Shown here: positions 1 to 64,000 of the stretch, one piece after another
Layout of the letters: each line of letters opens with the position of its first letter
Position numbering within the stretch: position 1 is the stretch's first letter
NCBI RefSeq assembly: GCF_000021985.1
Contig: NC_011901.1
Span: 62,001 to 126,000, forward strand
DNA length: 64,000 bases
Source: Thioalkalivibrio sulfidiphilus HL-EbGr7
Lineage (GTDB): Bacteria > Pseudomonadota > Gammaproteobacteria > Ectothiorhodospirales > Ectothiorhodospiraceae
Direction of reading: 5' to 3'
The notes under the pieces: model-generated
What the model saw: only the letters and a program-made list of their open reading frames with translations
Databases searched by the model: none
Told to the model about the DNA's origin: nothing
Translations under genes and position numbers: made by a program

Positions 1-1388
1 TGTATGCGGGGGTGATCGTTGCGCTGGTGGCCCTGGCCTCCGTGATCGCGCTGTCCATCGACAGCCGATTCCTTTACATGCTGGTCTATGTCTGGTTCGG
101 CGTGATCTACGGTCTGTTCCTCCAGTATGGCCGCTTCTGCATGGCCTCCGCAGTCCGTGACCTGTTCGCGGTCGGCGTGCCGCGCATGGCCGTGGGCGTA
201 ATGATCGCCGTGGCCTTGTACTCCCTGACTGCCGCGGCCGTGACCATGGCCGGTTTCAGTACCTTCCATGCGCACCCGTTGGGATGGCACATCATCATCG
301 GCGGCGCCATCTTCGGTTTCGGCATCATCTTTACCGGCGGCTGCGCTTCCTCATCCCTGTACAAGAGCGGTGAAGGCAACGTCGGATCCATGCTGGTGCT
401 GGTGAGCATCTCCTTCTCCCAGGCCATCTTCGTGGCCAGCGACTGGTTCAGCGGGCTGGTGCCCGAATCCTGGACCCAGTCCGCCCTGGAGAAGGGCATG
501 CCGGAGGAGTTGACCATCACCTCCACCTGGTTCGACCAGTTCATGGCCGGTTACATCTGGGATCTGCAGGGCGGCACGGTGGCCGAGATGATGGGCCGCG
601 AGGGCACCTTCTTCGGCATCTTCGTGGGCAATGCCCTGCTGGGCGCGATCCTGCCGACCTTCGCGATTCTGGTGTTCCTGTACATCGTGGCCTATCGCAA
701 GGGCTACATGCGCCGCGCGAAGATCCAGAACCCCGCGTTCGGGGATCACATGCGCGGCATGTGGAGCATGTTCACCTCCTCCAAGAACACCGCGCTGGCC
801 GGCCTGGGCATCGGTATCTTCGCGGGTCTGCAGATGTGGACCACCGGCGCCCTGCGCGACTACTACGGTATCTTCAACTTCGGCGAGATGCTGGAGGACA
901 TGGGCTACTACACCGGTATCTCCATCCAGGGCACCGTGTTCGATCCGGGTTACTGGTACATCACCACCCAGGAAGCGCAGTGGGGTGGCTGGGTGCTGAA
1001 CAAGCTCGGCGTGGACAACATGAGCAACATCTTCTTCGGGCTGGAGAATGGCCTGCCCAACCCGCTGCTCAATGCCCCCGGCATGATGTCCATCGGCATC
1101 ATCCTGGGTGCCGCGATGCTGGCCAACATCAACCGCGAGTTCAAGTGGAAGCTGCCCAGCATGGAGACGGCGATCTTCGCCATCGTGGGCGGCACGCTGA
1201 TGGGCATCGGTGCCCGCGTGGGCATGGGTTGCAACGTGGGCGCCTTCTTCGCCGCGGTGACCAATGGCGACCTGACCGGCTGGATCTTCCTGTTCGGCAT
1301 GGCCCTGGGCGGTTACCTGGGCGTGAAGGCCTTCACCTGGTGGATGGAGTGGCGTGCGTCCCGCAGCAACGACGAGTTCGCCCTTTGA
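1..1388 (+). CDS. YeeE/YedE-family sulfur-compound transporter (5' end outside window)
   Basis: This is a multi-spanning inner-membrane protein of the YeeE/YedE (DUF395) family, whose members import thiosulfate or related sulfur species. The frame is open to base 3, so the GTG at 12 is probably internal and the 5' end is cut by the window edge. Two family signature loops are visible: a Gly-Cys segment (GGCASS near residue 112) and a second one near the C-terminus (GARVGMGCNVGAFF). About ten hydrophobic segments are present. It lies 78 bp upstream of a tusA-like gene, the usual partnership in which TusA takes sulfur from the transported substrate. The exact substrate cannot be read from sequence. 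Confidence 0.88.
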   Translation, partial: YAGVIVALVALASVIALSIDSRFLYMLVYVWFGVIYGLFLQYGRFCMASAVRDLFAVGVPRMAVGVMIAVALYSLTAAAVTMAGFSTFHAHPLGWHIIIGGAIFGFGIIFTGGCASSSLYKSGEGNVGSMLVLVSISFSQAIFVASDWFSGLVPESWTQSALEKGMPEELTITSTWFDQFMAGYIWDLQGGTVAEMMGREGTFFGIFVGNALLGAILPTFAILVFLYIVAYRKGYMRRAKIQNPAFGDHMRGMWSMFTSSKNTALAGLGIGIFAGLQMWTTGALRDYYGIFNFGEMLEDMGYYTGISIQGTVFDPGYWYITTQEAQWGGWVLNKLGVDNMSNIFFGLENGLPNPLLNAPGMMSIGIILGAAMLANINREFKWKLPSMETAIFAIVGGTLMGIGARVGMGCNVGAFFAAVTNGDLTGWIFLFGMALGGYLGVKAFTWWMEWRASRSNDEFAL

Positions 1389-1466
1389 TTGAAGTGCACC
1401 GGGGCCGGGCGCCTGCCCGGCCCCAATGACAAATGACAGTTGGCATACCAACGGGAGGATGCTTCC

Positions 1467-1718
1467 ATGGCAATGAAATTCGAGAAATCGGGCGATGGCG
1501 CCTACATGCTCAACGTGACGGGCTACACCTGCCCGCACCCGCAGATGTACACCAAGAAGGCCCTGCAGAAGATCGAGTCGGGTTCGGTGCTTACCCTGGT
1601 GTTCGACAACCCCTCGTCCGGGGAGTCCATCATCTCCATGTGTGAAAGCGAAGGTAACGAGCTGTTCGAACGCAGCGATTCGGGCGGCACCTTCACCTGG
1701 AAGATCCGCAAGGGGTAA
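1467..1718 (+). CDS. tusA: TusA/SirA-like sulfur-carrier protein
   Basis: A small cytoplasmic sulfur carrier of the TusA family (83 aa). The N-terminal YTCPHPQM carries the family CPxP motif, whose first Cys accepts sulfane sulfur as a persulfide. The ATG at 1467 is chosen because a GGGAGG Shine-Dalgarno lies about 10 bases upstream; an in-frame ATG at 1440 has no such site. The gene sits between a YeeE/YedE transporter and three small genes, so it probably relays imported sulfur rather than serving tRNA thiolation. The substrate and acceptor are inferred. Confidence 0.88.
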   Translation: MAMKFEKSGDGAYMLNVTGYTCPHPQMYTKKALQKIESGSVLTLVFDNPSSGESIISMCESEGNELFERSDSGGTFTWKIRKG

Positions 1719-1721
1719 GAC

Positions 1722-2033
1722 ATGCAGCTTGGAATCGTGGTAGTCGATGATCGCTGCGCGCCGCACGCGATCGGCCTGCTCAAGGCGGCCCAGGCGCGTG
1801 ACTGGACCAGCCGATGTTTCCTCACGGACCGCGGCGTGTTCCTGCTCAAGGACCCGGAGTTCCGTGGCCTGCTTGACGAGGGCAAGACCCATTTCTCCAT
1901 CTGCGAGCTGAGCATCGAGCGCTACGCGGACGACGGGGTTTCGGTGCATGAGCTCGAGGACAAGATCGTTGTCGGGGGCCAGTATCAGAATGCGGAGCTG
2001 GTGCACAACAGCGATCAGGTGCTGGTTTTCTAG
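1722..2033 (+). CDS. DsrE-like small protein
   Basis: A 103-aa protein starting three bases after the tusA stop, hence translated from the same message. The beta-alpha pattern (LGIVVVDDRCAP at the N-terminus, then a helix and SICELSIERYADDG) is consistent with a DsrE/TusD-type fold, a family that moves sulfur between cysteines. Candidate active cysteines are Cys12, Cys36 and the Cys of the SICELS segment. The DsrE assignment is structural pattern recognition, not a close match, so the molecular function remains tentative. Confidence 0.6.
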   Translation: MQLGIVVVDDRCAPHAIGLLKAAQARDWTSRCFLTDRGVFLLKDPEFRGLLDEGKTHFSICELSIERYADDGVSVHELEDKIVVGGQYQNAELVHNSDQVLVF

Positions 2034-2042
2034 GAGAACGAG

Positions 2043-2309
2043 ATGAGTAATGGCGTAAAGCAGATCCTGGTCGTGGCCGGTGATGACAAGGTGGAAGCCC
2101 TGCGCATGGCCACGGGCCTGACCTTGCTGGATGATGCGGTGCGGGTCGCCGTGCTCGGCGATCTGGATGAGACGGCGGACGATGTCCAGTTGCAGCTGGA
2201 ATCGCTCGAGTTTGCCGATGTGCCGGTGGAGCGTCTGGGCAACGGCCCGGAGAGCTACAAGGCCCTGGCGGGGATGATGATCCAATCCGATACGGTGTTC
2301 ATGGTATGA
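2043..2309 (+). CDS. small conserved protein of sulfur operon, no cysteine
   Basis: An 88-aa protein with a GAGAACGAG ribosome-binding region just before its ATG. The N-terminal ILVVAGDD and central VAVLGDLDE suggest an alpha/beta fold similar to DsrE/F proteins, but it has no cysteine at all, so it cannot carry a persulfide itself. It could be a structural subunit pairing with the preceding gene, as in heteromeric DsrEFH/TusBCD rings. That is inference from context only. Its stop overlaps the next start. Confidence 0.5.
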   Translation: MSNGVKQILVVAGDDKVEALRMATGLTLLDDAVRVAVLGDLDETADDVQLQLESLEFADVPVERLGNGPESYKALAGMMIQSDTVFMV

Positions 2310-2503
2310 GTCAGTCCATTTGCAAGATCCTGTTTCTCAAGATGCCGGGTGCCGGTGATGAACTCTCCGGTGGGGTGGTCGCAAACCTGCCGGCGGACAG
2401 CGTGCACCATGAGTTCATGGAGGTCTCGTCAGGGCAGTACGAGGCCATTCTCGACCGACTGGAGGCGGGGGTGCTGCCGGTCGTACTGAAAGCCCCAAGG
2501 TGA
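2306..2503 (+). CDS. hypothetical 65-aa protein, end of sulfur operon
   Basis: A very short protein whose ATG overlaps the preceding stop in an ATGA arrangement, which argues for real, coupled translation. It has a single cysteine near the N-terminus (SQSICKILFLK). I do not recognise a family. Together with the two genes before it, it forms a set of three tiny proteins following tusA, comparable in number and position to DsrEFH. A strong terminator follows at 2670-2706. Confidence 0.5.
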   Translation: MSQSICKILFLKMPGAGDELSGGVVANLPADSVHHEFMEVSSGQYEAILDRLEAGVLPVVLKAPR

Positions 2504-2669
2504 TTGGCAGGGATGCCATGTAGTGACCAGCCGGTTTTTCGGTGCCCTCCGGCTGGGTATTCATGCGCGGTCCCGATGCAGGGGGTCGTTTCCCAGGGCG
2601 GCGTTCTGCATATGCCAGCCGGGATCCCGCGCCAGGCACCGATGCGTGTATTTGGTGTGAGGCCTTGAG

Positions 2670-2706
2670 CCGGGACTTCAGCTTGTCTGAACTCCCGGTT
2701 TTTTTT
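2670..2706 (+). terminator. Rho-independent terminator of the sulfur operon
   Basis: CCGGGA/TCCCGG outer stem and TTCAG/CTGAA inner stem separated by one C-C mismatch, loop CTTGT, followed by eight T. It closes the yeeE-tusA operon and insulates it from the sigma-54-type promoter downstream. The remainder of the 2503-2750 gap shows nothing else I recognise. Confidence 0.85.
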
Positions 2707-2753
2707 GGCCCGACGGGCAGCACAGAGCGTGTGAGCGTCGTGGGTGATGGACG

Positions 2754-2796
2754 GTTGCAGATTGCAGACCAATGCAACGGATTCTTAATCTGCAAC
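2754..2796. promoter_or_regulatory. candidate enhancer (UAS) for a sigma-54 activator
   Basis: A perfect 10-bp inverted repeat, GTTGCAGATT (2754-2763) and AATCTGCAAC (2787-2796), with centres 33 bp apart, about three helical turns. Between them TTGCA-N6-TGCAA (2762-2777) repeats the half-site. The array is centred roughly 100 bp upstream of the predicted start of the sigma-54 promoter at 2852, the usual distance for a bacterial enhancer-binding protein. The NtrC-type regulator at 9840 is the obvious candidate ligand (inference). Confidence 0.55.
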
Positions 2797-2851
2797 GAGG
2801 CCAGACTGGTGAGAGTTATTTAATCTACTGATTGTATTGATTATTCGTGGC

Positions 2852-2867
2852 TGGCACGCAAAGTGCT
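2852..2867 (+). promoter_or_regulatory. candidate sigma-54 (-24/-12) promoter
   Basis: TGGCACG-N4-GTGCT matches the -24/-12 consensus (TGGCACG-N4-TTGCW) with the invariant GG and GC ten bases apart; only the first T of the -12 box deviates. The predicted start near 2878 would give a leader of about 150 nt before the rhodanese lipoprotein start at 3031. The presence of an NtrC-type activator in the same cluster supports the call. Confidence 0.65.
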
Positions 2868-3030
2868 GAATGTTTGGTTGCTAAGACTGTCAAGCAGCAG
2901 ACCTGGACCACAGGCAGAGGATCTGTCTGAAGTCCTCGGTCAGACAAGAGTGAAGTCACAAGGCGACGCACTGTCCATCGGGGGGAGACCGGATGCCGGT
3001 GCCAGAACAACATTTGGAGGGGTTCCAGCA

Positions 3031-4521
3031 ATGCGACAAGTAACAGGTAATTCAGCCCTGGCGCGGGCGCGCGGATCGGTGGCGTTTGCCGCCGTCCTGA
3101 GTTTGGCGCTGGCCGGTTGTGGCGGTGGCGAAAGCAGCAGTGGAGGCAATCTGGCGGCAGCGAACATCAACACGCCGGCGCAGATCGCTCAGGTATCCGC
3201 GGATGACTACAACGAGAACGTCAACGGTCTGATTACGGGTGCCACGCTCAGCCGCTGGATCAACGACTGGGAGAATGAACGACCCGAAGGTGTGACCGGG
3301 CGTCTCATCATTCTGCAGAATGCTGCCGGTGGTGCTGGTGCCGAGTATGTGCGACCCGTGCCCGGGCAGGTCTTTACCTACCAGGTGCCTAATTCCGAAC
3401 TGATCCAGACCCGGGACAACGGTGTCACCGTGACTGTCAGCGTGGTGCCGGACGGCCCCTCCATGGATGCCTTCCTGAAGAAATACAACATCGATCCTCG
3501 TAAGGACATGATCGTCTGTGCGATGGGCGGCGCGAGCAATCCCCTTGCCATGAACCAGGGCCGTTGCTGGTACATGTTCCGCTACTGGGGTGTGGACAAG
3601 CGCAACCTGGCGCTGCTCAATGGCGGCAACAGCTGGAACCTGTCCAGTGGTCAGATGCTGCCGGGTGATTTCTCCGCGACCGCGTCCACGCCGCCGAACA
3701 CCGGTACGGCCTCGGTGCGCGATCTGCCCGCCGACAACACGGCCCTGCAGGCCAGCATTGCGGAGATGATCGCGATCGCCACGCCGACCCCGCAGAACAA
3801 CACCCGAAATGGCGTGTTCGTGTGGGATGCGCGCAGCCTGTCGCAGTACAGCGCAGGCGAGGCACGGGAGATGGGTGAGCAGGGGTGTGCGGATGCCTAC
3901 TGTGGCCCTGTCGCTGACTACATGACCACCTTCCAGAACCGTGCCGCACGCCAGGGTCATCCCCACGGTACCCTGCAGCTGCAGTACACCCATATGCTGG
4001 TGCCGGGCGAAGGCTACCGTTACAAGGACAAGGCGGAACTGGAGGCCTATCTGAGCGGCGAGGCGGATGCCAATGGCATGCGGTTCGTGGACTACACCTA
4101 TCAGGCCGTGGGCGTGGGCAACGCCTACCAGCCGGGTGACACCATGTACGTCTACTGCGAGACCACCTTCCGGGCCATGATCACCGGTGTGGTGTCTGCG
4201 GTCGTCCTGGGCCTGCCGACCCGCTTCTACGACGGCGCCATGACGGAGTGGAACTCGTTGTCCAACATCGTGACCGACCAGGGCACGCCGATCCTTCCGG
4301 CCGACTCTCCGTGGCGCACCGACCTGGCAGATGTTTCCTTCTTCCGGGCAGCAGCGTCTTCGGATCTGGTCGGCTCCCGTGAGATCTCCAATCCCTATGG
4401 CGATCGCACTGACGCGCACATCCGCGCTGATCGCTTGTACAAGTTCGGTACGGCCACGCCTGGTGGTGGAAGCGGCGGTGGTGGCGGTGTCGCACCCCCG
4501 GCCAATCCCTGTGGAGGTTAA
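3031..4521 (+). CDS. double-rhodanese outer-envelope lipoprotein (ExtH-like)
   Basis: A 496-aa lipoprotein with two rhodanese-type domains. The ATG at 3031 follows GGAGGGG by seven bases and opens a signal peptide ending in the lipobox LAGC (lipidated Cys30). The first domain (about 60-240) has a Cys in VCAMGG but not a canonical active loop. The second (about 255-430) has the VWDAR strand and the active-site loop YCETTFRA with Cys376, typical of a working sulfurtransferase. The C-terminus is a Gly-rich tail with a final Cys. It is first behind a sigma-54-type promoter and followed by a terminator, then by multiheme cytochromes and a beta-barrel. Rhodanese lipoproteins in such surroundings resemble Geobacter ExtH. 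Substrate unknown; sulfane sulfur or selenite are possibilities. Confidence 0.82.
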   Translation: MRQVTGNSALARARGSVAFAAVLSLALAGCGGGESSSGGNLAAANINTPAQIAQVSADDYNENVNGLITGATLSRWINDWENERPEGVTGRLIILQNAAGGAGAEYVRPVPGQVFTYQVPNSELIQTRDNGVTVTVSVVPDGPSMDAFLKKYNIDPRKDMIVCAMGGASNPLAMNQGRCWYMFRYWGVDKRNLALLNGGNSWNLSSGQMLPGDFSATASTPPNTGTASVRDLPADNTALQASIAEMIAIATPTPQNNTRNGVFVWDARSLSQYSAGEAREMGEQGCADAYCGPVADYMTTFQNRAARQGHPHGTLQLQYTHMLVPGEGYRYKDKAELEAYLSGEADANGMRFVDYTYQAVGVGNAYQPGDTMYVYCETTFRAMITGVVSAVVLGLPTRFYDGAMTEWNSLSNIVTDQGTPILPADSPWRTDLADVSFFRAAASSDLVGSREISNPYGDRTDAHIRADRLYKFGTATPGGGSGGGGGVAPPANPCGG

Positions 4522-4543
4522 CGAGCATACCCTCCTTCCCTTT

Positions 4544-4569
4544 GAGCCCGCTTCTGCGGGCTCTTTTCT
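4544..4569 (+). terminator. Rho-independent terminator after rhodanese gene
   Basis: Stem GAGCCCGC/GCGGGCTC with a four-base loop followed by a T-rich stretch. It lies between the rhodanese gene and the cytochrome genes, so the latter either rely on read-through or have their own promoter. Confidence 0.8.
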
Positions 4570-4603
4570 TTGCGGCCGGGCTGCGTGGGTATGCCTGAAA
4601 CCC

Positions 4604-4609
4604 TATAAT
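4604..4609 (+). promoter_or_regulatory. possible -10 box upstream of pentaheme cytochrome
   Basis: A perfect TATAAT in the 250-bp gap after the terminator. The hexamer 17 bp upstream (CTGCGT) is a poor -35, so this is only a weak housekeeping-promoter candidate for the cytochrome-porin genes. Confidence 0.3.
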
Positions 4610-4776
4610 CAACCTGCGTCGTCCATGGAAGTCACACCTCATCGCGACAGAGTTTTGACCCCGTACGCCATGGACGCGCGGCGGATGAATTCAACATCGA
4701 GGCACGAGCATCCGCCACGGGCACCGGAACGGCCCGGGAGCCGGAAGGCTGCGCCCGCCAACCCCGTGTGTCGATC

Positions 4777-6081
4777 ATGAAAAGTCGTACCGCCTATCGT
4801 TTGCTCGCTGCCGTGGCCATCCTCGGGCTGCTGACGCTCGTGGCCCTGCCGTTTCTCTCCCTGGAGAACGGTGGCCAAGGGCGGGTCGCCGGCACGGACG
4901 GTGATTTTCTGGATCAACACTGGGCCTTCCCCCTGGCGCCCCAGGGCGCACCGCCCCATGACTTCAGCTTCAACGAGGCATCCCTGGATGCGCGCAGCTG
5001 CGCCCAGTGCCATGCCAGCCAGTTCGAGGACTGGAAGACCAGCCGCCACAGCCAGACCATGAACGCGGGCATCCGCTGGCAATTCCATGTCTTCAGCCAG
5101 GCGGAATCCAACAAGTGCATGGACTGTCATTCGCCCCTGGCGGAACAGAAGGCGCTGGTGGCGCGGGAGCTGGGCTGGCCCAACGCGCCGGCCGCGGCAC
5201 CACCGGATCACATTCCCTCCGGTCTGCACCACCAGGGGCTGACCTGCGCCGCCTGCCATGTACGGGGCCATCAGCGCTTCGGTCCGGAACATCGACTGGG
5301 GCTCTCCGGCGATGAGCCCGGGCTGCCCCATGGTGGGTTCCATCCCAGGCCCGCCTTCAGTGACAGCCGCTTCTGTGCCGCCTGCCACCAGTTCCCGGAG
5401 GACGGGCCGAAACTCAATGGCAAGCTGCGTCAGGACACCTACAACGAATGGCTGCGATCCCGCTTCGCGGAACAAGGGGTGAGTTGCCAGAACTGTCACA
5501 TGCCAGACCGCAGGCACCTGTGGCGCGGCATTACCGACCCGGACACGGTGCGCAGCGCCATGGCCATCGATCTGCACGGCGCGCCCGGAAGCGGCGATGT
5601 CATGGAGCTGACCTTGCGCATCGCCAACGTGGGTGCCGGGCATCATTTCCCCGCCTACATGGTGCCGAGGATCGATGTTTACCTGGAGTTGCTGGACCCT
5701 GACAGCAATGTGCGGGCGCGGGTGATCCATCACGTGATCCAGTGGCGTGCCAGTGTGGATCTCACGCAGGAGGAATTCGATACACGCCTGCCGGCGGGCG
5801 AGTCGGTGAGCCTCGATGGACGCATTCGCATGCCGAATGAGCCCGGCTGGAGCCTGGGGCTGCGTCTCGAGGTGGCACCCAAGGAGCATTATGAACGCAT
5901 GTACCAGGACATGATGCGCCAGGCGGATCGCATGGACCCCATGACCCTCGACCTGCTGCGCATCGCGATTTTCGAGGCGCGCCAATCCCGCTATCGGGCG
6001 GTCCAGGAACGCTTGTCGCTGGATGAGCCTGTCAGCCTGACCCTGCGCTATACGCCCATGGTTTCCCTGAGCAAGGACTGA
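4777..6081 (+). CDS. pentaheme c-type cytochrome
   Basis: A 434-aa exported cytochrome with five CxxCH haem-binding motifs: CAQCH (Cys75), CMDCH (114), CAACH (157), CAACH (200) and CQNCH (237). The N-terminus (residues 1-27) is a hydrophobic signal or anchor. The spacing and the DARSCAQCHASQFEDW start resemble cytochrome c554-type proteins; the C-terminal half (about 255-434) has no haem and looks like a beta-rich domain. ATG 4777 is preferred over the GTG nine bases upstream, but no clear Shine-Dalgarno decides. It should carry electrons through the periplasm or at the outer membrane for the barrel encoded downstream. A five-haem cytochrome is also part of the Geobacter ExtHIJKL set. Confidence 0.85.
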   Translation: MKSRTAYRLLAAVAILGLLTLVALPFLSLENGGQGRVAGTDGDFLDQHWAFPLAPQGAPPHDFSFNEASLDARSCAQCHASQFEDWKTSRHSQTMNAGIRWQFHVFSQAESNKCMDCHSPLAEQKALVARELGWPNAPAAAPPDHIPSGLHHQGLTCAACHVRGHQRFGPEHRLGLSGDEPGLPHGGFHPRPAFSDSRFCAACHQFPEDGPKLNGKLRQDTYNEWLRSRFAEQGVSCQNCHMPDRRHLWRGITDPDTVRSAMAIDLHGAPGSGDVMELTLRIANVGAGHHFPAYMVPRIDVYLELLDPDSNVRARVIHHVIQWRASVDLTQEEFDTRLPAGESVSLDGRIRMPNEPGWSLGLRLEVAPKEHYERMYQDMMRQADRMDPMTLDLLRIAIFEARQSRYRAVQERLSLDEPVSLTLRYTPMVSLSKD

Positions 6082-6187
6082 GCCTCGGCAATTGCATTTT
6101 GAGGTCGCCGAGGTGCTGCTGCGTTATATGCAATCGAGTTTGTAGGGGTTCTGTTTGTAAGTAATTGAGTTGTAGGAATAAATAACT

Positions 6188-6484
6188 ATGGCACGGTTCC
6201 TGTATGCCAAGACGAGAGACGACATGCGAGGCAACGCGATGAGACTCATGATCCTGCTGGCGACGTCACTGCTGATGTTCCCGGCAATGGCCCAGGCAGA
6301 TGGCCGGACGCAAGACCGGGGAGCCGAGGCCACACAGGCTGAAAATGTCACTGAGGCGCCTCAGCGAAGGGGTCGTCTGAGGTTTCGCGATGGGCCCGTC
6401 TGCATGTGTTCACAAGGCATGAGTGAGGAGGATATCCAGCGTGCCGAGAGGGAGCGTCGTGAACAAGCCGGTCGCAGGAACTGA
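6188..6484 (+). CDS. small secreted protein of the cytochrome cluster
   Basis: A small protein with a signal peptide (MRLMILLATSLLMFPAMAQA). The start may be ATG 6188 (AGGA ten bases upstream) or ATG 6239, which places the signal sequence right at the N-terminus. The mature part is about 60 residues, charged, with a CMC motif (GPVCMCSQGMSEED) that could bind metal or form a disulfide. I do not recognise a family. Its place between two multiheme cytochrome genes parallels the short periplasmic protein of Geobacter ext clusters, but no sequence relation is claimed. The gap before it (6082-6187) has inverted ATTGCAT/ATGCAAT half-sites similar to those at 2754-2796. Confidence 0.6.
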   Translation: MARFLYAKTRDDMRGNAMRLMILLATSLLMFPAMAQADGRTQDRGAEATQAENVTEAPQRRGRLRFRDGPVCMCSQGMSEEDIQRAERERREQAGRRN

Positions 6485-6555
6485 GCAGGTGTAGTCAAGC
6501 AGGACATTGAAGACGAACAAACGAAGCAATCAGAACAGATGAGACGGAGGGGTAG

Positions 6556-7089
6556 ATGATGGGTAACAAAAAACAGCGCAAGGGCTTTCTGGGTCGCGTC
6601 CTCGGCAGGTTGGGTGTGGGAGGCATGGCTGCGGTGTTCTCGCTGGTGGCCGTGGTTGGTTGGGCGGCGTTGACCGTCGAGAGCCTCACCTATGATCCGC
6701 ACAAGAACATGATCAGCCTCGACCAGAAGGACTGGGGCGCCGAGGTGTTTGACGCGATCCATGACAACGTGATCGCCCAGGGTCTGGTGCGTCCCGCCAA
6801 CGCCTGTGGCCTGGGGGCCTCTTCCTGCTTCCGCTGCCACAACGGCCGCCGTGCTCCCGAGCCCACCACGGATCCCATCGCCGCCCCGTGGCATACCGAT
6901 CATGCGCGGGTCAACAACTCCTGCGCAGGCTGTCACAGCGGCAATCCGCGCCTGATGCGTGAAGAGATGGCCCATCAGAACCTGATCTCCAAGCCGCTGA
7001 ATTCGCCCAGCGAAAGCTGCGCAAGCTGCCATCGCAGCGCCTCGGAGCTGGAGGGTTTCCTGGATCGCTACCTGGCAGTCCAGCAGTAA
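6556..7089 (+). CDS. membrane-anchored triheme c-type cytochrome
   Basis: A 177-aa protein with a single N-terminal membrane anchor (about residues 20-42) and three CxxCH motifs: CFRCH (Cys91), CAGCH (123) and CASCH (155). Additional His residues (WHTDHAR) could serve as distal ligands. An AGACGGAGG-like ribosome-binding site precedes the ATG. It is the likely electron link between the inner membrane quinone pool and the pentaheme cytochrome, similar in role though not in sequence signature to NapC/CymA proteins. The porin gene follows after 34 bp. Confidence 0.83.
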   Translation: MMGNKKQRKGFLGRVLGRLGVGGMAAVFSLVAVVGWAALTVESLTYDPHKNMISLDQKDWGAEVFDAIHDNVIAQGLVRPANACGLGASSCFRCHNGRRAPEPTTDPIAAPWHTDHARVNNSCAGCHSGNPRLMREEMAHQNLISKPLNSPSESCASCHRSASELEGFLDRYLAVQQ

Positions 7090-7123
7090 GGCCAAAAACA
7101 ACAACTCTCAGGGGGATGACCCA

Positions 7124-8314
7124 ATGCAAATCGGAAAGCTCGTGCAAGGCTTCAAGCCCAAGCGCCTGACCACCGCGCTGGCAATGATGGCAATCGCTGC
7201 TGGCCCCGCCGCCGTGCAGGCGGGGCCGACCATCATGTACGGCGACGAGGGTTTCCTGACCCTCAACTATGAACTGCAGATCTGGTCCCAGTATCGTGAC
7301 TTCCGTTCCGCGGAAAACGATGGCGATTCCTACGATACGTTCCTGCGTCGCAATCGCATCACCGTGCTCGGCCAGTACAACGACTACGTGGGTTTCTATG
7401 CACAGCTGGAGGCCGGCAACGACAGTCGCTACGGCAATGACGAGCGTCCGGTGTACTACCGGGATGCCTACATCACCTTCGACTGGGACGACTCTCTGCG
7501 CTTCATCGTTGGTCGCTTCAAGAACACCTTCAGCCGCGAGAACCTGGAGGCCTGTCTTGAACCCCTCACCCTGGACCGGGGCATCATCTCCTACACGCCG
7601 TTTGGCGGCACCCGGGATACGGGTATAGCGATGTGGGGCAACCTGGCCGATGCCAGGGTCCAGTACCGGCTGATGGTGTCGGACGGCCGGGAGGGTGACA
7701 ACGTACCCAGCGACACCCCGAGGATCACCGCCCGTGCCCACTACAGCTTCTTTGATCCTGAGTTCTCCTATGGCTATCGGGGTACCTATCTCGGCACCCA
7801 GCGGGTGCTGACCATCGGCGCGGCCTACGACTACCAGGCCGATGCCGTGTACGGCAACCTGCCCGGCAGAACCGACAAGCAGGATTACTCGGCCTGGACG
7901 GTGGACCTGTTCTATGAACAGCCGCTGGAGGCAGGCACCCTGACCCTGTCCGGCGCCTACTTCGACTACAGCGTGAACGGGGCGCTCAAGGGAGACGAGC
8001 TTCTGGTTGACAATACCGTCACGCCGACGGCCGAGATGACCGGATATTACGTCAAGGCGGGCTGGCTGTTCCCGCAGCGCATAGGCATCGGCCGTCTGCA
8101 GGTGTTTGCCAGGCATGAGGCGTCCGATTATGATCGCAATGATGATTTCTTTGATCAGACGATCAATGCCGTCGGCGCCAACTACTACCTGGACGGCCAG
8201 CAGCTCAAGCTGACCTTCGAGTACGCGGACGTGAGCTTCGATGCGCAGCATCCCACGATCAATTCCCTGCGCGATCACAAGCAGGCGACCCTGGGGTTCC
8301 AGCTGCTGTTCTGA
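7124..8314 (+). CDS. outer-membrane beta-barrel porin (OprP/O-like; ExtI-like candidate)
   Basis: A 396-aa outer-membrane protein. A signal peptide ends at VQAG (about residue 36); the mature protein is a run of amphipathic beta-strands and ends in aromatic-terminated GFQLLF, the classic barrel C-terminal signature. The pattern (YGDEGFLTLNYELQIWSQYR, then VGRFKNTFSRE) is that of phosphate-selective porin O/P family proteins. The ribosome-binding site is CAGGGGGA. Encoded directly after the triheme cytochrome, it could house the pentaheme cytochrome as a porin-cytochrome conduit or admit an oxyanion substrate. Confidence 0.82.
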   Translation: MQIGKLVQGFKPKRLTTALAMMAIAAGPAAVQAGPTIMYGDEGFLTLNYELQIWSQYRDFRSAENDGDSYDTFLRRNRITVLGQYNDYVGFYAQLEAGNDSRYGNDERPVYYRDAYITFDWDDSLRFIVGRFKNTFSRENLEACLEPLTLDRGIISYTPFGGTRDTGIAMWGNLADARVQYRLMVSDGREGDNVPSDTPRITARAHYSFFDPEFSYGYRGTYLGTQRVLTIGAAYDYQADAVYGNLPGRTDKQDYSAWTVDLFYEQPLEAGTLTLSGAYFDYSVNGALKGDELLVDNTVTPTAEMTGYYVKAGWLFPQRIGIGRLQVFARHEASDYDRNDDFFDQTINAVGANYYLDGQQLKLTFEYADVSFDAQHPTINSLRDHKQATLGFQLLF

Positions 8315-8319
8315 CCTGA

Positions 8320-9837
8320 TTGGCCCGGGTCCGTTGTCTGAGGCCCGGTGAGGAGCGTGTCATTTCCAAGACCAATGCCACTGCATTGACGGCGACGGGC
8401 GGCTCTGCCGCCCGTCGTCTTGGCATACCCAGGGCCTGGCGTCTAAGAGTCGGCCTGATCCTCATATCACTCAGTATCGCTACCCTGCTGGTGATCAGCT
8501 TCGCACCTCTGGGTGGGATTGTTATCTGGCTCGCGATCCTCTGTACCTTGTGCGGCATCGCAGCCGGCTATGGCCTGTCGACCTGGCGTTATCAGGCCGG
8601 ACTCCGCATCCTGAACGCGGGCATGATCGACGCCCAGGACGGCAACCTGAAACCGGTTAAGATACCGAAGGTCCGCGATCCGCTGCTGCTGCGCCTGTAC
8701 CGGGAATACAACAAGACGATCACCACGCTGGGCGGGATGTTTGCTCTCGTGGAGGAGTGCCAGAACCGGGTGCTCACCGAGCGCAACCGGATGAACGTGG
8801 TGGTCCAGGTGCTGCCCGCCGCTTTGCTGGGTGTGGACGACAACCTGTGCATCAACACGGTCAACAAGCAGACCGAGACGCTGTTCGGCAAGAAAGAGCG
8901 ATACCTGGTCGGGGTCAGCCTGTTTGATGTGCTGTCGATCACCGATGAAACCCGGGAGATCCTGAGAGACGCATTTCTCTACAAGCAGGATATCCGCAAC
9001 CAGGTCATCAACATCCATCTCAACGACGCGGAACGCTGGCTGTCCATGAATCTCTCCTTCGTCACCCAGGATGAGGGCGAGATGGCCGCGGTCATCACGC
9101 TGCTGGACATCACCGAATACAAGCAACTCCAGGAAAGCGTCTACACCCGTGAAAAGCTGGTGGCCATGGGACAGCTGGCTGCGGGTGTGGCCCATGAACT
9201 GAACACCCCGCTCGGCAGTATCCTGGGATACTCCCAGTTGCTGATCGATTCCTGTGAGGATCCGCAGCGGGCCAGGCATTTCGCGAGAACCATCAGCGAA
9301 CAGACAAAGCGCTGCTCGCGCATCATCCACAACCTGCTCAACTATGCGCGCAAGGAGAAGTGCCAGGGTGAGTTCTGCGATGTGAATGCGCTGGTGGACG
9401 AGGTGGTGGATACACTGATCAGTTGCCGATTGAAGAGATACGAGATCTCCCTCGAGCGGGATCTCAAGGACAGCCCGATCGTGGACGGCGGCTGCGGAGA
9501 ACTCGATATCGTGCTGACGAACCTGCTCATCAATGCGGTGCAGGCCCTCAAGGGCGTCGAGAAACCCATGATTCGGGTCAGTACCGGACTCAACGAAGGT
9601 GGTTTTGCCTACATCATCGTGGAAGACAATGGACCGGGTATCCCGGGAGAGCTGCGCTCACGAATATTCGAGCCTTTCTTCAGTACCAAGGACGTGGGTG
9701 AAGGCAGCGGACTGGGCCTGTCCATCAGTCACGCCATGGTCAGCCGCCGAGGTGGAACGCTGCGGTACGACTCTGATTACAGAGACGGCGCACGATTCGT
9801 CATACGACTCCCCAACGCCACACAGGCGACAGAATAG
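8320..9837 (+). CDS. PAS-domain sensor histidine kinase of the cytochrome cluster
   Basis: Membrane-bound histidine kinase (505 aa from TTG 8320). Two transmembrane helices (about 44-66 and 69-90) with almost no periplasmic loop are followed by a PAS domain (about 150-265), HisKA with phospho-acceptor His292 (AAGVAHELNTP) and HATPase_c (N-box NLLINAVQA, G-box DNGPGIPG, GEGSGLGL). The lack of a periplasmic sensor suggests it reads a cytoplasmic or membrane redox cue through PAS. The start is uncertain: TTG 8320 has no obvious Shine-Dalgarno. Cognate partner is the NtrC-type regulator two bases downstream. Confidence 0.88.
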   Translation: MARVRCLRPGEERVISKTNATALTATGGSAARRLGIPRAWRLRVGLILISLSIATLLVISFAPLGGIVIWLAILCTLCGIAAGYGLSTWRYQAGLRILNAGMIDAQDGNLKPVKIPKVRDPLLLRLYREYNKTITTLGGMFALVEECQNRVLTERNRMNVVVQVLPAALLGVDDNLCINTVNKQTETLFGKKERYLVGVSLFDVLSITDETREILRDAFLYKQDIRNQVINIHLNDAERWLSMNLSFVTQDEGEMAAVITLLDITEYKQLQESVYTREKLVAMGQLAAGVAHELNTPLGSILGYSQLLIDSCEDPQRARHFARTISEQTKRCSRIIHNLLNYARKEKCQGEFCDVNALVDEVVDTLISCRLKRYEISLERDLKDSPIVDGGCGELDIVLTNLLINAVQALKGVEKPMIRVSTGLNEGGFAYIIVEDNGPGIPGELRSRIFEPFFSTKDVGEGSGLGLSISHAMVSRRGGTLRYDSDYRDGARFVIRLPNATQATE

Positions 9838-9839
9838 AT

Positions 9840-11249
9840 ATGCTTGCAACGAACCTAAGCGAACCAGATTTGCCCGCAGAGAGCGGCATGAACGCACAAC
9901 CCGTTGTGGTGATCACCGAAGACGATGAGGTGATGCGCGAACTGGTCGTCAACGTGCTTCACGGCATCGATGCGACGGTGATCCCGATGGAAAGTTCCCA
10001 GGAATCCCTGGATTTCATCGAGAACAACGAGGTGGCCGTGGTTGTCACGGATCTGCGCATGCCCAGGATCGATGGCATGAAGGTGCTGGATTTTGCGCGT
10101 CAGAAGAATCCGCTCACCCAGGTAATCTTGATGACGGGACACGCCACGGTGGAGTCCGCCGTGCAAAGTCTCAAGGCCGGTGCCTTCGATTACATCTGCA
10201 AGCCTTTCGAGAACGTCGAGTTGCGGCACACGGTGGAACGGGCGCTTTCGCACTGGAATCTCAGCCGTGAGAACATGCGGCTGAGAGAGGAAAACAAGGT
10301 CTTTGCCGAGGGCGACGTCATCATCGGCCGCTCAGCGGCCATGGACGAAGTGCATCGGCTCATCGATGCCGCCGCTGCCTATGACTGTTCGGTGCTGATC
10401 ACAGGTGAAAGCGGTACCGGTAAAGAACTGGTCGCCAGACAGATTCACCTGAAAAGCCCGCGGCGAGACAACAGTTTCGTGGCGATCAACTGCGCCGCCA
10501 TCCCCGAGCAGATCATCGAAAGCGAGCTGTTCGGCTATCAGAAGGGCGCCTTTACCGGGGCGGAGCGCGCCAAGCCCGGGCTGTTCGAGACCGCGAACGG
10601 CGGCACCATCTTCCTGGACGAGGTCAACAATGCCTCCCTGTCGCTGCAGGCTAAACTGTTGCGCGTGCTGCAGGACGCGACCTTCTACAGACTGGGCGAT
10701 ACCGAGCCCAGGCATGTGAATGTGCGGGTGCTCGCCGCGACCAACCGGGATGTTCCGGGCCTCATCGCCCAGGAGACCTTCAGGGAGGATCTGTACTACC
10801 GGCTGCGGGTCATCGAGATCCACATTCCCGCCCTCAGGGACCGGCGAGACGACGTGCCCCTGCTGGCAAATTATTTCATCAGCAAGTATGCCAAGCGCTT
10901 CAACAAGCCGGTTGATGGCATGTCCACGCAGGTGCTGGGCGCCCTGATGCGACACGACTGGCCCGGCAACGTGCGTGAGCTTGAGAACGTGATTCAGCGT
11001 GCGCTGATTCTCTGCCAGGGCAAGGTGATCGATGAGGGTGTCCTGCCACCGGAGATCTCGCGCGGCACGGAGTTGTCGGTACGCGCCATCGATCACATGC
11101 AGCCCCAGACCCTTGAAGAGGTCGAGGTCTATTTCATCCGCAAGACATTGCGCGAAACCAACGGTGACCGAGCCCTGTGTGCCGAGATCCTGGGCATCGA
11201 CAAGAGCACTCTCTGGCGCAAGATCAAACGCTACAGCATCGAAGAGTAG
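9840..11249 (+). CDS. NtrC-family sigma-54-dependent response regulator
   Basis: Three-domain activator: receiver with phospho-acceptor Asp71 (VVTDLRMP), AAA+ central domain with Walker A GESGTGKE and the sigma-54 contact loop GAFTGA, and a C-terminal Fis-type helix-turn-helix (EILGIDKSTLWRKIKRY). ATG 9840 follows the kinase stop by two bases; an in-frame ATG at 9888 preceded by AGAGAG is an alternative. It should act at sigma-54 promoters, and one with an upstream inverted repeat is found at 2754-2867 in front of the rhodanese gene, making local autogenous control of the cluster likely (inference). Confidence 0.92.
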   Translation: MLATNLSEPDLPAESGMNAQPVVVITEDDEVMRELVVNVLHGIDATVIPMESSQESLDFIENNEVAVVVTDLRMPRIDGMKVLDFARQKNPLTQVILMTGHATVESAVQSLKAGAFDYICKPFENVELRHTVERALSHWNLSRENMRLREENKVFAEGDVIIGRSAAMDEVHRLIDAAAAYDCSVLITGESGTGKELVARQIHLKSPRRDNSFVAINCAAIPEQIIESELFGYQKGAFTGAERAKPGLFETANGGTIFLDEVNNASLSLQAKLLRVLQDATFYRLGDTEPRHVNVRVLAATNRDVPGLIAQETFREDLYYRLRVIEIHIPALRDRRDDVPLLANYFISKYAKRFNKPVDGMSTQVLGALMRHDWPGNVRELENVIQRALILCQGKVIDEGVLPPEISRGTELSVRAIDHMQPQTLEEVEVYFIRKTLRETNGDRALCAEILGIDKSTLWRKIKRYSIEE

Positions 11250-11251
11250 CC

Positions 11252-12070
11252 ATGATGGGACGTCCCGGTAGATATTCGTTCATGCGTCTCTCCACGCTGC
11301 TGCTCGGTTGCGTGATCAGCCTGCCGCTCGGGGCCTCGGATATCGAGCAGCGTCTGGAGCGTCTCGAGGCACAGGTGCAGTGGCTGATGGAACGCGTGGG
11401 GGCGCAGGATGCCCAGGCGCCCGAGCCGATTCCAGACCCCCCTGCCCCTACCGTGACGCAGCCGGCCGCGGCTGCGCCTATCGAACGGCAACCGGAGCGC
11501 CGTGTCTCCGGTGCCGTGGCACCCGCAACGACAGGTGAGGCGAGGCTGCGTTATTTCCTGCGCGCTGAGGTCATCGGGGCTGAACCTCCCGGCGAGCCCC
11601 CCATGATGGATGGTTTGTATACCCTGGAGGAGAGCCTGCGTTTCGACCCGGCCAGTTATGGCGTCGCCGAGCGCAGCGTGCTGTCCCGCTATCGGGATCT
11701 CACGCTCTACAGGTCCGCTGCCGTGCTCATCGAAGGGGTCATGGACCTGCCCGCAGCGGGAACCTATCAGTTTCAGGTGGCACCCAAGCCGGCGCGCGAG
11801 GGTGGTGGATCCCCGGTCGCCAATGAGATGACGGTGCGACTGCAGGTCGCGGGTCAGACGGTGATCGCGATGGATGGCGTGCGCAGCTGGAGAAACCAGA
11901 CCTATCGTCATGAGCTTCCTGCCGGACAGCACGCGTTCACCCTGTGGGCGGTCGCCAACTCCCCGGGATACGGGCCTGCCCCCATCGATTCCCGCCTGGA
12001 GATCCAGGTTGCCTTGCCCGGTCGTGCCGGCCTGGTGCCCCTGTCTCGACTGGTCAGCGCCGCTCCGTGA
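11252..12070 (+). CDS. secreted coiled-coil protein with PA14-like domain
   Basis: Starts two bases after the regulator stop (ATG 11252, or ATG 11282, which opens the signal peptide MRLSTLLLGCVISLPLGASD). A short coiled coil (IEQRLERLEAQVQWLMERV) and a Pro/Ala-rich linker follow. The C-terminal half (about 110-272) has alternating beta-strands such as GTYQFQV, VRLQVAGQTVI and GQHAFTLWAV, which recall PA14/GLEYA carbohydrate-binding folds; this is a tentative structural guess. Position suggests an accessory envelope component of the same cluster. Confidence 0.6.
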   Translation: MMGRPGRYSFMRLSTLLLGCVISLPLGASDIEQRLERLEAQVQWLMERVGAQDAQAPEPIPDPPAPTVTQPAAAAPIERQPERRVSGAVAPATTGEARLRYFLRAEVIGAEPPGEPPMMDGLYTLEESLRFDPASYGVAERSVLSRYRDLTLYRSAAVLIEGVMDLPAAGTYQFQVAPKPAREGGGSPVANEMTVRLQVAGQTVIAMDGVRSWRNQTYRHELPAGQHAFTLWAVANSPGYGPAPIDSRLEIQVALPGRAGLVPLSRLVSAAP

Positions 12071-12293
12071 GCACACCGATACCCTGATCCCCCTGGTTAA
12101 CGGATGCTGGCTGACGGGCCGATCCGGACCTGCCGAGCGCGTCTGCGACCGGCGCACCTCTTGCGTCCCGCCCTGTGTGTCATGGTCGGCGAGGCAAGCC
12201 ATGCGCGGCTCCCGCCGTTCATCGGGCCGTCATCTCCCTCTGTCTTATCCCCCCTCACCTGCAGACCGGTTATTGGCGTAATGTGTCCAAAAG

Positions 12294-12309
12294 CGTGATG
12301 TGGTTCACA
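12294..12309. promoter_or_regulatory. CRP/Vfr/Clp-type palindrome
   Basis: GTGA-N6-TCAC with flanking matches (one mismatch to TGTGA-N6-TCACA), about 95 bp upstream of the diguanylate cyclase start. It is the only feature I can support in the 334-bp gap 12071-12403 apart from the GGAGGAG ribosome-binding site at its end. Confidence 0.4.
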
Positions 12310-12403
12310 AGTTGGTGAGCCCTGACCCCAGGAGCCGGGACGTGCCAAGCAGCCACCCGGCCAGATTCGACCCAGAGGGAACGCTGCCGGAGGAGAAGAT
12401 CCC

Positions 12404-13738
12404 ATGAACCGCCCGCGCCGGCGTCTGTGCCGGTTTGGCATTCGTCAGAAGGTGGTGCTCGTGTTGCTCACGGTGCTGCTCACGGCCCTGTCCGTGAGCG
12501 GCTGGCTGGTGCTGCGCGACATGGAGCGCAACGTGCTCAGCGAGACCGAGCGGCGCGGCGTGGAGATGGCGGAATACCTGTCCCGGTCCCTGGCCTACAG
12601 CGTGGTGGGCTACGACTACCACACCATCCAGTTGCTGCTGAACCAGGTTGTCCAGACCGGTGACGTGGTGCATGTGCGCGTGCTCAGCGACCGGGGCAAC
12701 ACCATGGCCGAGGTGGCCCATCCGGACCGGGAGGCCGTGGAGCGGGTGGGCTTCGAGCGCCCGGTGCGCCTCAATGACGGCACGGTGGTGGGCAACCTGG
12801 AGCTGGAGCTCAGCATCGAGCCCATCGTGGCGCAGCTGGCTGAACAGAAAGAGTCCCTCATCAAGCGCGAGGTGCTGGTCATCCTGCTCATCGCCCTGGG
12901 CGAGTTCCTGGTGCTGTCCTGGATCATCATCGGCCCGCTCACCCGGGTCTCCCGGGCCCTGGAATCCAACGTGGACGAGAACGGCGTGATCCTGCGTGAC
13001 ATCCCGGTGGATTCCCGGGACGAGATCGGCGAGCTGGCGCGGCGCTTCAACGAGATGCGTGCCCAGCTCAATGCCGCCAACCAGAAGCTCCATGGCCGGG
13101 TGGAGGCCGCCGACCGGGAGCTCAAGGAGGCCTACCAGAAGCTTCTGGAGCAGTCCGCCGCCCTGCAGCACTCCAACCTGGAACTGGAGCGCCTGAGCCT
13201 CACTGACCCGCTCACCGGGCTGGGCAACCGGCGTGCCTTCGACCAGAACATCGAGGCCGACATGGCACTGTTCCGCCGCCATGGCGATATCAGCAGCCTG
13301 CTGGTGCTGGACCTGGACTGTTTCAAGGGTCTCAACGACACCCACGGCCACGACATCGGCGACCTGGTGCTGTGCCAGTTTGCCGACGTGCTGCAGGGTC
13401 ATGCCCGGGAAACGGATGAAGTGTGCCGTCTGGGGGGCGAGGAGTTCGCCGTGTTCCTGCGCCGGGCCGACGAGGACGGCGCCATGGCCATGGCGGAGAA
13501 GCTGCGCGAAGCAGTGGAGGCGATGGTGGTCAACGTGGACGACGCGCTCAAGATCAGCGTCACCGTCAGCATCGGTGTCGCCACCCTGTCCACCCGCCTG
13601 CGCATCACCTCGGCACTGGCCCTCTACAAGGCCGCGGACCAGGCCATGTACGCCAGCAAGCAGGCGGGCCGCAACCGGGTCACCCACTACGACAGCCTGA
13701 TCGCCGAGTCTCTGACGCCTGCAACGCACATTGCCTGA
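12404..13738 (+). CDS. membrane HAMP-GGDEF diguanylate cyclase
   Basis: 444 aa with an excellent ribosome-binding site (GGAGGAG). A transmembrane helix (about 15-38), a periplasmic domain (about 40-155), a second helix (about 157-178), HAMP and a coiled coil lead to a GGDEF domain with active motif GGEEF. An RxxD inhibitory site (RETD) lies five residues before it, so product inhibition by c-di-GMP is expected. The next gene encodes a periplasmic PhnD-like binding protein 12 bp downstream, suggesting the binding protein presents a ligand to the periplasmic domain. HAMP position implies signal transfer to GGDEF. Confidence 0.9.
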   Translation: MNRPRRRLCRFGIRQKVVLVLLTVLLTALSVSGWLVLRDMERNVLSETERRGVEMAEYLSRSLAYSVVGYDYHTIQLLLNQVVQTGDVVHVRVLSDRGNTMAEVAHPDREAVERVGFERPVRLNDGTVVGNLELELSIEPIVAQLAEQKESLIKREVLVILLIALGEFLVLSWIIIGPLTRVSRALESNVDENGVILRDIPVDSRDEIGELARRFNEMRAQLNAANQKLHGRVEAADRELKEAYQKLLEQSAALQHSNLELERLSLTDPLTGLGNRRAFDQNIEADMALFRRHGDISSLLVLDLDCFKGLNDTHGHDIGDLVLCQFADVLQGHARETDEVCRLGGEEFAVFLRRADEDGAMAMAEKLREAVEAMVVNVDDALKISVTVSIGVATLSTRLRITSALALYKAADQAMYASKQAGRNRVTHYDSLIAESLTPATHIA

Positions 13739-13750
13739 GGAATCCATGCC

Positions 13751-14599
13751 ATGAAGCGTGTTCTGTTTTCCTGTTTGCTCCTGGTCGCGTCCCTGGGTGT
13801 CCAGGCCAATGAACCGCGTGCCGCCGATGAGCTGGTGTTCGGATCCGTGGCCATGGACATCCCGGCGCAGATGTACCAGCGGCTCGCGCCGGTGACCGAG
13901 TACCTGAGCGCGGCCATGGACATGCCCGTGAGCCTGCGCCTGTCGCCCAACATGCCCGATGCCATCAAGGAGGTGAGCGAGGGCCGTTCGGATCTCGCCT
14001 ACCTGACCCCGGTGGCCTACGTGCGCGCACGGGTCCGGGGCGAGGTGGAGCCCCTGGTGAAGACGGTGACCGACGGCGAGGAGGCCTTCAGGCTGATGAT
14101 CGTGGTGGCCGAGGACAGCCCCATCCGCAGCGTCGAGGACCTGGCCGGCAAGCGCTTTGCCTTCGGTGATCGCGCGGCCCTGCTGCAGCGGGCCACGGTG
14201 GTGGGGGCGGGCATGGCCCTGGAGACCCTGGGCGAGTATCACTTCCTGGGTCACTACGACAACATCGTGCGCGGCGTGATGACCGGCGATTTCGACGCGG
14301 GCATCCTCAAGGACACCACCGCCTTCCGCTGGCAGGGGGAGGGCATTCGCATCCTGTACGAATCGCCCCTGCTGCCGCCCTACGTGATCGCCGCCCGCAA
14401 GGGCCTGGACCCGGTCTTGACCGAACGCCTGCGCGAGGCCCTGCTGGCCGCCCGTCCCGACGACCCGGTCTCCGGCCCGGCGATGCGCGCCCTGGACCCC
14501 AGCTACGACGGTTTCGCGCCGGTGACGGATGCGGAGTACGACGTGATCCGGGAACTGATCCGGCCCTTCGATACGCCGCCGGCTCAGGCGGGGCGGTAG
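13751..14599 (+). CDS. PhnD-like periplasmic substrate-binding protein
   Basis: A 282-aa exported protein (signal peptide to about VQANE) of the phosphate/phosphite/phosphonate-binding PhnD superfamily, recognised by DELVFGSV at the start of the mature protein and by SDLAYLTPVAYVRAR. No permease or ATPase gene is nearby, so it is more likely a sensory binding protein for the diguanylate cyclase immediately upstream than part of an importer. Ligand not predictable. Confidence 0.8.
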   Translation: MKRVLFSCLLLVASLGVQANEPRAADELVFGSVAMDIPAQMYQRLAPVTEYLSAAMDMPVSLRLSPNMPDAIKEVSEGRSDLAYLTPVAYVRARVRGEVEPLVKTVTDGEEAFRLMIVVAEDSPIRSVEDLAGKRFAFGDRAALLQRATVVGAGMALETLGEYHFLGHYDNIVRGVMTGDFDAGILKDTTAFRWQGEGIRILYESPLLPPYVIAARKGLDPVLTERLREALLAARPDDPVSGPAMRALDPSYDGFAPVTDAEYDVIRELIRPFDTPPAQAGR

Positions 14600-14616
14600 G
14601 TAAAGTCAAAAGCCGG

Positions 14617-14713
14617 AACGCAAAGGGCGCAAAGGATGCGCAAAGGACGCAAAGGTTTTTTCTAGAAAAGACCTTCTTAGCGTTCTTTGCGAGAACTTTG
14701 CGCCCTTTGCGTT
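14617..14713. repeat. 9-bp repeat hairpin (CGCAAAGG family)
   Basis: Left arm has four CGCAAAG words spaced 9-11 bp; right arm (14676-14713) is the inverted equivalent ending CCCTTTGCGTT. Lies between convergent genes and can fold into one long imperfect hairpin. Confidence 0.85.
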
Positions 14714-14752
14714 AATGCTATTGATTATCTGAACGGAGACGCAGCCAGGCAC

Positions 14753-15991
<1,239 letters not shown>

Positions 15992-16024
15992 GAAAGGTCC
16001 TTGTGACTTGAATTGTTGGTTTTG

Positions 16025-18871
<2,847 letters not shown>

Positions 18872-18979
18872 GTGCGTGTGTCGGTCGGAATGGCTGGGTC
18901 GATACTCGTTGGTCCACGTATATACATAGACGTTCCCGCAGGAGCCGTCCAAGGCGCCCGGGTTTGGTAGACTGGTGGA

Positions 18980-21145
18980 ATGGACGTGACCACCCTGCTC
19001 GATTCCCTGAACCCTGCCCAGCGGGAGGCCGTGAGCGCCGACCCGGGGCCGGTGCTGGTACTGGCCGGCGCCGGCAGCGGCAAGACCCGCGTGCTCACCC
19101 ACCGCATCGCCTGGCTGATCCAGGTGGAGGGACTTTCTCCCCACAGTATCCTCGCCGTGACCTTTACCAACAAGGCCGCGGCGGAGATGCGCGGGCGCAT
19201 CGAGGCCCTGCTGGGCATGCCGGTGCGCGGCATGTGGGTGGGCACCTTCCACGGCCTGGCCCACCGGCTGCTGCGGGCCCACTGGCAGGACGCGGGCCTG
19301 CCCCAGGGCTTCCAGATCCTGGATTCCGACGACCAGCTGCGCATGGTCAAGCGGGTGCTCAAGGCGCTGGAGCTGGACGAGGCCCGCTGGCCGCCGCGCC
19401 AGGCCCAGTGGTTCATCAACGCCCGCAAGGACGAGGGTGTGCGCCCCCAGCACATGGAGGATCACGGCGATCCGGTGAACCGTCAGCTGGTGCGCATCTA
19501 CAGCGCCTACGAGGCGGCCTGCAAGCGCGCCGGCGTGGTGGATTTCGCCGAACTGCTGCTGCGCGCCCTGGAACTGCTGCGCGACACCCCCGCCCTGCTG
19601 GAACACTACCGGGCCCGTTTCCGCCACATCCTGGTAGACGAGTTCCAGGACACCAACGCCATCCAGTATGGCTGGCTGCGCCTGCTGGCGGGCAGCCGCA
19701 TCCCGGTGTTCGCGGTGGGCGATGACGACCAGTCCATCTACGGCTGGCGCGGCGCGCGCATCGAGCACATCCAGCACTTCAGCCGCGACTTCCCGGGCAC
19801 CCGCACCGTGCGCCTGGAACAGAACTACCGTTCCACCGGCAACATCCTCCGGGCCGCCAACGCGCTCATCGAGCACAACGACGGCCGCCTGGGCAAGAAC
19901 CTGTGGACCGAGGACAGCGAGGGCGCGCCCATCGCCCTGTACGCCGCCTTCAACGAGCAGGACGAGGCCCGCTTCGTGGCCGGGCGCATCGAGGAATGGC
20001 AGCGCGAGGGACACCGTCACAGCGAGGTGGCCATCCTGTACCGTTCCAACGCCCAGTCCCGGGTGTTCGAAGAGGCCCTGATCCAGGCGCGCATCCCCTA
20101 CCGGGTCTACGGCGGGCTGCGCTTCTTCGAACGGGCCGAAATCAAGGACGCCCTGGCCTACCTGCGCCTGGTGGCGAGCCGCGAGGACGACGCCGCCTTC
20201 GAACGGGTGGTCAACCAGCCCGCCCGCGGCCTGGGCGAACGCACCCTGGCGCAGATCCGCGACCTGGCCCGGGAACGGGACCAGTCCCTGTGGAGCGCTA
20301 GCGCCCACCTGCTGGAAACGGGCGGCCTGACTGCCCGGGCGGGCAACGCCCTGCGCGGTTTCCTGGCCCTGGTGGACGGGCTCGCCGAGGCCTGCCGGGA
20401 CCTGCCCCTGCACGAGCAGGCGGAGCACGTGATCCAGCATTCCGGTCTGCGTGATTTCTATGCCGCCGAAAAGGGCGAGAAGGCCCAGGCACGGGTGGAG
20501 AACCTGGACGAGCTGGTGAGCGCGGCCCGGGGCTTCAGCTTCGACCCGGAGACCCACGGCGACATGGATACCCTCACCGCCTTCCTGGCCCACGCGGCGC
20601 TCGAATCCGGCGAGGGCGAGGCGTCCGCCTTCGAGGACTGCGTGCAGCTCATGACCCTGCATTCCGCCAAGGGCCTGGAGTTCCCGCTGGTGTTCATGGC
20701 GGGCATGGAGGAGGGCCTGTTCCCCCACCGCATGTCCGTGGAGGAGCCCGGGCGCATGGAGGAGGAACGCCGGCTCGCCTACGTGGGCATCACCCGGGCA
20801 CGTCGGCAGCTGGTGCTCTGCTACGCGGAATCCCGCCGGCTGCACGGCCGGGAGACCTATAACGCCCCGTCGCGCTTCCTGGCCGAACTGCCCGCCGAGC
20901 TGATCGAGGACATCCGTCCCCGCGCGCGCATCAGCCAGCCGGTGTTCCGCCGCCCCGAACAGGTGGCCAACGACGCCGGTGACGGCCTGCGGGTGGGGGT
21001 GCGGGTGGCCCACCAGAAGTTCGGCGAGGGGGTGATCACCGACTGCGAGGGCCAGGGCAGCAACGCCCGCATCCAGGTGCATTTCGCCGACCACGGCGCC
21101 AAGTGGCTGGTGGCGGGGTATGCCAAGCTGGAAAAGGTGTCCTGA
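18980..21145 (+). CDS. uvrD: DNA helicase II (UvrD)
   Basis: 721-aa superfamily 1A 3'-5' helicase acting in nucleotide excision and mismatch repair. Visible motifs: Walker A AGAGSGKT, motif Ia TFTNKAAAEM, motif II VDEFQDTN, motif III GDDDQSIYGWRGA, motif IV LEQNYRST, motif V TLHSAKGLEF, motif VI YVGITRAR, and the C-terminal Tudor-like KFGEGVIT segment. Length matches E. coli UvrD (720 aa). ATG 18980. Confidence 0.96.
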   Translation: MDVTTLLDSLNPAQREAVSADPGPVLVLAGAGSGKTRVLTHRIAWLIQVEGLSPHSILAVTFTNKAAAEMRGRIEALLGMPVRGMWVGTFHGLAHRLLRAHWQDAGLPQGFQILDSDDQLRMVKRVLKALELDEARWPPRQAQWFINARKDEGVRPQHMEDHGDPVNRQLVRIYSAYEAACKRAGVVDFAELLLRALELLRDTPALLEHYRARFRHILVDEFQDTNAIQYGWLRLLAGSRIPVFAVGDDDQSIYGWRGARIEHIQHFSRDFPGTRTVRLEQNYRSTGNILRAANALIEHNDGRLGKNLWTEDSEGAPIALYAAFNEQDEARFVAGRIEEWQREGHRHSEVAILYRSNAQSRVFEEALIQARIPYRVYGGLRFFERAEIKDALAYLRLVASREDDAAFERVVNQPARGLGERTLAQIRDLARERDQSLWSASAHLLETGGLTARAGNALRGFLALVDGLAEACRDLPLHEQAEHVIQHSGLRDFYAAEKGEKAQARVENLDELVSAARGFSFDPETHGDMDTLTAFLAHAALESGEGEASAFEDCVQLMTLHSAKGLEFPLVFMAGMEEGLFPHRMSVEEPGRMEEERRLAYVGITRARRQLVLCYAESRRLHGRETYNAPSRFLAELPAELIEDIRPRARISQPVFRRPEQVANDAGDGLRVGVRVAHQKFGEGVITDCEGQGSNARIQVHFADHGAKWLVAGYAKLEKVS

Positions 21146-21223
21146 AGTGGGAAGGGGGAATTGGGAAGTGCGAAGTTAAGACTCCCACCTCCCCTTCTCA
21201 CTTCAACCCCCAATTCACCCTTC
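21144..21223. repeat. 7-bp repeat hairpin (GAAGTGG family)
   Basis: Left arm reads GAAGTGG, GAAGGGG, GAATTGG, GAAGTGC in register; right arm (21183-21223) is the degenerate complement. It begins immediately at the uvrD stop. Same word family as 52296-52382. Confidence 0.85.
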
Positions 21224-21306
21224 GTACGTCAGCTTATCTGTGACGCCCATCAACAATCCCGCCGCTTTGCCAGCCGACCTGCCGGCGCTCTGCCAGAATG
21301 GTCTTT

Positions 21307-22497
21307 ATGAACGAACTTCACAGTTCTGATCCCCGCAAGGCTCAGGTCATCTCCATGGCGAGAGAGGCCGCCCGTCGGCGTACGGCGCCGGCCCAGTGGC
21401 GTTCCGGCCATGCCGAGGGCGAAGGCGAGTACGAGTACACGCCGCCGGCTGCCCGCATGCGCCTGGTGATCGTGGACGATCAGTCCACCGGAAGGCGCAT
21501 CCTGCGGGAGCTGCTCCAGGACGTGGGTCAGGGGGTGGAGATCGTCGACTATGCCGCGCCCCAGGATGCCCTGCTGGATGTGCGCGAGAACCTGCCGGAC
21601 CTGATCGTCACCGACTACCGCATGCCCGGGATGAACGGCACCCAGTTAATCCGCGCCGTGCGCGCCCTGCCCGGCGGCGCCGACGTGCCCATCGTGGTGG
21701 TGACCGTGCTCGAGGACCGCAACGTGCGCTACGAGGCCCTGGAGGCCGGCGCCACGGATTTCCTGTCCCGCCCCCTGGACCCGGTGGAATGCAGGGTGCG
21801 CTGCCGCAACCTGCTGCAACTGCGCCGCCAGGGGCGCCTGGTGCGCAAGCGCGCCCAGTGGCTGGAGCAGCGGGTGCTCGCCGCCACCCAGGAGGTCATC
21901 AAGCGGGAACGGGAGACCCTGTTCCGCCTCGCCAAGGCGGGGGAATACCGGGACGAGGGCACGGGTAACCACGTGCTGCGCATGGCCCGCTACGCCCGCT
22001 GCGTGGCCGAGGCCCTGGGCCTGGACGAGGTGCTGTGCGAGACCATCGAGCTGGCCGCGCCGATGCACGACATCGGCAAGATCGGCGTGCCGGACCATAT
22101 CCTGCTCAAGCCCGGTGAGCTCACCCCGGACGAGCGCGAGATCATGATGCGCCATGCCAGCATCGGTCATCAGATCCTCATGGAATCCGATTCGCGCTAC
22201 ATCCAGATGGGCGCGGTGATCGCCCTGAGCCACCACGAGCGCTGGGACGGCGCCGGCTATCCCCAGGGGCTCGCCGGCGAGGCCATCCCCCTGCCGGCGC
22301 GCATCGTCGCCGTGGCCGATGTCTATGACGCCCTGCGTTCCGACCGCCCCTACAAGTCCGCCTGGAACCGGGATGCGGCCTGCGATTTCCTGCGTGACGA
22401 GGCCGGCAGGCGCTTCGACCCCACCGTGGTGGCCGCCTTCCTGAGCTGCTTCGAGCGTATCTGCCAGGTCGAGGACAGCTTGCGCGACACGACCTAG
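21307..22497 (+). CDS. rpfG: RpfG-like response regulator with HD-GYP phosphodiesterase
   Basis: 396 aa (ATG 21307; ATG 21298 is possible). Receiver domain (about 50-170) with Asp103 in VTDYRMPGMNG, then an HD-GYP domain with HDIGKIG, HHERWDGAGYP and AVADVYDALRS, all metal- and substrate-binding residues in place, so it should degrade c-di-GMP. The RDEGTGNHVLRMARY linker is characteristic of RpfG. The hybrid kinase directly downstream is RpfC-like and rpfF lies 3.2 kb away, completing a DSF circuit. Confidence 0.88.
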   Translation: MNELHSSDPRKAQVISMAREAARRRTAPAQWRSGHAEGEGEYEYTPPAARMRLVIVDDQSTGRRILRELLQDVGQGVEIVDYAAPQDALLDVRENLPDLIVTDYRMPGMNGTQLIRAVRALPGGADVPIVVVTVLEDRNVRYEALEAGATDFLSRPLDPVECRVRCRNLLQLRRQGRLVRKRAQWLEQRVLAATQEVIKRERETLFRLAKAGEYRDEGTGNHVLRMARYARCVAEALGLDEVLCETIELAAPMHDIGKIGVPDHILLKPGELTPDEREIMMRHASIGHQILMESDSRYIQMGAVIALSHHERWDGAGYPQGLAGEAIPLPARIVAVADVYDALRSDRPYKSAWNRDAACDFLRDEAGRRFDPTVVAAFLSCFERICQVEDSLRDTT

Positions 22498-22563
22498 GGT
22501 GCGAGCATTTTTCCAGTGGTTCGCCCACACATGGCGGGCGGGCCGGCTCCCGGGAGGGCCGCC

Positions 22564-25164
22564 GTGAACGATCCCAGACAACGCCCGAGCGGCTCGGGCC
22601 AGGCCTCGCCGTCGGCGCTAGCCATGATTCGCCAGCGCCTGGCCTCCCGTGCCGACAGTGAACACCAGCAGGCGCTGCTGCGCCTGGTCATCGGCCTGGC
22701 GGTGTTCGTCTATTTCCACTCGCCCCTGTTCGCGGCGGTGGTGGATCCCCCCGCCCTGGAATACGCCCGTCTGGGCAGCACCCTGTTCCTGGCCTTTTCC
22801 CTGGGAATCTTCCTGGCCATCCTGCTGTGGCCGGAACCCAGTCCCTCGCGGCGTCTGCTGGGTCTGGCGGGGGACATGACCGGCGCCTCCCTGAGCCTGC
22901 TGCTGGGTGGCGAGGCCGGCGCGCCGATCCTGGCGGTGTACCTGTGGGTCATCGTGGGCAACGGTTTTCGCTACGGCCTGCCCTACCTGTACGCCGCCAC
23001 GGTGATGGCCCTGGCCGGGTTTGCGGTGGTGTTTACGCTCAGTCCCTTCTGGTCCACCCACCCGGTGTTCAGCTTCAGCCTGATGCTGGTGCTGATCCTG
23101 GTGCCCCTGTATACCGCCACCCTGCTGCGCACCCTCAAGGGCGCCATCGACCGGGCCAACGAGGCCAACCAGGCCAAGCCCCGTTTCCTGGCCAACATGA
23201 GCCACGAGCTGCGCACCCCGCTCAACGGCGTGATCGGCATGAGCGACCTGCTCATGGACACGCCGCTCAACGACGAGCAGCGCGACCTGGGTCGATCCAT
23301 CCACACCTCCGCCCGGGTGCTGCTGGGCCTGATCGAGAACATCCTGGACATCTCGCGCATCGAGTCAGGCAAGCTCAGCAGTGAGCGGGAGGATTTCGAC
23401 CTGCATCGCCTGGTGCACGGCACCCTGGGCATGTTCGAGGCCCAGGCCCGCGGCAAGGGTCTGCACCTGGGCGCGCGCATCGACCCCAGCGTGCCCTTTG
23501 CCCTGCATGGCGACGCCCTGCACCTGCGCCAGGTGCTGGTGAACCTGATCGGCAACGCGCTGAAGTTCACCGAACGGGGCCAGGTGGAGCTCTCCGTGCA
23601 GCTGCTGGAAGCGCCCGCCGAGGATGCGGTGCGCCTGCGCTTCAAGGTGCGCGACACGGGCATCGGCATCCCGGAGGAGGCCCAGGCGCGCATCTTCGAG
23701 AGCTTCGAGCAGGCGGACACCACCGTCACCCGTCGCTATGGCGGCACCGGGCTCGGCACCACCATCGCCCGGCAGCTGGTGCAGCTGATGGGCGGGACCA
23801 TGGGCCTGGAAAGCCGCGTGGGAGAGGGCACCACCTTCTACTTCGACCTGCCCCTGGGCCGGCAGGCGATCCCGGAGGAGGCAAGCCACGGCGCGCTGGC
23901 CTCGGAAGGCAGCCGGGTGCTCATCCTGGCCGAGGACAAGCTCGCCGCCGGTCTCGGCGAACTGCTCACGGGCTGGGGACTGGTGCCGGAGTCCGCGGAA
24001 AGCCCGCCCCAGGCCCTGGCACGCCTGTTCCACGGCGGCGAGAACCCGTCTGAGCCCCATGCGGTGGTGCTGGTCCAGCGGCGCATGCTGGGCGCCGATC
24101 CCGCCCATTTCCTGGGCCTGCTGCGTCAGGACGCGAGCCTGCGACGCCTGCCCCTGATCCTGCTGGATGAGGGCGCGGCGGGTCCGGCCCAGGACGTCTG
24201 GCTGCGTGCCGGCTATTCTGCCGTGCTGGGGGCGCCGCCGGACAAGACCCTGCTGTTCAACGCCCTGCACGCGGCACAAAGTGCGACGGAGCCCGCGGAA
24301 AACGTGGTCTCCCTGGCCGACCATTATCGCAGCCGTGCCGGCGGTGTCCGTGCCCTGCGCATCCTGGTGGCCGAGGACAACACGGTCAACCAGCAGGTCA
24401 TCTCGGGCATCCTCGAGCGGGCCGGCCACAAGGTGACGGTGGTCGGCAACGGCGAGGCGGCGCTGGACCTGCTGTCCGCCCGGGCGCGGGATTTCGATCT
24501 CATGATCCTGGACATGAACATGCCCGTGATGGGCGGGCTGGATGTGCTCAAGGCCAGGGGCTTCATGGCCGAGGAGGCCAGGTTGCCGGCCATCGTGCTG
24601 ACGGCCGATGCCACCACGGAGGCCCTGGTGGCCTGCCGCGAGGCAGGCGCCGAGGCCTACCTGACCAAGCCGCTGGACGCCCGGCGCCTGCTGGACACGG
24701 TGGCGGGGCTGGCCCTGCAGGGCGCCACGAGACCTGCAACCCTGGAGACGCGGCCCGAGCCAGCCGCGCCACAAACTGCGACAAAGGAGGTCGATGTGCT
24801 CAATTCGGAAGTCCTGGACAGCCTGGTGCGCCTCGGTTCGGGGCCGGTGTTCCTGATGGATCTGCTGGATGGTTTCCGGCGTGATGGCGAGCAACAGCTT
24901 GCCGACCTGCGTCAGGCGGTCACCATGAACGATTACCCGCGCATGCGCGACGCCCTACATGCCCTCAAGGGCAGCGCCGGGGAGATGGGTGGCGCCCTGC
25001 TGGTGCGCCTGTGCCAGGCGGCGGAGGGGCTCAAGCCCTATGAACTGGGCACGGACAAGCCCGCCACCTACGTGACCCACATCGAACAGGCCTTCCGCGA
25101 GACCTGTGCCGGGGTGGACGCCTACCTGCGCCGCCGGCGCGGCGATGCCGATGCGCTGACCTGA
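22564..25164 (+). CDS. rpfC: RpfC-like hybrid histidine kinase (DSF sensor)
   Basis: 866 aa from GTG 22564, which has GGGAGG seven bases upstream (an earlier in-frame GTG at 22516 lacks one). Five or six transmembrane helices (about 35-185) form the RpfC-type input region, followed by HisKA with His214 ([12 protein letters not shown]), HATPase_c ([22 protein letters not shown]), a receiver-like domain lacking a clear phospho-Asp (about 450-575), a true receiver with Asp650 (MILDMNMP) and an HPt domain with His799 ([12 protein letters not shown]). It senses diffusible signal factor fatty acids and controls RpfG. The extra pseudo-receiver is unusual compared with Xanthomonas RpfC. Confidence 0.87.
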
Positions 25165-25211
25165 GCCGCGCCTGCAGCGATTGCAGGTGCGGTGCCTGCT
25201 CAGGACCCGCC

Positions 25212-25474
25212 CTAGCCCGCATATCTCACCGGTCGGACACCGGCGGGCGTGCAACAGGTTGATACACCAGTGAAATACGTCAAAATGGTGGCCGACCTCA
25301 GCATCACAGTCTGTTCCCGCCGGTGTCCTATCGCGGTTCAGGCTCGTCTTCGCGTCCGTAGGCTTGCTCTTCACTCAACCCATAGCGATTGCTATGGGGT
25401 TTCGCTCCAGAGCGGCGCCTACAGACACGAATCCTTCGCCTGCTCCCGCGATACCGGTGAGATATGCGGGCTAG
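25212..25474. mobile_element. 263-bp inverted-repeat element A (MITE-like), no coding capacity
   Basis: Bounded by a perfect 22-bp inverted repeat: 25212-25233 (starts CTAGCCCGCATATCTCACC) and 25453-25474. In the middle is a perfect hairpin CCCATAGC-GATT-GCTATGGG (25379-25398) nested inside GTAGGC/GCCTAC. Shares termini (CCCGCATAT), length, the 11-mer CTTGCTCTTCA and the central hairpin with element B at 59331. Located between rpfC and rpfF. No transposase reading frame. Confidence 0.7.
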
Positions 25475-25500
25475 TAAATCCAGACGATTTGTACATAGGT

Positions 25501-25567
25501 AGGTCGGGCTTCAGCCCGACGCAGCGGCGCTCGATCAAGCCATGGGTGTCGGGCTAAAGCCCGACCC
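25501..25567. repeat. pair of REP-type palindromes
   Basis: Two copies of GTCGGGCT-NN-AGCCCGAC (25503-25520 and 25548-25565), in opposite orientation judged by flanks (AGGTCGGG left, CCCGACCCA right). This is a familiar bacterial REP/BIME arrangement. Confidence 0.8.
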
Positions 25568-25631
25568 ACGAAGCGATCATGGTCCACGATCGGCCCGATG
25601 TACCAAGCTTTCGAAACCGCAGACCTAAGCG

Positions 25632-25673
25632 AAAAAACCGCTGAACGTACCCCTCCGCGGGGTACGTTCAGCG
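25632..25673 (-). terminator. Rho-independent terminator of rpfF
   Basis: A perfect 15-bp stem (CGCTGAACGTACCCC with its complement) and five-base loop, followed on the minus strand by six U. Positioned 30 bp after the rpfF stop. Confidence 0.88.
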
Positions 25674-25702
25674 CAGTGTCAGGCTCGATCCCTGCCGCGG
25701 CC

Positions 25703-26578
25703 TCATGCCGCGTCGCGGCCGCGGGCCGACTGCCGGGCCACCAGCCTTTCCATCATGCGCAGATCACGGGGGGTCAGCCGCAGGGCGGCGTCCACCCAGA
25801 TCTCCGTGATGCCGATCAGCTCCTCACGGGTCACCGGATTGCTCAGCCGCTTGGCGGCGCGCAGGGCACGGAAGCCGTTGCGGGCACGGTTTTCCCGGGC
25901 GATGTAGTCATACACCGCCTGCTCCCCCTGGCCGTCTTCCGCCAGCACGTCCACCACGCCCATGGCATGCAGTTCCTCGGCGGTGTGGATCCTGCCCGAC
26001 AGGATCAGCCGCTCGGCGCGCACCGGGTCCAGCTTGCGGGACAGCAGGCTGTAGGCGCCCATGCCCGGGAACAGGTTGAACAGGATCTCCGGCAGGCCCA
26101 TCCGCGCGCTGCGCTCGGCGATCAGCACGTGGGCGGACATGGCGCCCTCGAAGCCGCCTCCCAGGGCCTCGCCCTGCACCAGGGAGATGGTGGTGATGTC
26201 GCGGCCGTCGATACCGCTGATGTTGGTCCAGAGCATGTCGATGCAGGCATGGGCATAGCGCTGCAGGCTCTGGCGGTCGCCGGCCTCCACCAGGCTGCGG
26301 AACAGGGCCAGGTCACCCCCCAGGTTGAAGATCCCCGGGACCTTGGAGGCCAGCACCATGTAGTCGATGCCCGCATCCTCGGGTGCATCCAGCCGGTGGG
26401 CCATGTCATCCCGGAAGCTGGACAGCTCGGACAGCAGGTCCGGGCTGAAGCAGGGGCGCGGCTGTGCGTGCATGTAGTACCACATGACGCGGTGCTGCGT
26501 GTCCAGCCAGGTGGACAGGTTCGGCTGGCTGGGTTCCTGGGCGTGCTCGGGGATCTGGATCTGGGGCAGGTGGCTCAT
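25703..26578 (-). CDS. rpfF: DSF synthase (RpfF)
   Basis: 291-aa crotonase-fold enzyme making diffusible signal factor (cis-2-unsaturated fatty acids) from acyl-ACP. Recognised by MWYYMHAQPRPCF near the N-terminus, GEALGGGFEGAMSAH and GLPEILFNLFPGMGAYSL. The two catalytic glutamates appear as Glu144 (GGGFE) and Glu164 (GLPE), with the same 20-residue spacing as in Xanthomonas RpfF. It is convergent with rpfC, separated by element A and REP sequences, not in an operon with it. No rpfB is in view. Confidence 0.9.
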   Translation of the reverse strand: MSHLPQIQIPEHAQEPSQPNLSTWLDTQHRVMWYYMHAQPRPCFSPDLLSELSSFRDDMAHRLDAPEDAGIDYMVLASKVPGIFNLGGDLALFRSLVEAGDRQSLQRYAHACIDMLWTNISGIDGRDITTISLVQGEALGGGFEGAMSAHVLIAERSARMGLPEILFNLFPGMGAYSLLSRKLDPVRAERLILSGRIHTAEELHAMGVVDVLAEDGQGEQAVYDYIARENRARNGFRALRAAKRLSNPVTREELIGITEIWVDAALRLTPRDLRMMERLVARQSARGRDAA

Positions 26579-26787
26579 GGCAGTACTCCTTGGGGATGAC
26601 CCCTGGGTGGGATGGACACATCTTCCATGTTAGGAGCCGCCGGGCCAGTTAAGTTGCAGTGCATCACATTCCGGAGTGAAACACGGCCGTCATCTGGGAA
26701 AATCAGGGGTTTGCGCCAAATTGGCGCAGGCTGGCCCGCAGGTCGGGGCCGTAGCAGAGGGGTGGTGAGATAGGCGGGCTGGGCGTG

Positions 26788-27720
26788 TCAGCCCGCCCAG
26801 TGGCGTTGCAGCCCGGATTCCTCGGCGATGCGGGTGGCGAGCACGGCACGGGCCCGATCGCCGTCGTGGCCCAGCATGAGCAGTTCCAGCCAGGCGTCCA
26901 GGGCCGCCAGGCGCAGCAGCACCGGCCAAGCGCCCCGTTCGATGGCCTTCAGCGGGCGCAGGCGATGGTAGGCGTTGAGCAGGGCGGCGCTCAGGCTGCG
27001 GTCCAGGCGCCCGTCCGGACCCCGGCAGCAGTCGTTGACCGCCACCGCCACGTCCAGCAGCAGGGCATGGCGACAGGCATGGCCGAAGCCGGTGAGCCCG
27101 ACTTCGCCCCGTTCGTCGAACACCAGCCGCCGGCGATTGGGGGCGCCGTGGACGATACCCTGGGGCAGATCGCCGAAGCGGTACAGCCCCTGATAGCGCA
27201 CCTCTTCCTGGAGCAGGGCCTGGTCAGCCTGCGCCAGATAGGGCGAGAGGATCTCGACGCACTGGCGACGCCAGCGGTGGCTGCGATGGGGTTCCCGGGC
27301 GGACTCGAAGTCCTGGCAGGCGACATGAATGCGGCCCAGCAGTGCGCCCACCCGGGCGCAGTCCTCGGCGCTGAACTGTTCCAGATGCCGGCCCTCGGGC
27401 CAGCGCACCAGGGCACCGGGATAGTCCCCCAGGGGGCGGATCCAGGCGCCGTCCCGGCCGCGCACCACGCTCGGCACCGGCAGTGCATGGCCCGCCAGGT
27501 GATCCAGCAGCGCCTCCAGGAAGGTGTCGGTCATGCCCGGGCCCACGAGCCAGAAATGCCCGGTGTCGGTGATCACGTGCCCGCGCCGCCCGCGCCGCCC
27601 CGGGTGGAATTCCTGCAGGGGGCCCAGATCGTAGGCGGCGAGAAACGCCTCCAGCTCCCCACGGGTGGGCAGCGGGTTGCAGGGCGGGGGAAACGGGCTG
27701 GCGTGGGGGACGGAACTCAC
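26788..27720 (-). CDS. thrB: degenerate ThrB-like (APH-fold) protein, probable pseudokinase
   Basis: 310 aa, positioned as in Pseudomonas where thrB (homoserine kinase II), a DUF2782 gene and polA are neighbours. The fold is recognisable (LEAFLAAYDLGPL, LDVAVAVND, AYHRLRPL), but the catalytic apparatus is eroded: the catalytic-loop HGDLFxDN of relatives reads HGAPNRRR (191-198), the Mg-binding IDF reads TGF (210-212), and the Gly-rich nucleotide loop is replaced by RRGRRGH. It therefore should not phosphorylate homoserine. It is translationally coupled to the upstream DUF2782 gene (GTGA overlap at 27717), which argues for retained expression rather than a dead remnant. Confidence 0.78.
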   Translation of the reverse strand: MSSVPHASPFPPPCNPLPTRGELEAFLAAYDLGPLQEFHPGRRGRRGHVITDTGHFWLVGPGMTDTFLEALLDHLAGHALPVPSVVRGRDGAWIRPLGDYPGALVRWPEGRHLEQFSAEDCARVGALLGRIHVACQDFESAREPHRSHRWRRQCVEILSPYLAQADQALLQEEVRYQGLYRFGDLPQGIVHGAPNRRRLVFDERGEVGLTGFGHACRHALLLDVAVAVNDCCRGPDGRLDRSLSAALLNAYHRLRPLKAIERGAWPVLLRLAALDAWLELLMLGHDGDRARAVLATRIAEESGLQRHWAG

Positions 27721-28043
27721 CAGCGGAAAATGGTCCAGGCGGGGATCATGAGCCCCGGGTCCAGCTCGTGGGCGCGGGAATCCAGGTTGCCGTCACCGTC
27801 GGTGTCCACCAGGTAATAGGGCGGGCCGCTGGTGGGGGTGATGCGCACCATGTACAGCTGGCCGTGCAGGCGGTATTCCTCGATGATCTCCCCGTCGCGG
27901 CGGATGATGGTCACCTGGGGCTCCATGATCTCCCGGGTCACCGCTTCGCTGTCGTCCAGCAGGGGCGGCGGGGGCGGCACCTCGGCAAATGCGAGGCCCG
28001 GTATCAGCAGTGCGGCGGCAAGCAGGCTGGTCTTCATCATCAC
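27717..28043 (-). CDS. DUF2782 secreted protein
   Basis: 108-aa exported protein with signal peptide (MMMKTSLLAAALLIPGLAFA) and a DUF2782 domain (PQVTIIRRDGEIIEEYRL, then YYLVDTDGDGNLDSR). Function unknown. It is sandwiched with overlapping codons between the LOG gene (ATGA at 28040) and the thrB-like gene, an arrangement conserved next to polA in Pseudomonas. Confidence 0.85.
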   Translation of the reverse strand: MMMKTSLLAAALLIPGLAFAEVPPPPPLLDDSEAVTREIMEPQVTIIRRDGEIIEEYRLHGQLYMVRITPTSGPPYYLVDTDGDGNLDSRAHELDPGLMIPAWTIFRW

Positions 28044-28765
28044 AGCTCCATGAGCTTTTCTTTCTCTTCCGGCGAGGGCTCGAAACCCCGGGCCTCGTAG
28101 TAGTCGAAGATGGCGTTGACCGCGTCACTGGGCTCGTCCACCAGGGTGTAGAGCTTGAGATCGGACTCGTCGATGGTGCCCTGGGCCACCAGGGTGTCCT
28201 CGAACCAGTCCAGCAGCCCCTTCCAGAAGGCGCTGTGCACCAGGATGATGGGGATGCGCCGGGTCTTGCCGGTCTGCACCAGGGTGAGGATCTCCGCCAG
28301 CTCGTCCAGGGTGCCGAAACCGCCGGGCAGCACCACGTAGGCGGAGGCGTATTTCACGAACATCACCTTGCGGGAGAAGAAGTGCCTGAAGCCCAGGGAG
28401 ATGTCCTGGTAGTCGTTGGCGGTCTGCTCGTGGGGCAGAGCGATGTTCAAGCCGATGCTGGGTGACTTGCCGCCGAAGGCGCCCTTGTTGGCGGCCTCCA
28501 TGATGCCCGGCCCGCCGCCGCTGACCACTGCGAAGCCCGCGTCCGAGAGCTCCCGGGCGATCTCCTCCGCCAGCTTGTAGATGGGGTTGTCCGGCTGGAT
28601 GCGCGCCGAGCCGAAGATGCTCACCGAGGGCTTGATGCGCGCCAGGCGTTCGAAGCCCTCCACGAACTCAGCCATGATCTGGAAGATCTTCCAGCTCTCG
28701 CGGGTGAGCACGGTGTCGTCGATGGGCTGCAGCCCGGGATGGCTGTGACGGGAAGTGGGATTCAT
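28040..28765 (-). CDS. LOG-family nucleotide 5'-monophosphate phosphoribohydrolase-type protein
   Basis: 241 aa with the two LOG signatures, SGGGPGIMEAANKGA and PGGFGTLDELAE. The family is often mis-annotated as lysine decarboxylase; characterised members remove the base from nucleotide or cytokinin ribotides. First gene of the three-gene minus-strand unit diverging from polA. Confidence 0.9.
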   Translation of the reverse strand: MNPTSRHSHPGLQPIDDTVLTRESWKIFQIMAEFVEGFERLARIKPSVSIFGSARIQPDNPIYKLAEEIARELSDAGFAVVSGGGPGIMEAANKGAFGGKSPSIGLNIALPHEQTANDYQDISLGFRHFFSRKVMFVKYASAYVVLPGGFGTLDELAEILTLVQTGKTRRIPIILVHSAFWKGLLDWFEDTLVAQGTIDESDLKLYTLVDEPSDAVNAIFDYYEARGFEPSPEEKEKLMEL

Positions 28766-28844
28766 GGTGCGGTGTATCTCGAAGGGTTGATGGCTAGCTT
28801 ATCCCCAAACCGGAGGCGGGTAAAACGGCGTGGATCGGCTGATC

Positions 28845-28938
28845 ACGCAAAGCCCGCAGAGACGCAGAGGGCGCAAAGGTTTTGGGGTTCAAGACGTCAT
28901 CACTTTGCGGTCTCTGCGTCTCCGCGCCCTTTGCGTCC
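28845..28938. repeat. 9-bp repeat hairpin (CGCAAAGG/CGCAGAG family)
   Basis: Left arm CGCAAAGCC, CGCAGAGAC, GCAGAGGGC, GCAAAGG in 9-bp register; right arm (28902-28938) is the inverted counterpart. Lies between divergent promoters of the LOG gene and polA. Confidence 0.85.
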
Positions 28939-29030
28939 AATAGAGAGGCTGGGGGGCGCCCGGGTTTTCCAATCCGCAGGCCGAAACACCATAATGCTGC
29001 CACAGACCTGAACCCCCGGAGTGAGACCCC

Positions 29031-31742
29031 GTGAGCAAGACCCCGCCCCTGGTGCTGGTGGATGGATCCTCCTACCTGTATCGCGCCTTCCACGCCCTGC
29101 CGCCCCTGACCAATTCCCGGGGTGAACCCACCGGGGCCGTCTATGGTGTGGCCAACATGCTGCGCAAGCTGCTCAAGGACTACGCGCCGGAGCACGTGGT
29201 GGTGGTGTTCGATGCCAAGGGCAAGACCTTCCGGGACGAGATGTACGCCGAGTACAAGGCCAACCGCCCGCCCATGCCCGACGAGCTGGCCGCCCAGGTG
29301 GAGCCCCTGCACCAGGTGGTCCAGGCCATGGGCCTGCCCATGCTGGTGGTCCCCGGGGTGGAGGCGGACGACGTGATCGCGACCCTGGCCCGCGAGGGCA
29401 GGGAACACGGCCTGGAGGTGGTGATCTCAACCGGCGACAAGGACATGGCCCAGCTGGTGGAGCCCGGGGTGACCCTGGTGAACACCATGACCGACACCAA
29501 AATGGATGCCGAGGGGGTCAAGGAGAAGTTCGGCGTTGCGCCGGAGCAGATCGTGGATTACCTGGCGCTGATCGGCGACACCGTGGACAACGTGCCCGGG
29601 GTGGACAAGGTGGGGCCCAAGACCGCAGTGAAGTGGCTGGAGGCCTACGGCAGTCTCGACGGCATCATGGAACACGCGGAGGAGATCAAGGGCAAGGTGG
29701 GCGAGAACCTGCGCGCGGCCCTGGGCCACCTGCCCCTGTCCCGGGAGCTGGTGACCGTGCGCCGGGACCTGGAACTGGACGTGACGCCCGAGTCCCTGCG
29801 TCTCGGCGAGCCGGACCGGGAGACCCTCAGGGCGCTGTTCTCCCGCCTGGAATTCCGCACCTGGCTCAAGGAACTGGAGTCGGGCGAAGAGCAAGCCCAG
29901 GCCGCATCCGATGACCCGACACCCGGCCAGCCCGCCCAGGCCTACGAGACGATCCTGGACGAAAAGGCCCTGGCCGCCTGGATGAAGCGCCTGGAGACGG
30001 CAGAGCTGTTCGCCTTCGACACCGAGACCACCAGCCTGGACTACATGCAGGCGCAAGTGGTGGGGGTCTCCTTCGCCGTGAAGACCGGCGAGGCCGCCTA
30101 CCTGCCGCTCGCCCATGACTACGCCGATGCGCCCCAGCAACTGGATCGGGACGAGACGCTGAAGCGCCTCAAGCCCCTGCTGGAGAGCGCCAGGCACAAG
30201 AAGCTCGGCCATCACCTCAAATATGACCGCAACGTGCTGCTCAACCACGGCATCGAGTTGAACGGCATCGAGCACGACACCATGCTGGAGTCCTACGTGT
30301 TGAACAGCACGGCGAGCCGTCACGACATGGACAGCCTGGCCCAGAAGTACCTGGACTACCGCACCACCCACTACGAGGAAGTGGCCGGCAAGGGGGCCAA
30401 GCAGATCCCCTTCTCCCAGGTGCGCATCGAGGACGCCACCCCCTACGCCGCCGAGGACGCGGACATCACCCTGCGCCTGCATGAACACCTCTGGCCGCAG
30501 CTCTCGGCCGCCGAGGGCCAGTGCCGGGTGTACCGGGAGATCGAGATGCCCCTGGTGCCGGTGCTCTCGCGCATGGAGCGCACCGGGGTGAAGGTGGACG
30601 CCGAGCGCCTGTTCGCCCAGAGCCACGAGCTGGCCGAGCGCATGGGCCAGATCGAGCGGGAGGCCCATGAGGTGGCCGGCGGGGCCTTCAACCTGGGCTC
30701 ACCCAAGCAGATCCAGGAGATCCTGTACGAGCGCCAGAAGCTGCCGGTGCTCAGGAAGACCCCCAAGGGCCAGCCCTCCACCGCCGAGGACGTGCTGGAG
30801 CAGCTGGCCCTGGACTATCCGCTGCCGAAGCTGATCCTGGAGCACCGCTCGCTGTCCAAGCTCAAGTCCACCTACACCGACAAGCTGCCGGAGCGCATCG
30901 ACCCGGACACCGGCCGGGTGCACACCTCCTATCACCAGGCGGTGGCCTCCACCGGGCGCCTGTCCTCCTCGGACCCCAACCTGCAGAACATCCCCATCCG
31001 CACCGAGGAGGGCCGGCGCATCCGCCAGGCCTTCGTGGCCCCTTCGGGCCGGCGGCTGGTAGCGGCGGACTACTCCCAGATCGAGCTGCGCATCATGGCC
31101 CACCTGTCCGGGGACGCCGGCCTGCTCAGGGCCTTCGCCGAGGGTCAGGACATCCACCGGGCCACCGCCGCCGAGGTCTTCGGCGTGGGCCTCGACCAGG
31201 TCTCCGGCGAGCAGCGCCGGGCCGCCAAGGCCATCAACTTCGGGCTCATCTACGGCATGTCCGCCTTCGGCCTGGCCCGCCAGCTGGGCATCGAGCGGGG
31301 CGACGCCCAGGACTACGTGGACCGCTATTTCGCCCGCTATCCCGGCGTGAAGGACTACATGGAATCCACCCGGGAAAAGGCCCGGGATCTGGGCTACGTG
31401 GAGACCCTGTTCGGCCGGCGCCTGTACCTGCCGGACATCAATGCCCGCAACGGCCAGATCCGCGCCCAGGCGGAGCGGGTGGCCATCAACGCCCCCATGC
31501 AGGGCACCGCCGCGGACATCATCAAGCGGGCCATGATCCAGGTGGATCAATGGATTCGCGAATCACGAATACCGGCGGTGATGATCCTGCAGGTGCACGA
31601 CGAACTGGTGCTGGAGGTGGACGAGGACGCGGTGGACAAGGTGCGTGAGGAGCTGTGCGTGCGCATGTCCCAGGCCGCCGAGCTCAAGGTGCCCCTGGTG
31701 GTGGAGGCCGGGGTGGGGGATAACTGGGATGATGCACATTAG
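29031..31742 (+). CDS. polA: DNA polymerase I
   Basis: 903 aa from GTG 29031 (CGGAGTGAG upstream). N-terminal 5'-nuclease domain (1 to about 290, DGSSYLYRAFHAL), 3'-5' exonuclease domain with intact Asp/Glu pair (FDTETTSLD), and polymerase domain with motif A DYSQIELRIMAHLSGD and motif C VHDELVLEV. All catalytic acids are present, so all three activities are expected. Length matches E. coli Pol I (928). A repeat hairpin that can act as terminator and two sRNA candidates follow. Confidence 0.96.
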   Translation: MSKTPPLVLVDGSSYLYRAFHALPPLTNSRGEPTGAVYGVANMLRKLLKDYAPEHVVVVFDAKGKTFRDEMYAEYKANRPPMPDELAAQVEPLHQVVQAMGLPMLVVPGVEADDVIATLAREGREHGLEVVISTGDKDMAQLVEPGVTLVNTMTDTKMDAEGVKEKFGVAPEQIVDYLALIGDTVDNVPGVDKVGPKTAVKWLEAYGSLDGIMEHAEEIKGKVGENLRAALGHLPLSRELVTVRRDLELDVTPESLRLGEPDRETLRALFSRLEFRTWLKELESGEEQAQAASDDPTPGQPAQAYETILDEKALAAWMKRLETAELFAFDTETTSLDYMQAQVVGVSFAVKTGEAAYLPLAHDYADAPQQLDRDETLKRLKPLLESARHKKLGHHLKYDRNVLLNHGIELNGIEHDTMLESYVLNSTASRHDMDSLAQKYLDYRTTHYEEVAGKGAKQIPFSQVRIEDATPYAAEDADITLRLHEHLWPQLSAAEGQCRVYREIEMPLVPVLSRMERTGVKVDAERLFAQSHELAERMGQIEREAHEVAGGAFNLGSPKQIQEILYERQKLPVLRKTPKGQPSTAEDVLEQLALDYPLPKLILEHRSLSKLKSTYTDKLPERIDPDTGRVHTSYHQAVASTGRLSSSDPNLQNIPIRTEEGRRIRQAFVAPSGRRLVAADYSQIELRIMAHLSGDAGLLRAFAEGQDIHRATAAEVFGVGLDQVSGEQRRAAKAINFGLIYGMSAFGLARQLGIERGDAQDYVDRYFARYPGVKDYMESTREKARDLGYVETLFGRRLYLPDINARNGQIRAQAERVAINAPMQGTAADIIKRAMIQVDQWIRESRIPAVMILQVHDELVLEVDEDAVDKVREELCVRMSQAAELKVPLVVEAGVGDNWDDAH

Positions 31743-31744
31743 AG

Positions 31745-31810
31745 GCAGTGGCTAGTGGCAAGTAGCCAGTTGCAAGGGGGCCCTGCCACTTGAGACTTGC
31801 CACTGTTTTT
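31745..31810 (+). repeat. 7-bp repeat hairpin (AGTGGCA family), possible polA terminator
   Basis: Left arm AGTGGCT, AGTGGCA, AGTAGCC, AGTTGCA; right arm (31782-31805) closes with GCCACTG followed by five T. The outer CAGTGGC/GCCACTG pairing plus T-run can terminate polA transcription. Confidence 0.75.
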
Positions 31811-31851
31811 AGTGCATTGTTCACAAATCCACCATCCGGCCGGCGGTCGGA

Positions 31852-31878
31852 GAACTTTCTTCGTGAGGGAGAGTCATA
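31852..31878 (+). promoter_or_regulatory. sigma-E/AlgU-type promoter of sRNA 1
   Basis: GAACTT (31852-31857), 16-bp spacer, TCATA (31874-31878). The -35 matches the sigma-E/AlgU consensus exactly; the -10 is a near match to TCTGA/TCAAA. The predicted start falls at about 31886, exactly where sequence conservation with sRNA 2 begins. Confidence 0.65.
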
Positions 31879-31885
31879 CTCAGGT

Positions 31886-31996
31886 AAGCGCTGTAGCCCG
31901 GCGCTTCCCCGCTTCCCTCCCTGAGCGGGTGGATGGCTCAGACTCCCCCAAGTTGAGCCTTTTATTGAGCCCCGGCGCCCGCCGGGGCTTTTTTTT
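31886..31996 (+). ncRNA. sRNA candidate 1 at the Spot 42/ErsA locus
   Basis: About 111 nt between polA and engB, the position of Spot 42 in enterics and ErsA in Pseudomonas. Three small stems: AGCGC/GCGCT (31887-31905), CCCGCT/AGCGGG with a C/U-rich loop, and GGCTCA/TGAGCC with loop containing CTCCCCCAAG. Then a terminator with a perfect 10-bp stem (31968-31989) and eight T. The C-rich loops could pair with Shine-Dalgarno sequences. Homologous to sRNA 2, with compensatory changes in stem 3. Confidence 0.75.
31968..31996 (+). terminator. terminator of sRNA 1
   Basis: Perfect stem AGCCCCGGCG/CGCCGGGGCT with a two-base gap and a run of eight T. Confidence 0.9.
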
Positions 31997-32078
31997 GCCG
32001 CTGGCATGAGGAAACAGGCACCAGCGCAAAGGACATTCGGGACTGTTTCACACTTTGTGGCATTGGGCGTCATGGGCA

Positions 32079-32105
32079 GAACTTTTCCGCCAGCCCCCAG
32101 TCTGA
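32079..32105 (+). promoter_or_regulatory. sigma-E/AlgU consensus promoter of sRNA 2
   Basis: GAACTT (32079-32084), 16-bp spacer, TCTGA (32101-32105): an exact match to the sigma-E/AlgU consensus. The predicted start near 32112 coincides with the first conserved base of sRNA 2 (AAGCGCT). Confidence 0.8.
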
Positions 32106-32111
32106 CATTAC

Positions 32112-32236
32112 AAGCGCTCTAGCCCGGCGCTGCCCGCTTTTCCTCCCCTGAGCGGGATGGCTCGATTCCCCAAGTCGAGCCTCCATTCTGCCCCGGTCGT
32201 ACCAGCTCTCCCCGAGCGGTCACCGGGGTTTTTTTT
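32112..32236 (+). ncRNA. sRNA candidate 2, tandem paralogue of sRNA 1
   Basis: About 125 nt. Opens with AAGCGCTCTAGCCCGGCGCT, 19 of 20 identical to sRNA 1, keeps the CCCGCT/AGCGGG stem, and has stem 3 as GGCTCGA/TCGAGCC where sRNA 1 has GGCTCA/TGAGCC, i.e. paired substitutions that preserve the helix. Ends in stem CCCCGGT/ACCGGGG and eight T (32229-32236). Between the two RNAs (31997-32078) nothing but the second promoter is seen. Confidence 0.78.
32191..32236 (+). terminator. terminator of sRNA 2
   Basis: Stem CCCCGGT (32191-32197) with ACCGGGG (32222-32228), long loop, eight T. Confidence 0.75.
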
Positions 32237-32273
32237 GGCCTCGATTGGGCGGGTTAGGGTCAAAGGCGTTTAA

Positions 32274-32451
32274 GCCACAGAGGGCACAGAGGTCACAGAG
32301 GGAAAAGATAACGCAAAGGGTTTTCACGACTTGACATAGGATCAGTCCAGGGCACGCTGGCCGAATCGCGGTATATCACTGCCATTCAATGCATTTTCTC
32401 TGTGACCTCTGTGACCTCTGTGACCTCTGTGCCCTCTGTGCCCTCTGTGGC
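32274..32451. repeat. 9-bp repeat hairpin (CACAGAGGN family)
   Basis: Left arm has three CACAGAGG words; right arm (32397-32451) has about seven consecutive CTCTGTGNC nonamers. The arms are inverted and about 95 bp apart. Lies at the engB 3' end. Confidence 0.9.
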
Positions 32452-32462
32452 TAAAAAAGCCC

Positions 32463-33092
32463 TTACTCCGACGCAGCCCGGGCCTCGGGTTCCGCGGTCA
32501 GCCCCAGCCACTGGTCCAGGATGCCGTGGGCGTCTTCCACCCCCTCCCGCTTGAGGGCCGAGAAGGGCTGTACCGTGGCCTCGATGCCGGCATCGCCCAG
32601 GGCCCGGGCCACCTGGCGGGCGGTGTCCATGGCCGGGCCCCGGCGTATCTTGTCGGCCTTGGTCAGCAGCACGTGCACCGCCAGGCCACGTTCCCGGGCC
32701 CAGCCCAGCATGGTCCAGTCGTGGTCCGTGAGCGGATGGCGGATGTCCATGACCACCACCAGCCCTTTCAGGCACGCGCGCTCACCCAGGTAGTGCTCCA
32801 TGAGCTTGCGCCAGGCCTTGCGCATGGCCTCGGGGACCTTGGCATACCCATAGCCGGGTAGATCCACCAGGCGCCGGGACTCATCCAGGGCGAAGAAATT
32901 GATCAGCTGGGTGCGCCCCGGGGTCTTGCTGGTGCGGGCCAGGGCGCGCTGGTTGCACAGTACGTTGATGGCGCTGGATTTGCCCGCGTTGGAGCGGCCG
33001 GCAAAGGCCACCTCCATGCCCTCATCGGTGGGGAAGGCGTCGGGTCTGGCGGCGCTGATCAGGAAACGGGCCTGCTGGTAGAAGGGGTTCAA
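32463..33092 (-). CDS. engB: ribosome-biogenesis GTPase EngB (YihA/YsxC)
   Basis: 209 aa when started at TTG 33092, giving the family N-terminus [14 protein letters not shown] and nearly the E. coli length; GGAG lies about eight bases upstream. The open frame extends upstream to 33227 but without family similarity. GTPase motifs: GRSNAGKSS (G1), DLPGYG (G3) and LTKADK (G4). Required for 50S assembly. Conserved next to polA and cytochrome c4 as in Pseudomonas. Confidence 0.92.
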
Positions 33093-33288
33093 GCGACGTG
33101 CTCCGGAGAGGGGTTCAGGCCCGGCAGGCAGGGGCCTTTGGCTTTTGCGGGCTGGGGTTTTGTGGTATACAGTGCAGCCATTTTTGGCAATGGCCGGGAC
33201 CCGGGTCAATGTTTTCGGGCCACCCATGGCTCATAAAATAACGATTCCCTCTCAGTAAATCCTAGATGTCACCAGGAGTACATCCGCG

Positions 33289-33906
33289 ATGAACAAGTAC
33301 GCTCTGATTGCCCTCGCCGCCCTCGGGCTTGCCCTGTCCGCCCCGGTGATGGCCGATGCCGGCGATGCGACCCGTGGCAAGGGCCTGTCCGCCTCCTGCG
33401 CCGCCTGCCATGGTGCCGACGGCAACAGCGTGAACCCTGAATGGCCCAAGCTGGCCGGCCAGGGCGAGGCCTACCTGTTCAAGCAACTGGTGGACTACAA
33501 GGAAGGCCGCCGCCAGAACGTGCTGATGGCCGGTCAGGTGGCCAACCTGAGCACCCAGGACATGCGTGACCTGGCGGCCTTCTTCGCCTCCCAGACCATC
33601 ACCCCCGGCACCGCCGATGCGTCCATGGTCGAGCTGGGTGAGCAGATCTACCGCGGCGGCAATGCCGCCACCGGCGTGGCCGCCTGTATCGCCTGCCACG
33701 GCCCCAACGGCCAGGGCAACCCCGCCGCCATGTTCCCCAAGGTGGCCGGCCAGCACGCCAAGTACAATGCCGACCAGCTGCGCTACTTCCGCGACGAGAG
33801 CCGCGCCAACGACAACGGCCGGATGATGCGCAACATCGCCCGCCGCATGACCGACGCGGAGATCGAGGCCGTCTCCCAGTACATGGCCGGTCTGAGCCGC
33901 AACTGA
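33289..33906 (+). CDS. dihaem cytochrome c4
   Basis: 205-aa periplasmic cytochrome with signal peptide (to about VMADA) and two class I haem domains, CAACH at Cys37 and CIACH at Cys133. Each domain has the internal repeat of c4 proteins (WPKLAGQGEAYLFKQL and FPKVAGQHAKYNADQL). It shuttles electrons to terminal oxidases. Good AGGAG site upstream of the ATG. Divergent from engB; followed by a terminator and the cytochrome maturation genes. Confidence 0.94.
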   Translation: MNKYALIALAALGLALSAPVMADAGDATRGKGLSASCAACHGADGNSVNPEWPKLAGQGEAYLFKQLVDYKEGRRQNVLMAGQVANLSTQDMRDLAAFFASQTITPGTADASMVELGEQIYRGGNAATGVAACIACHGPNGQGNPAAMFPKVAGQHAKYNADQLRYFRDESRANDNGRMMRNIARRMTDAEIEAVSQYMAGLSRN

Positions 33907-33941
33907 TCGCGAATCGGGTTATCTCACTGATTCGTCAAGAA

Positions 33942-33968
33942 AAGGGTGGCCTGGTCCACCCTTTTTTT
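33942..33968 (+). terminator. terminator of cytochrome c4 gene
   Basis: AAGGGTGG/CCACCCTT stem, six-base loop, then T-run. Confidence 0.9.
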
Positions 33969-34007
33969 GGCACGCGATAATCCATCATGTCCCCGCGCTG
34001 CCTGAGT

Positions 34008-34033
34008 GAACTTGTGGCATCCGGAGGGTCAAA
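34008..34033 (+). promoter_or_regulatory. possible sigma-E-type promoter upstream of resB
   Basis: GAACTT, 15-bp spacer, TCAAA. Both boxes match sigma-E variants; spacing is one base short of the optimum. It would drive resB-ccsA-dsbA with a GC-rich leader of about 100 nt containing a CCCCG/CGGGG hairpin. Confidence 0.45.
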
Positions 34034-34141
34034 CCACAATGCCTGAGCCCGCGCCGCGGGTTTCGGGCGAGCGCCGGGACAAGGCGCAGGGTTGAGGCGC
34101 GATCCCCGTCCGGCGGGGCGCAAGACAAGAGAACCATCAAT

Positions 34142-36181
34142 ATGAGCAGTACCACCAAGGCGGTCACCCGCGGGCAGCGCTCCACCGGCGCCATCCTGCT
34201 GGAATTCCTGGGTTCCATGAGCCTCGCCATCACCCTGCTGGTGGCCCTGGCCATTGCCTCCGTGATCGGCACGGTGCTGCAACAGAACCAGCCCTACCAG
34301 GACTACCTGCTCAAGTTCGGGCCCTTCTGGCACGAGATCTTCGCCGGCATGGCCCTCTACGATGTCTACTCCGCCGGCTGGTTCCTGGTGATCCTGACCT
34401 TCCTGGTGGTCTCCACCAGCGTGTGTATCTATCGCCATGCGCCCACGATGGTGCGCGACATGCGCCATTTCCGCATGTCGGTGAAGGAAAAATCCCTGCG
34501 CAGTTTCCAGCACCACGTGGCCGATGAGCTGGACATGGCCCCCGCCGCGGCAATCGATCGCACCAGTCGTGCCCTGAGCAGCCGCGGTTACCGGGTGCGG
34601 GTCAAGGACCATGGTGATCACCAGGTCCTCTCAGCCATGAAGGGCGCCTCCAACCGCCTGGGTTACCTGTTCACCCACGTGGCCATCGTGATCATCTGCG
34701 TGGGTGCCGTGATGGACGGCCGCATGCCGATGAAACTGGCAGAATTGACCGGACGTCTGGTGGTGGAGACCCGGGACATTCCGGCCTCCCAGGTGCCTCC
34801 GGAGAGCCGTCTGGGGGCCGCCAACCGTTCCTTCCGGGGCACCGTCGAGATCCCCGAGGGCCGGCGCGCCAACGTCGTCTTCATCAACATTCGTGACGGT
34901 TTTGTGGTCCAGGAACTCCCCTTCACCGTGGAGGTGCGCCAGTTCCGCGTCGAGCATCACTCCACCGGCGCGCCGCGCTCTTTCGAGAGCGACCTGGTGA
35001 TCTTCGACAATGACCTGCCCGAGCCCCTGGAGCAGACCATCAGCGTCAACCACCCGCTCATCTACAAGGGCCACGCCATCTACCAGGCGAGCTTCGGCGA
35101 CGGCGGCTCCAGGCTGAACATCAACATCTGGCCGCTCAATGAGCGCGGCCTGGAGCCGGTGCCGTTCGAGGGCAACGTGTTCCAGAACTATCCCATGGAA
35201 GTGGTGGACCGGGGTGAATGGACCCTGGAACTGCACGACTTCGCGCTGCACAACATCAACCCCTTCCTGGACGAGCAGGGTCAGCGATTCAACCGCAATT
35301 TCGGCCCCAGCTTCACCTTCCGCCTGCGCGACCGCACCGGCGTGGCCATGGAGTACCAGAACTACATGGCGCCGGTGGAGCAGGAAGGCCGGCTGTTTTA
35401 CCTGAGCGGTGTGCGCGAGAGCGTGGCCGATGAGTTCCAGTACCTGCACATCCCCGCCGACCCCAGCGGCAGCCTGCAGCGTTTCATGACCTTCCATGCC
35501 ATGCTGCAGAACCCGGCGGTGATCGCCGAGGTCGCGCGCTCCACCACCACGGCGGCGGTGGCCGAGGTACGTGGCGACGACGAGGTGCAGGAGCAGGTGC
35601 GCCGCACCATGGAGCGGCTGATGCTGCTGTTCGCCCAGGGCGGCTATGACGCCATCGCCCAGGAGATCGAATCCCGCACACCGCCGGAACAGGTCTCCCA
35701 GGTCACCGAGGTGTTCATCCGTGTGTTGCACGCCGGCCTGCAGGCCCTTTACCTGGAGGTGCTGGCAGAGGAAGGCGTGGACGAGATCACCGAGGCCGAC
35801 CAGGTGTTCCTGGAGGATGCCGTGGTGGCGGCCAATGCCATCCACTTCTACGGTTCGCCGGTGTTCCTGCACCTGACCGGTTTCGATCATATCGAGGCCT
35901 CCGGCCTGATGATCACCAAGTCCCCGGGCCAGGGCGTGGTCTATTTCGGCAGCATCATGCTCACCATCGGCATCTTCCTGATGTTCTACGTGGCCCACCG
36001 CCGCTGCTGGCTGTGGGTGACCCCGGCCGGCGAGGGCCGCAGCCGCGTGGTGTTTGCTGGTACCAGCAACCGGAATATGGTGGAATTCGACAAGGAATTC
36101 GGTGTGCTTACCGCCGCCGCCCTGGGTAAAGAGCCCGCATCCGACCGTGACGGAGCGACGCAGCAGCAGGGCGCGTCATAA
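34142..36181 (+). CDS. resB: cytochrome c maturation protein ResB (CcsB), System II
   Basis: 679-aa membrane protein. Three N-terminal transmembrane helices (about 20-40, 75-95, 175-195), a large periplasmic region to about 590 and a last helix (GSIMLTIGIFLMFYVAHRRCW). ResB with CcsA delivers haem to apocytochromes c in the periplasm. N-terminal FLGSMSLAITLLVALAIASVIGTVLQQNQ is split here only for length; its LGSMSLAI and IGTVLQQNQ parts are characteristic. Operon with ccsA and dsbA follows. Confidence 0.92.
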   Translation: MSSTTKAVTRGQRSTGAILLEFLGSMSLAITLLVALAIASVIGTVLQQNQPYQDYLLKFGPFWHEIFAGMALYDVYSAGWFLVILTFLVVSTSVCIYRHAPTMVRDMRHFRMSVKEKSLRSFQHHVADELDMAPAAAIDRTSRALSSRGYRVRVKDHGDHQVLSAMKGASNRLGYLFTHVAIVIICVGAVMDGRMPMKLAELTGRLVVETRDIPASQVPPESRLGAANRSFRGTVEIPEGRRANVVFINIRDGFVVQELPFTVEVRQFRVEHHSTGAPRSFESDLVIFDNDLPEPLEQTISVNHPLIYKGHAIYQASFGDGGSRLNINIWPLNERGLEPVPFEGNVFQNYPMEVVDRGEWTLELHDFALHNINPFLDEQGQRFNRNFGPSFTFRLRDRTGVAMEYQNYMAPVEQEGRLFYLSGVRESVADEFQYLHIPADPSGSLQRFMTFHAMLQNPAVIAEVARSTTTAAVAEVRGDDEVQEQVRRTMERLMLLFAQGGYDAIAQEIESRTPPEQVSQVTEVFIRVLHAGLQALYLEVLAEEGVDEITEADQVFLEDAVVAANAIHFYGSPVFLHLTGFDHIEASGLMITKSPGQGVVYFGSIMLTIGIFLMFYVAHRRCWLWVTPAGEGRSRVVFAGTSNRNMVEFDKEFGVLTAAALGKEPASDRDGATQQQGAS

Positions 36182-36226
36182 ACACGGGACCCCTTCTGGA
36201 GTGATGACTTTCAAGAGGTAAATGCT

Positions 36227-37591
36227 ATGTCCGTTCCCCACGAGGCTATTCAGGTCGAACAGCCCGGCTGGTTCCGTCGCCTGAGTCACCTGGACTGGGC
36301 CTGGGCCGCCCTGGTGACCGCAGCAACGGTCTTCGTCCTGGTCATGTACGGCGACCGCATCGATTTCTACGAGACCAGTGTGCTGCTGATCGTGGCGCCG
36401 GGCATCCTCTGGCTGGGCTGGTTCTGGCGCCCCTTCCAGGCCTTCAGCCTCGCCGTGGCGGGTCTCAGCCTGCTGGGCATCCTGAGCTACCACGGCTGGA
36501 GCCTGTCCGATCCCGGTGACCTGGCGCGCGCCGAAACCAATTTCTTCCTCAAATTCCTGGTCTCCGGCGAGACCGCCACCATGTGGATGTGCGTGCTGCC
36601 GTTCGGCGCCACCGCCAGCTATCTCGCCCCCCTGTTCCGCTACAAGGACGGTCGCCCGGCCATCAAGCCGGCCCTGATCATGCTGGCGGTTACCGGTGCC
36701 ATCGGTGCCGCCCTGGTGTATGTGGGCATGAACAACATCCGGGTGGGCGTGCAGTTCATCGCGCCCATGTTCCTGATCGTCACCGCCGGCGCCCTGATCG
36801 GCCTGTTCGCGCGCAGCGACTTCCCCGCCCGGGTGGGGACCGCGCTGGCCTGGAGCGGCTCGGTGATGGGTCTGACCGGCCTGATGGTGCGCTGGCGCGA
36901 GACCTACCTGCATGACCCCACCTGGGGCTATGTGCCGGTGAGCAACCTCTACGAGGTGTTCATCCAGTTCGCCGTGATGACCACCATGATGTACCTCTAC
37001 TACGAATACCGCAGCCGTAACCGTGCCATGGGCGGCTTCGTGATGATGGTGGTGAGCGCCTCGGTGTGCTTCCTGCTGTGGTACGTGTTCGACCGCGAGG
37101 CGCACCTCATCGAGCCGCTGGTGCCGGCCCTGCAGAGCTGGTGGATGAAGATCCACGTGCCCGCCAACTTCGTGGGTTACGGTGGTTTCGCCATCGCCGC
37201 CATGCTGGGCGTGGCCTACCTGCTGCGCGCCCGGGGCGAGCGGGTCAATCCCGATGGCCTGCTGGCCACCCGTCTGCCCAGCCGCGAGGTGATGGATGAC
37301 GTGATGTACAAGGTCATCGCGCTGGGCTTCGCGTTCTTCACCATCGCCACCATCCTGGGCGCTATGTGGGCGGCCGAGGCCTGGGGCGGCTACTGGTCCT
37401 GGGACCCCAAGGAGACCTGGGCCCTGATCGTGTGGCTCAACTACGCGGCCTGGCTGCACATGCGATTCACCAAGGGCTGGCGCGGCGTGCCCATGGCCTG
37501 GTGGGCCATCGTGGGCCTGTTCATCACCACCTTCGCGTTCATCGGTGTGAACATCTTCCTCTCCGGCCTGCATTCCTACGGCACACTGTGA
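36227..37591 (+). CDS. ccsA: cytochrome c maturation protein CcsA (ResC)
   Basis: 454-aa polytopic inner-membrane protein with the haem-handling WWD motif (WGGYWSWDPKETW) near the C-terminus and conserved His residues in flanking helices. Partner of ResB in System II cytochrome c synthesis. CAAGAGGT ribosome-binding site. Its presence explains how the many c-type cytochromes of this window are matured. The dsbA start lies eight bases after its stop. Confidence 0.94.
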   Translation: MSVPHEAIQVEQPGWFRRLSHLDWAWAALVTAATVFVLVMYGDRIDFYETSVLLIVAPGILWLGWFWRPFQAFSLAVAGLSLLGILSYHGWSLSDPGDLARAETNFFLKFLVSGETATMWMCVLPFGATASYLAPLFRYKDGRPAIKPALIMLAVTGAIGAALVYVGMNNIRVGVQFIAPMFLIVTAGALIGLFARSDFPARVGTALAWSGSVMGLTGLMVRWRETYLHDPTWGYVPVSNLYEVFIQFAVMTTMMYLYYEYRSRNRAMGGFVMMVVSASVCFLLWYVFDREAHLIEPLVPALQSWWMKIHVPANFVGYGGFAIAAMLGVAYLLRARGERVNPDGLLATRLPSREVMDDVMYKVIALGFAFFTIATILGAMWAAEAWGGYWSWDPKETWALIVWLNYAAWLHMRFTKGWRGVPMAWWAIVGLFITTFAFIGVNIFLSGLHSYGTL

Positions 37592-37599
37592 GGCATTTC

Positions 37600-38250
37600 A
37601 TGACCCGTTCTCCTGGCACTCTGTTTTCGATCCTGTTCGCGTTGGCCCTGCTGGCGTTGCCCGTGCAGGCCAGCGAGCCGACGGAGGGCATCGACTACAT
37701 CGTCCTGCCCCAGCCCGTGCCGACCCGGGTGGCGGATGGCCAGGTGGAGGTGGTGGAGCTGTTCTGGTACGGCTGCCCCCACTGCTACCACTTCGAGCCG
37801 CACCTGAAGGCGTGGAAGGACGCCAAGCCCGAGCATGTGGAGTTCCGTTATCTGCCGGCGGTGTTCAATGACCTCTGGGCCCTGCATGCCCGGGTGTTCT
37901 ACGCCTTCGAGCACATGGGCGTGTTCGATCAGCTGCATGCCCCCTTCTTTCACGCCATCCACGCCCAGGGCCGGCGCATGGCGGATGAGCGCTCCATCCT
38001 GCGCTTCGTGGAAAGGGAGGGGGTCGATCCGGCCGCCTTCCGCGAGGCGATGGTCTCCGACGAGGTGACCGCCAGGGTGCGCGAGGCCATCCAGAAGACC
38101 CGGGATTACCGCATCGAGGGCGTGCCCTCGGTGGTGGTGGACGGCCGTTATCTGGTCACCGCGACCATGGCGGGCGGCTTCGAGAATAAGGTGCGGGTCA
38201 TAGAGCACCTGGTGGAGAAGGCCGGGACCGAGGCCACCGCCACCCGCTGA
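37600..38250 (+). CDS. dsbA: thiol:disulfide interchange protein DsbA
   Basis: 216-aa periplasmic thioredoxin-fold oxidase with signal peptide (to about VQASE) and active site CPHC (Cys59, Cys62) in ELFWYGCPHCYHFEP; cis-Pro loop EGVPSVVV near residue 170. ATG 37600 follows the ccsA stop closely; the frame is open further upstream within ccsA by chance. Co-transcription with cytochrome c maturation genes fits its role in cysteine oxidation in the periplasm. Confidence 0.94.
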   Translation: MTRSPGTLFSILFALALLALPVQASEPTEGIDYIVLPQPVPTRVADGQVEVVELFWYGCPHCYHFEPHLKAWKDAKPEHVEFRYLPAVFNDLWALHARVFYAFEHMGVFDQLHAPFFHAIHAQGRRMADERSILRFVEREGVDPAAFREAMVSDEVTARVREAIQKTRDYRIEGVPSVVVDGRYLVTATMAGGFENKVRVIEHLVEKAGTEATATR

Positions 38251-38340
38251 TCGGCTCGGTCCGGCCTTTGGGTCGGGCCCTTGCTTGAAAGCGACCGTTG
38301 CTGCCACCACTATGAGGTCAGCGCCCATCAGCCAGACATC

Positions 38341-39225
38341 ATGACCCAGCATACGCCAGCCAAACCCTTTCACACCTATCCCGCGCAGCCCACCGGGGAT
38401 GCGGGCCAGGGACTGCTGGAGGTGGGGCCGAGCACCCCGCCGCTCGCCGGCCAGCGTATCCGGGTGCTGAGCTACAACGTGCAGGTGGGCATCAGCGCCA
38501 CTCGCTTTCACCACTACTTCACCAACAGCTGGAAACACGTGCTGCCCTACCAGGGGCGCCTGGGCAACCTGGACAGCGTGGCGCGCTTTATCTCCGGCTT
38601 CGACCTGGTGGGCCTGCAGGAACTGGACGCCGGCAGCCTGCGCAGCCAGTTCATCAACCTGGCCCAGTACCTCTCCGAGCGCAGCGACCTGCCCTACTGG
38701 TACAGCCAGACCAATCGCAATCTGGGCAAGATCGCCCAGCACAGCCTGGGGCTGCTGTCCCGCTACCATCCCCACACCGTGGTGGAGCACAGACTGCCCA
38801 GCGTGATCCCCGGCCGCGGCGCCCTGGAGGCCCACTTCGGTGCGGAGCAGGGCTCCGGTTCCCTGGTGATCATGCTGGTGCACCTGTCCCTGGGCAAACG
38901 GGACCGGCGCCTGCAGATGGAATACATCGCCGAGGTGCTGCGGGATCACGAGCACGTGGTGGTGATGGGGGACATGAACTGTTCCTGCCACGCGGACGAG
39001 GTCAAGCGCCTGGTGCGCCAGACCCGCCTGCAGGAACCCCTGGCCGCCCACAAGACCTATCCCAGCTGGCGACCCGCCCATGCCTTTGACCACATCCTGG
39101 TCACGCCCGGTCTGGGCGTGGAGCAGGTGCACGTCTACAATGTGAATTATTCCGATCATCTGCCGGTGGGCGTGGAGATCGTGGTGCCTGAGGGCATCAC
39201 CCTGCCCCACTGGACAGATCACTGA
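38341..39225 (+). CDS. endonuclease/exonuclease/phosphatase family protein
   Basis: 294 aa from ATG 38341 (TTG 38281 is an alternative). EEP-fold metallophosphoesterase: QVGISATRFHH, GLQELDAGS, VVMGDMNCS, FDHILVTPG and SDHLPVGVEI carry the Glu, Asp-Asn and Asp-His catalytic residues. No signal peptide. Substrate unknown. The order dsbA, EEP protein, diguanylate cyclase is the same as at the Pseudomonas dsbA locus. Confidence 0.85.
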   Translation: MTQHTPAKPFHTYPAQPTGDAGQGLLEVGPSTPPLAGQRIRVLSYNVQVGISATRFHHYFTNSWKHVLPYQGRLGNLDSVARFISGFDLVGLQELDAGSLRSQFINLAQYLSERSDLPYWYSQTNRNLGKIAQHSLGLLSRYHPHTVVEHRLPSVIPGRGALEAHFGAEQGSGSLVIMLVHLSLGKRDRRLQMEYIAEVLRDHEHVVVMGDMNCSCHADEVKRLVRQTRLQEPLAAHKTYPSWRPAHAFDHILVTPGLGVEQVHVYNVNYSDHLPVGVEIVVPEGITLPHWTDH

Positions 39226-39261
39226 CCCATTCACGCGCCACAGCCGCAGGGACGTTACCGG

Positions 39262-40617
39262 GTGTCCGAAGACGAGCAGAGGAAGCTGAAGTACCTGGAC
39301 GTGATCCGCGAGCTGGAGCGCGAGCTGGACCAGCGCCGCGAGGCCGAGACCGCCCTGCGCAAGCTCGCCGAGCGACTGGGCCGCTGTGCCCAGGGCCGTT
39401 CCCCGGTCCTGGACCAGGCCCTCGGCGAGATCATCTCATCCCTCGGCACCCAGCTGGAGCCTGCCCGGGTGGAGGCACTGACCGCGCGCCTGCAGACGGC
39501 GCTCAGGGATGTGGATCTTCCCGATGCACCGCCATCGTCTTCCCTGGACGATGCCCCTGACCCCTCACGGGCCGCCACCGCGGCCCCGACGGCATTCCTC
39601 GAAGCCCTGCAGGATCGTCTGCCGGCGGTGCCCGGCCTGCGCGGCGAACTGGAGAGCCTGATCGAACGCCTGGAGCGGGATCAGGCGCCGGCGGACTGGG
39701 GGCTGATGCTGAACGGCGTGGCCAATGTGCTCAAGGAGCAATGCCTGCGCGCCCAGCGGGAACGCCACGAGCTGGAATCCTTCCTCAAGGAGATCACCGA
39801 CCGTCTGGGCGAGTTCGACGCCTACCTGACCGGACAGAACAACGACATGGATGCGTCGCGACAGGAAGGAGTGTCGCTGGAGACCCGCATCCAGGGCGAG
39901 GTGCGCGAGCTGCAGACGGGCATGGCCCGGGTGGGCAGCCTGGACGAACTGCGCACCATGGTCTCCCTGCGCCTGGATGCCATCGGCGATCACGTACGCA
40001 GCTTCCGGGAGGCCGATGAGCGTCGCTGCGAAGACTACCGCACCCGGGCCGAGCGCATGCGCGCACGCATCGTGCAGCTGGAGCATGAGGCCCAGGGTCT
40101 GCGCCGCACCATGGATGACGAGCGCAAGCAGGCGCTCATCGATCAGCTCACCGGCGTGCCCAACCGCCAGGCCTTCGACGAGCGTCTCGCCCAGGAATAC
40201 AGTCGCTGGAAACGTTTCAACACGCCGCTGGCGCTGATCATGTGGGACGTGGATCGCTTCAAGCTCATCAACGACTCCTATGGCCACAAGGCGGGTGACA
40301 AGGTGATCCGCGCCGTGGCGCAGAAGCTCAAGGAGCGCATCCGGGAAACCGACATGGTGGCCAGATACGGCGGAGAGGAGTTCGTCATGCTGCTCACCGG
40401 CGCAAGCGGTCAGGATGCGCTGGCCATCGCTGAAAAGATCCGCGCCGAGATCGCCGGACTCGGTTTTCATTTCCGCGGCGAGCGCGTCCCCATCACCATC
40501 TCCGCCGGCATCGCCCTGTTCGCCGAGGGAGACACCCCGGAGACCGCCTTCGACAATGCCGACCGCGCCCTGTACGAGGCGAAGAACACCGGACGCAACC
40601 GCTGCGTGTTGCATTGA
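39262..40617 (+). CDS. GGDEF diguanylate cyclase with N-terminal coiled-coil domain
   Basis: 451 aa from GTG 39262. The N-terminal part (1-270) is helical, with coiled-coil segments and no membrane helices, so the enzyme is cytoplasmic. GGDEF domain with GGEEF active site and an RxxD (RETD) inhibitory site five residues before it. Position next to the dsbA-EEP pair matches a Pseudomonas diguanylate cyclase gene, suggesting an old, conserved association with the envelope redox genes. Confidence 0.9.
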   Translation: MSEDEQRKLKYLDVIRELERELDQRREAETALRKLAERLGRCAQGRSPVLDQALGEIISSLGTQLEPARVEALTARLQTALRDVDLPDAPPSSSLDDAPDPSRAATAAPTAFLEALQDRLPAVPGLRGELESLIERLERDQAPADWGLMLNGVANVLKEQCLRAQRERHELESFLKEITDRLGEFDAYLTGQNNDMDASRQEGVSLETRIQGEVRELQTGMARVGSLDELRTMVSLRLDAIGDHVRSFREADERRCEDYRTRAERMRARIVQLEHEAQGLRRTMDDERKQALIDQLTGVPNRQAFDERLAQEYSRWKRFNTPLALIMWDVDRFKLINDSYGHKAGDKVIRAVAQKLKERIRETDMVARYGGEEFVMLLTGASGQDALAIAEKIRAEIAGLGFHFRGERVPITISAGIALFAEGDTPETAFDNADRALYEAKNTGRNRCVLH

Positions 40618-40622
40618 GTGTA

Positions 40623-40733
40623 GTGAGGGGTGAGGCGATAGGCGTTAGGCGTGAGACACGAGGATGACACCTCGCGGTGGATGGCCGTCCTGACTGTTTC
40701 ACACCTATCGCCTACCACCTCACACCTCACGAC
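40623..40733. repeat. 7-bp repeat hairpin (GTGAGGC family)
   Basis: Left arm GTGAGGG, GTGAGGC, GATAGGC, GTTAGGC, GTGAGAC; right arm (40702-40730) inverted. Same family as 41652-41716. Confidence 0.85.
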
Positions 40734-40769
40734 TTTGTCATTCCCGCCGTGCCCCCGTAAGCTGTGGAC

Positions 40770-41654
40770 ATGACTGCAGACCGTATCACCCCGGGCCCCG
40801 TCGTGTTCGGCGAGGTCCTGTTCGATTGTTTCCCTGACCGTCGCGTCCTGGGCGGTGCCCCCTTCAACGTGGCCTGGAACCTGCACGGTCTGGGACAGGC
40901 ACCGCTGTTCGTGGGTGCCGTGGGTGACGATGACAACGGTGCCGAGGTGCGACGCACCGTGTCCGCGTGGGGCATGGACATGTCCGGACTGCAGCAGGAT
41001 CCGCTGCATCCCACCGGCACCGTGCAGGTGCGCATCGAAAACGACGAACCCAGCTACGAGATCGTCCCCGATCAGGCCTACGACCATATCGCCCGGGAAC
41101 CGGCCCTCAAGGCCGTGGCGGGGCGTGAACAGGCTATTCTGTATCACGGCAGCCTGGCGCTGCGTCATCACCAGTCCCGCCACACCTTACTCGCCCTGCG
41201 CGAGCATCTTCGCGCAAGGGTGTTCCTGGACGTGAACCTGCGCGCGCCCTGGTGGGATGTGGAAAGCGTTCACGCACTCATGCATGGCGCCACCTGGGTC
41301 AAGCTCAACGAGCAGGAACTGGATGCCCTGGTCAAAGACGATGGCGAGGGGCTGGAATCAAAGGCGCGGCATTGCCTTGAGCGCTTCGGCCTTCAGGCTC
41401 TGATCGTCACCCGCGCAGCGGAGGGTGCCCTGGTGGTGAGCCGCGAGGGGCGCGTGCTGTCCCGAAGCGCGCCGCCCGTGGACGGTCTGGTGGACACCGT
41501 GGGCGCGGGGGATGCCTTCAGCGCCGTGACGCTCATGGGCCTGATGCACGGCTGGGACTGGGAGGAGATCCTGGACCGTGCCGCCGGATTCGCGGCGAAG
41601 GTGTGTACCCTGCGCGGGGCGACCAGTCAGGAGAAGGGGTTTTATCGATGGTAA
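40770..41654 (+). CDS. PfkB-family sugar kinase (fructokinase-like)
   Basis: 294 aa (ATG 40770; GTG 40764 possible). Ribokinase-fold: N-terminal FGEVLFDCFPD and GGAPFNVAWN substrate region, C-terminal anion hole DTVGAGDAFSAV with catalytic Asp. The FGEVLFD/GGAPFN pair is typical of fructokinases. Flanked on both sides by GTGAGGC repeat hairpins; the downstream one overlaps its stop codon. Confidence 0.85.
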   Translation: MTADRITPGPVVFGEVLFDCFPDRRVLGGAPFNVAWNLHGLGQAPLFVGAVGDDDNGAEVRRTVSAWGMDMSGLQQDPLHPTGTVQVRIENDEPSYEIVPDQAYDHIAREPALKAVAGREQAILYHGSLALRHHQSRHTLLALREHLRARVFLDVNLRAPWWDVESVHALMHGATWVKLNEQELDALVKDDGEGLESKARHCLERFGLQALIVTRAAEGALVVSREGRVLSRSAPPVDGLVDTVGAGDAFSAVTLMGLMHGWDWEEILDRAAGFAAKVCTLRGATSQEKGFYRW

Positions 41655-41716
41655 GGCGTGAGGCGTGAGGTGTCGGCAAGGCAACCTGTCCAACTACACC
41701 TATCACCTCACGCCTA
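41652..41716. repeat. 7-bp repeat hairpin (GTGAGGC family)
   Basis: Left arm GGCGTGA repeated in 7-bp register from the kinase stop codon; right arm CACCTCACGCC. Between convergent kinase and DoxX genes. Confidence 0.8.
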
Positions 41717-41725
41717 CCCCCTCCC

Positions 41726-42121
41726 TTACCTGTTGTTGACGCTCAGTCTGCCCGGCCCCATGAACGCGATGGCCACGGCACCGAACAGGAACAGGCCCTG
41801 CAGTTCCAGGGCCCAGCCGCCATGGCTGGTCAGGTCGAACAGCTGGTGGGGATGGGCCAGGGCGACGGCCACCACCATGGTGAAGACGATCAGCGCCGCG
41901 CCGATGCGGGCGTGCCAGCCGAGGATCACCAGGATCGGCGCCAGCACCTCGCCCACGTAAACACCGTAGGCAATGAAACCGGGCAGGCCGACACCCTGGA
42001 GCATGCCCTCGATGCCGCTCACGCCGTTGAAGATCTTGTGGATGCCGTGCATCAGGAACAGCACGCCAAGGCTGACGCGCAGGATGAGTTTGCCCAGGTC
42101 TTCCGCCATGCCGTATGTCAT
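41726..42121 (-). CDS. DoxX-family membrane protein
   Basis: 131 aa from ATG 42121, with a perfect GGAGGT site five bases upstream. Four hydrophobic helices and the family N-terminus LGKLILRVSLGVLFLMHGIHK. DoxX proteins are small quinone-interacting or redox-related membrane proteins; some sulfur oxidisers use DoxD/DoxA for thiosulfate:quinone oxidoreduction, but this short form is too general to assign that role. Confidence 0.85.
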   Translation of the reverse strand: MTYGMAEDLGKLILRVSLGVLFLMHGIHKIFNGVSGIEGMLQGVGLPGFIAYGVYVGEVLAPILVILGWHARIGAALIVFTMVVAVALAHPHQLFDLTSHGGWALELQGLFLFGAVAIAFMGPGRLSVNNR

Positions 42122-42295
42122 TCCGCACCTCCATCGCGCCGGATTATTGTTATCAGGGGGTTGAACCAAACCCCGCGAGTGTGGCCCAACCCATCCACGG
42201 CGTCAAAAGCCCCGGCAAACGGGCGCCGAACCCCCTATAATGTCCCCAGTCTTCCCATCATCGCGGCGCTCTCGCGCCCCCTGGATTACCTCAAA

Positions 42296-44104
42296 TTGAA
42301 TACCGACAATGACACCGTGGCCGGCTTTGACGCCCTTGGCCTGAATCCCGCCGTTCTGAAGGCCCTGACCGATACGGGCTATGAAGCGCCCACGCCCATC
42401 CAGGCCGAGGGCATCCCGCCGCTGCTGGCCGGACGCGACCTGCTCGGCCAGGCCCAAACCGGCACCGGCAAGACCGCCGCCTTCGCCCTGCCCGCCCTGT
42501 CGCGCCTGGATCTCAAGGACAACCGCACCCAGGTGCTGGTGCTGGCGCCGACCCGCGAACTGGCCATCCAGGTGGCCGAGGCCTTCCAGACCTACGCCCG
42601 GCACCTGCCCGGCTTCCACGTGCTGCCCATCTACGGCGGCCAGCCTTACGGCATCCAGCTCAAGCAGCTGAGCCGGGGCGCCCAGGTGGTGGTGGGTACG
42701 CCGGGCCGCGTCATGGACCACATGCGCCGCGGCACCCTCAAGCTCGACGCCCTGCGCACCCTGGTGCTGGACGAGGCGGACGAGATGCTGCGCATGGGTT
42801 TTATCGACGACGTGGAGTGGATCCTGGAGCAGACCCCGGCCTCCCGCCAGGTGGCCCTGTTCTCGGCCACCATGCCCGAGGTGATCCGCCGGGTGGCCCA
42901 CACCCACCTGAAGGAACCGGCCGAGGTGCGCATCCGTTCCGCCACCACCACGGCCACCACCATCCGCCAGCGCTACTGGCGGGTCAGCGGGCTGCACAAG
43001 CTGGATGCGCTCACCCGGCTGCTGGAGACTGAGCCCTTCGACGCCATGCTCATCTTCGTGCGCACCAAGACCGAGACGGTGGAGCTGGCCGAGCGGCTCA
43101 CCGCCCGGGGCCATGCCTGCGAGGCCCTGAACGGTGATATCCCCCAGAACCAGCGCGAGCGGGTGGTGGAGCGCCTCAAAAAGGGCCAGCTGGACATCCT
43201 GGTGGCCACCGACGTGGTGGCGCGGGGCCTGGACGTGGAACGCATCAGCCATGTGCTGAACTACGACATCCCCCACGACACCGAATCCTACGTGCATCGC
43301 ATCGGACGCACCGGCCGCGCCGGGCGCACCGGCGAGGCGATCCTGTTCGTGGCGCCCCGGGAGCAGCGCATGCTCAAGGCCATCGAGCGGGCCACGCGCC
43401 AGCCCATCGAGCCCATGCACATGCCCACCGCCGGCGACGTCAACGCCCAGCGCATCGCCCGTTTCAAGGAACGCATCAACGAGGCACTGGGTTCCGACGA
43501 CCTGGAACCGTTCCTGGAACTGGTGACGGACTACCAGCAGGAGACCGGTGCAGAGCCCCTGGAGATCGCCGCCGCCCTGGCCCGGCTCGCCCAGGGCAAG
43601 GAGCCCCTGCTGCTGGACGAACGCGCCCCGCCGCCGCCCCGCGCCGAGTTCATGCCCCGCCCGGAGCGCGACACCGGCCGCGCGGAGAAGCCCAGGCCGC
43701 GCAAGTCTGGCGCTCATTCGGAGGCGCCGCTGCCGCTCAAGGGCCAGCCCGACGTGGCCATGGAGCGCTTCGTGGTGGACGTGGGTCATGCCCACGGCCT
43801 GAAGCCCGGCAACCTGGTGGGTGCCATCGCCAACGAGGCGGGCCTGGACAGCCAGTACATCGGCCACATCGACATCGGCGACGAGACCACCACCGTGGAC
43901 CTGCCCGCCGACATGCCCCGCCCCCTGCTCAAGCACCTGCAGGGGGTCTGGGTGTGCGGCCGCAAGCTGGGTCTGCGCCCCTTCGGCGAGCCATCCCCCG
44001 CCCAGGCGCACAAACGGGGTCCCAAGGGACCCAGACGTCCCGCCGGCTCCGCCGCGCGCAAGCCGGCGCCGAGAAAGACCCTGTCCAAGCCACGCAAGGG
44101 TTAA
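42296..44104 (+). CDS. deaD: DEAD-box RNA helicase, DeaD/CsdA type
   Basis: About 602 aa; the start is uncertain (TTG 42296 or GTG 42317; the frame is open much further upstream). Helicase motifs: AQTGTGKT, PTRELA, TPGRV, DEADEML, SAT, ARGLDVERI and HRIGRTGRAG. The C-terminal DbpA-type RNA-binding domain (VDVGHAHGLKPGNLVGAI, about 480-560) and a basic tail mark it as CsdA/DeaD rather than RhlE/RhlB. Acts in ribosome assembly and mRNA turnover, often cold-induced. Confidence 0.9.
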   Translation: MNTDNDTVAGFDALGLNPAVLKALTDTGYEAPTPIQAEGIPPLLAGRDLLGQAQTGTGKTAAFALPALSRLDLKDNRTQVLVLAPTRELAIQVAEAFQTYARHLPGFHVLPIYGGQPYGIQLKQLSRGAQVVVGTPGRVMDHMRRGTLKLDALRTLVLDEADEMLRMGFIDDVEWILEQTPASRQVALFSATMPEVIRRVAHTHLKEPAEVRIRSATTTATTIRQRYWRVSGLHKLDALTRLLETEPFDAMLIFVRTKTETVELAERLTARGHACEALNGDIPQNQRERVVERLKKGQLDILVATDVVARGLDVERISHVLNYDIPHDTESYVHRIGRTGRAGRTGEAILFVAPREQRMLKAIERATRQPIEPMHMPTAGDVNAQRIARFKERINEALGSDDLEPFLELVTDYQQETGAEPLEIAAALARLAQGKEPLLLDERAPPPPRAEFMPRPERDTGRAEKPRPRKSGAHSEAPLPLKGQPDVAMERFVVDVGHAHGLKPGNLVGAIANEAGLDSQYIGHIDIGDETTTVDLPADMPRPLLKHLQGVWVCGRKLGLRPFGEPSPAQAHKRGPKGPRRPAGSAARKPAPRKTLSKPRKG

Positions 44105-44138
44105 ATCAGGGGCCTGATCCTGGACGGTCCTATACTCA

Positions 44139-44171
44139 AAGGGCAGCGGGGGACACTCCGCTGCCCTTTTT
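44139..44171 (+). terminator. terminator of deaD
   Basis: Perfect AAGGGCAGCGG/CCGCTGCCCTT stem with T-run. Confidence 0.9.
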
Positions 44172-44240
44172 GTTGGCGCTGAACGTGTCCGTCCCGGACC
44201 TGTCAGCGCGCCGCATCCGTCATCAGCGGGAGAGACCGGC

Positions 44241-45274
44241 ATGAGCATCCACGGCCGCAGCTACCGGGTCATCACCCTCAACGAATTCATCATCGAACGC
44301 CAGGCGGACTTCCTGCACGCCAAGGGTGAACTCTCCCGGCTGCTGCACCACCTGGGGGTGGCCGCCAAGATCGTCAACAAGAAGATCAACAAGGCCGGCC
44401 TGGTGGACATCCTGGGCCGCGCAGGGGACGTGAACGTGCAGGGCGAGGAGGTGCAGAAGCTGGACGTGTTCGCCAACGAGCAGTTCATCGCCGCCCTGCG
44501 CGCCAGCGGCGAGTGCTGCGGCATCGCCTCCGAGGAGGACCAGACCATCACGGTGTTCGACGAGGGCCTGTCACGGGATGGTCGCTACGTCTTCTGCATG
44601 GATCCCCTGGACGGTTCCTCCAACATCGAGGTGAATGTCTCGGTGGGCACCATCTTCTCCATCTACCGGCGCCGCTCCGAGCCGGGCACGCCCGCGCAGC
44701 TGGAGGACTTCCTGCAGCCGGGCACCGCGCAGGTGGCCGCCGGCTACGTGATCTACGGCTCCTCCACCATGCTGGTCTACACCACCGGCAACGGCGTCAA
44801 CGGCTTTACCCTCGACCCCTCCATCGGCGAGTTCTGCCTCTCCCACCCGGACATCAAGACCCCCACCAGCGGTCGCATCTACAGCCTCAACGAGGGCAAT
44901 CACGTGCACTTCCCCGAGGGCGTGAAGGCCTACATCCGCCATTGCCAGAAGGACGACCCGGCCACCGGCCCGTCCCTACACCTCCCGCTACATCGGCTCC
45001 CTGGTCTCCGATTTCCACCGCAACCTGCTCAAGGGCGGGATCTTCATCTATCCCCCCACTGGCGCGGCGCCCAAGGGCAAGCTGCGTCTGGTCTACGAGT
45101 GCAACCCCCATCGCCTTCGTGGCAGAGCAGGCCGGCGGCCGGGCCAGCGACGGGGTTGGCCGCATCCTGGAGCGCAAGCCCGTGGACCTGCATGAGCGGG
45201 TGCCGTTCTTTGTGGGGTCCCGGGACATGGTGAGCGAGGCGGAGCGATTCCTCGCCGATCCGCCGCCGCGCTGA
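44241..45274 (+). pseudogene. fbp: fructose-1,6-bisphosphatase class I, two frameshifts
   Basis: Encodes class I FBPase (gluconeogenesis; Calvin cycle). Residues up to about 243 are intact from ATG 44241, including [11 protein letters not shown], with GGGAGAG upstream. Around 44967-44972 the family sequence moves to the +1 frame ([20 protein letters not shown]), and at the C-run 45105-45109 it moves +1 again ([15 protein letters not shown]) to a normal end at 45274. Each shift looks like one extra C. As written, the first frame runs to 45233 with a nonsense C-terminus lacking the active-site region. All three segments are otherwise well conserved, so sequence error or very recent mutation is more likely than old decay. 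Confidence 0.88.
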
Positions 45275-45383
45275 TACCTGTCGTCATCTGGCCGCTCGAC
45301 CGGCCGCAGCGACCATGCGTCGCCTGGGGGCGGCCCGGATCAGACAAAACATTCCATTCGATATGGTTTTTGGGCAAGATTGG

Positions 45384-45409
45384 AAAAAAACCCCCGAAAT
45401 TCAGGGGGT
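45384..45409 (-). terminator. orphan minus-strand terminator-like hairpin
   Basis: Read on the minus strand: CCCCC-loop-GGGGG followed by seven U. No minus-strand gene precedes it; it lies in the leader of the MASE3 gene. Confidence 0.45.
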
Positions 45410-45473
45410 CGGTAAATGGATTTCATGTGTCGGGACAGGTTCAGCCCGTCCCGGGCATGCCTGGGGAGACAAC

Positions 45474-48021
45474 ATGCCACCAAGCCTGAAGCCGGCCTTG
45501 TCGCTGGGCCCCTTCGCCCTGGGCCCCGCAGTGGCGTTGCTGATCCTTCTGTTGATCCCCATCCTGGTGTGGCTTACGGGCGCGGAACTGCCCCAGGTGA
45601 TTCCTGCCAGGCACATGGTGGCCTTCCACACGGCGGTGGAGATGTTCGCCGTGGCAGTGGCGATCCTGGTGTTCGCCGTGGGCTATCACGTGCTCGACGA
45701 ACACCGCGCCTGTGCCTCCTTGATGCTGGCCTGTGCCTTCCTGGCGGTGGGGCTGCTGGATTTCCTGCACCTGATGACCTACCCGGGCATGCCGGACCTG
45801 GTCACCCCCAACACCTCCCACAAGACCCTGATCTTCTGGCTGGCGGCGCGCCTGGTGGCCGCCGTGGCCATCCTGCTGTATGTCATCCTGCCGGCCAGCA
45901 GCCACGAGGAACGGGTGCACCGGCGCATGTTCCTGATCGGGGCCCTGGTGCTGGTGGCCGGTGTGGCCTACGTGGGCATCTGGCGGCCCCACTGGGTGCC
46001 GGCCCTGTTCCTGCCCGGCGAGGGTCTGACCAGCCTCAAGGTGTCCCTGGAGGCCCTGGTCATCGCCCTGCACGTCCTGACCCTGGGCATCATGGCCCTG
46101 CACCCGGAGATCCGGCGTCGCTCCGGCATGGGTCTGCTGGCGGGCGCCCTGGTGCTGATCATCGCCAGCGAACTGTACTTCATGATCTACCGGGAGCTCA
46201 CCGATACCCTGTTCGTCCTGGGCCACGTCTACAAGGTCATGGCCTACCTGCTGATCTACCGGGGCATGTTCCTGGAGAGCGTGCACCGGCCGGTGGAACG
46301 GCTGGAGGCCGCCCGCCAGGTGATCGAGGCGCGGGAACGCCGCTACCACCAGCTGGTGGACACCGCACCGGACGGCGTGGTCGTCACTGATGCGCAGGGC
46401 CGGATCTTGCTGGCCAACCGCAACATGGAAGCCATGTTCGGCTACCCGGCGGAGGAACTGGTGGGCAGGCCAGTGGAGTGTCTGATGCCCGAGCGCTACC
46501 GGGCCCGGCATGAGGCGCACCGGGATTCTATGGTGGAGAGCTGGCGACCCAGGGCCATGGGCAAGGTCGCGGACCTGGTGGGCATGCGCCGGGACGGCAG
46601 CGAGTTCCCCCTGGACATCAGTCTCAACACCTTCGAGGACGACGCCGGCAATCGCATCACTGCCTTTATTAGGGATATCACCGAGCGCAGGCGCCAGGAG
46701 GCGCGAATTCGGCACCAGGCCACCCACGATGAACTGACGGGCCTGCCTAACCGCCTCTTGCTGGCCGACCGCCTGGCCCAGGCCCTGGCCCACGCAGGGC
46801 GTCATGGGACCAAGGTGGCGGTAATGTTGCTGGACCTGGACAACTTCAAGCTGGTCAACGACAGCATGGGTCACCTGGAGGGAGATGCGGTGTTGAAGGA
46901 AGTCGCGCGACGGCTCACCGAATCGCTGCGCCGGGAAGACACCGTCGCCCGGTTCGGCGGTGATGAATTCATCATCCTGTTGTCCGACGTCGGCCGCGAG
47001 ACCGATCTGGCCGCCGTGGCTGGGAATATCCTCAAGACCTTCGAGCGCCCCATCCAGATCCGCGAGGGGCATGTGATCAATGCCAGCGCGAGCCTGGGAA
47101 TCGCTCTGTATCCCGACGACGGGACCGACGAAGAGACCCTGGTGCGCTATGCCGACATGGCCATGTACGAGGCCAAGCAGAGCGGGCGCAACACCATACG
47201 CCTTCTTCTCCGAGCGGCTTGATAGCCAGGTGCACGAGGAACAGCGTCTGGTGGAGCGACTCAAGCATGCCTTGGCACAGGAGCGCTTCCAGCTGCATTA
47301 CCAGCCCCTGGTGGACGTGGCCAGTGGCGAGGTCGTCGGGGCCGAGGCCCTGCTGCGCTGGCATGACGAGGAGCTCGGTCCGGTCTCGCCGGAGCGTTTT
47401 GTACCCGCCGCCGAGGCCAACGGCCTGATCGTACCCCTGGGCGACTGGGTGCTGCGCGCGGCCTGCGAGCAGGCGGCACGTTTCGCGGCGCAGGGCCTGT
47501 CCCTGCGGGTGTCCATCAATCTGTCCGCCATGCAGTTCCGCCAGCAGGACCTGGTGGACAAGCTGCGCGCCGCCCTTAATGCCAGTGGCGCGCCGCCCGA
47601 TCGCCTGGATGTGGAGGTCACCGAGACCGTGGCCATGGCGGACGTGGCCCTGGCCCGCCAGCAGTTGCAAGGGCTCAAGGCCCTGGGTGTGGGCATCTCC
47701 CTGGACGACTTCGGCACCGGCTATTCCTCCCTGGCCTATCTCAAGGCCCTGCCCATCGACCGGCTCAAGATCGACCGTACCTTCGTGCAGGACATCGGCA
47801 GCGGCCATCAGGCAGACATGATCCTGCGCGCCATCGTGCACCTGGGGCACAGCCTGGACCTGCGGGTGGTGGCCGAGGGCGTGGAGACCGAAGCGCAGCT
47901 CAGTTTCCTGGACGGCCTGGGCTGCGATGCCTACCAGGGCTGGCTCCACTCCCGCGCCATGCCGGCCAGCGATCTGTTGGGTTTTCTGGAGACCGGGCGC
48001 AGCCGGGTCAGGCAGCACTGA
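45474..48021 (+). pseudogene. MASE3-PAS-GGDEF-EAL protein split by a frameshift
   Basis: From ATG 45474 (GGGGAGA upstream): a MASE3 membrane sensor (about 1-280, with NTSHKTLIFWLAARL), PAS (about 300-410), and GGDEF with GGDEF motif plus RxxD (RRED). The first frame stops at 47222, just after SGRNTIR. The EAL domain continues in the +1 frame from about 47195: FFSERLDSQVHEEQ, EALLRW, VEVTET, LDDFGTGYSSL, VVAEGVET, so its catalytic residues are intact. One extra base between 47193 and 47203 restores the usual GGDEF-EAL linker (RNTYAFFSERL). Either an assembly error or a real split into a cyclase and an untranslated phosphodiesterase. Confidence 0.85.
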
Positions 48022-48081
48022 AGCACAGTGCAAGTCAGCCTGGGCCAGAACGCTGGCCGCCGTCTTCCAGAAGAAGCGTCA

Positions 48082-48152
48082 CCATAGGGCGGGCCATGCC
48101 CGCCGTTACCCGCAGGTTTGTGGTCAGCAGGCGGGCACGGCCCGCCCTATGG
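48082..48152. repeat. REP-like inverted pair
   Basis: 23-bp arms (48082-48104 and 48130-48152) with one mismatch; each arm is itself partly palindromic (GGCGGGC/GCCCGCC). Between the EAL segment and radC. Confidence 0.75.
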
Positions 48153-48212
48153 CTGAGCGAGGCAGGTCGATAGACCGCAGGCATCGCGATCGGCCTTGGC
48201 GCGTCTAGAGGG

Positions 48213-48884
48213 CTAGAGCAGCCCCCGCTCGGCGAACGACACCAGCGAATCCCCCACCACCACGTGATCCAGCACCCGGATGTCCACCAGGGCCAGGGCA
48301 TCGCGCAGGCGCCGGGTGATGGCCTCGTCTGAGCGCGAGGGCTCGGCCACGCCGGAGGGATGGTTGTGGGCCAGGATCAGCGCGGCGGCGTTGTGGGCCA
48401 GCGCCCGGCGTACCACCTCCCGGGGATGCACGCTTGCGCCGTCGATGGTGCCCCGGAAAAGCTCCTCGAAGGCGATCACCCGGTGGCGGTTGTCCAGGAA
48501 CAGGCAGGCGAACACCTCGAAGGGGTAGTCCCGCAGGCGCGCCGCGAGGAAACGGCGGGTGTCGTCGGGGCTGGTGAGGGCATCGCCCCGGGCAAGGGAT
48601 TCGGAGAGGTGCCGGCGGCCCATCTCCAGCACGGCCTGGAGCTGGGCGTACTTGGCCGAGCCCAGGCCCCGGGCAGAAGAGAAGCTGACAAGGTCTGCCT
48701 GCAACAGCGGGCGCAGGCCGCCGAATCGCGACAGCAGTTCCCGGGCGAGATCCACGGCGGTCTTGCCGGCGACGCCAGTGCGCAGAAAGATGGCCAGCAG
48801 TTCGGCGTCGGAGAGTGCCGCCGCGCCGCGGCTCAGGAGCTTCTCCCGCGGACGCTCGTCGGCGGGCCAGTCGGTGATGGGCAT
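48213..48884 (-). CDS. radC: RadC-family JAMM protein
   Basis: 223 aa with the N-terminal helix-hairpin-helix-like region ([21 protein letters not shown]) and C-terminal JAMM metalloprotease-type motif [14 protein letters not shown]. Annotated as a DNA repair protein historically; biochemical role uncertain. The radC-coaBC-dut-argB order is common in Gammaproteobacteria; here an MFS gene is inserted. Confidence 0.93.
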
Positions 48885-48911
48885 GAACGCACCTCCCTAT
48901 GCATAAAAGCG

Positions 48912-48984
48912 CAGATACAAGAGACAAGATACAAGAGGCAAGAAGGGAGGACAGCCCTCCTTTGTATTTGAATCTGCAACTTTG
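48912..48984. repeat. 7-bp repeat array (ACAAGAG family)
   Basis: Left arm ACAAGAG, ACAAGAT, ACAAGAG, GCAAGA in register; the right side is weak (TTTGTATTTGAATCTGCAAC). Between MFS and radC. Confidence 0.75.
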
Positions 48985-48986
48985 AA

Positions 48987-50291
48987 TCAGCCGTTCACTG
49001 TGATGTTCCGGCTGCGGGTTTCGGTAAAGAACAGGCTGGCGAGCACCGCCAGGCCGGCGAAGCCGAGCAGCAGGAGGAGGCCTTGGCGGTAGTCGGCCAG
49101 GCCGTAGACCGGCACGCCGGCGACCGTCTGCCCGTCCCAGCCCAGGTCCAGCACCCAGCCGAACAGGGGCTGGAACAGGGCCGCGCCCAGGAACAGGCCG
49201 GTGTTCACCAGGGCGATGGCCATGCCGGAGAGGGCGGGGGCGGTGACCTCCTTGGCCTGGGCATAGGCCACCACGAAACAGCCGGCGGACAGGCCCAGGG
49301 CGGTGAACAGCAGGTAGCCGGAGGCGCCCGGGCCCCAGGGCAGGAACAGGAAGGCGGCGCAGACGGATGCATAGGCCAGCGCCCCGCCGGTGAGCACCGG
49401 GCGGCGACGGCCCAGGCGGTCGGAGAAGCTGCCCGCCACCAGGCAACCCAGGGCGAAGGCGACCATGGCGGCGGTGGTGTAGCCGGAGGCATCACCCCGG
49501 CTCAGGCCGTGCACGTCCCGCAGCAGGGGGATAGCCCACAGGCCCACGAAGCCGAACAGGGAGCCGGTCACCCCGAAGTCGTAGACGAAGCCGGGCCAGA
49601 GGCGCCGGTGGGCGAGCACGCCGCGCAGGTCGGCAAGCCAGTGCTGCTGGCGCGGCGCGTGGGCGGGCAGGCCCTCCATCTCGCGCACCGAGGGGAAACC
49701 CAGGTCCTCGGGGCGGTTGCGCACCTTCCACCAGGAGGCCAGGGCCAGCCCGATCGCCACCACGCCCAGGGCCACGAACACGCTGCGCCATTCGTAGTGC
49801 ACCAGCACCAGGGCCAGGGGGCCGGTGGCGGCGATGGCGCCCAGGTTGCCGAGCAGCAGGGTGACGCCGCTGATGGTGCCGTAGTTGCGCTCGCTGAACC
49901 ACACGCTGTTGCTCTTCATGAGCCCCACGAACACCACCGAGACCCCGAGCCCCACCAGGAAGCGGCCCGTGCTCGCCACCGCGAAGGTCTCCGCCAGGCC
50001 GAAGGTGATGGAGCCCACCCCGGCGACCAGGTTGCCCAGCATCACCGCGTAGCGGGCCCCCAGGGTGTCCGCCAGCACGCCGGCGGGGATCTGCATGGCG
50101 GTGTAGATGTAGTAATACATGGCCGCCAGGGAACCCAGCGCGGCGGCGCTGATGCCGAAGGCGGCGGACAGGTCCCCGGCCACCACCCCCGGCGCCATGC
50201 GGTGAAAGAACACCAGCATGTAGGCCAGGATGAGCAGGGAGTAGATGGTCCAGCGCGTCTGCTGGAAGCGGGGCGGGTAGGTGTAGGACAT
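48987..50291 (-). CDS. MFS transporter
   Basis: 434 aa from ATG 50291 (MSYTYPPRFQQTRW). Twelve predicted helices; family motif DTLGARYAVMLGN after helix 2 and DRLGRRRPVLTGG in the second half. The N-terminus (FHRMAPGVVAGDLSAAFG) resembles nitrate/nitrite or sugar-phosphate type carriers, but the substrate cannot be assigned. Divergent from coaBC. Confidence 0.85.
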   Translation of the reverse strand: MSYTYPPRFQQTRWTIYSLLILAYMLVFFHRMAPGVVAGDLSAAFGISAAALGSLAAMYYYIYTAMQIPAGVLADTLGARYAVMLGNLVAGVGSITFGLAETFAVASTGRFLVGLGVSVVFVGLMKSNSVWFSERNYGTISGVTLLLGNLGAIAATGPLALVLVHYEWRSVFVALGVVAIGLALASWWKVRNRPEDLGFPSVREMEGLPAHAPRQQHWLADLRGVLAHRRLWPGFVYDFGVTGSLFGFVGLWAIPLLRDVHGLSRGDASGYTTAAMVAFALGCLVAGSFSDRLGRRRPVLTGGALAYASVCAAFLFLPWGPGASGYLLFTALGLSAGCFVVAYAQAKEVTAPALSGMAIALVNTGLFLGAALFQPLFGWVLDLGWDGQTVAGVPVYGLADYRQGLLLLLGFAGLAVLASLFFTETRSRNITVNG

Positions 50292-50370
50292 GAGGTACGC
50301 CGGATCGGATATCCGCGCAGCATACCTGATCGGGTGCCTGGGTTTAAAAACCTGACAGCGAACCGCCGGG

Positions 50371-50460
50371 CACGCGAAGGTTTGCGTGAACGGCGCCATG
50401 GTTTTTCCATCACAAGATTTTCCTTCGCGTCCTTGGCGCCCCCTTTGCGCCCTTTGCGTT
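50371..50460. repeat. 9-bp repeat hairpin (CGCAAAGG family), eroded
   Basis: Right arm (50419-50460) CCTTCGCGT, CCTTGGCGC, CCCTTTGCG, CCCTTTGCG; the left arm (50371-50399) is more degenerate. Between divergent MFS and coaBC genes. Confidence 0.7.
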
Positions 50461-50528
50461 CCTGCTTTTGACTTTCAGGCCAACAACCCAAGGTTCCCAA
50501 ACCCGCCGCCCGGCCATAGACTGATGGG

Positions 50529-51758
50529 ATGTCCACGCTTGCCCAGAAACGCATCCTGCTCGGGGTCACCGGCGGCATCGCGGCCTACAAGGCCTGCGAG
50601 CTGACCCGGCGTCTGCGCGATGCCGGGGCGGAGGTGCGGGTGGTGATGACCCGCTCCGCCATGGAGTTTGTCACGCCGCTCACCTTCCAGGCCCTGTCCG
50701 GGCAGCCGGTGCGGTCCGCCCTGTTCGACCCGGAGGCGGAGGCAGGCATGGACCACATCGCGCTGGCCCGCTGGGCGGACGCCATCCTGGTGGCCCCGGC
50801 CACGGCGGACTTCCTGGCGCGCCTGGCCCAGGGTCAGGCCGATGAGCTGCTGTCCACCCTGTGCCTGGCCAGTCGCGCGCCCCTGTGCGTGGCCCCGGCC
50901 ATGAACCAGGCCATGTGGGCCAACCCGGCCACCCGGGCCAATGTGCAGACACTGGCCGAGCGGGGCGTGCGCCTGATGGGTCCCGGTTCAGGCAGCCAGG
51001 CCTGCGGCGAGACCGGCGAGGGCCGCATGCTGGAGGTGCCGGAGCTGGTCGCGGGCCTGGAGGCGGTGTTCGCCACCGGTGCCCTGGCCGGCCTGCAGGT
51101 GCTGGTCACCGCCGGCCCCACCCGCGAGCCCCTGGACCCGGTGCGCTACTTGAGCAACCGCAGTTCCGGGAAGATGGGCTACGCGGTGGCCCGCGCCGCC
51201 CGTGAGGCGGGCGCCCGGGTGACCCTGGTCACCGGGCCGACGGCCCTGGCCGTGCCCGAAGGGGTCGAGGCGGTGCGGGTGGAGACCGCTCAGGAGATGC
51301 TCGAGGCGGTCATGGCCCGGGTCGGCACGGCCGACGTGTTCGTGGCCGCCGCCGCCGTGGCCGACTACCGCGCCGCCTCGGTGGAGACCCACAAGATCAA
51401 GAAGCAGGCCGAGCACCTGAGCCTCGCGCTTGAACGCAATCCCGACATCCTGGCCACGGTGGCCGCCCTGCCCGGGGGTCCGTTCACCGTCGGCTTTGCC
51501 GCCGAGACCCAGGACCTGGAGCGCCACGCCCGCACCAAGCTGATGAAGAAAGGCCTGGACCTGATCGCGGCCAACGATGTCTCCAACGGCCAGGGATTCG
51601 ACGTGGACGAGAATGCCCTGACCCTGCTCTGGCCGGGCGGCGGCACGACCCTGGAACGCCAGCCCAAGGAACGGCTGGCGCGGCAGCTCGTGACGGTGAT
51701 CGCGCAACGGATGGGAGAGGCAAATTCAAGATTCAATATTCAAGATTCAAAGGGCTGA
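50529..51758 (+). CDS. coaBC: bifunctional phosphopantothenoylcysteine decarboxylase/synthetase
   Basis: 409 aa. The CoaC flavodoxin-like domain (1 to about 190; GVTGGIAAYKACEL, PAMNQAMW, GSQACGETGEGRM) decarboxylates, and the CoaB domain (about 190-400; TAGPTREPLDPVRYLSNRSSGKMG, KIKK) ligates cysteine to phosphopantothenate. The last dozen residues (NSRFNIQDSKG) are encoded by the left arm of an ATTCAAA repeat, indicating the repeat arose at or replaced the original 3' end. Confidence 0.95.
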   Translation: MSTLAQKRILLGVTGGIAAYKACELTRRLRDAGAEVRVVMTRSAMEFVTPLTFQALSGQPVRSALFDPEAEAGMDHIALARWADAILVAPATADFLARLAQGQADELLSTLCLASRAPLCVAPAMNQAMWANPATRANVQTLAERGVRLMGPGSGSQACGETGEGRMLEVPELVAGLEAVFATGALAGLQVLVTAGPTREPLDPVRYLSNRSSGKMGYAVARAAREAGARVTLVTGPTALAVPEGVEAVRVETAQEMLEAVMARVGTADVFVAAAAVADYRAASVETHKIKKQAEHLSLALERNPDILATVAALPGGPFTVGFAAETQDLERHARTKLMKKGLDLIAANDVSNGQGFDVDENALTLLWPGGGTTLERQPKERLARQLVTVIAQRMGEANSRFNIQDSKG

Positions 51759-51832
51759 GCACGCCCGCTTGATGAATCTCATTGGATCCCCTGAAGCGAT
51801 CTCCTTTGAATTTTGAATCTTAAATTTTGAAT
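51723..51832. repeat. 7-bp repeat hairpin (ATTCAAA family)
   Basis: Left arm (51723-51752) of ATTCAAG/ATTCAAT/ATTCAAA units inside the end of coaBC; right arm (51803-51832) inverted and abutting the dut start region. Confidence 0.88.
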
Positions 51833-51839
51833 GGGACTT

Positions 51840-52292
51840 ATGAAGATCGACGTCAAAATCCTCGACCCCCGCATCGGCAAGGAGATCCCCCTGCCCACCC
51901 ACGCGACCCCCGGCTCCGCCGGCATGGACCTGCGCGCCTGCGTGGAAGGGCCGCTCACGCTGGCGCCGGGCGATACCCAGCTCATCCCCACGGGCATCGC
52001 CATCCATATCGCCGATCCGGGACTGGCGGCCATGATCCTGCCCCGTTCGGGCCTGGGCCATAAGCACGGCATCGTGCTGGGCAACCTGGTGGGCCTGATC
52101 GACTCCGACTACCAGGGCCAGCTGTTCGTCTCCTGCTGGAACCGGGGCCGCGAGCCCTTCGTGATCCAGGCCGGCGAGCGCATCGCCCAGCTGGTGATCG
52201 TGCCCGTGGTGCAGGCGGAGTTTCAGGTGGTGGAGTCCTTCGAGGAGAGCCACCGGGGGGAAGGGGGGTTCGGCTCCTCCGGGAGGCACTGA
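51840..52292 (+). CDS. dut: dUTPase
   Basis: 150 aa from ATG 51840, matching E. coli Dut (151). An in-frame ATG at 51831 lies within the repeat arm and is less likely. Motifs: [35 protein letters not shown] and C-terminal GGFGSSGRH that closes over the active site. Hydrolyses dUTP to dUMP. Confidence 0.95.
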
Positions 52293-52295
52293 GCT

Positions 52296-52382
52296 GAAGT
52301 AGGAAGTGTGAATTGGGAAGTGAGAAGTTGTGGTTTACTTCCGACTTCCCAATCCACACTTCGTACTTCAGTCCCTACTTCT
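52296..52382. repeat. 7-bp repeat hairpin (GAAGTGG family)
   Basis: Left arm GAAGTAG, GAAGTGT, GAATTGG, GAAGTGA, GAAG; right arm (52337-52382) inverted. Closely similar to 21144-21223, 31 kb away. Confidence 0.88.
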
Positions 52383-52425
52383 CTTTTACAATGGCCACCA
52401 AGCGTCGGCATCCCTCACAGGCTAA

Positions 52426-53322
<897 letters not shown>

Positions 53323-53328
53323 ATGGGG

Positions 53329-53401
53329 AAATTCAAAATTCAAAATTCAAGATTCAAAGCTGGGGCAATTCCTTTGAATGTTGAATCTTGAACTTTAAAT
53401 C
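53329..53401. repeat. 7-bp repeat hairpin (ATTCAAA family)
   Basis: Left arm (53329-53359) of four ATTCAAA/ATTCAAG units, right arm (53372-53401) inverted. Sits between convergent argB and the DUF4124 gene. Confidence 0.9.
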
Positions 53402-53408
53402 GCAGTGA

Positions 53409-54032
53409 TCACCTTCCCGCCGCCTTGAGTTCCCGCAGGCGCTTGAGATCGGCGTCGAACTGTTCCACCAGCCGCTCCCGTTCCAGCTGGCGTTCTTCCA
53501 GGTGCCGTTGCTGTACCAGGATCTGGCGCTGGGTGGAGGCGATGTCCTGTTCCAGGCCTTCCGGAATCTCGCGCTCCTGGGCGGCAAGCCGGCGGCGCCG
53601 TTCTTCCAGGTTCGTCTGCTGCTGTTCCAGGGTGCGGATCTTCTCTCGGGTGATGCTGATCTGGCTGTCCACCATCGCCAGGCGATCGTCCCGGGCGTTG
53701 AGGAGTTCGCGCTCGGTGCCGAAGCTTTGCAGCAGCACGCGGTCGCGGCGTTCCTGTTCCTCACGGGCCTGGCGCTCCGCCTCGGCGCGGGCCTGTTCCT
53801 GGCGCTGCTGCTCCAGTTCTTCCTCGGTACGCGCCCGCTCCAGGGTACGCACGGTGATGCCGCGATCGTCGAGCACGCGGCGTTCCTGACGCGCGGCCTC
53901 GGGCGGTGGTGAATCGGTGTAATGCACGACGCCATGCTCGTCGGTCCAGCGGTACATCTGGGCCTGGGCGGCGGTTGCCGCCATGAGGGCCGCGAGGCTC
54001 CCGACGATCAGCATGTTGCGTACAATGTTCAT
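53409..54032 (-). CDS. DUF4124 secreted coiled-coil protein
   Basis: 207 aa with signal peptide (to about AAQAQ), an N-terminal DUF4124 segment (MYRWTDEHGVVHYTDSPPP) and a long charged coiled coil (about 60-200). DUF4124 proteins are periplasmic and uncharacterised. Confidence 0.85.
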   Translation of the reverse strand: MNIVRNMLIVGSLAALMAATAAQAQMYRWTDEHGVVHYTDSPPPEAARQERRVLDDRGITVRTLERARTEEELEQQRQEQARAEAERQAREEQERRDRVLLQSFGTERELLNARDDRLAMVDSQISITREKIRTLEQQQTNLEERRRRLAAQEREIPEGLEQDIASTQRQILVQQRHLEERQLERERLVEQFDADLKRLRELKAAGR

Positions 54033-54076
54033 GGTTACCCCTGTGTTACGCTCTATCGCGCCCGCTGGATTGCGGG

Positions 54077-54871
54077 GTGCGACTTCCTGATATCCCAGCC
54101 TGGCGTCCCTGCACCTTGTCTATTCTGGACCAGACCCTGCTGTTCGTCATCGCCCTGATGGCCAATCTGCTCTCCGCGCTGTCCGGTGGCGGTGCGGGAC
54201 TGGTGCAGTTGCCGGCACTGATCTTTCTCGGCCTTCCCTTTGGCGTGGCTCTGGCCACCCACAAGGTGGCGAGCGTCGCGCTGGGCCTGGGCGCAACCCT
54301 GCGACACCTCAAGGAAAACACACTCGAGCGCCGCTTTACAGGCTTCATCCTGATCACCGGTCTGCCCGGAGTGATGATCGGCGCCAGTTTCATCCTGCAG
54401 GTGCCTGAAAGGGCAGCGGAAATCGCCCTGGGCCTGCTGACCATGGGGCTTGGGCTTTATTCGGTGCTGAGCCCCGGCCTGGGACAGGCTTATCTGCCGC
54501 GAAATCGCAGCCGGCGGGGTTACCTGCTGGGCGGTGTCGGGCTGTTCCTGATCGGGGTGCTGAACGGCTCGCTCACCTCCGGTACCGGACTGTTCTGCAC
54601 CCTGTGGCTGGTGTACTGGTTCGGCCTGGACTACAAGCGCGCCGTGGCCTACACGCTGGTGCTGGTGGGCATCTTCTGGAACGGTACCGGGGCCCTGGTG
54701 CTGGGCGTGCTCGGGGAGATCCGCTGGAGCTGGCTGCCGGCCCTGATCGCGGGCTCGCTGATCGGCGGTTACCTGGGGGCGAGCCTGGGCATCCGCCATG
54801 GCAACCGCTGGATCAAGCGCGCCTTCGAGGCGGTGACCCTGCTGGTGGGCCTGGGCCTGATCCTGAAATGA
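54077..54871 (+). CDS. TauE/SafE-family sulfite/sulfonate exporter
   Basis: 264 aa from GTG 54077; eight transmembrane helices. LLSALSGGGAGLVQLPALIFLG is typical (split: LLSALSGGGAG and VQLPALIFLG). Family members export sulfite, sulfoacetate or related organosulfur anions, which would suit a sulfur oxidiser, but the family is broad. ATGA overlap with the VanZ gene. Confidence 0.82.
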   Translation: MRLPDIPAWRPCTLSILDQTLLFVIALMANLLSALSGGGAGLVQLPALIFLGLPFGVALATHKVASVALGLGATLRHLKENTLERRFTGFILITGLPGVMIGASFILQVPERAAEIALGLLTMGLGLYSVLSPGLGQAYLPRNRSRRGYLLGGVGLFLIGVLNGSLTSGTGLFCTLWLVYWFGLDYKRAVAYTLVLVGIFWNGTGALVLGVLGEIRWSWLPALIAGSLIGGYLGASLGIRHGNRWIKRAFEAVTLLVGLGLILK

Positions 54872-55251
54872 TGCCGCACCGAAACCTCGCCTACCGGCTG
54901 CTGTTCGACGCCTCCTGGACGGGGGCGCGCCGGTTCGTCTTCTGGAGTACGGTGCTGCTGCTGATCGCGGGCAGTCTCATGCCCGCCGCCCACATCCCCG
55001 ACACGGGCCTGTCGGACAAGGCGGGCCACCTGCTGGGCTATGCCGTGCTGACCCTGGCGGGCCTGCTGGCCTATCCGCAACGGGCAGGGTGGGTGTTGCC
55101 GGGGGTATTCGCCCTGGGCGTGGCCATCGAGCTGGCCCAGCACCTCACCCCGAGCCGCAGCTTCGAATGGCTGGACATGCTGGCCAACGGCGCCGGTGTG
55201 CTGCTGGGCTTCGCCCTGGTGTGGTGGCTGAGGCGATCACTTGGCGATTGA
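54868..55251 (+). CDS. VanZ-like membrane protein
   Basis: 127 aa, four transmembrane helices, with the family pattern DKAGHLLGYAVLTL and PSRSFEWLDMLANGAGVLLG. ATG 54868 overlaps the upstream stop. Function unknown; VanZ-family proteins act at the envelope. Confidence 0.85.
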   Translation: MMPHRNLAYRLLFDASWTGARRFVFWSTVLLLIAGSLMPAAHIPDTGLSDKAGHLLGYAVLTLAGLLAYPQRAGWVLPGVFALGVAIELAQHLTPSRSFEWLDMLANGAGVLLGFALVWWLRRSLGD

Positions 55252-55258
55252 AGGCCCT

Positions 55259-55294
55259 TTCTTGTCTCTTGCCTCTAGCAACTTGCCTCTGGCG
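55259..55294. repeat. 7-bp repeat array (CTTGYCT family), one arm
   Basis: CTTGTCT, CTTGCCT, CTAGCAA, CTTGCCT, CTGGCGC. It is the reverse complement of the ACAAGAG family. Between convergent vanZ and pyrE. Confidence 0.75.
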
Positions 55295-55299
55295 CCTTC

Positions 55300-55941
55300 T
55301 TAAACACCGTACTGTGCCCTGTATGCCTCCACGGCCTTGAGGTGTTCGTCCAGGCCGCCCTGCTCGCGCATGAACTCGATGAGATCCCCCAGGGAGGCGA
55401 TGTTGATCACCTTGAGGCCGTATTCCGCCTCCACTTCCTGGATGGCTGAGTGTTCACCCTTGCCCCGCTCCTGGCGGTTGAGCGCGATGGCCACGCCCAC
55501 GGGCTCGGCGCCGGCGGCACGGATGATGTCCACGGATTCGCGGATGGCGGTGCCGGCGGTGATCACGTCGTCCACGATCAGTACCCGGCCAGTGAGCGGC
55601 GCGCCCACCAGGGAACCGCCCTCGCCGTGGTCCTTGGCCTCCTTGCGATTGAAGCACCAGGGCAGGTCGCGGCCGTGGTGCTCGGCCAGCGCGATGGCGG
55701 TGGCGGCGGCCAGCGGGATGCCCTTGTAGGCGGGGCCGAACAGCATGTCGAACGCTGCCCCCGATTCGCTGATGGCCTGGGCGTAGAAGCGCCCCAGCCG
55801 GGCCAGGTCGGAACCGGTGTTGAACAGGCCTGCATTGAAGAAATACGGGCTGATCCGGCCGGACTTGAGGGTGAATTCACCGAAGCGCAGCACGCCGCGC
55901 TCCAGGCAGAAGGCGAGGAATTCGGACTGGTAGGTTTTCAT
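55300..55941 (-). CDS. pyrE: orotate phosphoribosyltransferase
   Basis: 213 aa from ATG 55941 ([12 protein letters not shown]), exactly the E. coli length. PRPP-binding motif [15 protein letters not shown] and [15 protein letters not shown]. Pyrimidine synthesis. Divergent from the ExoIII/Crc-type gene, the same pairing as pyrE-crc in Pseudomonas. Confidence 0.95.
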
Positions 55942-55943
55942 GG

Positions 55944-55982
55944 GGTGCAAGGTACAAGGTCAGAGGGCAAAGGTACAAGGGG
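55944..55982. repeat. 7-bp repeat array (GGTACAA family), one arm
   Basis: GGTACAA, GGTCAGA, GGGCAAA, GGTACAA, GGG in 7-bp register, directly upstream of pyrE; related to the ACAAGAG family. Confidence 0.75.
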
Positions 55983-56031
55983 GGGCGTGGCGACTTTCCC
56001 TTCCGTCCCTGTGCCAGTAAGCTGCGCAGCC

Positions 56032-56817
56032 ATGCGCATCATCACCCTCAATGCCAATGGCATCCGTTCCGCCGCCCGCAAGGGCTTCTTCGACTGGCTG
56101 AAGCAGCAGGACGCGGACGTGGTCTGCATCCAGGAGACCAAGGCCCAGGAGCATCAACTCGGCGACGAGACCTTCTGGCCCCAGGGCTACTTCACCTACT
56201 ACCACGACGCCGAGAAGAAGGGCTATAGCGGCGTGGCCCTGTTCTGCCGCAGCGAGCCGGATCGCATCATCACCGGGCTCGGTTCCGAGGAGTTCGACCA
56301 GGAAGGGCGCTACATCGAGGCCCAGTTCGGCAAGCTCTCGGTGATCTCCCTGTACCTGCCCTCAGGCTCCTCCAGCGAGGAGCGCCAGGCCGCCAAGTTC
56401 CGCTTCATGGACCTGTTCCTGGACCACATGCGGGCGCTCAGGCGCAAGCGCCGGGAATACATCGTGTGCGGCGACTGGAACATCGCCCACAAGCCCATCG
56501 ACCTAAAGAACTGGAAGAGCAACCAGAAGAACTCCGGCTTCCTGCCCGAGGAGCGGGCCTGGCTGGACACCCTGTTCGACGAGCTGGGCTGGGTGGATGC
56601 CTTCCGGGTGGTCAACACGGAACCGGACCAGTACACCTGGTGGTCCAACCGGGGCCAGGCCTGGGCCAAGAACGTGGGCTGGCGCCTGGACTACCAGGTG
56701 GTCTCCCCGGGCCTGCGTGACAAGATCCGTTCGGCGAGCATCTACACCGAGCAGCGCTTCTCCGACCACGCGCCGCTGAGCATGGATTACGATCTGCCGT
56801 TTCCGCCGGATCTCTGA
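56032..56817 (+). CDS. xthA: exodeoxyribonuclease III family protein (XthA/Crc type)
   Basis: 261 aa from ATG 56032. EEP fold with CIQETKAQE, YSGVALF, CGDWNIAHKPIDLKN and RLDYQVVSP...SDHAPL, so catalytic Glu, Asp-Asn and Asp-His residues are retained and AP endonuclease/3'-exonuclease activity is expected. Its adjacency to pyrE equals that of crc in Pseudomonas, where the relative is a translational regulator; the two possibilities cannot be separated by eye. Confidence 0.88.
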   Translation: MRIITLNANGIRSAARKGFFDWLKQQDADVVCIQETKAQEHQLGDETFWPQGYFTYYHDAEKKGYSGVALFCRSEPDRIITGLGSEEFDQEGRYIEAQFGKLSVISLYLPSGSSSEERQAAKFRFMDLFLDHMRALRRKRREYIVCGDWNIAHKPIDLKNWKSNQKNSGFLPEERAWLDTLFDELGWVDAFRVVNTEPDQYTWWSNRGQAWAKNVGWRLDYQVVSPGLRDKIRSASIYTEQRFSDHAPLSMDYDLPFPPDL

Positions 56818-56825
56818 AGGATTTG

Positions 56826-56980
56826 CCGCGGAGGCGCAGAGGTGCAGAGAAAATCAATTGGACAGGATTCACAGGATTTACAGGATTTCAAACGGACTGA
56901 ATGACTTGGCTCGAATCCTGTTAATCATGTAAATCCTGTCCAGTGTTTTGCAGCCTCTGCGCCTCGGCGTCTCTGGGGCG
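56826..56980. repeat. nested 9-bp repeat hairpins (GCAGAGG outside, ACAGGATT inside)
   Basis: Outer arms 56826-56849 and 56953-56978 are GCGCAGAGG-like words and complement; inner arms 56862-56889 (CAGGATTYA three times) and 56914-56941 are inverted. Two word families nested in one gap. Confidence 0.85.
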
Positions 56981-57008
56981 AATCCCTTGATAGGTAACAA
57001 CATCGACC

Positions 57009-58367
57009 ATGAACGCCTGGCTTGAGAGTCTCAAGGTCTACTACGACCGGCGCATGCTCACGCTGCTGGCGCTGGGGTTTTCCTCGGGTCTGCCGGCGCC
57101 GCTGGTGTTCAGCAACCTGTCCATCTGGCTGCGGGACGAAGGCGTCAGCCGCACGGACATCGGCCTGTTCGCCCTGGCCACCACCCCCTACGCCATCAAC
57201 TTCCTGTGGGCGCCGCTGGTGGACCGCATGCGTCTGCCCTGGCTCACGGCCCGTTTCGGGCGCCGGCGCGGCTGGGCCCTGTTCGCCCAGGGCTGGCTGA
57301 TCCTGGCCATCGGCCTGATGGCGCTCACCAATCCCTCCGGCAACCTCATGGCCGTGGCCCTGGCAGCCCTGTTCGTGGCGTTCGTCTCCGCCACCCAGGA
57401 CATCGTCATCGACGCCTATCGCATCGACGTGCTGGAGCCCCACCAGTACGGCGCCGGTTCGGCGGCCGCCATCTGGGGCTGGCACCTGGGCGGCACCCTG
57501 GTGGGCGGCGCGGGCGGCCTGTACCTGGCCGCGAGCCTGGGATGGAACGTGGCCTACGGGGTGCTGGCGTTGGCCATCGGCATCGGCGTGATCGCCATCC
57601 TGGTCTCACCGGAGCCCAGGGCCCGGCCCACCGAGGAGACCCTGGCCCGGGAGCGGCGGGTCTCCGAGCGCCTGCATCACCTGCACTGGCTGCGCGGGCG
57701 CCTGGCGGACCTGGCCGCCTGGCTCTACGGCGCGGTGGTGGCGCCGTTCGCCGACTTCATGCGCCGGGACGGCTGGGTGCTGATCCTGGTGTTCATCTTC
57801 GTGTTCAAGTTCGGCGATGCCATGCTGGGGCGCATGTCCGGGGTGTTCTACCGGGAGATGGGCTTCTCCCTCACGGACATCGCCAACGTCTCCAAGGTCT
57901 ACGGTCTGGCCGCCAACGCCTTCGGCATCCTGGTGGGGGGTTACCTGGTCTACCGCCTGGGGGTGATGAAGTCCCTGCTCTTCGCCGGCTTCGCCGCCGC
58001 CAGCACCAACCTCACCTATTCCTGGCTGGCCATGTCCGGGCACGACATGACCGTGTTCAAGATCGCGGTGATGAGCGACAACTTCACCGGGGGGCTCGCC
58101 ACCGTCGCCTTCGTGGCCTACCTCTCGAGCCTCACCAACGTGGCCTACACCGCCACCCAGTACGCCCTGCTGGCCTCCCTGGGCAACCTGGCGCGCATCT
58201 GGCTGTCCGCCTCCAGCGGCTGGATGGTGGACCAGATGGATGGCGACTGGGTGGTGTTCTTCGCCATGACCGCAGGCCTGGCCCTGGTGGGCCTGCCGCT
58301 GCTGCTGATCCTGATGTGGCGTTTCCCCAGGCCCGAGCCGAAACGGGCTGAGCCTCCCTCCGGCTGA
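57009..58367 (+). CDS. ampG: AmpG-like muropeptide permease
   Basis: 452-aa MFS-fold carrier. LLALGFSSGLPAPLVFSNL, WAPLVDRMRLPWLTARFGRRRGW (split here: WAPLVDRMRLP, FGRRRGW) and SATQDIVIDAYRIDVL are the AmpG hallmarks. It imports anhydromuropeptides for peptidoglycan recycling. Twelve or more helices with a long cytoplasmic loop around 200-245. Confidence 0.88.
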   Translation: MNAWLESLKVYYDRRMLTLLALGFSSGLPAPLVFSNLSIWLRDEGVSRTDIGLFALATTPYAINFLWAPLVDRMRLPWLTARFGRRRGWALFAQGWLILAIGLMALTNPSGNLMAVALAALFVAFVSATQDIVIDAYRIDVLEPHQYGAGSAAAIWGWHLGGTLVGGAGGLYLAASLGWNVAYGVLALAIGIGVIAILVSPEPRARPTEETLARERRVSERLHHLHWLRGRLADLAAWLYGAVVAPFADFMRRDGWVLILVFIFVFKFGDAMLGRMSGVFYREMGFSLTDIANVSKVYGLAANAFGILVGGYLVYRLGVMKSLLFAGFAAASTNLTYSWLAMSGHDMTVFKIAVMSDNFTGGLATVAFVAYLSSLTNVAYTATQYALLASLGNLARIWLSASSGWMVDQMDGDWVVFFAMTAGLALVGLPLLLILMWRFPRPEPKRAEPPSG

Positions 58368-58381
58368 GGTGCCGTCCCCCT

Positions 58382-58410
58382 CTTGTCTCTTGGATCTTGC
58401 CTCTGGCGCT
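58382..58410. repeat. 7-bp repeat array (CTTGYCT family), one arm
   Basis: CTTGTCT, CTTGGAT, CTTGCCT, CTGGCGC; nearly the same words as 55259-55294. Between convergent ampG and SnoaL-like genes. Confidence 0.7.
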
Positions 58411-58413
58411 TTC

Positions 58414-58863
58414 CTAATGCGTTCTATTCCCGCCGCCGCCCGAGAGAAAATCCGGCGGTGCCTCCACGTGGGGCTCCCGGGGGCCGGGGGAGGCGTGGTG
58501 CTGCACCATGCGCCAGCCGTCCAGGGTGCGCTGGTAGACGTTGGTGACCCGGATGATGCCGCTCACCCCGGTGTCTCCCGAGCGGGTGATGTGCTCCTCA
58601 CCGCTGTGCACGGCCAGGTCCGCGGTGACGGTGCGCACCACGTGCTTGAGCTCCAGCTTGATGTCCAGTTCCCGGGCGAACACGTGCAGCCAGCCCTCCA
58701 GTACCGCCGGGTAGCCGCGCAGCAGGTATCCGCCGACGGGATGCATGCAGACGATGTCCGGGTGCTCCAGCCACACGTCCATCATGGCGTCCAGGTCCGC
58801 CGCCTGGAAGGCGGCGTAATAGGCGGCTTCCGCCTCGTCCGGGGTGGCGTAGCGCTGGGGCAT
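58414..58863 (-). CDS. SnoaL/NTF2-like protein 1
   Basis: 149 aa. NTF2-fold small protein (EAEAAYYAAFQAADLDAMMD, then HPDIVCMHPVGG and VTNVYQRTLDGWRMVQHH). Its ATG overlaps the stop of the upstream paralogue by one base. Such proteins are ligand-binding or accessory domains; no catalytic role can be assigned. Confidence 0.82.
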   Translation of the reverse strand: MPQRYATPDEAEAAYYAAFQAADLDAMMDVWLEHPDIVCMHPVGGYLLRGYPAVLEGWLHVFARELDIKLELKHVVRTVTADLAVHSGEEHITRSGDTGVSGIIRVTNVYQRTLDGWRMVQHHASPGPREPHVEAPPDFLSGGGGNRTH

Positions 58864-59279
58864 CAGTGGATCCCGCCGGGCGCGGGCGGTTCCACCCGGG
58901 GCGGGCTGGGGTCGGCGGCGGCGTGGTGCAGGATCATGTGCCAGCCCGACTCGTCCCGGCGATAGACATTGGTGGCCAGGGCCACGCCCCGCAGGGCGCC
59001 TTCCACGTAGAGGTTCTCCCGCAGGATGTGCACGGCCAGATCGCCGCTCACCCGCACACGCCGGTCGCTGATGCGAAAACGCAGCACCGGTCCGCCGGCG
59101 AGTATCGAGGCCCAGCTGTCCATCACCGCCGCCACCCCGTCCAGGCGCTCGCCGCCCGGGTGGATGCAGCAGATGCCCTTGTCGTCCGCCCAGACGGCGC
59201 GCATGGCGTCCAGGTCGGCCCGTTCGAAGGCGTCGTAGAAGGCCGCTTCGGCCAGTTCCGGGGTGTCAAAGTGGCTCAT
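58863..59279 (-). CDS. SnoaL/NTF2-like protein 2
   Basis: 138 aa, paralogous to the next gene (shared AFERADLDAMRAVW, IHPGGERLDG, ATNVYRRDESGWHMILHH). Tandem duplication, translationally coupled. Function unknown. Confidence 0.82.
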   Translation of the reverse strand: MSHFDTPELAEAAFYDAFERADLDAMRAVWADDKGICCIHPGGERLDGVAAVMDSWASILAGGPVLRFRISDRRVRVSGDLAVHILRENLYVEGALRGVALATNVYRRDESGWHMILHHAAADPSPPRVEPPAPGGIH

Positions 59280-59330
59280 GGCTGGGATGGACTTGAAGGG
59301 TGGCTACATGGATGAGGACTTCATGGTAGG

Positions 59331-59597
59331 TTAACCCGCATATTTCACCAAGGCGACCGGCGGCTTCGTGTAAGCTTCTGATGACGCGGCATGAATCGAC
59401 ACATCTGGCCTGAATCCTGAGGTGGCACTTTGTACCACCGCCGCCGGCCTATCGCGATGCTTGCGGCCTTAAGGGCCTGTCTCGCTTGCTCTTCAGTCGA
59501 ACCGTAGCGACGGCTACGCTTCTCCTTCCAGAGACGGCGCGAGACAGGCCCTTAAGACCACAATCATTCGCGATCCTTGATGAAATATGCGGGTTAA
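59331..59597. mobile_element. 267-bp inverted-repeat element B (MITE-like)
   Basis: Terminal 17-bp perfect inverted repeat: 59331-59347 (TTAACCCGCATATTTCA) and 59581-59597. Internal 18-bp perfect inverted repeat (59468-59485/59539-59556) encloses hairpin CGTAGC-GACG-GCTACG (59503-59518). Shares CCCGCATAT ends, CTTGCTCTTCA and the hairpin core with element A at the same offsets. Fills the 352-bp gap 59280-59630. Confidence 0.7.
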
Positions 59598-59630
59598 GCC
59601 CCCGTTCCCCCGCCCACAACCACACGTCCC

Positions 59631-60503
59631 ATGTCCCACATCCTCGCCATCGGCATCGCCACCCTGGATATCGTGAACACCGTGGATCACTACCCGGTCG
59701 AGGACGAGGAACTACGCGCCAGCGCCCAGCGGGTGGTGCCCGGCGGCAACGCCGCCAACAGCGCCTGGGTGCTCTCGCAGCTGGGTCACCGGGTGGACCT
59801 GGCGGCGGTGCTGGCCCGGGAGCCCGACGGCGAGCGCCTGGCGGGTCTGCTCAGCGCGCGGGGCATCGGCCTGGAGCACTGCGCCTGGCGCGAGGGGCGC
59901 ACCCCCTGCTCCTACATCACCGTCAATGCCCGGAACGGTTCGCGCACCATCGTCCACTACCGGGACCTGCCGGAACTGGACGCCGCGCACCTGGCCGGGG
60001 TGTCCGTGGAGCGCATGGACTGGGTGCACCTGGAGGCCCGGGACGGCGCCATCACCGGCGCCATGCTGCGTACCCTGCGCGAACGCCTGGTGGATCAGCC
60101 GGTGTCCCTGGAGGTGGAGAAGGAACGCCCGGGGGTGGACCGGCTGTTCGGACTGCCCGACGTGATCCTGTTCTCCCGGCCCTTTGCCCGGGGCCGCGGC
60201 TTCGAGTCTGCCGAGGCATTTCTCAGGGATATGGGCGGGCGCTGCCGCAAGACCATCCTGGTGTGCACCTGGGGCGAGGCCGGGGCCTGGGCCCGGGACG
60301 GGGCGGGGCGGCTGCACCACGCCCCTGCCGTGTCCCCGCCCCGGGTGGTGGACACCCTGGGGGCCGGGGACACCTTCAACGCGGGTCTCGTCCACGGCCT
60401 GGCCTCAGGTCGCACCGTGCCCGAGGCGCTGGCATTCGCCGTGCGACTGGCCGGGCGCAAGGTGGGCCAGGCGGGCCTGGATGGCCTGGGAGTCGAATCG
60501 TGA
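59631..60503 (+). CDS. PfkB-family carbohydrate kinase (ketohexokinase-like)
   Basis: 290 aa ribokinase-fold kinase: GGNAANSAWVLSQLG substrate motif and DTLGAGDTFNAGLVHGLA with catalytic Asp. The short form and ILAIGIATLDIVN start resemble ketohexokinase/ribokinase-type members. Substrate unknown. Its stop overlaps the next start (GTGA), placing it first in a tight three-gene operon. Confidence 0.85.
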   Translation: MSHILAIGIATLDIVNTVDHYPVEDEELRASAQRVVPGGNAANSAWVLSQLGHRVDLAAVLAREPDGERLAGLLSARGIGLEHCAWREGRTPCSYITVNARNGSRTIVHYRDLPELDAAHLAGVSVERMDWVHLEARDGAITGAMLRTLRERLVDQPVSLEVEKERPGVDRLFGLPDVILFSRPFARGRGFESAEAFLRDMGGRCRKTILVCTWGEAGAWARDGAGRLHHAPAVSPPRVVDTLGAGDTFNAGLVHGLASGRTVPEALAFAVRLAGRKVGQAGLDGLGVES

Positions 60504-60826
60504 AGCCCCTGTGCCACCTCAAGGATCTGGAGGCCACCGGCGCCCTGGGGCTGACCGTGGACCTGGGCGAGGGACCCGTGGGCATCTTCGTGGTGCGTCA
60601 GGGCGGGACCGTGCGCGCCTATCACAACCGCTGTCCGCACCGGGGCACGCCCCTGGAGTGGCAGGACCACCAGTTCCTGGACGACGAGGGTGCGCTGATC
60701 GTCTGCGCCACCCACGGCGCCCTGTTCCGCATCGAGGACGGCCTGTGCGTGGCCGGGCCCTGCAAGCGCCAGTCCCTGACGCCCGTGCCGGTGCGGGTGG
60801 AGGGACAGGCAGTGCTGCTGCCGTGA
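60500..60826 (+). CDS. Rieske [2Fe-2S] ferredoxin-like protein
   Basis: 108 aa from GTG 60500. Cluster ligands CPHRG and CATHGALF form the Rieske C-x-H / C-x2-H pattern; the whole protein is a single soluble Rieske domain, as in NirD or dioxygenase ferredoxins. Coupled by GTGA overlaps to both neighbours. Redox partner unknown. Confidence 0.88.
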   Translation: MKPLCHLKDLEATGALGLTVDLGEGPVGIFVVRQGGTVRAYHNRCPHRGTPLEWQDHQFLDDEGALIVCATHGALFRIEDGLCVAGPCKRQSLTPVPVRVEGQAVLLP

Positions 60827-61329
60827 GCCTGCTGCGCTACCTGGCCTACGGCTCCAACCTGCACCCGGAGCGGCTGCGCCGGCGGGTGCCCTCGGCGGAA
60901 CTGCAGGACCGGGTGTGTCTCCCCGGCTGGCGGCTCACCTTCCACAAGCGCGGCTACGATGGTTCCGGCAAGGGCCACATGGTGGCCACCGGCCTGGAGA
61001 CGGATCAGGTCTGGTGCGCCGTCTACACCTTCCCGGCCCGGGAGCGCGGCCCGCTGGACGAGGCGGAGCGCGGTTACGGGATCACTGATCTGATCCTGCC
61101 CGACGGCAGCCGGGCCTTCACCTACCTGGCCCTGCCGGAGCGCATCGACCCCGCCGCCCTGCCCTATAACTGGTACCGGGATCTGATCGCCACCGGCGCC
61201 CGGTTCCTGGAGGTGCCCGAGGACTACGTGCGGGGCATCGAGGCCCATGGCTGTGTGCCGGATCCGGACCCGGCGCGGGCCGAGCTCAATCGCCGGTTGC
61301 TGGAGGATCTAGGAGCCTGTCGAACTTAG
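60823..61329 (+). CDS. gamma-glutamylcyclotransferase-like (AIG2/GGCT fold) protein
   Basis: 168 aa from GTG 60823. LLRYLAYGSNLHPERL is the YGSN substrate-binding loop; a catalytic Glu is likely in PLDEAERGYG. Family members release 5-oxoproline from gamma-glutamyl compounds. The last seven codons and stop lie inside the left terminus of element C (from 61309), so its natural C-terminus may have been altered. Confidence 0.83.
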   Translation: MSLLRYLAYGSNLHPERLRRRVPSAELQDRVCLPGWRLTFHKRGYDGSGKGHMVATGLETDQVWCAVYTFPARERGPLDEAERGYGITDLILPDGSRAFTYLALPERIDPAALPYNWYRDLIATGARFLEVPEDYVRGIEAHGCVPDPDPARAELNRRLLEDLGACRT

Positions 61330-61477
61330 GCTGCTCCTACTGCGCCGGTGGGAGAGCGGCCCATTTTTCCGATCCTTTTCGTCAAATAGCGACGGCTATT
61401 CTCCTCAAACGATCGAAAAAATGGCCTCGCTCTCCCACTCGGCTCGCTACGGGCACCTAAGTCCGACAGGCTCCTAG
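61309..61477. mobile_element. 169-bp inverted-repeat element C
   Basis: Perfect 14-bp outer inverted repeat (61309-61322/61464-61477), a second near-perfect pair of about 27 bp (61348-61374/61411-61438), and a central hairpin AATAGC-GACG-GCTATT (61385-61400) like elements A and B. Begins within the 3' end of the preceding gene. Confidence 0.65.
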
Positions 61478-61544
61478 CGGGGTTGTCCCGCTGACGGTCT
61501 CCCTGATGAGGGGGAGACAGGGAGGTGCTGCGGCTATACCCTTG

Positions 61545-61867
61545 CCTAGGAGCGATATAGCGGCGCCTGTGAAGCCTATTTCAAAGGCGTTTCGAGCCGG
61601 CTCTCCGCCGGCTCGAGTTACTTTGGTTCGGCGCTTCCATGCGCCTCACCCCTTTGGGGCTTGCGCGCAAGATCGCTCCCGGCGATCTTGTCTTGCTTGT
61701 CCAAGAAAAGTAACCAAAAGAAGGACACCTGGATGACTCGCCCCTGTCGGGGTCCCCTGTGCGCGGGGTTGTTCCGGGGAGGTCGATCGTCAGGCCACGG
61801 AAGGCCTGTCGATCGACGCGCCGCATCCCTGCGTCGCCCCTAACGGGCTTTAACCCCGAAACAACCC
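61545..61867. repeat. multi-hairpin dispersed-type intergenic repeat
   Basis: Consecutive perfect or near-perfect stems: CGAGCCGG/CCGGCTCG (61593-61615), CAAGATCGC/GCGATCTTG (61668-61690), a GTCGATCG pair (61782-61816), and a 15-bp pair GGGGTTGTT.../...AACAACCCC (61765-61779/61853-61867). GAGTTACTTTGGTTC and AAGAAAAGTAACCAAAAG resemble a repeat I recall from many gammaproteobacterial intergenic regions. Short open frames here look spurious. With element C this accounts for the gap 61330-61983. Confidence 0.6.
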
Positions 61868-61911
61868 CGTGCTCGGCGAGCCATACGGGACAGACACAAC
61901 CCACAGGCTAA

Positions 61912-62898
<987 letters not shown>

Positions 62899-62901
62899 GA
62901 G

Positions 62902-62989
62902 GATTCAAAATTCAAAATTCAAAATTCAAAGGTAGGGGCACGCGTCTTTTGCGCCTTCCCTTTGAATTTTGAATCTTGAATTTTGAATC
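62902..62989. repeat. 7-bp repeat hairpin (ATTCAAA family)
   Basis: Left arm has four perfect ATTCAAA units (62902-62931); right arm (62960-62989) is its complement. Between convergent hemF and the EAL gene. The best-preserved copy of the family in this window. Confidence 0.92.
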
Positions 62990-62995
62990 GCCCCA

Positions 62996-64000
62996 TCAGT
63001 GCAACGGGCGTTTCGGCGCCGCAATGACCCGGCCGGGAGCCGCCCCGGGCTGCATCTCGACACCCCTGGCGGGTGGCGTGGGTGACTCCACAGGGTGGCC
63101 CAGGTAGAAGCCCTGAACATAGTCCACCCCCATGGCCTGCAGGCAGGCCAGCACCTCGGGGCCTTCCACGTATTCGGCCACGCTCTTCAGGCCCATGGCA
63201 TGCACGATGTCGTTCATGGCCGCGACCATGGCCCGGTCGGTGGCATCCAGGTGCAGTTCGCGCACGAACTGGCCGTCGAACTTGACCACGTCCACGGGCA
63301 GCTGCTTCAGGTGCGACATGGAGCAGAAGCCGGTGCCGAAATCGTCCAGGGCGAAGCGCACCCCGTGTGCCCGCAGCCGGTCGATGAAGGCGCGCGCCGC
63401 CGCCAGGTTGAGGATGGCGCAGGTCTCGGTGATCTCGAACACCAGGCAGGTGAGATCGAGTCCTGAGCCGAGCACCCGGTCGCGGATGCGCTCCAGGGTG
63501 GGGATGTCGCTCAGGGTGCGTCCCGAGAGGTTGAGGTTGAACACCACTTCGCGGCCCTGGCCGTGCAGGTCGCGCAGTACAGCCAGGGCCCGGTCCAGGG
63601 CCCAGGCGTCGATCTCCGGCATCAGGCCGAAGCGCTCCGCCACCGGGATGAAGTCGCCGGGCAGGGTGAGCACCTGCGGGGCGATCTCCAGGCGCAGCAG
63701 CACCTCGTAGTGTTCCCGGCTGGTCGTCTGCGGCATGACCGGCAGGATGGGCTGGTAATGGAGCTGGAACTGGTTCTGCTGCAGGGCCTCCCGCAGCCGG
63801 TCGGCCCAGGCAAGGTCCCGGCCCATGAAGGCGCGCTCGTCCCGGTTCGGATCGTAGACATGGAACTGGTTGCGCCCGGCGCGCTTGGCGGCGTGGCAGG
63901 CGATGTCGGCACTGGCCAGCACGTCGGCCGCGGTCTCCCGGGCGTTGCCCAGCCAGGCGGCGCCGATGCTCAGGTTGAGCCGGTAGTTGCGTTCGTCCAC
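62996..64000 (-). CDS. GGDEF-EAL protein, 3' part (EAL phosphodiesterase domain)
   Basis: The C-terminal 334 residues of a larger protein cut by the window end. The first 55 residues are the tail of a GGDEF domain (LSIGAAWLG, ADIACHAAKRAGRNQ). The EAL domain follows, with EVL in place of EAL (YEVLLRLE), and retains NLNLSG, FEITET, LDDFGTGF, VKFDGQFV, EYVEG and QGFYLG, so metal-binding residues appear complete and c-di-GMP hydrolysis is plausible. Confidence 0.88.
   Translation of the reverse strand: MDERNYRLNLSIGAAWLGNARETAADVLASADIACHAAKRAGRNQFHVYDPNRDERAFMGRDLAWADRLREALQQNQFQLHYQPILPVMPQTTSREHYEVLLRLEIAPQVLTLPGDFIPVAERFGLMPEIDAWALDRALAVLRDLHGQGREVVFNLNLSGRTLSDIPTLERIRDRVLGSGLDLTCLVFEITETCAILNLAAARAFIDRLRAHGVRFALDDFGTGFCSMSHLKQLPVDVVKFDGQFVRELHLDATDRAMVAAMNDIVHAMGLKSVAEYVEGPEVLACLQAMGVDYVQGFYLGHPVESPTPPARGVEMQPGAAPGRVIAAPKRPLH

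Follow-up and report, generated by a model that had tools for sequence, protein, structure and literature searches.

A tandem pair of putative sigma-E-controlled sRNA genes between polA and engB of Thioalkalivibrio sulfidiphilus, and their apparent kinship with anti-hemB, sX13 and ErsA

The window analyzed here is a stretch of 64,000 nucleotides from Thioalkalivibrio sulfidiphilus HL-EbGr7. It contains an open reading frame for polA (29031–31742, + strand) and a convergent one for engB (yihA/ysxC; 32463–33227, – strand); both were named from their own sequence and, when used as queries, matched the expected genes elsewhere. The gap between them holds two homologous units on the polA strand, at 31852–31996 (unit 1, with polA as its 5′ neighbor) and 32079–32236 (unit 2, with engB as its 3′ neighbor). 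In both, GAACTT-N16-TCNNA precedes AAGCGCT, after which come three hairpins and a GC-rich T-run terminator. The sigma-E-like promoter of unit 1 (31852–31878, + strand), which is kept in relatives, consists of GAACTT at 31852–31857, a 16-nt spacer, and TCATA at 31874–31878, with AAGCGCT following from 31886. The putative RNA spans 31886–31996 (+ strand; predicted start at 31885/31886) and comprises hairpins 1–3 and the terminator. Folding and loop extraction placed hairpin 2, with the loop CCCUCCCU, at 31908–31929, and hairpin 3, with the stem GGCTCA/TGAGCC and CUCCCCC in its loop, at 31935–31959; the intrinsic terminator lies at 31967–31996 (scanned stem 31967–31990 plus T-run; all + strand). 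In unit 2, the promoter (32079–32105, + strand) has GAACTT at 32079–32084, the same spacer length, and TCTGA at 32101–32105, with AAGCGCT from 32112. Its putative RNA (32112–32236, + strand; predicted start at 32111/32112) likewise comprises hairpins 1–3 and a terminator: hairpin 2 (32133–32156) has the loop UUCCUCCCCU, hairpin 3 (32159–32181) the stem GGCTCGATT/AGTCGAGCC and a C-rich loop, and the terminator (32190–32236; all + strand) a long apical part that holds CUCUCCCC. A simple terminator scan listed the terminator of unit 1 but missed that of unit 2 because its loop exceeds the length that the scan allows.

Both putative RNAs fold well below expectation. The minimum free energy is –55.6 kcal/mol for unit 1 (31885–31995, z = –5.06) and –56.7 kcal/mol for unit 2 (32114–32235, first two bases omitted, z = –4.74), and for each unit 0 of 200 dinucleotide shuffles folded as low. 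The two RNAs are identical at 93 of 105 aligned positions, gaps excluded, and stem 3 changes from GGCTCA/TGAGCC in unit 1 to GGCTCGA/TCGAGCC in unit 2 with pairing retained, just as an earlier note on this DNA had pointed out. Inspection by eye revealed no small ORF common to the units, and no sigma-70 promoter was found between 31500 and 32600 of the window.

The Rfam model of anti-hemB (RF02837, cut-off 49.5 bits) scored unit 1 at 51.0 bits (31906–31996) and unit 2 at 46.9 bits (E = 7e-10, 32131–32236). We searched this model in the 47 genomes of the host's GTDB family and obtained matches in 45 of them, nine over cut-off. After 14 weaker matches at other places (L045–L058) had been dropped, 57 units remained in 43 genomes, and 56 of these, in 42 genomes, stand beside polA and/or engB. 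The exception is the single unit of the g5 genome G046 (L044, 1501–1623, – strand); its neighbors, judged from their ORFs, look like a dihydrolipoamide dehydrogenase-type gene and one for an HD-domain protein. Family units carry an AAGCGCT-like start, a CCCGC...GCGGG hairpin, a third hairpin, and a terminator. By RF02837, two units were found in 5/5 genomes of the host genus and in 9/10 of a second genus, and one unit each in the only g3 genome, the only g5 genome, and 26/30 g4 genomes. The g4 genomes in which none was found (G030, G034, G035, and G036) are assemblies of 240–340 contigs, three of them ~80% complete, hence absence of the unit from these fragmented or incomplete assemblies is not established. 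In three of the five host-genus genomes (G042, G043, and G045), the polA-proximal unit faces polA while the orientation of the distal unit is unchanged, and GAACTT-N16-TCATA still stands in front of the inverted copies. Since promoter and terminator flip along with it, such a unit is best regarded as an independent gene. In a tree of 43 units, pairs group weakly by genus (76/73); this weakly supported tree would fit one ancestral or two independent duplications alike.

Across the class Gammaproteobacteria (GTDB sense), RF02837 at E ≤0.001 gave matches in 169 of 370 genomes, 23 of them over cut-off. From among the matches listed we drew 106 loci, whose resemblance to the model is therefore by choice. 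A covariance model built from 15 family units with both window units excluded (R1) recognized the latter significantly, at 87.9 bits (unit 1) and 76.1 bits (unit 2). Two covariance-model alignments were made: A6, with 55 family matches (52 distinct) from 41 of 43 loci, L013 and L017 being omitted, and A7, with 103 matches (102 distinct) from 84 of the 106 class loci and five family loci (seven family rows). A further model, R2, was built from A7 before any named Pseudomonas locus was taken in; it scored unit 1 at 91.7 bits (31883–31996) and unit 2 at 78.1 bits (32109–32237). A weak RF02837 match elsewhere in the host genome (26.2 bits, L051) was rejected as a third copy, as it is absent from that genome's two R2 matches. 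Among the 52 distinct units of A6, 95.6% of cells are paired, with two-sided changes at 18/30 pairs; among the 102 of A7, 94.8% are paired, with two-sided changes at 30/30 pairs. A7 contains 693 two-sided cells; its column-shuffled versions contain 165, and with the partner slid by one, two, or three columns, pairing fell to 37–49%. Both alignments were fitted to the modeled structure and are biased towards it, for which the shuffles and slides serve as controls; the contrast between the observed and the slid pairing is large nevertheless. A plain MAFFT alignment of the 57 units was discarded in favor of these alignments, since it misaligned stem 3 and RNAalifold then missed that stem.

We then turned to the placement and number of copies in the class. 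By tblastn, both polA and engB were in reach at 50 of the 106 class loci, polA only at 14, engB only at 21, and neither at 21. Some of the loci with neither gene have other recognizable neighbors: L107 adjoins ResB and L078 a gene for cytochrome c, two genes that come after engB in the window as well, and L102 and L136 adjoin rimO. R1 at its thresholds gave 126 matches in the 106 loci, although several are weak and perhaps non-members (e.g. L134, L138, and L161, 18–26 bits). R2 matched in 215/370 class genomes, its own source genomes included, and of 20 additional R2 loci, 16 have polA or engB as a neighbor. Two or more matches occur in 11/106 class loci, and polA and/or engB is in reach of 9/11: L124 has five matches, L121 and L129 have four, L146 and L155 have three (the third copies being weak, 19 and 22 bits), and L065, L071, L104, L110, L125, and L137 have two each. 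Further pairs stand at L299, L300, L301, L312, and L313, four of these chosen for two close matches. Among the 20 additional R2 loci, those of G364, G257, G108, and G586 were selected for closely spaced matches, so the set gives no measure of the tandem rate. We also noted that G353 carries two strong R2 matches (L297 and L298, 80 and 70 bits) that are separated by ~265 kb and have neither polA nor engB as a neighbor, which shows that copies can leave the locus. In other classes, R2 at E ≤0.001 matched in 33 genomes with a best score of 37.2 bits, and none of 20 such places (one in each of 20 of the 33 genomes) is beside polA or engB; a score of 27–37 bits alone therefore does not prove membership.

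Next, we consider the promoter motif. GAACTT-N15-17-TCNNA is not enriched in the 3.46-Mb host genome (27 occurrences vs 35 for the reversed pattern), hence the motif alone is no evidence. As far as sequence can tell, the weight lies in its two copies at equal distance before homologous hairpin sets and in the conservation of that arrangement. The strict form GAACTT-N15-17-TC precedes 39/57 family units (shuffled mean 0.06), a relaxed form (GAAC[T/C], N16–18, TC) a further 14/57, and neither form the remaining 4/57; two of these four, in G043 and G045, have AAAACTT at about that position. Among the 126 class units, 70 have the strict motif and 90 the relaxed one (GAACT-N14-18-TC), with shuffled means of 0.2 and 1.4, respectively. 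In both sets, the motif is retained while its spacer varies. The earlier claims of two homologous units at polA-engB, and of a GAACTT-N16-TC promoter followed by AAGCGCT in each, were thus borne out by the equal spacing in the window and by the 57 family units. Not every member need be sigma-E driven, as 4/57 family and 36/126 class units are without even the relaxed motif. Three of the four fetched units of class-family f8 (L068, L075, and L082) keep the RNA and have no GAACTT promoter; in L068, TGTGTAAATTTTATGTTACAC stands at the promoter place and the controlling signal has possibly changed. Anchored on GAACT, the class –10 reads g-TC-t-t-A. We take the resulting consensus, GAACTT...TC-t-t-A, to be the sigma-E/AlgU form. 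The host genome encodes RpoE (310 bits, over cut-off) followed by RseA and MucB/RseB domains (rpoE-rseA-rseB), as well as Hfq (100 bits, over cut-off); five other RpoE-like matches in it are weaker. Motif and rpoE-rseA-rseB together suggest that both promoters of the pair are sigma-E dependent. One more match, GAACTT-N15-TCAAA at 34008–34033 (+ strand), stands ~110 bases before a resB frame at 34142 and is possibly due to chance, given the lack of genome-wide enrichment of this pattern.

Upon inspection of the loops, strongly C-rich sequences were found in hairpins 2 and 3 of both units and in the terminator of unit 2. The loop of hairpin 1 (GUAGCCC type) is only modestly C-rich, hence the earlier description of three C-rich-loop stems and a terminator stands for hairpins 2 and 3 and the terminators but not for hairpin 1. 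In A7, the hairpin 2 loop contains CUCCC in 96/103 matches and CCUCCC in 81/103, with G at 1%; CCCC occurs in the hairpin 3 loop in 78/103 and CCC in the terminator loop in 76/103. Stems that vary around nearly invariant loops point to base-pairing through the loops. The two copies of a pair are not alike in this respect. In the host genus, the proximal hairpin 2 loop is CCCUCCCU in 5/5 genomes and the distal one contains CCUCCCCU in 5/5, with two extra U in the window (unit 2) and in G044. In the second genus, the nine proximal copies are of the ACCCCC type (AACCCCCU in seven, ACCCCCU in one, and AGCCCCCU in one), and all nine distal copies of those pairs have CCUCCC. The loop register thus differs within every pair listed, and the target sets of the two copies probably overlap in part. 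Moreover, branch lengths in the weakly supported tree indicate that one copy per pair evolves faster.

How do these units relate to named RNAs? The earlier note had not recognized unit 1 as Rfam anti-hemB, nor sX13 as a relative. Anti-hemB shares hairpins 2 and 3, the terminator, and an identical CCUCCC loop with the units; the Rfam model, however, begins at hairpin 2, without hairpin 1 and the promoter. Its name (and only the name) comes from a hemB neighborhood, whereas the neighbors here are polA and engB, and we found no description of a tandem anti-hemB pair such as the one seen here. Anti-hemB corresponds to ncS04, described as a 105-nt transcript from Burkholderia cenocepacia biofilms (PMC5688073), and has been classed as a trans-acting RNA (PMC3521395). 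The sX13 RNA of Xanthomonas is described as lying downstream of polA and having three stem-loops with C-rich loops; these C-rich motifs and G-rich motifs in the targets are both needed, Hfq is not required, and hfq is itself among the targets (PMC3771888). Unit 1 similarly adjoins polA on its downstream side and has three stem-loops with C-rich loops. Nevertheless, it scores only 19.3 bits with the sX13 model of Xanthomonadaceae (RF02232, cut-off 50), and we therefore file it as a relative of sX13 rather than sX13 itself. In the accessible text of its report, sX13 is a single gene that is 'constitutively expressed', with no mention of sigma-E control (PMC3771888), as opposed to a pair with sigma-E-like promoters here. 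True sX13 loci (L166–L168, over the RF02232 cut-off) lie beside polA, and at the sX13 coordinates R1 scored 27–31 bits and R2 37–39 bits. Conversely, RF02232 matched family units that RF02837 had found in G198, G117, and G251 at 33 to 48 bits, below its cut-off of 50.

ErsA of Pseudomonas is reported to be a 132-nt, Hfq-dependent RNA from the polA-engB gap that is strictly sigma-22 dependent and represses algC and oprD (PMC8575079, PMC5819304, PMC7565897). On 80 named Pseudomonadales loci, among which P. aeruginosa itself is not included, R2 gave one match each in 58 (E ≤0.0021, 24–37 bits), all just downstream of polA; the best off-position match in those 835 kb reached 14.1 bits (L255). The strict promoter motif precedes 28/58 and the relaxed one 57/58, against shuffled means of 0.16 and 0.79. 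Since 27–37 bits alone is no proof, the case for ErsA rests on position too. R2 gave no match at that level in 22/80 loci, including Halomonas-type loci and a few of Pseudomonas or Halopseudomonas (L194, L204, L208, and L250, with L204 truncated at a contig end). The units thus resemble ErsA in their location in the polA-engB gap and in the sigma-22/sigma-E-type –35/–10 motif that appears in front, and the ErsA link proposed earlier gains support. By contrast, ErsA is described as having a U-rich unpaired middle domain (domain II) where the units have the CCUCCC-loop hairpin 2, and the Pseudomonadales sequences that we inspected show an unpaired stretch in place of that hairpin. As the units do not have the U-rich unpaired domain, they are filed as relatives of ErsA, not as ErsA. 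With Spot 42 (spf) of E. coli, which sits between polA and yihA (engB), the likeness is positional only: of the link drawn by the earlier note, the shared position stood, and homology found no support. The Spot 42 model (RF00021) scored 19.1 bits against a cut-off of 80, R1 did not match spf even at a threshold of E ≤1, and R2 on spf was at background (16.5 bits; two other sites within the same 106 kb of E. coli scored 17.2 and 17.1). The alphaproteobacterial C-rich sRNAs ar14/CcsR and ar7 resemble the units in their CUCC-type loops on several hairpins. CcsR1–4 are tandem siblings. According to PMC3771888, ar7 is likewise located at polA; membership in ar14 (RF02344, cut-off 58.8) was rejected at 29.1 and 17.9 bits. 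Taken together, one sRNA family appears to include anti-hemB, sX13 and, in diverged form, ErsA.

The genes, promoter motifs, structure, covariation, loop conservation, and distribution described above are read from the sequence. From these we infer that the units are transcribed, depend on sigma-E, act by base-pairing, and divide labor between them. We are rather confident in the resulting picture, in which the units are paralogous, separately transcribed, sigma-E-switched sRNA genes whose C-rich loops repress mRNAs with G-rich ribosome-binding sites, and which belong to a polA-engB family that includes anti-hemB, sX13, and a diverged ErsA. Envelope damage would release sigma-E (of the sigma-E/AlgU type), and both promoters would fire, each unit from its own. 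Two highly structured RNAs would arise, each ended by its own intrinsic terminator. Their C-rich loops (hairpin 2 with CCUCCC, hairpin 3 with UCCCC and, in unit 2, the terminator as well) would imitate the anti-Shine-Dalgarno sequence and, by analogy with the loops of sX13, would most likely pair with G-rich ribosome-binding regions and block translation. The seat of the family would be mostly between polA and engB in Gammaproteobacteria. Target prediction for the CUCCC-type loops, which the earlier note had suggested, did not yield a target: five loop sequences against nine mRNA starts (hfq included), 45 tests in all, gave a best p of ~0.03 and no pairing beyond shuffles.

Strong terminators end both units and convergent genes flank them, so the hairpins might be cis elements only, a terminator region between polA and engB that gives no RNA from a promoter of its own. 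We regard this as very improbable: covariation extends to the three hairpins that precede the terminator, the promoter motif has been kept despite changes in its spacer, inverted units take the motif along, and the relatives sX13, ErsA, and ncS04/anti-hemB are reported as detected transcripts. A possible though doubtful alternative is that the RNAs are real and the second unit is merely a dosage or backup copy with identical targets. The high identity of the copies (93/105), the CCUCCC and CCCC loops in both, and the persistence of pairs within a genus would suit such redundancy, but the different loop register in each listed pair (CCCUCCCU vs CCUCCCCU in the host genus) and the faster evolution of one copy per pair, judged from branch lengths in the weakly supported tree, argue for divergence.

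Two further alternatives concern the mode of action and the signal. Strong structure with repeated, near-identical loops resembles a protein sponge, and no target emerged among the nine mRNA starts; protein binding (to Hfq, a cold-shock protein, or another C-rich-binding protein) rather than pairing with mRNAs could be the main action of the RNAs. We find this quite unlikely, as sX13 is described as needing both its C-rich loops and G-rich target motifs and as working without Hfq (PMC3771888). It is also unlikely, in our judgment, that another sigma factor uses the promoters and that the signal is not envelope stress, even though the genome shows no enrichment of the pattern, five weaker RpoE-like matches are present, and some class units are without the motif. 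The class consensus has what we take to be the sigma-E/AlgU form. Furthermore, the Pseudomonas RNA at the equivalent position is described as strictly sigma-22 dependent (PMC8575079, PMC5819304, PMC7565897).

Returning to the preferred reading of sigma-E-switched sRNA genes, we lean towards a broader interpretation, in which the polA-engB gap of Gammaproteobacteria harbors one ancient sigma-E-driven sRNA gene of which ErsA, sX13, and anti-hemB would be descendants. This gene would have multiplied in tandem in many lineages, to pairs here and to as many as five copies elsewhere. Many of the copies would have kept the stress promoter and shifted the loop register, and a single envelope-stress signal would thereby call up a set of diverging translation repressors. 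No description of the pair was found in the open-access literature searched (polA-locus sRNAs, Thioalkalivibrio with sRNA, and the accessible text of PMC11109978 and PMC8092127), in agreement with the earlier remark that it is not described for this lineage, nor were sX13 and ErsA found named together there. A Thioalkalivibrio genome has been screened for structured RNAs (PMC11109978), and the supplement of that study may list this region. New here are the paralogue pair, the repeated occurrence of tandem arrays, and the connection between families that had been named separately. If true, ErsA, sX13, and anti-hemB would be joined in one widespread family whose members have the locus and, for the most part, the stress promoter in common, and targets and mechanisms from Pseudomonas and Xanthomonas would become testable predictions in many other species. 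The search with covariance models that the earlier note had proposed, in which stems, loops, and promoters proved conserved in the 57 family units and the class-wide set, also answers part of a question posed in PMC3771888, namely whether the polA loci of other bacteria encode such RNAs. Recurrent tandem copies would be natural experiments in the duplication of regulatory RNAs and the change of their pairing loops.

Lastly, we noted several features near the units or among the dropped matches. Between the stop of polA and the promoter of unit 1, at 31742–31808, an imperfect inverted repeat (AGTGGCAAGTAGCC...CCACTTGAGACTTGCCACT) was seen by eye. It is the second near the locus, the other being an inverted pair of CACAGAGGNCACAGAGG repeats between unit 2 and engB, at 32276–32301 (+ strand) and 32406–32449 (– strand); this pattern was matched 59 times in the genome and its reverse not once, which marks it as a dispersed intergenic repeat. 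In g4, the weak RF02837 matches L045, L046, L049, and L057 lie right after the stop of a gene ending in ...YTYIKP, and they have a conserved TCTCCCCC...GAGGGT hairpin and a terminator, perhaps a separate C-rich 3′-UTR RNA.
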